From: Lysobacter antibioticus
Lineage (GTDB): Bacteria; Pseudomonadota; Gammaproteobacteria; Xanthomonadales; Xanthomonadaceae
Assembly: GCF_000731095.1 (NCBI RefSeq)
Contig: NZ_JMTZ01000167.1
Coordinates: 1 to 32,438, forward strand
Length of the DNA stretch: 32,438 nucleotides
Reading direction: 5' to 3'
This document shows positions 1 through 32,438 of this stretch, piece by piece (position 1 is the first letter of the stretch; each line of letters begins with the position of its first letter). Below the pieces are notes generated by a model that saw only the letters and a program-made list of their open reading frames with translations, was not told the origin of the DNA and did not search any database. Made by a program: the position numbers and the translations under genes.

Positions 1-254
1 CTTGTCCTATCGAAAAACGGCGCACGTCCTGTGCGCCGCCCTCCGGGTCTACGGTTACATCGCGAGCTCGGTACTGCGCCAAGCTTGCACAGCAAAAGCA
101 AGACAGCAAAACAGCCGGCTTAACGGTGCAATCGCGAACGCGAACCGCGAATTGTTTCATTACTGCACAAATCCGCCCCGAATCCTGGGGTCACCCCTAG
201 TCCCCCGCAAGCCAGCGCAACTGTAAAGTCGCGACCATCCTCACAGTTGCGCCC
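1..254. other. Leader region upstream of the LysM gene, no gene seen
   Basis: No convincing gene lies here. The open frame from base 2 has no recognisable protein features. The stretch around 75-180 is richer in A and T than its surroundings and probably carries the promoter of the gene starting at 255, but no clear -35/-10 pair stands out. No Shine-Dalgarno-like sequence is obvious before 255. Confidence 0.4.
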
Positions 255-1973
255 ATGCCACTCATGACCGGTGTCTACGCCACCCAGGGCCCGTCGCCCA
301 CCCTGCCCCAACCGCAGAACCAACCCCAGACTCATACCGTCGTCAACGACCAGAGCGTCGTCGAAATCGCCGCTCTCTACGGCATCACACCACAGGCGCT
401 GCGTCAGGCCAACCCGGAACTGTTCCAGGACAAGGAACGGCGGATGGAAGCCAGCATGACCGGCAAGGGCGATCCGATCTTTCACGGCGACGAGCTCAAG
501 ATCCCCGCGGCGACGATGAGCGTCACCGAAGAAACCATCGTCACCGACTTCGACCCGACCCACCCCACCGCCTCCAGCGAGTACGGCGTGGAGGTCAGCG
601 ACGGCAGCCAGCGCGGCGGCATTTCCTGGAGCCCGGGCAACGGCAGCGTCAAGCTGACCCAGGGCAGCACCGTGCCCGGCCCCGGCGGCATCGAGATGCG
701 CCAGGATTCGGAGATCGAGGTCAAGCAGCAAAACAAGGACGGCAAGACCGAGTTCGAAGTCACCGCCGTGTTCTCGGTATCCGGCGCTGCCGGCGCCGGC
801 AACAAGAGCGTCGATGTCGAAGGCAGCGCAGGCGCAGGTCATCGCCTGCGCTACAAGGTCGTATTGCCGGGCGAGAACCAGAACCCGCAAACCGCCGCCA
901 AGGTGAATCCCTTCGACCCGACCACGATCCCGGTCGGTGCCACCGTAACCCTGGACTCGCAGAACTTCACCCAGACCCAGTTCTCCGCGGCGTTCCAGAA
1001 GCTCTTCGACGACGCCTTCCCGAAGGGCCCACGCCTGGGCGTGACCGCCGACGGCGAGAACAAAGTCGCTACCGGTTCGGCCTACAGCGTCACCCGCACC
1101 AGCGAAACCAGCGTGCGCGTCGATATCGGCGCACTGCAGGCGATCGAGCAAAAGAGCGGCGTGCTGCCGTCGATCAACTTCGGCCCGCTCAGCCTCGATC
1201 TCGGCCCGGGCATCCAGGCCAACAAGGGGCATTCGGTGCTGCGCACGGCCGAGTTCGACCTGTCCAAGCCCGACGGCCAGGCCGCCTACGCCCATTTCAC
1301 CGCCACCGGCGAAGTCGCCGCCCAGAACGACGGCGTCAGCAACGTCGCTACGCTCGAGCGCTACAACTTCTCCGACCAGTTGCGCTTGAACGGCGAAGTC
1401 TCCTACGAGCAGGGCGACACCATGGCCCGCGCCTACGCCTCGTTCGGCGGCCCGCAAACCACCTACGGTTACGTCAAGACCAGCTATCCGGACGGGTCTT
1501 ACAGTTACACGATCACCCCGCCGATGCGCGGCAACGACGACCCGCCCCTTCAGGTCGTCTGCCACTACGACGCCCAAGGCAACGAGATCGCCTCCGAACG
1601 TACCTACGAGTACAACCTCAAGGTGCCCACCGACGCCGACGCCAAGACCTGGAACTACATGCTCACCGGCGACATCAAGGGTAATGGCCCGGTGCAGGTC
1701 GGAAAGGACGCCAAGGTGACGTTCACCGAAGCGCAGATGCAGGCCTTGATGAAGCAGACCAACATCACGGCCCACGCCGAAGGCACCCTGCCCGGCAACA
1801 GCGCCGAGAGACTCGGCGAGTACAAGGACCCGTTCCAGTTCGGCATGACCCTGGGCCGCATCCTCGACTCCGACCCCCACCGTCTGACGATGGACCTGTT
1901 CTTCGTTTCCGACGGCGCCGACGGCAGCATCGCCAACAACGACCGGGCGCGGATCGACATGACCATCGAGTGA
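255..1973 (+). CDS. LysM-domain-containing protein of unknown function
   Basis: 572 residues. Residues about 28-85 look like a LysM domain: a T-H-T-V-V start, a helix containing VVEIAALYGITPQALRQANP, and a closing L-K-I-P. LysM domains bind N-acetylglucosamine polymers such as peptidoglycan or chitin. The remaining ~490 residues are not recognised; they are rich in short beta-strand-like segments, Gly, Asp and Thr, and have little hydrophobic content. There is no signal peptide or membrane segment, so a cell-wall role would need a non-Sec export route; it could also be cytoplasmic. ATG 255 was chosen, with ATG 264 as an alternative; neither has a good ribosome binding site. It is monocistronic and ends at a strong hairpin at 2019-2044. 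The coding call is strong because it is long, in one frame and protein-like; the function is unknown. Confidence 0.8.
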   Translation: MPLMTGVYATQGPSPTLPQPQNQPQTHTVVNDQSVVEIAALYGITPQALRQANPELFQDKERRMEASMTGKGDPIFHGDELKIPAATMSVTEETIVTDFDPTHPTASSEYGVEVSDGSQRGGISWSPGNGSVKLTQGSTVPGPGGIEMRQDSEIEVKQQNKDGKTEFEVTAVFSVSGAAGAGNKSVDVEGSAGAGHRLRYKVVLPGENQNPQTAAKVNPFDPTTIPVGATVTLDSQNFTQTQFSAAFQKLFDDAFPKGPRLGVTADGENKVATGSAYSVTRTSETSVRVDIGALQAIEQKSGVLPSINFGPLSLDLGPGIQANKGHSVLRTAEFDLSKPDGQAAYAHFTATGEVAAQNDGVSNVATLERYNFSDQLRLNGEVSYEQGDTMARAYASFGGPQTTYGYVKTSYPDGSYSYTITPPMRGNDDPPLQVVCHYDAQGNEIASERTYEYNLKVPTDADAKTWNYMLTGDIKGNGPVQVGKDAKVTFTEAQMQALMKQTNITAHAEGTLPGNSAERLGEYKDPFQFGMTLGRILDSDPHRLTMDLFFVSDGADGSIANNDRARIDMTIE

Positions 1974-2018
1974 TGGCTCGCAGCCGACGCTGCGAACCAT
2001 CGATCGCGCGCCCCCAGG

Positions 2019-2044
2019 AAAGGCCCCGCCGATGCGGGGCCTTT
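2019..2044. terminator. Bidirectional intrinsic terminator
   Basis: An 11-bp perfect stem (AAAGGCCCCGC / GCGGGGCCTTT) with a 4-base loop lies between the convergent genes ending at 1973 (+) and 2071 (-). The A and T tracts at its ends suit termination in both directions. Confidence 0.85.
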
Positions 2045-2070
2045 CTCGTCATCCTCGAAAGTCTGTGCGA

Positions 2071-3063
2071 TCAAAATGCAGGCAGCGCCTCGCATTGCAC
2101 TGCAGCGGCCTGCATCGCCGCCGGCGTGGGCAAAACCCTGGATATCGGCGCCGGCGCCGGCACCGGCACGCTGACGCCTGGCGTCGGCGCGCACGCGGGC
2201 AGCGGCGGTGCGAGCGGCCAGGATCGCGTCTGCGCAACGGTCGACGAAGCGGACGGCAGGCTCCGCATGAAGTCGACGGTCTCGGTAATCCAGCCGCGGT
2301 TCTCACCGACGTTGTGCGAGCACATCACCGGGCTCCAGACGATGAAACCCGAAGCCTTCGCGCCCAGTTGATCCAATTGCCGACGCCAGCGATCCGCGGG
2401 CAGGTACGTGGGCTCGGGATCGCCGCCGCAGGTCGCCTCTTCCTGCGGCCGGATATAGGGAATCAGCGGCTTGCTGGAGTTAACGTTGCGAGCGGAGACC
2501 ACGCGATTGTCGAGCCGGCGTTCCCAGGTCGCCTGAGTCAGCGTGGGAGCCGTGTACAAATGCGGGAAGAAACCGTCCTGGTATTGCGACAGATCGCGTG
2601 CGCAATCGAGGTACTGATCGCTGTTCGGCCCGAGCAGGTCGTAGGCGCCGATCATGTGGCCGGGCGCTGCTTCCTTGGCCCAGAGGAACAGCTGGCGCCA
2701 GAGTCTGTAGCGTCGATGCGCTTGTGCGGCATCGACGTTCTTGATCCAGATGTTCTCGAAGTCGAGCACGACCGGCCCGCGGTGCACCGCGGCGGCCTGT
2801 ACCGCGGCCTGGAACTCGGCCTTAGGCGGCAGCTTGTCGTCGGCGGTGCAGGCGATCCACTCCTGTCGCTGGTACAGGATGTTCGCCTTGACCAGCCCGG
2901 CCTCGCCGACCAGATCGACATCCTGGTAGTGAGTATTGTCGTAGGCATGGAACGGTGCGGCTGCCGGCTGCTGCGCGTTCGCGGCGAGCTGCGGCGCCGC
3001 GAACATCGTCGTAGCGGCCAGGAACGCCAATGCGCTGGCCAGCGAGTGTCGCCGTATCTTCAT
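2071..3063 (-). CDS. Exported protein, probable TIM-barrel glycoside-hydrolase-like fold
   Basis: 330 residues from the ATG at 3063. This start is preceded by an AAAGGA ribosome binding site and begins a good Sec signal peptide (MKIRRHS, then an Ala/Leu-rich core ending ANA). The frame stays open upstream to 3144 but without signal-peptide logic. The body alternates strands and helices as in a (beta/alpha)8 barrel, with a VVLDFENIWIK segment carrying acidic residues at a strand end, a GAYDLLGP strand, and a late GFIVWSP strand. This resembles hyaluronidase-like and related glycosidase barrels, but no family can be named. The last ~55 residues are rich in Pro and Ala and look disordered. It is transcribed alone and ends at the shared terminator at 2019-2044. 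Assignment as exported is firm; enzymatic activity is an inference. Confidence 0.75.
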   Translation of the reverse strand: MKIRRHSLASALAFLAATTMFAAPQLAANAQQPAAAPFHAYDNTHYQDVDLVGEAGLVKANILYQRQEWIACTADDKLPPKAEFQAAVQAAAVHRGPVVLDFENIWIKNVDAAQAHRRYRLWRQLFLWAKEAAPGHMIGAYDLLGPNSDQYLDCARDLSQYQDGFFPHLYTAPTLTQATWERRLDNRVVSARNVNSSKPLIPYIRPQEEATCGGDPEPTYLPADRWRRQLDQLGAKASGFIVWSPVMCSHNVGENRGWITETVDFMRSLPSASSTVAQTRSWPLAPPLPACAPTPGVSVPVPAPAPISRVLPTPAAMQAAAVQCEALPAF

Positions 3064-3216
3064 TGCGGATCGTCCTTTGCGGGCTCCCGCGCAACCGTCG
3101 TTGCGATGCGCGCGAAAGCGATGGGGGATCCGAATTCTAATCACGCGCCGGAACGCAGGCCGCGTGCCGCTTCACAGTGCGCAACGAGCGTAGCCTGCCT
3201 CGCGGCCAAACAAGGA

Positions 3217-3238
3217 GCCCCGCGATCGCTCGCGGGGC
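3217..3238 (-). terminator. Intrinsic terminator after the lectin gene
   Basis: A 9-bp perfect stem (GCCCCGCGA / TCGCGGGGC) with a 4-base loop, about 40 bases beyond the stop of the lectin gene at 3280. On the minus strand it is followed by a T-rich run. Confidence 0.75.
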
Positions 3239-3279
3239 CTTCGCCTTGCAGATTCGACTATCGCGATGGATCCGGCCGA

Positions 3280-3729
3280 TCAGTTATCGGGATCGTTGGC
3301 AAGCTGACGGATCACCAAGCCTTGGTTGTACAGCGCCAGGAAATCGCCTTGATCGGTGATGTACCAGGCCATGCCCGGATACGGTGCGCCGATGACGCCG
3401 CCGCGGCTGGTCCACAGCACCGCATCGTCGGAGATGCGCAGGACATTGAACACCGCGAAGGGCTCGAAGACGGTCTTGTAGCCGCCGCTGCCGTGGGTCT
3501 GGCTGTTCCACAGCGGGCGCGAGTCGGCGACGCGGTAGAACACCAGGTTGCCGTCGCCCTGCATGGTCAACCGGTACTGCAGGTTGTTGGAATAGATCGA
3601 TTGCCCGGCCCACAGGGTCGTGCCCTCGGGGATCTGTTTCAGCGCCGATTGAGCCAGGGCCGATTGCGACACCGTCAACAGCAGGCACAAAGCCAACATA
3701 TGCAGGAAACCTGCGGTCACCTTTTTCAT
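3280..3729 (-). CDS. Exported B-type (bulb-type, GNA-like) lectin-domain protein
   Basis: 149 residues from the ATG at 3729, which begins a clear signal peptide (MKKVTAGF, hydrophobic core, cleavage near SALAQ). ATG 3747 would only add six residues in front of it. The mature part shows the bulb-lectin mannose-binding pattern QxDxNLVxY as LTMQGDGNLVFYR, and a second, degenerate site in ITDQGDFLALYN. It is about one 110-residue beta-prism domain. Proteins of this fold bind mannose-type sugars; some bacterial ones are bacteriocins or surface adhesins. It lies 216 bases upstream of the TIM-barrel gene on the same strand but has its own terminator, so the two are separate units. No partner gene shows whether it is a toxin or a sugar-binding surface protein. 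Confidence 0.85.
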   Translation of the reverse strand: MKKVTAGFLHMLALCLLLTVSQSALAQSALKQIPEGTTLWAGQSIYSNNLQYRLTMQGDGNLVFYRVADSRPLWNSQTHGSGGYKTVFEPFAVFNVLRISDDAVLWTSRGGVIGAPYPGMAWYITDQGDFLALYNQGLVIRQLANDPDN

Positions 3730-3926
3730 CGATACGCTCCACTCCATGGGGAGGCTCGACTTCAGCGAACCACGCGCGCACGATCAAGCATGCGAGCCAC
3801 GAATCGGCTGCATGCAGATGCCAATCGTGACCGATTCGGGATCGCGTCCGTGATCGTCACTCGCCACGAACGACGCGGGCAGATCCCCCATCGCATGCAT
3901 TTCCAGGCACGGCCTTCGACCAGGGA

Positions 3927-4454
3927 TTATGGCTCGCCCCGCAGGGCATGCACGCATACCAACGGGCCACTGTCGAACCTGTCGCGGACCGTTCGGATCT
4001 CGACGAAACCCTGCGCGGCCAGCCGCGCGGCGCATGCCGTAGCGATCGAATCGAGCTGCGATTCGTTCGGCGGCTGAAACGCCAGGCACAGCGCGCCACC
4101 GGGCTTGAGCACGCGCGCCAACACCCGCAACTCGGCCGTCGGCCGCAGCCAGAAGACATTGACGTTGACGGCGAATGCCTTGTCGAAGCTGTGCGCCGAC
4201 GATTCGAAGCAAGCCAGCTCGGTGGCGAGAAACACGGCCTTACCGGATGCGATATGAGCGGCGTTGCGCTTGGTCGCGGTCGCGATGGCCGTGGGCGAAC
4301 GGTCGATCGCGGTGATCCGCCCGCGTTCGAGGCGTGGACAGACCAACGCCACGGCGGCGCCGTTGCCGCAACCGATTTCGAGCAATTCGTCGGCGCCGGC
4401 CGGATCGAGCCGCTCGACCGCCCAGCCGATTCGATCCGGGGTTCTGGCTTGCAT
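3927..4454 (-). CDS. Class I SAM-dependent methyltransferase, small
   Basis: 175 residues. Motif I is clear near residues 25-33 (LLEIGCGNG). A strand ending in an acidic residue follows (ITAIDRSP, about residues 48-55), and a motif like VLKPGGALCLAF sits in the middle. These are hallmarks of the Rossmann-fold SAM-binding domain of Methyltransf_11/25-type enzymes. The substrate cannot be read from the sequence. The start at 4454 has a strong GGAGG ribosome binding site six bases upstream. The gene lies 34 bases after the stop of the MocR-type regulator on the same strand, so the two may be co-transcribed. No signal peptide; cytoplasmic. Confidence 0.85.
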   Translation of the reverse strand: MQARTPDRIGWAVERLDPAGADELLEIGCGNGAAVALVCPRLERGRITAIDRSPTAIATATKRNAAHIASGKAVFLATELACFESSAHSFDKAFAVNVNVFWLRPTAELRVLARVLKPGGALCLAFQPPNESQLDSIATACAARLAAQGFVEIRTVRDRFDSGPLVCVHALRGEP

Positions 4455-4488
4455 CCGTGGCCTCCGTGCGTACCGAACAAGCTTGCAA

Positions 4489-6012
4489 TCAGGAGCTGCA
4501 ACCAGCGTCGATGGAACGAACGGCAGCGATGGCCTGGCCTACGATCTCCAAGCCGGAACGGGTCGCCGCGTGCGATGCGCCAGCGAATCCGAACACCAGG
4601 CCGCCACGCTCGCTCGCACCGTACTTCGACAAGGGGTGAACCACCACGCCGGCGCGCGCGCATTCGGCGGCGACGGCGCGATCGTCGATCGCCAGGCCCG
4701 GCTTGAACAAGGCGGCGACATGCATGCCGGCGGTGGCGGGGCCGAACTCCAGTGCCTCGGCCAACGCACGGGCCTGCTCGAGGAAATCCAAACGGCGCTC
4801 GTCGTAGATCGTGCGGGTCTTGCGCAGGTGGCGGGCCAGATGGCCTTCGTGAATGAAGGCCGCCAACACGCCCTGCATCAGCAAGGCGGTATGGCCATCG
4901 GCGACATGTTTGGCATCGACGAAGGCCGCGACCAGGGGCTCGGGCACGATGGCGTAGGCGATACGCAGCGCCGGAAACAGGATCTTGTTGAAACTGCCGA
5001 CGTAGATGACGCGTCCGTCATCGTCCATGCCTTGCAGGGAGGCGATCGGCCGGCCTTCGTAGCGGTAGTCGCCGTCGTAATCGTCTTCGATGACATAGGC
5101 GTCGTGTTGCCGAGTCCAGTCGAGCAAGGCCTGGCGCCGCTCCATCGACATTTCGTAGCCCATCGGATACTGGTGCGCGGGCGTGACGTAGGCCAGGCGC
5201 GCATCCGGCGCCAACCTGCGGCCCGCGGCGACATCGAGCCCCTGTTCGTCGACCGGCACCGGCACGACTTGCAGGCCGGCCGCACGCAGGCAGTGCTGCA
5301 CCGGCTGGTAGCCCGGCGTTTCCGCCCAGGCGAGGTCGCCGGTATCGGCCAATACTTTTCCGGCCAGTTCCACCGCCTGCTGCGTGCTGGTGACCACGAT
5401 CACCTGTTCGGGCGAACAGCGCGTGGCGCGCATCGCCGAGGCGTGCGCGGCGATGGCCTCACGCAACGCGGGCAAACCGTTGCTGGCACCGTAAACCCAG
5501 TACGCAGTGCCGGCCCGGGTGGCCTCGCGCTGCAGCAGACGATTCCACACCGCGCGCGGAAACAGGTCGATCGGCGGCAGCGAAGGCGTGAACGGGACCG
5601 CCGACGCCGGCTGGTAATGGCCGGGATAACTCCGCAGCGCAATCGCTCGCCGCGACAATCGACGTTCGCCCTCGGCAGCCGCGGCCTGCGTGCTGCGTTT
5701 GGCTGCGAGTGGACGCGTATCGCGTTCGGGCAGGCTTGCGGCGACGAAACTGCCGGCGCCGCGGCGGCGCACGATATAGCCGTCGGCGACCAACTGACCC
5801 AGTGCCCAATCGACGGTGTTGCGGGCGACGCCGAGGTCCTGGGCCAGGACCCGGCTCGACGGCAGGCGCGCATTCGGTGCCAGCGCGCCGCTGACGATGG
5901 CGCTGCGGATGCGCTCGCAAATACGTGCGTACGCAGGCTGGCCCTGTCCCGTCTCGAGACCGGTGACGTCGACGGAGAATACCGAACCGGCATGCTTGGC
6001 CATGCCGCGCAT
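4489..6012 (-). CDS. MocR-family transcriptional regulator (GntR wHTH fused to PLP aminotransferase fold)
   Basis: 507 residues from the ATG at 6012, chosen because an AAGGG ribosome binding site lies five bases upstream; ATG 6003 is the alternative. Residues about 20-85 form a GntR-type winged helix (RICERIRSAIVSGALAPNARLPSSR, then LGVARNTVDWALGQL). The rest is a fold-type I aminotransferase domain: YVIEDDYDGDYRY holds the Asp that contacts the pyridine nitrogen, and YVGSFNKILFPALRIAY carries the Schiff-base lysine. MocR proteins sense pyridoxal phosphate or an amino compound and usually act on a divergent gene. Here the divergent gene is an exported protein of unknown function from 6279, and the methyltransferase follows 34 bases downstream. 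Its length fits the family. The target pathway is not shown by the context. Confidence 0.9.
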   Translation of the reverse strand: MRGMAKHAGSVFSVDVTGLETGQGQPAYARICERIRSAIVSGALAPNARLPSSRVLAQDLGVARNTVDWALGQLVADGYIVRRRGAGSFVAASLPERDTRPLAAKRSTQAAAAEGERRLSRRAIALRSYPGHYQPASAVPFTPSLPPIDLFPRAVWNRLLQREATRAGTAYWVYGASNGLPALREAIAAHASAMRATRCSPEQVIVVTSTQQAVELAGKVLADTGDLAWAETPGYQPVQHCLRAAGLQVVPVPVDEQGLDVAAGRRLAPDARLAYVTPAHQYPMGYEMSMERRQALLDWTRQHDAYVIEDDYDGDYRYEGRPIASLQGMDDDGRVIYVGSFNKILFPALRIAYAIVPEPLVAAFVDAKHVADGHTALLMQGVLAAFIHEGHLARHLRKTRTIYDERRLDFLEQARALAEALEFGPATAGMHVAALFKPGLAIDDRAVAAECARAGVVVHPLSKYGASERGGLVFGFAGASHAATRSGLEIVGQAIAAVRSIDAGCSS

Positions 6013-6278
6013 ACTAGCCCTTGATGCGCGCGTGCTCCATCGTCCAGTGGGTTTCCCGATGACGGCCGCCGTCCTGCGAGAACGCCTGCTCCCGGTGCTC
6101 GGCGCGTCCAGCGGAAACCGACCGCGCGCTTGCCGTCCAACCCGATACCTCGACATCGGCACGGCACCGACGCGGTGGCATCGCCGCCGATGCCAGAATG
6201 GCCCTTGCTGCGCTGCAGGCGCCATCGCATGGTGCGGTCACCGCTCGCAGGTCGAGCCCGCCGACACCGAGCCCAACG

Positions 6279-6887
6279 ATGATCGCCGCCCCTCTCCTTC
6301 GCATCGGCCTGTTGGCCGCCAGCCTCGCCGTCCTGCTCGCATTCGATGCCCAGGCCGCTCAAGCCGCGCCTACGCCCGCGAAGAACGCCGCCAGCGCCAC
6401 AGCGCCGGATGGACAGCACGACTTCGACTGGGAGATCGGCGCCTGGACAACCCGGGTGTCGCGGCTGCAGAGCCCGCTCAGCGGCAGCCAGACTTGGGTC
6501 GAGCTGGAAGGCACCACCGTGGTGCGCAAGCTGTTCGACGGCCGCGCCAACCTCGCCGAGCTCGACATCGCAGGCCCCTCCGGTCGCATCCAAGGCATTT
6601 CGTTGCGCCTGTACGAACCGCAGACGCGGCAGTGGAACATCAACTACGCCAGCCTGCGCTCGGGCACGCTGACCGCGCCGATCGCCGGCGCCTTCAAGAA
6701 CGGGCGCGGTGAATTCTTCGGACGCGATAGCTTGGACGGCCGGCCGATCCTGGTCCGCTTCGTCATCGAATGCGCGACGCGCGACGTCTGTCGTTTCGAG
6801 CAGGCTTTCTCCGCCGACGACGGCAAGAGCTGGGAACTGAACTGGATCGCGACCGATAGCCGCATCGCCGACTCTGCGCCCCATTGA
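6279..6887 (+). CDS. Exported conserved protein of unknown function
   Basis: 202 residues from ATG 6279. It has a good signal peptide (MIAAPLLRIG, Leu/Ala core, cleavage near AQAAQA). The open frame extends upstream to 6198 without sense. The mature part starts with HDFDWEIGAWTTRV, a pattern seen in DUF1579-like lipocalin-type beta barrels (FDFLxGxW), followed by many beta strands; membership is tentative. It is transcribed divergently from the MocR-type regulator. Its stop codon lies inside the first unit of a 36-bp tandem repeat (6878-6985), so the 3' end may have been reshaped by repeat expansion. Confidence 0.75.
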   Translation: MIAAPLLRIGLLAASLAVLLAFDAQAAQAAPTPAKNAASATAPDGQHDFDWEIGAWTTRVSRLQSPLSGSQTWVELEGTTVVRKLFDGRANLAELDIAGPSGRIQGISLRLYEPQTRQWNINYASLRSGTLTAPIAGAFKNGRGEFFGRDSLDGRPILVRFVIECATRDVCRFEQAFSADDGKSWELNWIATDSRIADSAPH

Positions 6888-6985
6888 AGAGCGAGGCCCC
6901 GCCGAAGAACGACGCCCCATTGAAGAGCGAGGCTCCGCCGAAGAACGACGCCCCACTGAAGAACAAGGCCCACCGAAGAGCCGTT
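6878..6985. repeat. 36-bp tandem repeat, three units
   Basis: Three consecutive 36-bp units start at 6878, 6914 and 6950. Units 1 and 2 differ at one base; unit 3 is diverged. Each begins GCCCCATTGAAGAGC or GCCCCACTGAAGAAC. The first unit includes the stop codon of the exported-protein gene. The unit is 12 codons long, but the plus frame is closed by TGA in every unit, so it is not translated in that frame. Confidence 0.85.
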
Positions 6986-7024
6986 GCCGGCGTTCGCTCC
7001 TTGCCGTAGCGTTGCCGCTCTGAA

Positions 7025-7043
7025 GCGGCGGACGATCCGCCGC
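7025..7043 (+). terminator. Hairpin before the AraC gene, weak terminator or leader structure
   Basis: Perfect 8-bp stem (GCGGCGGA / TCCGCCGC) with a three-base loop, followed by CCTTCGTTG. It could terminate transcription from 6279-6887 or form part of the leader of the AraC gene starting at 7070. There is no real T tract. Confidence 0.4.
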
Positions 7044-7069
7044 CTTCGTTGCCCGACGGCACAAGGCGC

Positions 7070-7861
7070 ATGGCCCGCAACCCGCATCGCCACATGCAAT
7101 GGTTCCAGCAAGCGCCGTGCCCGGCGCTGCGACCGTTCGTGCGGCGTTTCATGGTGGTGGAGTTCGCCGCCGACCACGCCGATACCCACCTGCCCGATAC
7201 CGGCAGCGTGGCCGCGTTTACATTTCGCGGCCGCTGTCGCATCGACGGCGGGCGCTGGGTGCCGCAAGCGGCGTTCACCGGTTTGCGCGACACCTTGCGC
7301 GCGCACGACCACCACGCCGGGCATTCGGTGCTGCTGGCCGCGTTCACCCCGGTCGGCGCGGCCGCGTTCCTGCGGCCCTCGCAGGAGGCGTTCAGGGGCG
7401 CCACGACCGACCTGAGCGAGTCGCTCGATCGCGCCGACGAGCTCGAACGCCTGCACGAACAACTCGCCAGCGCATCCGATCATCGCCAGCGCGTCGCGCA
7501 GTTGCAGCATTTCCTGTTGGCGCGCTTACGCGAAAGCGCACCCGACCCGCTGATGGCGGCGGCGGTGAGCTGGCTCGAACGCCGGCCCGCCGGCCATCGC
7601 ATCGACGCGCTGACCCGTCACATCGGCCTGAGCCAAAGCGCGCTGGAACGGCGCTTCCGCCGCGTGGTCGGGGTGACCCCGAAGAAATTCGCCTCGATGC
7701 TGCGGCTGCAACACGCGGTGCGCCTGCAGGCGACAGGCCTGGATCTGACCGAGGTCGCACTGGCCGCCGGTTATTACGATCAAGCCCATTTCAACCACGA
7801 CTTCCGCCGTGCGACCGGCAGCGCACCGGCCGCCTTCTTCGCTGCACGCGAACCGGCCTGA
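7070..7861 (+). CDS. AraC-family transcriptional regulator
   Basis: 263 residues from ATG 7070 (AAGG upstream, but close). A TTG at 7049 and ATG 7094 are alternatives. The C-terminal ~100 residues carry the double helix-turn-helix of AraC proteins: HRIDALTRHIGLSQSALERRFRRVVGVTPKKF for the first, and LTEVALAAGYYDQAHFNHDFRRATGSAP for the second with the signature YDQxHFxxDFRRxxGxxP. The N-terminal part begins FQQAPCPALRPFVRRF, typical of the ligand-sensing domain in AraC regulators of one subgroup (DUF6597-like). The effector is unknown. The exported YCII-domain gene follows 50 bases downstream on the same strand and may be in the same unit. Confidence 0.9.
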   Translation: MARNPHRHMQWFQQAPCPALRPFVRRFMVVEFAADHADTHLPDTGSVAAFTFRGRCRIDGGRWVPQAAFTGLRDTLRAHDHHAGHSVLLAAFTPVGAAAFLRPSQEAFRGATTDLSESLDRADELERLHEQLASASDHRQRVAQLQHFLLARLRESAPDPLMAAAVSWLERRPAGHRIDALTRHIGLSQSALERRFRRVVGVTPKKFASMLRLQHAVRLQATGLDLTEVALAAGYYDQAHFNHDFRRATGSAPAAFFAAREPA

Positions 7862-7911
7862 GCGCCGATTTTTTACAAGCCGGCGCACCGGCTTCGCGGC
7901 AGCATGCGCGC

Positions 7912-8394
7912 ATGGTCGCCGTCCGCCCTTACCGCCTCGCCCGATTGCGCGCCGCGCTGCTTTCCGCCGCGCTATGGCCCGCGCTCGCGCTGTCCGCATC
8001 GGCGGCGACCGTCCCTCTACCTGCGAGTCCCTCCATGACTGCCATGAATACCTTCGTCATCCTGTTCCGTCGCGATGGCGGCCCCTTGTCCGAAGCCGAA
8101 CAACTCAGCCTGGGCCGCGACATCGGTGCCTGGGCGCGTCTGCACAACGAGGCCGGGCACCGACTCGCCCCGCGCATCCTCGCGCCCGAAAGCCGGCACA
8201 TCGGCCCGCACCGCGACGCCGTCCAGGCCGAGCCCATGCCGATCACCGCCCTGCTGTTCCTGGAAGCGCGCGACCTCGACGAAGCCGCCCGCGTCGCCGA
8301 ATCCCACCCCGGCATGCGCCACGGCTTCACCGTCGAGGTGCGTGCGTGGTCGGCGCCGAATCCCGCCGCGGCTGCGGCCAACGCGACGCCGTAA
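7912..8394 (+). CDS. YCII-domain protein with a signal peptide
   Basis: 160 residues from ATG 7912. The first ~33 residues look like a signal peptide (RPYRLARLRAALLSAALWP, then Ala-rich to SASA). A cytoplasmic form would start at ATG 8035 or 8044. The following domain (TFVILFRRDGGPLSE, then HRLAPRILAPESRHIGP, PMPITALLFLEARDLDEAARVAESHP) matches the YCII-related ferredoxin-like fold; members are usually small cytoplasmic proteins with a His/Asp active pair. The Asp-His pair is not obvious, but the A-R-x-A-E-S-H-P-G segment has the usual 'ESxP' helix end. No start has a clear ribosome binding site, so the exported reading rests on the signal-like segment. Follows the AraC gene by 50 bases. Confidence 0.7.
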   Translation: MVAVRPYRLARLRAALLSAALWPALALSASAATVPLPASPSMTAMNTFVILFRRDGGPLSEAEQLSLGRDIGAWARLHNEAGHRLAPRILAPESRHIGPHRDAVQAEPMPITALLFLEARDLDEAARVAESHPGMRHGFTVEVRAWSAPNPAAAAANATP

Positions 8395-8554
8395 GCGCCG
8401 CAGCTCCCGGCCCGGAGGCGCGGATTGCCTTAGTGCCGACCGTCTTAATTCTGCAACACGACTGCCACACACTGCCGCAGGTCCGGATCCGCGAGCGCGG
8501 CACCGGGCATTGAAGCGACCGATCGACGGTCCGCAACGAGGCGAGACGAGAACG

Positions 8555-9061
8555 ATGGCGAGACCCTTGATCCGCGGCCTGATGCTGGCCCTGCTGCTCG
8601 CCCCGTTCACGGTCCTCGCGCAGTCCGCCTACATCGATATCGAGCAACGCCTGAGCGCGGAACAACTCAGCGAAGTCGGCCTGTCGCCCGCGCAACTGCA
8701 GTTGCTCAACCGCATGTTGCGCGAAGCCAGCGATAAAGACCCCGCCCCGGCCATCGCCGCGACGTCCGCGGCGCCCACCGCATCGGCAGTGGCGGGAACC
8801 GGCCAGCGCAGCGCCGTGCAATACATCGGCCTCGACGACCAACCGATCAAGAGCCGCCTCAAGGGCGACGTGGCGGGCTGGGAGCCGGGCACCGTGTTCG
8901 AACTCGACAACGGCCAGCAATGGAAAGTGCTCAAGGGCAGCATGAAGCTGCGCAAGCCGCTGACCTCGCCCGAGATCATGGTCGTCCCCGGCGTCGCCGG
9001 CCGCTGGTTCCTGCAGGTCGACGAGGACATGCCGAAGGCGCGGGTGTATCGGATCGATTGA
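8555..9061 (+). CDS. Small exported protein of unknown function
   Basis: 168 residues from ATG 8555, with a GAGGCGAG ribosome binding site upstream. It has a signal peptide (MARPLIRGL, Leu/Ala core, cleavage after VLAQS). The middle (about residues 35-80) is Ala-rich and helical. The C-terminal half is a beta-rich domain: VQYIGLDDQPIKSRLKGD, then WEPGTVFELDNGQQWKVL and a final WFLQVDEDMPKARVYRI. From memory, similar small exported proteins with the 'F.LDNGQ.W' segment occur in Xanthomonadaceae, without known function. It is alone on its strand before a convergent LysR gene; the gap between them holds an extragenic repeat. Confidence 0.75.
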   Translation: MARPLIRGLMLALLLAPFTVLAQSAYIDIEQRLSAEQLSEVGLSPAQLQLLNRMLREASDKDPAPAIAATSAAPTASAVAGTGQRSAVQYIGLDDQPIKSRLKGDVAGWEPGTVFELDNGQQWKVLKGSMKLRKPLTSPEIMVVPGVAGRWFLQVDEDMPKARVYRID

Positions 9062-9064
9062 TGA

Positions 9065-9127
9065 GGGCTGCGCGAGTTCGATCGTGCTACGCAGCCCCTG
9101 CAGGAGCGGCATGAGCCGCGACCGCGG
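9065..9127. repeat. Extragenic palindrome with REP-like element
   Basis: A hairpin (GGGCTGCG at 9065 pairing with CGCAGCCC ending at 9097) is followed at once by a REP-like sequence, CAGGAGCGGC then ATGAGCCGCGACC. The core GGAGCGGC...GCCGCGACC resembles the short palindromic repeats found in intergenic DNA of Xanthomonadaceae and Pseudomonas (established as a class; copy number in this genome cannot be seen). It lies just after the stop of the gene at 9061. Confidence 0.6.
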
Positions 9128-9241
9128 GACACGCAGAAACAGCTACGCCGATGTTGTTCATCGAAAGCGGCGTACCGTCGCCGGGACTGCGAAATACCCC
9201 ACCGCGAGATTCTCCTGCCAATGGCCTAGCCGCCCGCAGGC

Positions 9242-10159
9242 TCACCCTCCCTCCGCCAACATATCGATCAATGCCCGCGACGCCGCCGACAAACGGCGAT
9301 GCGGGGCGTAGATCACCGAGAATGGCCTCGAGCGGCCGCGCAACTGCGGCAGCAATTCGACCAGGCGGCCTCGCCGCAGCCGGTCTTCGACGATGAAGTC
9401 GTAGCTCTGGCAGATGCCGACGCCCTGCTCGGCCAACGACACCACGCCCAGCACGTCGTCGGATACCAGCATCTGCGATGCCGGCGTCCAGTCGATATCG
9501 CTGCGCTCGCTGCCGGCGCCCGGCCCGCTGCGGAACAGCCAGTTCGCGACACGGCCGGTGCTCGGCATCACGAAGGGAATGCAGACGTGCCGGCGCAGGT
9601 CTTCCAGGGCGCGCGGCAAACCTGCGCGTTCCAGGTAGGCCGGCGACGCGACCAGGCACAAGGCCGCGTCTTCGAGTTTGCGCGCGACCAGACCGCTGTC
9701 GGGCAGTTGGCCGAGGCGTATCGCGAGGTCGAAGCCCTCGGCGACCAGATCGACGTTGCGGTTGGCGATGTTGAGTTCGATCTGCACCTGCGGGTACCGA
9801 ACGGCGAAGCGCTGCAACAGCGCCGGCAACCGGTAATGACCGTAGGTGGTCGGCACGCTGAGGCGCACGCGCCCGCTCAGTTCGCCGTCCTGGCCCTGGA
9901 TCGCGCGCTCGGCGTCGTCGATCAGGGCGAAGGCGGCGCGCGAATGCTCCAGGTACACACGACCGGCCTCGGTCAGGCCCTGGCGGCGGGTGGTCCGGCG
10001 CAGCAATTGGCTGCCCAGGCGGGTTTCGAGCCGGCCGATGGCGCGACTGATCACCGACGGCGTGGTCGACAGCGCTACCGCGGCCGCGGTCAGGGAACCG
10101 TGCTCGACCACGGCAACGAAGGCTTCCACATCCCCGAGGTGGTCGAATCGCCGGCTCAT
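9242..10159 (-). CDS. LysR-family transcriptional regulator
   Basis: 305 residues from ATG 10159, which has an AGAGGCA ribosome binding site. The N-terminal LysR helix-turn-helix is clear (LGDVEAFVAVVEHGSLTAAA, then STTPSVISRAIGRLETRLGSQLL, RTTRRQGLTEAG). The rest is a periplasmic-binding-protein-like effector domain with the usual RVRLSVPTTYGHYRLPALL start. The effector is unknown. It is divergent from two DJ-1/PfpI genes with only 99 bases between starts, the typical layout for a LysR protein regulating its neighbour. Confidence 0.92.
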   Translation of the reverse strand: MSRRFDHLGDVEAFVAVVEHGSLTAAAVALSTTPSVISRAIGRLETRLGSQLLRRTTRRQGLTEAGRVYLEHSRAAFALIDDAERAIQGQDGELSGRVRLSVPTTYGHYRLPALLQRFAVRYPQVQIELNIANRNVDLVAEGFDLAIRLGQLPDSGLVARKLEDAALCLVASPAYLERAGLPRALEDLRRHVCIPFVMPSTGRVANWLFRSGPGAGSERSDIDWTPASQMLVSDDVLGVVSLAEQGVGICQSYDFIVEDRLRRGRLVELLPQLRGRSRPFSVIYAPHRRLSAASRALIDMLAEGG

Positions 10160-10176
10160 TCTTGCCTCTAAAGAAC

Positions 10177-10200
10177 AAATCATTTCCCGGCTGAGGATTT
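10177..10200. promoter_or_regulatory. Possible LysR operator between divergent genes
   Basis: An inverted repeat AAATC-N14-GATTT lies in the 99-base gap between the LysR start and the DJ-1 gene. Its position and AT-rich arms fit a LysR binding site, but the T-N11-A form is not exact. Prediction only. Confidence 0.3.
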
Positions 10201-10258
10201 TATCGCCGCCAGGAGACGCAATACAGTGCCCATCACCTACTTCCCCTCAGGAACACGC

Positions 10259-10966
10259 ATGTCCCCGAACCCTGCCGCCGGCCTCAAGCCGGTCTTGTTC
10301 GTCCTCACCAGCCACGGCCGTAAAGGCGACAGCGGCCAGTCGACCGGCTACTACCTCGGCGAGGTCACTCATCCGTTGGCCGAACTCGAGGCCGCCGGCA
10401 TCGCGGTCGAGTTCGCCTCGATCCAGGGCGGCGAACCGCCGGTGGACGGCACCGACGTCGACGACGCCATCAATGCACGCTATTGGAACGACCCGCGCTT
10501 TCGCGAAGCCGTGCGCCAGACCTTGCCGCTGCACGACGCCGATGCGTCCCGCTATTCGGCGATCTTCTTCGCCGGCGGCCATGGCGCGATGTGGGACTTC
10601 CCGAACAGCCCGGCGGTGCAGCGGGTCACACGCGAGATTTACGAGGCAGGCGGCGTGGTCGGCGCGGTCTGTCATGGCCCGGCCGCGCTGGTCGAGGTGA
10701 CCTTGAGCGACGGCGCCTATCTGGTCGCCGGCAAACGCGTAAGCGCGTTCACCGACGATGAGGAGCGCGCCGTGAAGCTGGAAGGCGTGGTGCCGTTCCT
10801 GCTCGCCAGCCGGCTGAGCGCACGCGGCGCGCAGCATCAGCCGGCGCCCGACTGGACCTCGCAGGTCGTCGTCGACGGCCGCCTCGTCACCGGCCAGAAC
10901 CCGCAATCGGCCAGCGCCGTCGGTGCGGCCATGCGCGAGCTGCTGCTCGCCCCGGCCTCCGCCTGA
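10259..10966 (+). CDS. DJ-1/PfpI-family protein (type 1 glutamine amidotransferase-like)
   Basis: 235 residues from ATG 10259, with AGGAA upstream; GTG 10226 is a weaker alternative. The nucleophile elbow AVCHGPAAL (about residues 137-145) carries the catalytic Cys with its His neighbour, and FFAGGHGAMWDF is the preceding conserved strand-loop. A Hsp31/glyoxalase-III type enzyme would have an acidic residue early on: YLGEVTHPL fits. Members act as glyoxalases, deglycases or chaperones in carbonyl stress. No signal peptide, so cytoplasmic. It is followed after 23 bases by an exported paralogue and is divergent from a LysR gene, so the three probably form one regulated unit. Confidence 0.9.
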   Translation: MSPNPAAGLKPVLFVLTSHGRKGDSGQSTGYYLGEVTHPLAELEAAGIAVEFASIQGGEPPVDGTDVDDAINARYWNDPRFREAVRQTLPLHDADASRYSAIFFAGGHGAMWDFPNSPAVQRVTREIYEAGGVVGAVCHGPAALVEVTLSDGAYLVAGKRVSAFTDDEERAVKLEGVVPFLLASRLSARGAQHQPAPDWTSQVVVDGRLVTGQNPQSASAVGAAMRELLLAPASA

Positions 10967-10989
10967 CTCTCCTCATACGGACTACTTCG

Positions 10990-11832
10990 ATGAAACCGAT
11001 ACAAAAACTCGTGGCTGCGATCGCTCTCGCGATCAGCTTCGGCAGCGCCCACGCCGGCAATGTCCTGGTGGTGCTGTCCGATGCCGATCGCCTCGACCTC
11101 AGGGACGGCAAGACCTTCGCCACCGGCTTCTATCTCAACGAACTGATGCAGCCGGTGAAGCTGTTGCTCGATGCCGGCCACCAGGTCACCTTCGCCACGC
11201 CGCAAGGCCGGGCGCCGACCGTGGACCGCTCGTCGATCGACCCGATGTACTTCGGCGGCGACACCGAGGCCTTGAAGACGCACCAAGCCCTGCTCGATCG
11301 CCTGGCGATCACCGCGAAAGACTCATCGCCGGTGCTCAGCCTCGCCCGCATCGAACAGATCGGCTACGGTCGATTCGACGCGGTCTACATCCCCGGCGGC
11401 CACGCGCCGATGCAGGATCTGTTGCACAGCCCGGCGCTCGGCCGTCTGCTCGGCGATTTCCACCAGCGCGGCAAGACCACCGCCCTGGTCTGCCACGGTC
11501 CGATCGCCCTGCTCTCGACCCTGCCGCAGGCTCAACAGTTCACGGCACAGTTGGCGGACTCCGGCAAGGTCACCGCGCCGACGCAGTGGATCTATGCCGG
11601 CTACCAAGTCGCCGTGATCAGCAACCAGGAAGAAGAGCTGGCCAAGGCCGCGCTCGGCGGCGGGGCGATGAAGTTCTATCCGCAGACCGCGCTGCAACAG
11701 GCCGGCATGGTTTATCGCAGTAATACCGCACCGTGGAGCGCGAACGTCGTGGTCGATCGCGAGTTGATCACCGGGCAGAACCCGGCCTCGGCGGTCGGTG
11801 TGGCGAAGGAACTGCTGTCGCGCTTGAAGTAA
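10990..11832 (+). CDS. Exported DJ-1/PfpI-family protein
   Basis: 280 residues from ATG 10990. A signal peptide (MKPIQKLVAAIALAIS, cleavage after AHA) sends it to the periplasm. The domain matches its upstream neighbour: FYLNELMQPVKLLLDAGHQV, AVYIPGGHAPMQDL, and the nucleophile elbow ALVCHGPIALL with the catalytic Cys. A C-terminal VVVDRELITGQNPASA matches VVVDGRLVTGQNPQSA in the other copy, so the two are paralogues although the insert between differs. Same strand, 23 bases after the cytoplasmic copy. Periplasmic DJ-1 proteins are less common and their substrate is not known here. Confidence 0.88.
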   Translation: MKPIQKLVAAIALAISFGSAHAGNVLVVLSDADRLDLRDGKTFATGFYLNELMQPVKLLLDAGHQVTFATPQGRAPTVDRSSIDPMYFGGDTEALKTHQALLDRLAITAKDSSPVLSLARIEQIGYGRFDAVYIPGGHAPMQDLLHSPALGRLLGDFHQRGKTTALVCHGPIALLSTLPQAQQFTAQLADSGKVTAPTQWIYAGYQVAVISNQEEELAKAALGGGAMKFYPQTALQQAGMVYRSNTAPWSANVVVDRELITGQNPASAVGVAKELLSRLK

Positions 11833-11844
11833 GCCGCAGCGCAA

Positions 11845-11870
11845 GGCCGGCGTCGGGCCCGGCGCCGGCC
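11845..11870 (+). terminator. GC-rich hairpin after the DJ-1 operon
   Basis: Perfect 8-bp stem (GGCCGGCG / CGCCGGCC) around a 10-base loop, 12 bases after the stop at 11832. No T tract follows, so termination is uncertain. Confidence 0.4.
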
Positions 11871-12010
11871 CTGAGAATCACCCCTTGCAATCGCCGTGGC
11901 GACTGCACCCGCACTGCCGGCTATTTTCCCCCCGACATGTCACGTTCCCGGTGGCTGGTTCGTCAGACCTATGACGATGCAACACACACCCAGCCACGAG
12001 GAACGACGAC

Positions 12011-12475
12011 ATGCATACGCAAGCACGAATGAACAACCCGGCCCTGATCCACGCGGACACGATGAAAGCGCTGTGGGCGCTGAAAGCCTCGACCGAGAAC
12101 AAGGGCGTAACGGCTCGGACGCTGATCCTGATCGAGCTGCGCGCCAGCCAGATCAACGGCTGCAGCGTCTGCGTCGACATGCACGCGCGCGAGGGCAAGA
12201 AGGCCGGCGAGAGCGACGAGCGTTTGTTCGCGGTGTCGGCCTGGCGCGAGGCGCCCTATTTCAACGAGGCCGAGCGCGCCGCGCTGGCGCTGACCGAGGC
12301 GTTGACGCGGATCAGCGACCGTCCCGATGCGGTCTCCGACGAGATCTGGAACGAAGCCGCCAGGCACTACGACGAAGCTTCGCTGGCCGCGCTGGTCGTG
12401 TCGATCGCCAACATCAACGTGTGGAACCGGCTCAACGTCGCGGTGAAGCAGCCGGTCGGCGCCTGGAAGGCCTGA
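12011..12475 (+). CDS. Carboxymuconolactone decarboxylase / AhpD-family protein
   Basis: 154 residues from ATG 12011, which has a GAGGA ribosome binding site eight bases upstream. The active-site signature of AhpD-like peroxidase-type proteins is present: a Glu (ELRAS) followed by NGCSVCVDMHA, i.e. E-x(n)-C-x2-C-x3-H (about residues 44-61). These all-alpha proteins reduce peroxides or act on hydroxy-lactones; the CxxC motif points to the thiol-redox type rather than a ring-opening decarboxylase. It follows the DJ-1 pair by about 180 bases, and the group may serve stress response, but nothing directly ties them together. Confidence 0.9.
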   Translation: MHTQARMNNPALIHADTMKALWALKASTENKGVTARTLILIELRASQINGCSVCVDMHAREGKKAGESDERLFAVSAWREAPYFNEAERAALALTEALTRISDRPDAVSDEIWNEAARHYDEASLAALVVSIANINVWNRLNVAVKQPVGAWKA

Positions 12476-12497
12476 TCGGACGCTTACCGCGGATAAA

Positions 12498-12524
12498 CGA
12501 ACGGCGGCCCGAGGCCGCCGTTCG
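12498..12524. terminator. Bidirectional hairpin between convergent genes
   Basis: An 11-bp perfect stem (CGAACGGCGGC / GCCGCCGTTCG) with a 5-base loop lies between the convergent stops at 12475 (+) and 12548 (-). Confidence 0.6.
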
Positions 12525-12547
12525 CCGAAGCCGATGAGGATTGAAGC

Positions 12548-13759
12548 TCAGCCCATCACGGCACGGCGCGACTCGGTCTGCACCGGCGTTTCGGTCTGCG
12601 CGACCTGGGCCACGACCGGCTGTTCGGCCGGCTGCGACAAGGCGCGCGATTGATCGAGAAACACGCGACGGTTGCCCGGATCGTCGAGCCCGCCCTGGAC
12701 GACGAAGAAGCCGGCGCCGTTGTTGCTCGCTACCACGTGATCGATCCGGTCCATGCCGTGTGCGCGCGCATCATGGGCGGCATGGGTCGCGGCGTTGCGA
12801 TAGCCCTGCTCGCCCTGGAAATCCAGGGTGCGGCTGTCGATGCCCTGCAGGCCGCGCAAGGCCTGGCCGTACAAGGCGTGGTTCGGGTGATCCGGATTCG
12901 CCGGCGACGTCGCAGGGTGCGCGTCGCGGCCGGAGTGCAGCGGCGTCACCGCGGCGGTGCCTTGCGGATACAAGGTCGGCGACGCCATCTCCTGCGCCTT
13001 GATCACCGCATCGATGTAATGCACGTCGATGCCGTGCTTGATGCCGTTGCCCGGAATCATCCGCCGCCAGAACGATTGCGGGTCGGGATCGGGCAGTTCG
13101 ATCTTGTGGCCGACCGCGTCCGGCATCGCCCACTTCAGCGGAATGCTGTGCTCCTGCAGGTCGGTCAGGATTTCGTTCTTGACCGCATAGCGCCGGACCT
13201 GGCCGCTGTCGGTCACCTCTTCCTTGGCGCGGTCGGCATCGATGCCGATGCGTTCGAGGGTCTTGTCGTGCACGCCCGCCGAGTTGAAGGTCACCGCCGG
13301 AATGCCGCTGCTGATCGAAGCCGCGCCGGCCAGGCCGCCGCCGAGCGAGTGGCCGGTGATGACGACTTCGTTGCCGAAGGCGACGCGCGCTTCGCGGGCG
13401 AGCGCGATGGCCTGGTTGTACTGGGCGTCTTCCAGGCCCACGCCCTGGCGCAGATTGGTCAGCCAGTCCTTGCCTTCGTCGGTGCCGGAATAGGCGAGAA
13501 CGTAGTGGCCCTTGTCGTCGCCGTAGATGCGCGCCAGGAAACCGCTGTCTTCGTTCTTCAGCGTGGCCGGGTCGATGCCGGCGTCGCGCAGCTGCTCGGC
13601 ATTCAATGGCTTGAAGCCATCGATGCCGGGACCTTCGTCGTACAGGTCGGCCATCAGCCGCGCCAAAGTCTTGTCGATCGGCTTGGCGTCCTGGCCTCGG
13701 ACTTGCTCGGCAAACGACGGTTCACCGCCGCTGGCGGGACGCGCGGACTGCTCGCTCAT
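12548..13759 (-). CDS. Class-3-lipase-like protein with XVIPCD: candidate type IV secreted antibacterial effector
   Basis: 403 residues from ATG 13759 with a GGGAG ribosome binding site. Residues about 75-250 are an alpha/beta-hydrolase of the lipase class 3 kind: the elbow VVITGHSLGGG has Ser138 as nucleophile, with Asp200 (NEILTD) and His242 or His247 as plausible triad partners. Residues 290-377 fit the XVIPCD, the domain by which Xanthomonadales effectors bind VirD4 of the killing-type T4SS: it opens with DHPNHALYGQALRGLQGID and continues with RIDHVVASNNGAGFFVVQGG, followed by a Gln-rich tail. Membrane lipid hydrolysis in a rival cell is the likely role (inference from family). There is no signal peptide, as expected. 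The T4SS genes are not in this window. An ankyrin-repeat gene lies 113 bases upstream on the same strand and may be its immunity partner. Confidence 0.8.
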   Translation of the reverse strand: MSEQSARPASGGEPSFAEQVRGQDAKPIDKTLARLMADLYDEGPGIDGFKPLNAEQLRDAGIDPATLKNEDSGFLARIYGDDKGHYVLAYSGTDEGKDWLTNLRQGVGLEDAQYNQAIALAREARVAFGNEVVITGHSLGGGLAGAASISSGIPAVTFNSAGVHDKTLERIGIDADRAKEEVTDSGQVRRYAVKNEILTDLQEHSIPLKWAMPDAVGHKIELPDPDPQSFWRRMIPGNGIKHGIDVHYIDAVIKAQEMASPTLYPQGTAAVTPLHSGRDAHPATSPANPDHPNHALYGQALRGLQGIDSRTLDFQGEQGYRNAATHAAHDARAHGMDRIDHVVASNNGAGFFVVQGGLDDPGNRRVFLDQSRALSQPAEQPVVAQVAQTETPVQTESRRAVMG

Positions 13760-13872
13760 GATTCGATCTCCCTGAAATCCCTGGAATCCTTGAAACCCCT
13801 AACTACCGAGTGCGGCGCGGCGGCGATCACTCCCCTGATCCGCGCGCCACGCGCTGCCAGTTGCGGCAGCGC

Positions 13873-14535
13873 TCAGCCGCCGCTTTCCACCGCGACGCCG
13901 TGCTCGCGCAACCAGGCCACCAGCGCCTCGCGATCCTGGCGGGTCTGCGCGTTCAACAGGCTCGGCGGGGTCATGAACAGATAGCGCTGGAAGGTGACGT
14001 TCTGGCGATTGCGCGCATCGGCCTCGGCGCCGGCCTTGAGCAAGTCCAGCGCGCGATTGGGTTGGTTGATCTTGCCGGCCACGTGCAGGGCGGTATTGCC
14101 CAGGCGGTCGACGTGATTCGGGTTGGCGCCGGCTTCGAGCAAGCGATGGAACTGCGCCGAGCGCTCGCCCATCAAGGCCGCGCTGAGCGGGGCCGAGCCG
14201 TTTTCGCCGTGCGGGGTGTCCGGCGCTGCGCCGTGCGCGAGCAGGACGTCGAGATAAGCCGGATCGTTGGCCATCGCCGCCATGTGCACCACCGTGCCGC
14301 CGTCGATGCCCGGTTCGGCCGGATCGGCCCCGGCTTCGAGCAAGGCCTTCAGGCCGTCGAGGCTTTGATTGAGCACCGCCCATTCGAGCAGGGTGACGTT
14401 CTTATCGCCATGCGTACGCAGGTCCACGCCCGCGGCCAAACGCCGGATGTCCGCGCTGTCGCCGGCGGCGACCGCCTCGGCCAATTCGGCCACGGCCGGA
14501 TCGGCGAACACCTCATGAATATCGACTACTGCCAT
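13873..14535 (-). CDS. Ankyrin-repeat protein, possible immunity partner of the lipase
   Basis: 220 residues from ATG 14535 with a strong AGGAGG ribosome binding site. At least four ankyrin-type repeats are visible by the G-x-TxLH/LLEAGAD pattern: TLLEWAVLNQSLDGLKALLEAGADPAEP, TVVHMAAMANDPAYLDVLLAHGA, PLSAALMGERSAQFHRLLEAGANPN, and GNTALHVAGKINQPNRALDLLKAGAEADARN. No signal peptide or lipobox, so cytoplasmic. It lies just upstream of the effector candidate in the same direction (113-base gap), matching the usual immunity-then-effector order of Xanthomonadales pairs. Known immunity proteins of this system that act on cell-wall or membrane toxins are mostly exported lipoproteins, so a cytoplasmic ankyrin protein would be atypical. 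It could also be unrelated. The 286 bases upstream (14536-14821) show no gene. Confidence 0.8.
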   Translation of the reverse strand: MAVVDIHEVFADPAVAELAEAVAAGDSADIRRLAAGVDLRTHGDKNVTLLEWAVLNQSLDGLKALLEAGADPAEPGIDGGTVVHMAAMANDPAYLDVLLAHGAAPDTPHGENGSAPLSAALMGERSAQFHRLLEAGANPNHVDRLGNTALHVAGKINQPNRALDLLKAGAEADARNRQNVTFQRYLFMTPPSLLNAQTRQDREALVAWLREHGVAVESGG

Positions 14536-14821
14536 CTTGCACTCCTCCTGAGCACTGCCTACCCCATAGGCCCGCTGCATGGCGGGACGTCGAACGACGC
14601 GCGCGGAACGTATCCCCTACCGTAGCGTCTTGCGACATACGGTGTCGTACCGTGGCTGGGCCAGCCTAGCAAGAACCGTGAGAGCCCGCAGCCGAGGCGG
14701 ACCGCGGTCACAAAATCAGACCAGGTCGCTCGCGCACGACGATCCTGGCACTGCGGTATGCCGCCGGCATGACAAGGCCTTGCTGGCTATCGCGGCCGCT
14801 GCGGCCGAAGCGAACCGCGCC

Positions 14822-15769
14822 TCAGCGCGAATAGGCTTCGGCGCAGGCCTGCAGGCGCGCGACGCCGCCCCATTGTTCGAAGCGACGCTGCGCCGCCTCG
14901 TCGATGCGTTGCGGGGTCATGAAGGGGTTCGCGGTGTCGCGGGTGCCCGGAAAGATCAACACGATCGCCCGCGGCACGGTCCAGCCTCGGCCGCCGAACT
15001 CGCCGCGGCCGCGTACCTCGCGATAGTTGGCCGGCAAGGCGCTGCGACCGAGCAGGCGTCCGTTGAGCGCGATCGAGGCCTCGCCGAGTTCGCGCGAAGG
15101 GCCGCTGTCGCCGACCACCGCGAACACCGGCTGATCGCTGCCCGGCTTCATCGCCACCGCGAGGTCGCCGACCTTGGCCCGGCTGGAAAACGGCGACGGG
15201 CTCTTGGGAATCACCAGCGCCGGCGTCACCAGTGCATCGACATAGGTCTGGATGTCGCAGGCGTCGCCGCCGCCCGGCTTGCGCAACGAGGTCGCCGAGA
15301 CCAGGAAGCCGTCCACCGCCGGACAGGGCTTACCGTCGCGGAACGGAATGATCGCCGCAGAGATCTTGGTGCGCCGCAACGCCTCCGCCGGCCAGCCGGC
15401 CGCGGCGGCCTGTTGCGTGGCGATACGGCGCGCTTTCAGTCCGGCGCTGGACAGACCGGCGCAGGCATCGCTCATCGCATTGCACAGATTGTTGAGCGCA
15501 CGGGTCTCGCCCCAGAAATCCTCGACGCTGTAGGAACGGCGGGTGCCGTCGGTGTTGACGTTGAGGCCTTCGACGAACAGCAGCGCCGAGCCTTCGCGGT
15601 CCGACCAGACCGCGGTCTGGCCGCCGGGCGCATTGCCGTCGGGCTGCAGGAAGGAACGGCTCATCGCGCATTCGGCCGCTCGCGCCGGCCCGGCGACCAG
15701 CAACAGGCCGCAGGCCGCCGCGGCCGCGATGAGCAACTTCTTGATGAACAGGTGCGAGTGCGTGGCCAT
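14822..15769 (-). CDS. Exported GH75-like (fungal chitosanase family) protein
   Basis: 315 residues from ATG 15769 with AGGAGA upstream. A signal peptide (FIKKLLIAAAAACGLLLVAG, cleavage near ARA) is followed by Cys-containing mature protein. The segment FAVVGDSGPSRELGEASIALNGRL resembles the GH75 chitosanase core, where an Asp in the GD motif and a Glu in the GEAS motif are the proposed catalytic pair; both are present. LRKPGGGDACDIQTYVDALVTPALVIPK fits the family strand before it. GH75 enzymes cut chitosan and are best known from fungi. Chitosan or related wall polymers of fungi would suit the predatory habit of Lysobacter (inference). It is on the same strand as the neighbouring genes, without visible operon link. 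Confidence 0.7.
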   Translation of the reverse strand: MATHSHLFIKKLLIAAAAACGLLLVAGPARAAECAMSRSFLQPDGNAPGGQTAVWSDREGSALLFVEGLNVNTDGTRRSYSVEDFWGETRALNNLCNAMSDACAGLSSAGLKARRIATQQAAAAGWPAEALRRTKISAAIIPFRDGKPCPAVDGFLVSATSLRKPGGGDACDIQTYVDALVTPALVIPKSPSPFSSRAKVGDLAVAMKPGSDQPVFAVVGDSGPSRELGEASIALNGRLLGRSALPANYREVRGRGEFGGRGWTVPRAIVLIFPGTRDTANPFMTPQRIDEAAQRRFEQWGGVARLQACAEAYSR

Positions 15770-15862
15770 GGCCGTCTCCTGTGCCGACCAAGAGGAAAAC
15801 GGCCCCCACGACGCGACGCGGCCAAAGGCGCCGCGTCTGCTGCAACCGTCGCGACAGCCCGC

Positions 15863-16723
15863 TCAGTCGGCGACCACGCTGCGATGATCGAGATGCAGAG
15901 CGAAGCCGCGCGCGCCCACCGATTCGAGCCCGGGCTTGAGCGTCATCGACGGCACCTCGTAGTCGCCCGCATTCTGTTTGCGGTACGGAATCGGCGCCTG
16001 CGTCCACAAACTGTCCATGCGCTGGCGCAGCTCGTCTTGCGCAACCGCGAAACGTTCGGCATTGAGGCCGTCGCTGCGATAGACCACGAACGGCGGCAGC
16101 ACGTCGAAGCCCGGGTAATACAGCACGCCGTGGTTGATCGGAAACAGCAGGTCGTCGATGTTGCCGTTGATGCCGCGCGGGCCGTAGTGGTCGGCCCAGC
16201 CGCCGGCGGTGACCGACAACATCGCGCGCTTGCCGGCGAATTGGCCTTCGCCGTAACGGTCGCCCCAGCGCGTGTCGGAATGCTCGCCGACGCCGTAGGC
16301 GAAACCATAAGCGTAGACGCGATCGATCCAGCCCTTGAGGATCGCCGGCATGGTGAACCACCACAGCGGAAACTGCAGGATCACCGCATCGGCCCAGCGC
16401 AGTTTCTCCTGTTCGCGCACGACGTCTTCGGTCAACGCATTGGAGGCATACGCGCGCTTGGAACTGCTGACTACAGTGAGGCGTTCGCGCGGATCGTGTT
16501 CGGGAAAGTCCCCGGCATCGACGGTGGCCTTCCAGCCTTGCGCATACAGGTCGGTCACCTGCACCTCGTGCCCGCTTGCGAGCAGATGCGCCTGCATCGT
16601 GTCCTTGAGCGAACCGCTCAACGACGCCGGCTCGGGGTGGGCGTAGACGATCAGCACCCGCTTGGGGCGCTGCGGATTTTCGGACTCGGGCTTCGATGCT
16701 GCGTTGATCGTGGTCGTGGACAT
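15863..16723 (-). CDS. NAD(P)H-dependent flavin oxidoreductase, quinone-reductase (Flavodoxin_2) type
   Basis: 286 residues from ATG 16723. The start of the flavodoxin-like fold is RVLIVYAHPEPASLSGSLKD, binding FMN/FAD phosphate. LRWADAVILQFPLWWFTMPAILKGWIDRVYAYGFAYG is the typical P-x-W-W-x-x-P-A-x-x-K-G-W-x-D-R signature of the NQO1/KefF/MdaB group, and MLSVTAGG is the third conserved piece. These enzymes reduce quinones or electrophiles by two electrons. The N-terminal ~20 residues are extra and polar. The gene is single; the gap to purA upstream holds an AT-rich stretch (16741-16790) that could hold its promoter. Cytoplasmic. Confidence 0.9.
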   Translation of the reverse strand: MSTTTINAASKPESENPQRPKRVLIVYAHPEPASLSGSLKDTMQAHLLASGHEVQVTDLYAQGWKATVDAGDFPEHDPRERLTVVSSSKRAYASNALTEDVVREQEKLRWADAVILQFPLWWFTMPAILKGWIDRVYAYGFAYGVGEHSDTRWGDRYGEGQFAGKRAMLSVTAGGWADHYGPRGINGNIDDLLFPINHGVLYYPGFDVLPPFVVYRSDGLNAERFAVAQDELRQRMDSLWTQAPIPYRKQNAGDYEVPSMTLKPGLESVGARGFALHLDHRSVVAD

Positions 16724-16865
16724 GAGGGACGCCTCGGGAAGAGATGACCTACCTTATCCAATCCAAATATTCCGCAGTGACGCATTTTCATCGACTCTGC
16801 GCATCGTGTCAGGCACCAATCAAGATCGCGGCACCGCTGCCGGCCGCGGCGCCGGCGCCACGAAA

Positions 16866-16887
16866 AAGCCCCGCTTTCGCGGGGCTT
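16866..16887 (-). terminator. Intrinsic terminator after purA
   Basis: Stem AAGCCCCGC / GCGGGGCTT with a four-base loop, and on the minus strand a T5 run after the stem. It lies about 40 bases beyond the purA stop. Confidence 0.88.
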
Positions 16888-16926
16888 CGTCGTTCATCGC
16901 GTCGGCGGGCGCCGGTCGCTGGACAT

Positions 16927-18666
<1,740 letters not shown>

Positions 18667-19193
18667 TCAACCGAAGCGGCGGGGCTGCAGCCTGGCTGCA
18701 ACTGCCGGTTGGCGCACTGATTCGTCGCCCCGGTTGTAAACGCATATCCACCGCCGCGACAGGACGAAACCGGGTCGGAACCGGGACGGTGCGGGAAGGA
18801 TTCGCAACGCGATGGGCGAACCGCGCTCAACGGTGATGCGGTTCTCTCGGCAGAGTTGATGCGCGTCGTGTAGGCGATAGATTGGGTGAGTCGCGAAGCG
18901 AAGCCTTGCCGACGCGTTGCAATGGCCGGTTCCGGAACGCAACTGCGTCCGCCGCAGGACGCAGAAATCGGACGCTCTCTTCGAGCTGCGTCGCCACTGT
19001 CCATTGCGGACCGAGCATTAATCCAAAAGAGTCCACCACGCGATTCACATCGTTTCATACCTCATGTCCATGGATGCCCGCTGGTCAGCGATGATGTGCA
19101 TCGCCTTGTTGGCGGACATCGCCGTATATAAGCTCGTCGAATCGCGATGCCGGTCATCGGCAAACACCACCGCCCCTTCTCGAGAGCAACTTG

Positions 19194-20168
19194 ATGACTC
19201 GCACCTGCCGCTTTGTCTTCGCTATCGCGCCCCTGGCCAGTGCGCTCCTCGCCAGCGCGATGCTATCCGGATGCTCGCAACCCCAGTCTGTCGCGACCGA
19301 CACGCCGACGCCGACCACGCCCTCGGCACCGCAGCAAGCGAGCAACCCCGACGTGCTGCGCTTCCGCATCGGCACGCTCGAGGCGGCAGCATTGAAAGAC
19401 GGCGACATCGAAGCCGCCAACGACGGCAAGACCTTCGCCATCGGCCAGCCCGCCGATCAGGTGAACGCGCTGCTTACCGCCGCGGGTGCGCCGACCGACG
19501 TACTGCACCTCAGCATCCAGCCCTTGCTGGTCCGCAGCGGGGCGCGCACCCTGCTGTTCGACACCGGCGCAGCGGATGCTTCGTTCGCGCGCGCCGGGCG
19601 CTTGCCCGCTTCGCTGCGCGCGGCCGGCGTCGAGCCCTCGCAGGTCACCGACATCTTCATCACGCACCAGCACCAGGATCATGTGGGCGGCCTGCTGACG
19701 CGCGAAGGCTCGTTGGCCTTCCCCAACGCGGCCATCCATCTCTCGGCGCCCGAATGGGAATCCCTGAAAGGCGACCGCGACGCCGCCGCACTGGTCGCCG
19801 CGATCGCGCCGAAGGTCGCGACCTTCCAGCCCGGTGCGGCGATCGTTCCCGGCGTGGTCACCGCGGTAGCCGTCGACGGGCACACGCCCGGGCACAGCGC
19901 CTACGAGATCGCATCGGGCGACGAACGCCTGCTCTATATCGGCGACACCGCGCATCATTACGTGATCTCGGTGCAGCGCCCGAATTGGACGGTGCAGTAC
20001 GACATGAACGCACCGCTGGCCCAGACCAGCCGGCGCGCGCTCCTGCAACGTGCCGCCGACGGCAAACTGCGCGTGTACTCGGTGCATTTCCCCTTCCCCG
20101 GGCTGGGCCATATCAAGGCCCAGGGCGACAGCTTCGTTTGGGAACCCGAGCAGGGCGCCGCTCACTGA
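19194..20168 (+). CDS. Exported metallo-beta-lactamase-fold hydrolase, lipoprotein
   Basis: 324 residues from ATG 19194 (preceding TTG is weaker). The leader ends MLSGC with Cys about residue 27, a lipobox, followed by a Thr/Pro-rich linker. The zinc signature HxHxDH is present as THQHQDHVGG, a later GHTPGHSAYEI gives the third His, and LLYIGDTAHHY supplies the bridging Asp; a further His lies near the C terminus (VYSVHFPFPGLGHI). This fits the wider family of lactonases and related hydrolases, not classical beta-lactamases. The substrate cannot be read. First plus-strand gene of the accessory block between DUF2065 and purA; a GAGAGC ribosome binding site is seen upstream. Confidence 0.92.
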   Translation: MTRTCRFVFAIAPLASALLASAMLSGCSQPQSVATDTPTPTTPSAPQQASNPDVLRFRIGTLEAAALKDGDIEAANDGKTFAIGQPADQVNALLTAAGAPTDVLHLSIQPLLVRSGARTLLFDTGAADASFARAGRLPASLRAAGVEPSQVTDIFITHQHQDHVGGLLTREGSLAFPNAAIHLSAPEWESLKGDRDAAALVAAIAPKVATFQPGAAIVPGVVTAVAVDGHTPGHSAYEIASGDERLLYIGDTAHHYVISVQRPNWTVQYDMNAPLAQTSRRALLQRAADGKLRVYSVHFPFPGLGHIKAQGDSFVWEPEQGAAH

Positions 20169-20243
20169 TTCGTCACCGACACAGCGCGCGCGTCGCGGTG
20201 ATCCGCACTGCGCGCGCATGGTGCCCTTCACTGGAAAAAGCGC

Positions 20244-20747
20244 ATGCCCAACGTCGTTTACACGAACAGCTGGCGGTTCGATGGTCGCAGATTGTTGAAA
20301 GTAGCTCGCCTTTACTTCGACGGCGCAAAACGCTACAGATCGCACTCATCACGACGGCATGCGAAAGAATTTTCGATCGCATTTGCAATCTTGCTGGCCC
20401 TCACCGCTTGCGGCAAGCCATCATCCGATGAAGGAACTACCCAGCCGCCGCCACCACCACCACCGGCCGACTTCTCATTTCTGTACGGGCCCAGCAAGCA
20501 TTGTTCGGCTCGGCTTCGACCAGCTCAGAACGTTTCCGCCGCCGAGCGCTGCTGGATCGAGATTCTGTCCGCCCGGTGCAATGTCGGAGACGATTGTCTG
20601 GTGTCCTGCCTCGCCAGCGGCAAGGCTCAGAACATAGGCGGGGGTTGCGGGCATATTTGCTGGCAGCCTCCATCGAGACTCGTCGACTGGCAAGAGCCAT
20701 CCGGCGTAGACCGGTGCCGTGCAATGGGACATGCGAGAGGCATCTGA
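20244..20747 (+). CDS. Cys-rich lipoprotein of unknown function
   Basis: 167 residues from ATG 20244 (GGAAA upstream). A positively charged N terminus leads to a hydrophobic stretch ending in a lipobox (FAILLALTAC, Cys about 56), then a polyproline linker of seven Pro. The ~95-residue mature domain has eight Cys arranged in pairs: ERCWIEILSARCNVGDDCLVSC, then IGGGCGHICW, and a final DRCRAMGH. The C-x(n)-CLVxC-x(n)-GGGCxHxC pattern looks like a disulfide-stabilised periplasmic domain. The long polar N-terminal leader before the hydrophobic part is unusual; a shorter start such as TTG near 20292 is possible. No function recognised. Its 3' end overlaps any extended reading of the next gene. Confidence 0.65.
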   Translation: MPNVVYTNSWRFDGRRLLKVARLYFDGAKRYRSHSSRRHAKEFSIAFAILLALTACGKPSSDEGTTQPPPPPPPADFSFLYGPSKHCSARLRPAQNVSAAERCWIEILSARCNVGDDCLVSCLASGKAQNIGGGCGHICWQPPSRLVDWQEPSGVDRCRAMGHARGI

Positions 20748-20833
20748 CAGGCCTCCCGAGCCGTCTGAGCGTCATTGCGACAACCTTTCGCCGACCGTTT
20801 CGATTAAGCATTACCGACTACAGGAACTGGGCC

Positions 20834-21244
20834 ATAGAAACGACGGATTTCATCATCAAATCAGCGTCGACCGACAAGGAGCTTCGGTTTTCCGGTGCGG
20901 ATGACTATTCGTTCTCGGTGGAACTTCGCGGCACCTCGATCCATGCCGCCCAGGAAGTCCATTGCCTTGTCGGCGCATCCGGGTTGACCGAGTTCTTCTC
21001 GCGCCTGGCCATCCATGAGCGCCCTTGGCCCGGGAGCGAGCGATATGTTTCATTGGAGGGGGACTTCTCGCTTGCCGCCGCCTGCTCGCCGTTGGGACGA
21101 GTAACGCTCACCATCGTCATCCACAGCCCGTTCGGAATACCCGAGGAATGGCAAGTACGAAGCGACCTCGTCGTGGAGCTGGGGCAGCTGCCCGGAATCG
21201 CGACGGCCGCGAATCGTTTCTTTCGAACCATGGCAGACACTTGA
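20834..21244 (+). pseudogene. DUF6228-family gene with a probably lost start codon
   Basis: About 136 residues from 20834. It matches the DUF6228 pattern from end to end: DFIIKSASTDKELRFS at the start, GLTEFFSRLAIHERPWPGSERYVSLEGDFSLAA, and GRVTLTIVIHSPF near the end. At the place where family members begin there is ATA (20834-20836), seven bases after an AGGAA Shine-Dalgarno sequence (20822-20826). An ATG-to-ATA change would explain this. The nearest in-frame standard start is GTG 20714, without a good ribosome binding site and overlapping the upstream gene. So it is either disabled, started from a rare codon, or from GTG 20714. The reading frame itself is intact. DUF6228 function is not known; placement among small unknown genes would suit an orphan immunity-type gene, but this is speculation. 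Confidence 0.6.
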
Positions 21245-21308
21245 GGTGCGCCCGGGCCAGAAACTTTGCCTTAGACTCGGCAACAGCGTTTAGCCATCTC
21301 TGCTCGTC

Positions 21309-21800
21309 ATGTCGCAAGACCTGGATTCCAAGGCTTCTAAAGGCCGCTACTTCGCCCTGTCCTTTCACGAGGTGGCATCCCGCGTCCGCGAGCTTGAGTT
21401 CGCCGTTCACGACCATCCTCGCCACCTGTCGGTGCGCCTGCAAAATTGCGAAGTCGAATGCGGACTGGGGCACCAGCTATGCACGTTCATGCGGATGTCG
21501 TACCTCGCCGTTTTCTCCTTGCCGGAGGATGAGGTGCATCCCGCTGTCGCCAAGGCAGCCCTGTCGTTTGCGATGTCGGAATACGCTGTATTGGACAAGG
21601 GGCCGCACCTCGCCGTACGGGACCAGCAGTTCGTGGTCTATCGCGCCTATCTCAGTGCGCTTGGCCGCGTGAGCATTACCCAACATGTGGTCTCCGCCGG
21701 CAGCCGCTCATACCTTCAGTTTCAGCGAGCCGCCATGCTATCGAAAGCGCAGCGGGCGCCGGCGCAACAGATCCTGCTGACTCAGCAGACCATCGTGTGA
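21309..21800 (+). CDS. Hypothetical protein
   Basis: 163 residues from ATG 21309. No family is recognised. It is a mixed alpha/beta protein without signal peptide or membrane segment. Visible features are HLSVRLQNCEVECGL, a SYLAVFSLPEDEVHP helix start and a HLAVRDQQFVVYRAYLSAL segment. No clear ribosome binding site precedes the start. It sits in a run of small plus-strand unknown genes between DUF6228 and a gap with gene remnants. Lower GC than the flanking conserved genes. Confidence 0.6.
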   Translation: MSQDLDSKASKGRYFALSFHEVASRVRELEFAVHDHPRHLSVRLQNCEVECGLGHQLCTFMRMSYLAVFSLPEDEVHPAVAKAALSFAMSEYAVLDKGPHLAVRDQQFVVYRAYLSALGRVSITQHVVSAGSRSYLQFQRAAMLSKAQRAPAQQILLTQQTIV

Positions 21801-21807
21801 GACTTGA

Positions 21808-21888
21808 GCGGCAGGCAAACCAGAGATATACAAGCACTTGCTTGAGCTGGCGAAGCAGCACGACGTAAAAATCGAATCCGGCACCTAG
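21808..21888 (+). pseudogene. Possible C-terminal gene remnant (26 residues)
   Basis: Directly after the stop of the previous gene the plus strand reads AAGKPEIYKHLLELAKQHDV then KIESGT and TAG (21886-21888), with no start codon of its own. It looks like the helix-rich end of a larger protein rather than random translation. It could be the tail of a lost protein; the family is not known. The short length makes chance possible. Confidence 0.35.
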
Positions 21889-22019
21889 CCATACAGGTCC
21901 GCTGCGTCGGCAGCGAACTCCCGGATCAAGTTACAGATGGAAACGCTAGGGGCATACCGGCCAAGACTGAAGTTCCCCATACTCACGCCTACGGCCTCGA
22001 CCACGCCGCAGATTAGTCC
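21885..22019 (-). pseudogene. Possible minus-strand gene remnant, convergent with the previous one
   Basis: On the minus strand a protein-like reading runs into a TAG at 21885-21887: CGVVEAVGVSMGNFSLGRY, then APSVSICNLIREFAADAADL. ATG 21980 would give 31 residues. No clear start further upstream, and it would overlap the gene at 22032. Its stop shares bases with the stop of the plus-strand remnant. Amino-acid composition is unusually protein-like for a gap. Family not recognised. Confidence 0.35.
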
Positions 22020-22031
22020 AATGCCGCAACC

Positions 22032-22406
22032 ATGACCGCCAGAAGCCAGCCAGCTATTTACCTGGAGGACGCCAGCCTCACCCAGGTCCTGCGCGATGCC
22101 GGTCTCGTCAGCATCGGCCTGGCAAATGCCGCTGTTTACCTTGAAGACTATATCGAGCTCTATGAGGCGGAACTGATCTTCTCGGACGCTGAGGTCGAAA
22201 ACAATATTCGCGAACTACCCGCTGAGATATCCGAAGCATCGCTGCACACCGAAGGGATGACGTACTACGTATTCCTTCCCTTGCCCTTCGTGGTCGACGG
22301 CGCATGCCGTATGGATGCGCTGACCCGCAACGGCGGGCGAATCACGGTCCGCGGGAGTTCATGCCGAATCGAGCTCGGCCCAAGCACCCGGCAGGCCTAT
22401 ATTTGA
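22032..22406 (+). CDS. Hypothetical protein
   Basis: 124 residues from ATG 22032, no recognised family. Acidic N-terminal half with long helices (AAVYLEDYIELYEAELIFSDAEVENNI), then a beta-rich C terminus (MTYYVFLPLPFVVDG, NGGRITVRGSSCRIEL). No signal peptide. A soluble acidic single-domain protein of this size would fit an immunity or antitoxin-type protein, but no partner toxin is present. Lower GC than its conserved neighbours. Confidence 0.6.
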   Translation: MTARSQPAIYLEDASLTQVLRDAGLVSIGLANAAVYLEDYIELYEAELIFSDAEVENNIRELPAEISEASLHTEGMTYYVFLPLPFVVDGACRMDALTRNGGRITVRGSSCRIELGPSTRQAYI

Positions 22407-22498
22407 GAACCGCAAACAAGCTGCCGACGTCAGAGCAAGCAGAATAAAGCCAGTCCTTTCCGGCCCAGCCGCCAACCCAGCAGACCTCAAACGACACC

Positions 22499-22969
22499 AT
22501 GTCCAACCAAAGCATTCCCTCCTTATACGAGTGGCTCGGCGGCATCGATGCGCTGAATCGGCTCACCGATCGTTTCTACCAACACGTCAAGGCCGACGCG
22601 TTGTTGGGGCCTGTGTTCGAGCACATGGGCGCGGACCATCCGGGTCATGTCGCGAGCTTTCTTGCCGAGGTGCTCGGCGGGCCGGACGACTACAGCAAGC
22701 GGCACGGCGGGCATCCGCATATGGTCCAGCAGCATCTCAATCGCCACCTGAGCCAGCAGATGCGGCGCCGCTGGGTGAGCCTGCTGCTGGAAACCGCGGA
22801 CGAGCTCGGCATGCCGGACGACCCGGAGTTCCGCTCGGCGCTGGTGGGCTATCTGGAGTGGGGTTCGCGCCTGGCGGTGATCAATTCGCAGCCGGGCGTC
22901 ACGGTCGACCCGCAGGCGCCGATGCCGCGCTGGGGCTGGGGCGAGGCCAAGGGCCCGTACACGGGCTGA
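22499..22969 (+). CDS. Truncated haemoglobin, group II type
   Basis: 156 residues from ATG 22499. Recognised by SLYEWLGGIDALNRLTDRFYQHVKAD at the start (the TrHb A/B helices), the FEHM segment, and HGGHPHMVQQHLNRHLSQQM, in which His79 is the likely proximal haem ligand. RRRWVSLLLETADEL follows with the conserved Trp of the G helix. These proteins bind O2 or NO and can protect against NO stress. The C terminus (QPGVTVDPQAPMPRWGWGEA) is the usual group II tail. Cytoplasmic. It sits in the accessory block among unrelated small genes; no strong ribosome binding site is seen. Confidence 0.9.
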   Translation: MSNQSIPSLYEWLGGIDALNRLTDRFYQHVKADALLGPVFEHMGADHPGHVASFLAEVLGGPDDYSKRHGGHPHMVQQHLNRHLSQQMRRRWVSLLLETADELGMPDDPEFRSALVGYLEWGSRLAVINSQPGVTVDPQAPMPRWGWGEAKGPYTG

Positions 22970-22974
22970 GAACC

Positions 22975-23064
22975 ATGTTCTTGCCGGTTGCAGCCGCCGC
23001 GCTACTCGGATGCAGCCAAGACGTCGCTTCGGATTCGCTCCCGATTGGGCGCCCGGTCATGTAA
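22975..23064 (+). CDS. Possible 29-residue lipoprotein-like peptide
   Basis: ATG 22975 starts a 29-codon frame five bases after the haemoglobin stop. It reads MFLPVAAAALLGCSQDVASD, then SLPIGRPVM. LLGC is a lipobox and the peptide would leave a mature fragment of about 17 residues. It may be a tiny entericidin-like lipopeptide, the N-terminal relic of a lost lipoprotein, or chance. No clear ribosome binding site. Confidence 0.35.
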   Translation: MFLPVAAAALLGCSQDVASDSLPIGRPVM

Positions 23065-23318
23065 AGGCCGTGAGCAGAGTGCTTGCTGAATGCGCCCAGC
23101 CATTAGTGTATCGGTACATTTATCGAGCCCTATCGACACACCTCTGTGATGAATCAACAGAGAGCATTGTTAACTAAGTACCAAGCTATTTCACAGTTCG
23201 CCAAATTCAAATGTGCTTATTCACGATTGTTTCCACAGTATCGCCATTGCGATGACCTGACCCGCGGAACCAGTGATCTAATCACAGAGCAGGGGAATAT
23301 ATGCATAAGGAGAATTGC
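23065..23318. other. AT-rich leader before the secreted four-Cys gene
   Basis: About 250 bases clearly richer in A and T than the rest of the window (especially 23100-23240). No gene. It probably contains the promoter of the gene at 23319, but no unambiguous -35/-10 pair can be named. Confidence 0.5.
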
Positions 23319-23891
23319 ATGAACAGAACTCTGTTAACGACGATCATTGGTCTCTTCGCGATTTCATGTTTCAACGTACGAGCCGCCAACGATACCGTGG
23401 CTGTCGCGAAAGATACTGAAATCACACGGGTATTGACCACACTCGGAGAGGATGAGCAAGCTCGTCGCGACATTGCGCTCCGGCTCGCGCCGATCAAGAG
23501 CTCACAAGCCCTCGCCACGTACATTCGATCCACGCCGACATCCCTATCGCCTCTGGCGACGCTGTCCGAAGGAGCCAGAGCGAGATTCATCCAGGGCTTG
23601 TCGTTCAACAAGAACGGCCTGACAAGCTACAACTACGCAGATCTGAAACAAGAGCTGACGGCCAGTCAGATTTATCGGATCCTGAGCCTATTCGGCGTTG
23701 AGCACACGACTTCCTTGATTCACGGAATTCGCCTGGAAAACGACACCGATGAGGCCATCATGCGTTTGGATGACAACGCCGGCATCGTTCGACCGATGAG
23801 CGATTACAACGACTATCGATGCGTGACCCCCGCCACCTGCGGACGTGCTACCGACTACATCTGCATCGGCGGCAATTGCGCAAAAGAGTAA
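23319..23891 (+). CDS. Secreted protein with a four-cysteine C-terminal tail
   Basis: 190 residues from ATG 23319, chosen for its strong AAGGAG site; ATG 23301 also has an AGGGGA site but only adds six residues. Signal peptide MNRTLLTTIIGLFAISCFNV, cleavage near RAA. The middle (residues 30-150) is mostly helical and polar. The last 23 residues hold the only other cysteines, at 168, 174, 182 and 187 (C-x5-C-x7-C-x4-C), in a Gly/Thr-rich patch. This layout - a long helical leader plus a short Cys-rich tail - resembles a precursor or a disulfide-stabilised secreted peptide; no family is recognised. The next gene, 37 bases on, is a secreted thioredoxin-like protein, so they are probably co-expressed. 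Confidence 0.8.
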   Translation: MNRTLLTTIIGLFAISCFNVRAANDTVAVAKDTEITRVLTTLGEDEQARRDIALRLAPIKSSQALATYIRSTPTSLSPLATLSEGARARFIQGLSFNKNGLTSYNYADLKQELTASQIYRILSLFGVEHTTSLIHGIRLENDTDEAIMRLDDNAGIVRPMSDYNDYRCVTPATCGRATDYICIGGNCAKE

Positions 23892-23928
23892 CGGCACCGG
23901 CCTCCATGGCGAAAACGACGAGCTATCG

Positions 23929-24846
23929 ATGAAGAATTCTTTCATTCCACTCCTGGCAGTTTCGCTTCTCTGCTCTCTGTGCGCCGCGGCGTCGGCGGAG
24001 TCTGCGAAGCTGAGCGTCATCGAAGAGAAGTTCCAGAAGTTCGACAGCCTCGTTGTTTCCGTGCTGGACAAACCCGATGCGGAGAAAGCTTCCGCGATCG
24101 AACGCAGTTACCAGAAACTGTTCGGAAACGAGGCAGCGCGAACCGAGGCAAATCGATCCACCAAGGATCTGTCGTTGGGGTTTCGCGCTGCCTCACAAGC
24201 CGTGTTCTATACGCTCAATGAGCGCTATCTCGACGACATGTCGCATTACCTGAAATTGCTGGAGGCCAAGCGGCAAGCCACCTCAGCGCAGTATGCGGCG
24301 ATGTATGGCGCGCTCGTCCAAACCCGACGCCTGGACGATGCCGTAGCGCTTTACGCACGTCGTGGTAATCCCGAGATGGAGCCGCTTCCGCCGCGAGAAC
24401 AGGCGTCCGCGCCAAGCAACGGCGCACGGGAATGGAAAATCGGCGAACGGGGCGCTCTATCGCTGCAGCCTCGCCAGGTCAAGGCGGCGGAGATCATCGT
24501 GGTCGCTCACCCGTCCTGCGGTTTCACCCGCCGCGCGGTGCAGGACCTAAAAACGGCACCAGGGGGATCGTCCACCTTCTTCGGCGGTGCTCATTGGCTG
24601 ACGCCGCAGGATCGCCAATTCCAGATCGAAACACTTCGCAGTTGGAACCAGCAGCACCCCGACGTCCCGATGTCGATTGTCTACAAGGAAAAAGAGTGGC
24701 GCGAGCTCGACACCTGGAACACGCCCACCTTTTACTTCATCAAAGACGGACGGGTGGTCCGCAAGATCGTCGGCTGGCCCGGCCCCGAGCGGGTCCGGGA
24801 CGTCATCGATGCGGCACGCGAGATCGGCATTTCCGACGCACGGTAG
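23929..24846 (+). CDS. Secreted thioredoxin-fold protein with a helical N-terminal domain
   Basis: 305 residues from ATG 23929. Signal peptide FIPLLAVSLLCSLCAA, cleavage near ASA. Residues 28-150 are a helical domain (possible coiled coil at about 30-70). Residues 180-300 have the thioredoxin fold: IIVVAHPSCGFTRRAVQDL has the active-site position as C197-G-F-T200, so the second Cys is replaced by Thr; NTPTFYFIKDGRVVRKIVGWPG has the cis-Pro at 266 and the following strand. A single-Cys active site would give thiol binding or isomerase activity rather than ordinary dithiol oxidation. Lies 37 bases after the secreted four-Cys gene, and its stop (24846) is 29 bases from the convergent DUF2065 stop with no terminator visible. 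Confidence 0.85.
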   Translation: MKNSFIPLLAVSLLCSLCAAASAESAKLSVIEEKFQKFDSLVVSVLDKPDAEKASAIERSYQKLFGNEAARTEANRSTKDLSLGFRAASQAVFYTLNERYLDDMSHYLKLLEAKRQATSAQYAAMYGALVQTRRLDDAVALYARRGNPEMEPLPPREQASAPSNGAREWKIGERGALSLQPRQVKAAEIIVVAHPSCGFTRRAVQDLKTAPGGSSTFFGGAHWLTPQDRQFQIETLRSWNQQHPDVPMSIVYKEKEWRELDTWNTPTFYFIKDGRVVRKIVGWPGPERVRDVIDAAREIGISDAR

Positions 24847-24875
24847 TCGCCGCAGGCCGGTGAACGACCACGCCC

Positions 24876-25067
24876 TCACCCGCCCCGCAACACCCACAGC
24901 GAAACCACCCCGATCGCCACCACAACGCCGCCTACGATGCGCAGGTGGCGGTCGGGCAATGCCTGCAGTTGCTCGGCTGCGCGTTTCCAGCCGTGAGGGG
25001 CGACGAACAGGAACAGGCCTTCGAGCACTGCGACTAGGCACAGTGCCCGGATCAACTCACCGACCAT
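24876..25067 (-). CDS. DUF2065-family small membrane protein
   Basis: 63 residues. Two hydrophobic segments: IRALCLVAVLEGLFLFVAPHGW at the N terminus and IVGGVVVAIGVVSLWVL at the C terminus, separated by a polar loop (KRAAEQLQALPDRHLR). This is the small inner-membrane protein of the YjeT/DUF2065 family, usually found between hflC and purA. Start at 25067, six bases after the hflC stop at 25074, so co-transcribed with hflK-hflC. Function is not established; its position suggests a role near the HflKC complex. Confidence 0.88.
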   Translation of the reverse strand: MVGELIRALCLVAVLEGLFLFVAPHGWKRAAEQLQALPDRHLRIVGGVVVAIGVVSLWVLRGG

Positions 25068-25073
25068 GCGCGA

Positions 25074-25937
25074 TCAGCGGTCGGACTTGAGGTATTGCAG
25101 GAACGGATCGTCGCGGTCGAGCACGATCACGCTCTGGCCGTCGGCGAAGGACTTGCGATAGCTCTCCAGGCTGCGCTGGAAGGTGAAGAACGCCGGGTCC
25201 TTGCTGGCGGCCTCGCCGTACAGGCGGGTGGCTTCGGCGTCGCCTTCGCCGCGCAGGCGCTGGGCGTCGCGTTCGGCTTCGGCCAGGATCACGGTCTTGT
25301 CGCGGTCGGCGGTGGCGCGGATCGCCTGCGACTGTTCGACGCCTTCGGCGCGCAGTTGGCTGGCGACCTGCAGGCGCTGCGAACGCATCTGGTTGTACAC
25401 CGAGGCCAGCACGTTGCTGTCCTGCGGCAGGTCGATGCGCTTGATGCGGATGTCCTTGATGCGGATACCCAGGGTCGCGGCGCCCTTGTTGATCGTCTCG
25501 AGCTGCTTGCCGATCACCGCTTCGCGATCGCCCTTGACCACGTCGAGCAGATTCAGCGAGTTGATCTCGTTGCGCAGCGAATCGCGGATGATCGGCGCCA
25601 GGCGCTCGACCGCGACGGTTTCGTCGCCGCCGGTGGCCTGGAAGAAGCGGCGCATGTCGTCGATCTGGCCGAGAGCGAAGAAGTCGACGCTGACGTCGAG
25701 CTTGTCGGCAGTCAGGTAACGCTCCGGCGGCGATTCGAGGATCTGCAGGCGGCGGTCGAACACCCGCGCGGTCTCGATCAGCGGCCACTTGAAGCGCAGG
25801 CCGGGACCGATGTCCTCGCGCACCACGGTGCCGAGGCGGAACACGATCGCGCTGTGGCCTTCGCTGACCACGAACATCGAACCCAGCAACGCGAGCAGCA
25901 AGGCGATGCCCGCGGCAATCAGGGCGGGAACTCTCAT
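25074..25937 (-). CDS. hflC: FtsH protease modulator HflC
   Basis: 287 residues. One N-terminal membrane anchor (MRVPALIAAGIALLLALLGSM), then an SPFH domain beginning VVSEGHSAIVFRLGTVVREDIGPGL and containing DVSVDFFALGQIDD, then the helical part LRAEGVEQSQAIRATADRDKTVILAEAERDAQRL. HflC and HflK form a large periplasmic cage around the FtsH protease and limit its action. ATG 25937 overlaps the hflK stop (25934-25936) as ATGA, showing translational coupling. DUF2065 follows six bases on. Confidence 0.96.
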   Translation of the reverse strand: MRVPALIAAGIALLLALLGSMFVVSEGHSAIVFRLGTVVREDIGPGLRFKWPLIETARVFDRRLQILESPPERYLTADKLDVSVDFFALGQIDDMRRFFQATGGDETVAVERLAPIIRDSLRNEINSLNLLDVVKGDREAVIGKQLETINKGAATLGIRIKDIRIKRIDLPQDSNVLASVYNQMRSQRLQVASQLRAEGVEQSQAIRATADRDKTVILAEAERDAQRLRGEGDAEATRLYGEAASKDPAFFTFQRSLESYRKSFADGQSVIVLDRDDPFLQYLKSDR

Positions 25938-27049
25938 CGGATCACCTCGTCGCGGGACTTCGGACGCGCGGGGCGGCCGACATAGGGCACGGTGGACTGC
26001 GATTCGGTCGCGGTGACCGGGCTCAGCATTTCCGGCTGGGTCACCAGCGGCACGCTGACCGGGCCCGGCGTGGTCGGCACGTTGCGATCCATCGGCACGT
26101 ACAGCACCTGGCGCGAATCGCCGCCGACGATCTTGCGGTTCTGGCTCAACACGTCTTGCACGGTGTCGAGCCACAGGCGCTTACGGGTGACGTCGGGCGC
26201 GCTCTTGTACTGGTCGACCAGCAGCGAGAAGCGGGTCGCGTCGCCCTGGGCGCGGGCGACGGTCGAGGTCTTGTAGCCCTCGGCCGTGGTGCGCACGCGC
26301 TGGGCCTCGCCTCGCGCTTCCGGAACGATCTGCTTGGCGTAGGCCTGGGCCTGGTTGATCGAGGTGGTCTTGTCGGCGTTGGCGCGCTGCGCTTCGTCGA
26401 ACGCATCCTTGACCTCGTCGGGCGGGCGCGCGTTGGGCAGGTTGAGCTCGGTCAGGATCAGGCCGGTCTCGTAGTCCTTCAGCGAGGCCTGCAGGCGCTG
26501 GCGCACCTGCGTGGTCAGCACGCTGCGCGCGCCGAGCACGGTGTCGAGGTCGGAGCGGCCGATCTGCTCGCGCACGGCGCTTTGGGCGGCCTGCTTGAGC
26601 ACGTCGTCGGGCTTGCGCGAGCCGAACAGGAACAGTCGCGGCGATTCGATCCGGTACTGGGCGTTGATCTCGACGTTGACCATGTTGCCGTCGCGGGTCA
26701 GCACCGGGATGGTCTCGGTGTAGGCCTGGCTCTGGGTCGCGTTGAGCTTGGTCACGCGTTCGATCGGCCACGGCGCCTTGAAGTGCGGGCCGGGCTGCAG
26801 CACGCGCGAGAACACGCCGAAGCGCAGGACCACGCCGCGTTCCTGCTCGGTGACGAGCACGAAGCAGTTGAACACCAGCCACAGGCCGATCAGCAGCGCG
26901 ACCCAGCGCAGGATCCCGCCGCCTCCGTTGCCGAACAAGCCGCGCAAGGGCTCGATCACAGCATCGAGACCGCGACCTTGCGGTTTGCGTTGTCGCGGCG
27001 GACGCGGGTTGTCGCCGGAATTGTCACTGCCAGGGGTGTTCCAGGCCAT
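25934..27049 (-). CDS. hflK: FtsH protease modulator HflK
   Basis: 371 residues from ATG 27049 with an AGGAG ribosome binding site. The N terminus is Gly/Pro-rich and polar (SDNSGDNPRPPRQRK), then a membrane segment (about residues 46-66, RWVALLIGLWLVFNCFVLV), an SPFH domain opening with TEQERGVVLRFGVFSRVLQPGPHF, and a helical stretch INQAQAYAKQIVPEARGEAQ. Partner of HflC. The stop overlaps the hflC start. Open reading upstream to 27136 is not conserved. Confidence 0.96.
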   Translation of the reverse strand: MAWNTPGSDNSGDNPRPPRQRKPQGRGLDAVIEPLRGLFGNGGGGILRWVALLIGLWLVFNCFVLVTEQERGVVLRFGVFSRVLQPGPHFKAPWPIERVTKLNATQSQAYTETIPVLTRDGNMVNVEINAQYRIESPRLFLFGSRKPDDVLKQAAQSAVREQIGRSDLDTVLGARSVLTTQVRQRLQASLKDYETGLILTELNLPNARPPDEVKDAFDEAQRANADKTTSINQAQAYAKQIVPEARGEAQRVRTTAEGYKTSTVARAQGDATRFSLLVDQYKSAPDVTRKRLWLDTVQDVLSQNRKIVGGDSRQVLYVPMDRNVPTTPGPVSVPLVTQPEMLSPVTATESQSTVPYVGRPARPKSRDEVIR

Positions 27050-27194
27050 GCCTGCTCCTAAAGATGTGGGCGCCGGGCGGGACGTCCTGTGTCCAGCCCG
27101 CTGCACCGGCCTCGGCCTGCGCCGCGACCGGTCCACGGCGCCGGTTGCGCCGCGGGAGTCCGCACGCAGTCACCCGCGCACGAACCCGTCGATT

Positions 27195-28493
27195 CTAGGT
27201 GGGGGCCTGAACGGCCTCAAGCAAGGGGCGCAATGCTTCGCCGTTGGCCTGGGCGAACAGGCGCTGGGCGTCGGCCACGGCCAGGTCGACCTCGACCAGC
27301 CAGCCGTGCTCGTCGGCCTGTTCCGAACGCACCGCGCCGAGCTCGTGCAGGCGCGCGCGCAGGCGTGCGTCCTGCGGCGCGATCCGCACGCTGCCGGCGA
27401 CGTGGCGCAGCTGCAGGGCCTCGCCCAGCGCGCTGCGCAGCAGGTCCAGGCCCTGGCCGTCGCGGGCCGACACCCAGACCCGGCTGCTGTCTTCGCCGGG
27501 CCGGTCGATGCGCGGCTCGACCCCGTCGAGGCGGTCGATCTTGTTGAACACCAGCACCTGCGGCAGATCGCCGGCGCCGATTTCGTTCAGGACCGCGTCG
27601 ACCTGGGCGATGCGCTCGTCGCGCAGCGGGTCGGCGGCGTCGATCACGTGCAGCAGCAGGTCGGCCTCGCGCGCCTCCGACAGGGTCGAGCGGAACGCGG
27701 CGACCAGCTCATGCGGCAGGTCGCGGACGAAACCGACCGTGTCGGCCAGCACCGCGGCGCCGCCGGAGAGCTCGATCCGGCGTACGGTCGGGTCGAGGGT
27801 CGCGAACAACTGGTCGGCGGCGTAGGCCTCGGCACCGGTCATCGCATTGAACAGGGTGGATTTGCCGGCGTTGGTGTAGCCGACCAGGGCCACGCGCGGT
27901 AGTTCGCTGCGCAGGCGCGCGCGGCGCATCTGGGTGCGCTGCACTTCGACCTTGTCGAGGCGGCGCTGCAATTGCTCCAGGCGTTTCTGCAGCAGGCGGC
28001 GGTCGGTTTCGAGCTGGGTTTCGCCGGGGCCGCGCAGGCCGATGGAGCCGCCGCGCTGGCGTTCCAGGTGGGTCCAGCCGCGCACCAGGCGCGTCGCCAT
28101 GTGCTTGAGCTGGGCCAGTTCGACCTGCAGCTTGCCTTCCGAGCTCTTCGCGCGCTGGGAGAAGATGTCGAGGATCAGGCCGGTGCGGTCGACCACGCGC
28201 CGTTCGAGGAAGCGCTCGAGATTGCGCTCCTGGCCCGGCGACAAGGGGTGATTGACCAAGATCAGGTCGGCGCCGCTGGCCTCGGCCGCGGCCTTGACCT
28301 CGTCGAGCTTGCCGCTGCCGATCAGGGTCGCCGCGTTCGGGCGGTCGATGCGCGCGGTCAGGACCGCGGCCACGCTCGCGCCCGCCGACCGGGCCAGGTC
28401 GGCGAACTCTTCCAGCAGGTCCTCATCCGGCGGCCCGCCGGCATGAGGCTGGATCAACAGCGCGTGCTCACCTTTGCGCGAACGTTCAAACAC
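27195..28493 (-). CDS. hflX: GTPase HflX
   Basis: 432 residues. A ribosome-associated GTPase that splits stalled or stressed ribosomes. N-terminal HflX domain with the glycine-rich helix region (TLIGSGKLDEV; LILVNHPLSPGQERNLE), the GGSIGLRGPGETQLETDRR segment, then the G domain: G1 GYTNAGKST, G3 DTVGFVRDLP, G4 NKID. The start is GTG 28493, 41 bases after hfq and with only a weak GCGGA upstream; the product of this frame starts M-F-E-R. Downstream hflK begins 145 bases beyond the stop. Gene order is as in many gammaproteobacteria. Confidence 0.96.
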   Translation of the reverse strand: MFERSRKGEHALLIQPHAGGPPDEDLLEEFADLARSAGASVAAVLTARIDRPNAATLIGSGKLDEVKAAAEASGADLILVNHPLSPGQERNLERFLERRVVDRTGLILDIFSQRAKSSEGKLQVELAQLKHMATRLVRGWTHLERQRGGSIGLRGPGETQLETDRRLLQKRLEQLQRRLDKVEVQRTQMRRARLRSELPRVALVGYTNAGKSTLFNAMTGAEAYAADQLFATLDPTVRRIELSGGAAVLADTVGFVRDLPHELVAAFRSTLSEAREADLLLHVIDAADPLRDERIAQVDAVLNEIGAGDLPQVLVFNKIDRLDGVEPRIDRPGEDSSRVWVSARDGQGLDLLRSALGEALQLRHVAGSVRIAPQDARLRARLHELGAVRSEQADEHGWLVEVDLAVADAQRLFAQANGEALRPLLEAVQAPT

Positions 28494-28534
28494 TGGTCCG
28501 CACCGTCGGCGCGAGCGCCGCCATCGTCATCGGA

Positions 28535-28816
28535 TTACTCAGTTTCGTCGCCGCCGTCGCCATTGTCGCTGCCATCGGCGGACTGCACATAGCCGCCGCC
28601 CGGACCGACGCGGACATTGCGCGCGGGAACCACGGTGGAAATGGCGTGCTTGTAGACCATCTGACTCACGGTATTGCGCAACAGCACCACGAATTGGTCG
28701 AAGGATTCGATCGTGCCCTGCAGCTTGATGCCGTTGACCAGGTAGACCGAGACCGGTACGCGTTCGCGACGCAGCGCATTCAGGAAAGGATCCTGTAGGG
28801 ATTGCCCCTTAGACAT
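28535..28816 (-). CDS. hfq: RNA chaperone Hfq
   Basis: 93 residues. Sm1 motif: [39 protein letters not shown] (residues about 8-46), followed by the Sm2 motif [10 protein letters not shown]. Forms a hexameric ring that pairs small RNAs with mRNAs. The C-terminal tail is acidic and Gly/Asp-rich. Start ATG 28816. The 181-base gap to miaA (28817-28997) likely carries the hfq promoter; no clear box can be named. hflX follows after 41 bases. Confidence 0.98.
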
Positions 28817-28997
28817 CTTCTAATTCCCCAGCATGTTCTAGTTATTAGGACGGCACGCCCGGCACCGATGGTGCGGAGCACGGCCGTATCGCCGGCTGTT
28901 GTCCCCACAGGGCGACCGGCCGATGTTAACGCAAGTGATAGCAAACATTGCGACCCGGTTCCGGGTTTACGCGCCTCATTCTAAGCGCCGAATGTGT

Positions 28998-29969
28998 CTA
29001 TAGCGGGCCGGCGCCCATAAACAGGGCCAGGGCGCCCTCCAGTTCGGCCGCATCGCGCAAAGGATCGAACCAGCGGGCGTCAAGCTCGCCGCGCAGCCAG
29101 GTCAACTGGCGCTTGGCGAGCTGGCGGGTGGCGTAAACGCCGCGATCGCGGAATTCCCGGGCGTCGTAGTCGCCGTCGAGGTGCTCCCAGGCCTGGCGGT
29201 AGCCGACCGCGCGGATCGCCGGCAAGTCCTGCGGCCGCGGATGCGCCTGCAGCGCCGGCAACGCGCGCAGGCCGCGGACTTCATCGAGGAAACCCTGGGC
29301 GAGCATCTGCTCGAAGCGGCGCTCGATACGGGCATGCAGCACCGCGCGCTCGGCCGGCGCCAGCACCAGCTTGAGCACGCGGTACGGCAGGCGCGGCGCG
29401 GCGAGCGAGGCGCGGCGCCACTCGCTCATGCTGCGCCCGGACAGGCGGAACACTTCCAGCGCGCGCTGGATACGCTGGGCGTCGGTGGCGTGGATGCGCG
29501 CCGCGGCCTCGGGATCGACCTGTGCCAGTTGCTCGTGCAGGGCCGCCCAGCCGAGCGTCTCGGCTTCGGCGGCGAGTTGCGCGCGCGTGGCCGGATCGGC
29601 CTCGGGCATGGCCGACAGGCCGTGCAGCAAGGCGTGGAAGTACAGGCCGGTGCCGCCAGCGAGGATCGGCAGGCGCCCGCGGCCGGCGATGTCGTCGAGC
29701 GCGCGGCGGGCGTCGAGCGCGAACTCGGCGGCCGAATACGGCTGCCAGGGCTCGCGCACGTCGATCAGGTGATGGCGCACGCTGGCCAGCTCGGCGGCGC
29801 TCGGCTTGGCCGCGCCGATGTCCAGGCCGCGATAGACCAGGGCCGAATCCACGCTCACGATCTCGCCGCCGAGGCGCCGCGCCCACTCCAGGGCGAGCGC
29901 GGTCTTGCCTGACGCGGTCGGGCCCATCAGGGCGATGACGAGCGGACGGGGATCGGCGGAAACGTTCAT
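28998..29969 (-). CDS. miaA: tRNA dimethylallyltransferase
   Basis: 323 residues from ATG 29969. Adds a dimethylallyl group to A37 of tRNAs that read UNN codons. P-loop GPTASGKT at residues 16-23; [22 protein letters not shown]; then [16 protein letters not shown], and [17 protein letters not shown]. The last part [18 protein letters not shown] is the conserved substrate/metal region and [16 protein letters not shown] the tRNA-binding helix. This start was preferred over upstream starts (up to 30113), which add 48 non-conserved residues; no strong ribosome binding site is seen. Upstream lies a 1.5-kb repeat region. Confidence 0.96.
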
Positions 29970-30088
29970 GCGGGACGGCGGCACGGCGGTGGAGCGAGCC
30001 GGCAGCCTCGCACAGGCGCGGGCATCGAGGAAGCGGCGGTTCGGCCCAACCTGCCCCACTCGCGACCTGGTCGGCGCGGCAACGCGCG

Positions 30089-30190
30089 CTCCACAGACGT
30101 TGTGGAGAAGCACTGGGGCAAGCCTGTGGACAAACCCATCGCGCCCAGGCCTGGCAAGGGATCACGCTTGTTTGTCGTTTTTTTGACCAG
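30089..30190. repeat. Module 1 of the folP-miaA array (degenerate)
   Basis: Contains an inverted repeat CTCCACA-N5-TGTGGAG (30089-30107), a DnaA-box-like TGTGGACAA (30125-30133), and a T-rich end closing TTTTTTTGACCAG. It lacks the TGCGGACA box. Confidence 0.6.
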
Positions 30191-30200
30191 GCCATGACGT

Positions 30201-30300
30201 TTGTTCACACAGCCTGTGGACAAGCCTGCGGACAGTCTGTCGCGGAGCAAGCGCAATCCGTTGCGGCGTAACGCTCGCGATAAGTTTGATCATTTATTGA
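30201..30300. repeat. Module 2 of the folP-miaA array
   Basis: Inverted repeat TGTTCACA-N5-TGTGGACA, with TGTGGACAA at 30215-30223, followed at 12-base spacing by TGCGGACAG (30227-30235). The end is AT-rich (GATAAGTTTGATCATTTATT). Confidence 0.75.
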
Positions 30301-30325
30301 TCACTTATTTTTCTTGACTTGCATC
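30279..30325. promoter_or_regulatory. AT-rich patch with GATC sites, like a DNA-unwinding element
   Basis: About 45 bases with very low GC in a GC-rich genome, holding GATC at 30288 and 30299. GATCACTTATTTT matches 12 of 13 positions of the oriC 13-mer GATCTNTTNTTTT. It is the 3' end of module 2 in the array. Confidence 0.4.
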
Positions 30326-30392
30326 TCATAGTCGGCATCCCCAACCGATCCGAATCGCCGCACGACCACGGCGCGCGCAAGCGACGCGAAGC

Positions 30393-30496
30393 GCTGTCCA
30401 CAATCGCTGTGGACAAACCTGCGGACAGACACCGTGCAACCGTGTTTCACGCCTTATGTGACAAGGCCGCGACAAGTTTGATCAATTTTTCGCCAC
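30393..30496. repeat. Module 3 of the folP-miaA array
   Basis: Perfect inverted repeat TGTCCACA-N5-TGTGGACA (30395-30415), then TGCGGACAG, GTTTCACGCCTTATG, CAAGGCC, and an AT-rich end TTTGATCAATTTTT. Confidence 0.85.
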
Positions 30497-30660
30497 GCGT
30501 CCGTCGCGAGGAAATCCGCGGGAATCCGTCGCCGAAGGCTTGACATGGAAGGCGATGCAGCACTCGATGAACGCCCGTCGCCGCTACGGACACAAACGGC
30601 ATGGTGTCGTATCGCCTCGCAACAAACAGGCGACCGCATCGCCCGCGGCATGCGCGCAGC

Positions 30661-30763
30661 GATGTCCACAAAGCCTGTGGACAAACCTGCGGACAGCGGC
30701 GATGCAATCGGGTTTCACGCCTTATGCCGCAAGGCCGAAGCAACTATGGCGAAAATTTGACCA
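30661..30763. repeat. Module 4 of the folP-miaA array
   Basis: Perfect inverted repeat TGTCCACA-N5-TGTGGACA (30663-30683), TGCGGACAG, GGTTTCACGCCTTATG, CAAGGCC, then CTATGGCGAAAATTTGACC. Confidence 0.85.
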
Positions 30764-30921
30764 CGCACGAAAAGGGCCGAAATCGCCTGGCCGCGCATCG
30801 GTCCCGCCTGGCGCGAACGAGGCTCGAACGCGCATGGCAGGCTTCGCTCCCGCCCGGGATCGCGCAAATTTTCCGGCCGATGCACAAGCGCAGGCCGCTC
30901 ATTGCGCGAAACGGCTTGCGC

Positions 30922-31024
30922 AATGTCCACAATCGCTGTGGACAAAGCTGCGGACACATACGATGGAATCGGGTTTCACGCTTTGTACGGCAAGGGCGCA
31001 CGGATTATGGCGAAATTTTGACCG
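30922..31024. repeat. Module 5 of the folP-miaA array
   Basis: Perfect inverted repeat TGTCCACA-N5-TGTGGACA (30924-30944), TGCGGACA, GGTTTCACGCTTTG, CAAGGG, TTATGGCGAAATTTTGACC. Confidence 0.85.
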
Positions 31025-31199
31025 CCGCTCCCGTGTCGAAGAACAAGCCTTGCCCACCGCGTCAAATGCTTGACTTCGCGAGCGCCCGCTCAGGTCAGGA
31101 TCGAAGGCATCGATACGGCTCGATGCTTCGGTGCCCGAAACTCAGGAGGGACGGCACCGCAGCTTCGGGCGCATCGAAGCGAGCGCATCGCGCCGTCCG

Positions 31200-31290
31200 C
31201 GATGCCTGTGGACAAGGCTGCGGACAATCTTCATGCAAGGTGTTTCACGCCTTGCGCGGCAAGGCTTTCGCGATCATGGCGATTGTTGAA
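31200..31290. repeat. Module 6 of the folP-miaA array
   Basis: The right arm TGTGGACAA (31207-31215) is kept, the left arm is lost; TGCGGACAA, TGTTTCACGCCTTG, CAAGGC, and a diverged end ATCATGGCGATTGTTGAAG. Confidence 0.75.
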
Positions 31291-31462
31291 GACGAGATGG
31301 CGCTAAGCGGGCGACAGATCGCTCGCAACGATCTGCCGCTGAACGCACTGCGCCGCAGACCCTGCGCTGCGGCGATTGCGGTTTTCCGCGCTCAAGCCGC
31401 GGGCCGCCGCTTCCGTTCCGGTAATCGAGGCTACGCGCCGGGCATCGCAACGGCGAAGGGAC

Positions 31463-32365
31463 TTACTCGTCGTCGGGCCACTTCAGACCCGGCGCCGACG
31501 CGGCCGCGCGCCGCGGCATCGGCTGCGCCGCGACCGCTTCCCAGACCTTGATCGCATCGACGGTGGCGGCGACGTCGTGCACGCGCAGCAGCTTCGCGCC
31601 GCGCTGGGCCGCGATCAGGTGCGCGGCCACCGAACCGTGGACGCGCTCGTGCGCGTCGTCGCGGCCGGTAAGCTCGCCGATGCTGCGCTTGCGCGACAGC
31701 CCCGCGAGCACCGGCACGCCGAGTTCGCCGAAACGCTGCAACTGCGCAAGCAAGGCCAGGTTGTGGGCGAGGGTCTTGCCGAAGCCGAAGCCGGGATCGA
31801 CGACGATCCGTTTCTTGGCGATGCCGGCCATCTCGGCGGCGAACAGACGCTCGACCAGGAAACGATGCACTTCGGCGACGACGTCGTCGTAGACCGGGTC
31901 GGCCTGCATCGAACGCGGCTCGCCCTGCATGTGCATCAGCACCACCGGCACGCCGAGTTCGGCGGCGACATCGAGCGCGCCCTCGCGGCGCAGCGCGTAG
32001 ACATCGTTGATCAGGCCGGCGCCGGCCGCGACCGCGGCACGCATGACCTCCGGCTTGGAGGTGTCGATGCTGATCGGCAGCCCGGTCTCGCGGGCTAGAC
32101 GTTCGATCACCGGGATCGTGCGCCGCAGCTCTTCCTCCAGCGGCACCTCGGCGGCGCCGGGGCGGGTGGATTCGCCGCCGATGTCGAGCAGGTCGGCGCC
32201 CTCCCCGGCCAGCTTCAGGCCATGCGCCACGGCAGCCTCGAGGCTGTTGTGAGCGCCGCCGTCGGAGAAGGAATCGGGCGTCACGTTGACGATGCCCATG
32301 ATCCGCGGGCGGTCGAGGACGAGGCGGCGGCCGTTGCAGTCGAGGGTGGTGGCGAGTTCGAACAT
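31463..32365 (-). CDS. folP: Dihydropteroate synthase
   Basis: 300 residues. Joins 4-aminobenzoate and the pterin diphosphate to dihydropteroate in folate synthesis; target of sulfonamides. Conserved pieces: GIVNVTPDSFSDGG (residues 24-37), LLDIGGESTRPGA, PISIDTSKPEV, GLINDV, VVLMHMQGEP, VVDPGFGFGKT, and LAGLSRKRSIGELTGR. The length and end are normal. ATG 32365 has no Shine-Dalgarno: the upstream bases are a GGGAATC-type repeat (from 32378). In relatives it commonly neighbours miaA; here 1.5 kb of repeat-bearing non-coding DNA separates them. Confidence 0.97.
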   Translation of the reverse strand: MFELATTLDCNGRRLVLDRPRIMGIVNVTPDSFSDGGAHNSLEAAVAHGLKLAGEGADLLDIGGESTRPGAAEVPLEEELRRTIPVIERLARETGLPISIDTSKPEVMRAAVAAGAGLINDVYALRREGALDVAAELGVPVVLMHMQGEPRSMQADPVYDDVVAEVHRFLVERLFAAEMAGIAKKRIVVDPGFGFGKTLAHNLALLAQLQRFGELGVPVLAGLSRKRSIGELTGRDDAHERVHGSVAAHLIAAQRGAKLLRVHDVAATVDAIKVWEAVAAQPMPRRAAASAPGLKWPDDE

Positions 32366-32377
32366 TGGATTGGGGAC

Positions 32378-32438
32378 CGGAATCGGGAATCGGGAATCGG
32401 GAATCGGGAATCGGGAATCGGGAATCGGGAATCGGGAA
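32378..32438. repeat. Heptamer tandem repeat GGGAATC in front of folP
   Basis: The 7-bp unit GGGAATC is repeated 7.7 times without error from 32385 to the window end, with one imperfect unit before it; it continues out of the window. It begins 13 bases before the folP start codon and so lies in its leader and promoter region. Similar heptamer repeats occur in intergenic DNA of Xanthomonadaceae (recalled). Confidence 0.9.

Follow-up and report, generated by a model that had tools for sequence, protein, structure and literature searches.

What is encoded in the 1,493 bp between folP and miaA (29970-31462) of Lysobacter antibioticus, a gap that carries a row of related repeats? The stretch of DNA analyzed here (the window, 32,438 nucleotides) ends on the minus strand with hfq, miaA, this gap and folP, and the array of repeats lies directly upstream of miaA, with hfq next. 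An earlier note on the same DNA had described six modules of DnaA-box-like inverted repeats, had seen no fitting coding function, and had proposed a DnaA-titrating, datA-like site, a DnaA-reactivating, DARS-like site or the operators of another protein. The absence of a coding function agrees with our results, as none of three tested open reading frames of the gap gave a Pfam match; a tRNA search of 28000-32438 was also negative. The contig end, upstream of folP, is occupied by a GGGAATC-type tandem repeat (32385-32438).

The gap holds five full modules and one degenerate module on the plus strand (Table 1). In each core, box I (NTRTCCACA) is reversed and separated by five bases from box II (TGTGGACAA), which is followed after three bases by box III (TGCGGACAN), the offsets being 14 and 12. 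TGTGGACAA occurs six times in the gap (30125, 30215, 30408, 30676, 30937 and 31207), and the starts of the full cores are spaced by 193, 268, 261 and 270 bp. Full cores 1-5 correspond to modules 2-6 of the earlier note, whose observations on recurrence, on the 268/261/270 spacings and on a palindrome across N5 that is perfect in modules 3-5 and matches at 7 of 8 positions in module 2 were all reproduced; in module 6, the palindrome is poor (CGTCCGCG). Its count of six stands for five full modules only, as its module 1 resolves into a degenerate core plus a lone box. TGCGGACA begins 12 bp past box II in modules 2-6 and is followed in modules 3-6 by GTTTCACG, the longer form GTTTCACGCCTT being exact in modules 3, 4 and 6 and carrying one change in module 5.

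Table 1. Coordinates in the window of the array elements and the two flanking genes.
Feature	Position	Strand	Remarks
miaA	28998..29969	-	Pfam IPPT; one flank of array
Degenerate three-box core, 14/12 register	30087..30121	+	4 mismatches to core pattern
Lone perfect DnaA box TTGTCCACA	30125..30133	-	
Core 1: TTGTTCACA N5 TGTGGACAA N3 TGCGGACAG	30201..30235	+	1 mismatch
Fis-consensus-like site of core 1 (+52)	30288..30302	+	0 mismatches
Core 2	30394..30428	+	0 mismatches
Middle element GTTTCACGCCTT...AAGGC of core 2	30444..30467	+	
Fis-consensus-like site of core 2 (+51)	30480..30494	+	1 mismatch
Core 3	30662..30696	+	0 mismatches
Middle element of core 3	30712..30735	+	
Fis-consensus-like site of core 3 (+51)	30748..30762	+	1 mismatch; within palindrome 30747-30763
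Core 4	30923..30957	+	0 mismatches
Middle element of core 4	30973..30996	+	
Fis-consensus-like site of core 4 (+51)	31009..31023	+	1 mismatch
Core 5, box I degenerate (CCGTCCGCG)	31193..31227	+	2 mismatches to core pattern
Middle element of core 5	31242..31265	+	
folP	31463..32365	-	Pfam Pterin_bind; other flank of array

The dnaA-dnaN region of the window genome carries TTGTCCACA at a distance of 36 bp from a second box; of eight other genomes, five have TTATCCACA in this region at the same 36-bp distance, TTGTCCACA is present in G001, and two are without a perfect box there. At its DNA-binding end, DnaA has the sequence GRDHTTVLHACRQI, close to that of E. coli DnaA. Boxes I and II of the array are sound DnaA boxes; compared with the E. 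coli consensus TT[A/T]TNCACA, box II (TTGTCCACA) deviates at one position and box III (CTGTCCGCA, read inwards) at three. Perfect TTRTCCACA 9-mers number 21 in the 5.5-Mb genome (35 for the pattern read backwards): six in the array, two at a site between genes for a response regulator and a hybrid kinase (RR/HK site), two at a site beside priA, two by dnaA (oriC) and nine elsewhere, 12 of the 21 being accounted for by three DARS-like loci and oriC. This concentration, together with TTGTCCACA in the genome's own dnaA-dnaN region, strongly supports the identification of the repeats as DnaA boxes, and judging from the sequence, DnaA very likely binds the array. The array does not lie beside dnaA, as an oriC would; dnaA of the window genome and its downstream boxes are on another contig (C105).

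The layout of the core recurs in two regulatory sites of E. coli. In MG1655, the DARS1 core reads TTATCCACT N5 TGTGGATAA N3 TGTGTATTA and the DARS2 core TTATTCACC N5 TGTGGATAG N3 TGTGAAGAA, both with offsets of 14 and 12 and with box I reversed; DARS1 differs from the core pattern at one position and DARS2 at three, against six for the closest stretch of the datA region. In the available text of PMC5742627, equal spacing and a reversed box I are named as what DARS1 and DARS2 have structurally in common, and in the corresponding portion of PMC8682772, boxes I and II are opposed for head-to-head DnaA contact; the array displays both the 14 and 12 spacing and a box I opposed to boxes II and III. 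Because the number, order, orientation and exact spacing of the boxes equal those in DARS1 and DARS2, the DARS-like option is supported. DARS1 (bioD-uvrB) further resembles the array in being a short unit (101 bp, releasing ADP in vitro without added factors, according to the available part of PMC5742627), but it is single-copy, has TTATCCAC-type boxes, and lies at another locus. DARS2 (rppH/ygdT-mutH) has an identical core geometry, and in both E. coli sites, box III has one mismatch, compared with three in the array. A degenerate second core in the 14/12 register and in the same orientation follows the DARS2 core by 316 bp (L079:2952-2986; four mismatches, the next places having five), a faint sequence hint that E. 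coli DARS2 may derive from a tandem.

Like the array, datA is a non-coding cluster of DnaA boxes away from oriC, its minimal form comprising boxes 2, 3 and 7 and one IHF site as described in the available text of PMC5742627. Searched with the pattern of the array core, however, the datA region shows no three-box core, its closest stretch having six mismatches, and the array cores are without an IHF consensus at +70..105. The datA-like option was rejected on these grounds, the layout lending it no support.

Comparison of the folP-miaA gap across the genus, as the earlier note had proposed, revealed cores in all 20 genomes searched, with 3-10 cores per gap and arrays reaching ten copies over ~2 kb. 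In 15 of these 20 genomes, a lone core lies at the RR/HK site, where genes for a response regulator of the LuxR type and for a hybrid kinase converge on it (for example, L011:4900-4934, G000:C12), the kinase resembling NahK/ErcS at a score below that model's cut-off. A second array of 4-5 cores is present in five of the 20 (L045, L044, L057, L059 and L063), on the contig of the first array, ~57-69 kb away from it and in opposite orientation; that of G005 adjoins UPF0093 and alkaline-phosphatase genes. Among named species genomes, the exact array pattern was found in 26 stretches, 25 of them from Lysobacteraceae and one from Paraburkholderia bannensis. In this betaproteobacterium, the single array-type core (L215:4490-4522) is located just upstream of a frame that is parE-like by eye.

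Across the family, a core with ≤2 mismatches is present in 291 of 297 genomes (two genomes in the backwards control). Outside the genus there are mostly one or two cores per genome, mainly of the TATCCACA type among the matches listed, and cores in the folP-miaA gap were also seen in other genera read. At most family loci read, and in the window genome too (C32:2506), the core adjoins priA; no PriA match was obtained at the loci of family genus g22 (L118-L120, L137). Three tandem copies of the priA-side core are found at L150, L151 and L156 (family genera g14 and g46).

To describe the flanks, we assembled 142 array cores (87 distinct) from 20 genus gaps (108), four gaps of other genera (12) and five second arrays (22), using ≤6 mismatches plus TGTGG at box II as selection, with the degenerate window core at 30087 left out and one entry (L051 1749) shifted out of register by masked N; since the set was chosen in the 14/12 register, its size is no independent test of the spacing. 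Position 1 of box I is T in only 30 of the 142. A Fis consensus with ≤1 mismatch occurs at +49..53 in 114 of the 142 cores (9.9 after shuffling), and in only 61 (0.8) if the consensus is applied strictly; in the window, four of five cores have such a site, one of them strict, and the best candidate at core 5 has three mismatches. The same place is marked by a palindrome, TGGN2AN5TN2CCA, which is found at +49..51 in 90 cores and anywhere in +30..90 in 91 (shuffled mean 0.08). Lone RR/HK cores behave similarly, with 11 of 15 Fis-like (1.1 shuffled), three strictly so, and all 15 carrying TGGN11CCA. An IHF consensus at +70..105 was found in none of the 142 array cores at ≤1 mismatch (1.0 shuffled) and in none of the 15 lone RR/HK cores. 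A middle element, GTTYCACG with T/C alternation, is present in 94 of the 142 array cores and is followed by an imperfect palindrome, GCCTT...AAGGC; GTTYCACG resembles half of a ParB parS site.

The priA-side cores differ as regards IHF. Of 34 distinct ones, a set that includes several tandem copies and leaves out the four g22 loci without a PriA match, 33 have an IHF-like site with ≤1 mismatch at +81..87 (0.6 shuffled), 31 have TGGN11CCA at +47..53, and 19 are Fis-like (2.5 shuffled), eight strictly. DARS2 is activated by IHF and Fis, as reported in the available parts of PMC4245941 and PMC8682772. Thus, the array, with no IHF consensus, resembles DARS1 rather than DARS2, and the priA-side site, with IHF- and Fis-consensus-like sites, resembles DARS2. 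The order of the elements is not the same, however: at the priA side, the core is followed by the Fis-like site (+51) and then the IHF-like site (~+85), whereas in the available portion of PMC4245941, Fis sites 2-3 of DARS2 are separated from the core by the IHF sites. At +49..53, DARS1 and DARS2 each depart from the Fis consensus at two positions, and at +70..104 from the IHF form at two and one, respectively; the exact Fis-type flank is therefore not shared with the array. As TGGN11CCA suits the RR/HK and priA-side cores better than the Fis consensus does, the predicted binder at ~+51 may not be Fis but another protein. Profile matches over the cut-off were obtained for fis in 20 of 20 genus genomes and for an ihfA-type gene in 19 of 20.

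The geometry extends well beyond the family. Within the class, taken to be Gammaproteobacteria, a core with ≤1 mismatch was found in 161 of 229 genomes and 140 of 196 genera, with no backwards-control match in any row; conservation of the DARS2 core in gamma-proteobacteria related to E. coli is described in the available portions of PMC4245941 and PMC8682772. Among 20 hand-picked class sites, mostly from larger contigs (L176-L195), the Fis consensus at +50/51 is strict in 12 and the IHF consensus at +85/86 perfect in seven; five of these 20 sites lie by priA and one by uvrB. Forty further zero-mismatch sites (L223-L262) were drawn from among the matches listed rather than from all, one at a contig end being skipped, and PriA was sought within ~1 kb in loci of ≤1.9 kb: 37 are Fis-like (2.7 shuffled), 29 IHF-like (0.7 shuffled) and 28 both, 12 have PriA nearby, and no DnaA match occurs at any of these 40 loci. 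Among the 28 at which neither PriA nor UvrB matched, 25 are Fis-like and 19 IHF-like, which argues that the geometry is independent of the neighboring gene. Box III at the priA-side and class sites is mostly of the TGTG[GC]A type, among the matches listed.

Chromosomal position was compared in ten genomes, two of which have three contigs, using hand-entered and partly rounded coordinates: the distance from the array to dnaA amounts to 28.0-33.8% of the chromosome in nine of the ten, that from the RR/HK site to 40.9-47.3% in eight of nine, and that from the priA site, located in six of the ten, to 8.1-11.1% in five. The exception is in each case G001, a single contig, with 10.0%, 20.7% and 47.7%, respectively, which suggests a rearrangement or misassembly. 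E. coli DARS1 is similarly placed, lying 32.9% of the chromosome from oriC, with DARS2 at 20.6%.

Taken together, the array probably consists of tandem modules of the DARS1 type that would reactivate DnaA, and on the best reading of these data, its modules would promote release of ADP from DnaA and also titrate the protein. The sequences themselves establish the layout with its exact geometry, its place and conservation, the clustering of boxes and the consensus matches; protein binding, nucleotide exchange and an effect on timing are what we infer, nucleotide exchange because the layout of the core is identical to that of a known device, DARS. ADP-DnaA would bind the facing boxes I and II, and box III would add a third DnaA protomer; the opposed AAA+ domains would then loosen ADP, and apo-DnaA would depart and take up ATP. 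A Fis-like protein ~51 bp downstream may keep the flank in place or bend it, the role that accessory sites have at DARS2. Through its tandem copies, the array would provide more exchange capacity per chromosome while also holding DnaA back, its dose would double on passage of the fork through the locus, and the priA-side site would serve as an IHF-gated, DARS2-like partner. The weak box III, the incomplete Fis consensus and the degenerate box I of core 5 speak against a DARS function, and so do the flank that DARS1 and DARS2 do not share, the scarcity of T at position 1 of box I, the lack of an IHF consensus at array and lone RR/HK cores, and the position of the array in G001, 10% from dnaA.

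The same weak box III would suit an array that only titrates, in which high-affinity boxes hold DnaA and delay initiation without any nucleotide exchange. This alternative, unlikely but of some weight, is also in keeping with the six of 21 perfect genome boxes that reside in the array, with a copy number that varies from 3 to 10 within the genus, and with the titration proposed for the denser boxes near oriC of E. coli in the available text of PMC12371093. Moreover, carrying DARS2 on a multicopy plasmid leaves E. coli severely impaired in colony formation (PMC4245941, available part); many strong copies may therefore be harmful, which favors weak or titrating sites. Boxes near oriC would, however, sequester DnaA without requiring a fixed geometry. 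Neither a fixed three-box arrangement nor a constant distance to a Fis-like site is needed for titration, but array cores and class sites alike show both, and the array, which in nine of ten genomes is 28-34% of the chromosome away from dnaA, does not lie close to that gene.

The location directly upstream of miaA, and then hfq, would also be compatible with DnaA-dependent control of these genes, the boxes acting as operators of a miaA promoter. We consider this quite improbable: cores are also located between convergent genes (RR/HK), by an alkaline-phosphatase gene (G005) and beside priA, they number up to ten over ~2 kb, and their geometry is kept whatever the neighbor. In addition, a promoter and terminator scan, with a single sigma-70-like promoter model, returned no match in 29950-31480.

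Two further alternatives are far less credible. Repeated units of ~150-330 bp resemble tandem small RNA genes, and both the box I/II and the GCCTT...AAGGC elements are able to pair as hairpins. Among the 142 cores, however, position 3 of box I faces position 7 of box II as G-C in 80, A-C in 54, T-C in seven and G-T in one, so that a change in box I leaves the pair unrestored, which speaks for a DNA-bound protein and against an RNA hairpin; many copies also break the second stem with no compensating change, G-G standing at its first pair in 28 of 94. An Rfam search of 29900-31600 (E up to 5) was negative, and on this result, the pair counts and the promoter and terminator scan, an RNA gene row or RNA hairpins were rejected.

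An ordinary dispersed repeat that contains DnaA boxes by accident is equally implausible: some arrays do look recently duplicated (206-207-bp spacings; 318-339 bp in G002 and G003), but positions are syntenic across the genus, the boxes are kept while the spacers diverge, and at ≤2 mismatches, the genome contains only one other array-type core, that at the RR/HK site, and one priA-side core. A genome scan for the palindrome and module, suggested in the earlier note, found few copies, concentrated in the folP-miaA gap. The exact palindrome occurs four times (three in the array, one at the RR/HK site; none in the backwards control), and the pair of boxes II and III, at ≤1 mismatch, six times, five of them in the array (control, none). 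These counts exclude the scatter over hundreds of intergenic sites that the note had named as contrary evidence.

We know of no tandem DARS. Neither tandem DARS nor the class-wide core/Fis/IHF geometry is described in the portions of the open-licence PMC literature available to us, which also yielded nothing on point for DARS or DnaA boxes in Xanthomonas, Lysobacter or Pseudomonas. Compared with the known single DARS, the tandem arrangement is what is new in this putative array. More tentatively, and at slightly less than an even chance, DARS may be a class-wide control element rather than a device of the E. coli group, composed in fixed geometry of the core, a Fis site at +51 and an IHF site at ~+85, often by priA, from which DARS1 and DARS2 would be rearranged descendants, and of which Lysobacter would have multiplied the IHF-free part into arrays of 3-10 units, with the number of recharging units setting the timing of replication. 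If this is true, replication timing would follow the number of such units on the chromosome.

To our knowledge, the rise of ATP-DnaA before initiation has been worked out mainly in the E. coli group. The syntenic array, with its 3 to 10 units within the genus, constitutes a natural dose series, and the fixed geometry of core, Fis-like and IHF-like sites can be used to search the whole class for sites of the DARS type. With both, the DnaA-recycling model can be tested directly in a bacterium outside the enterics.
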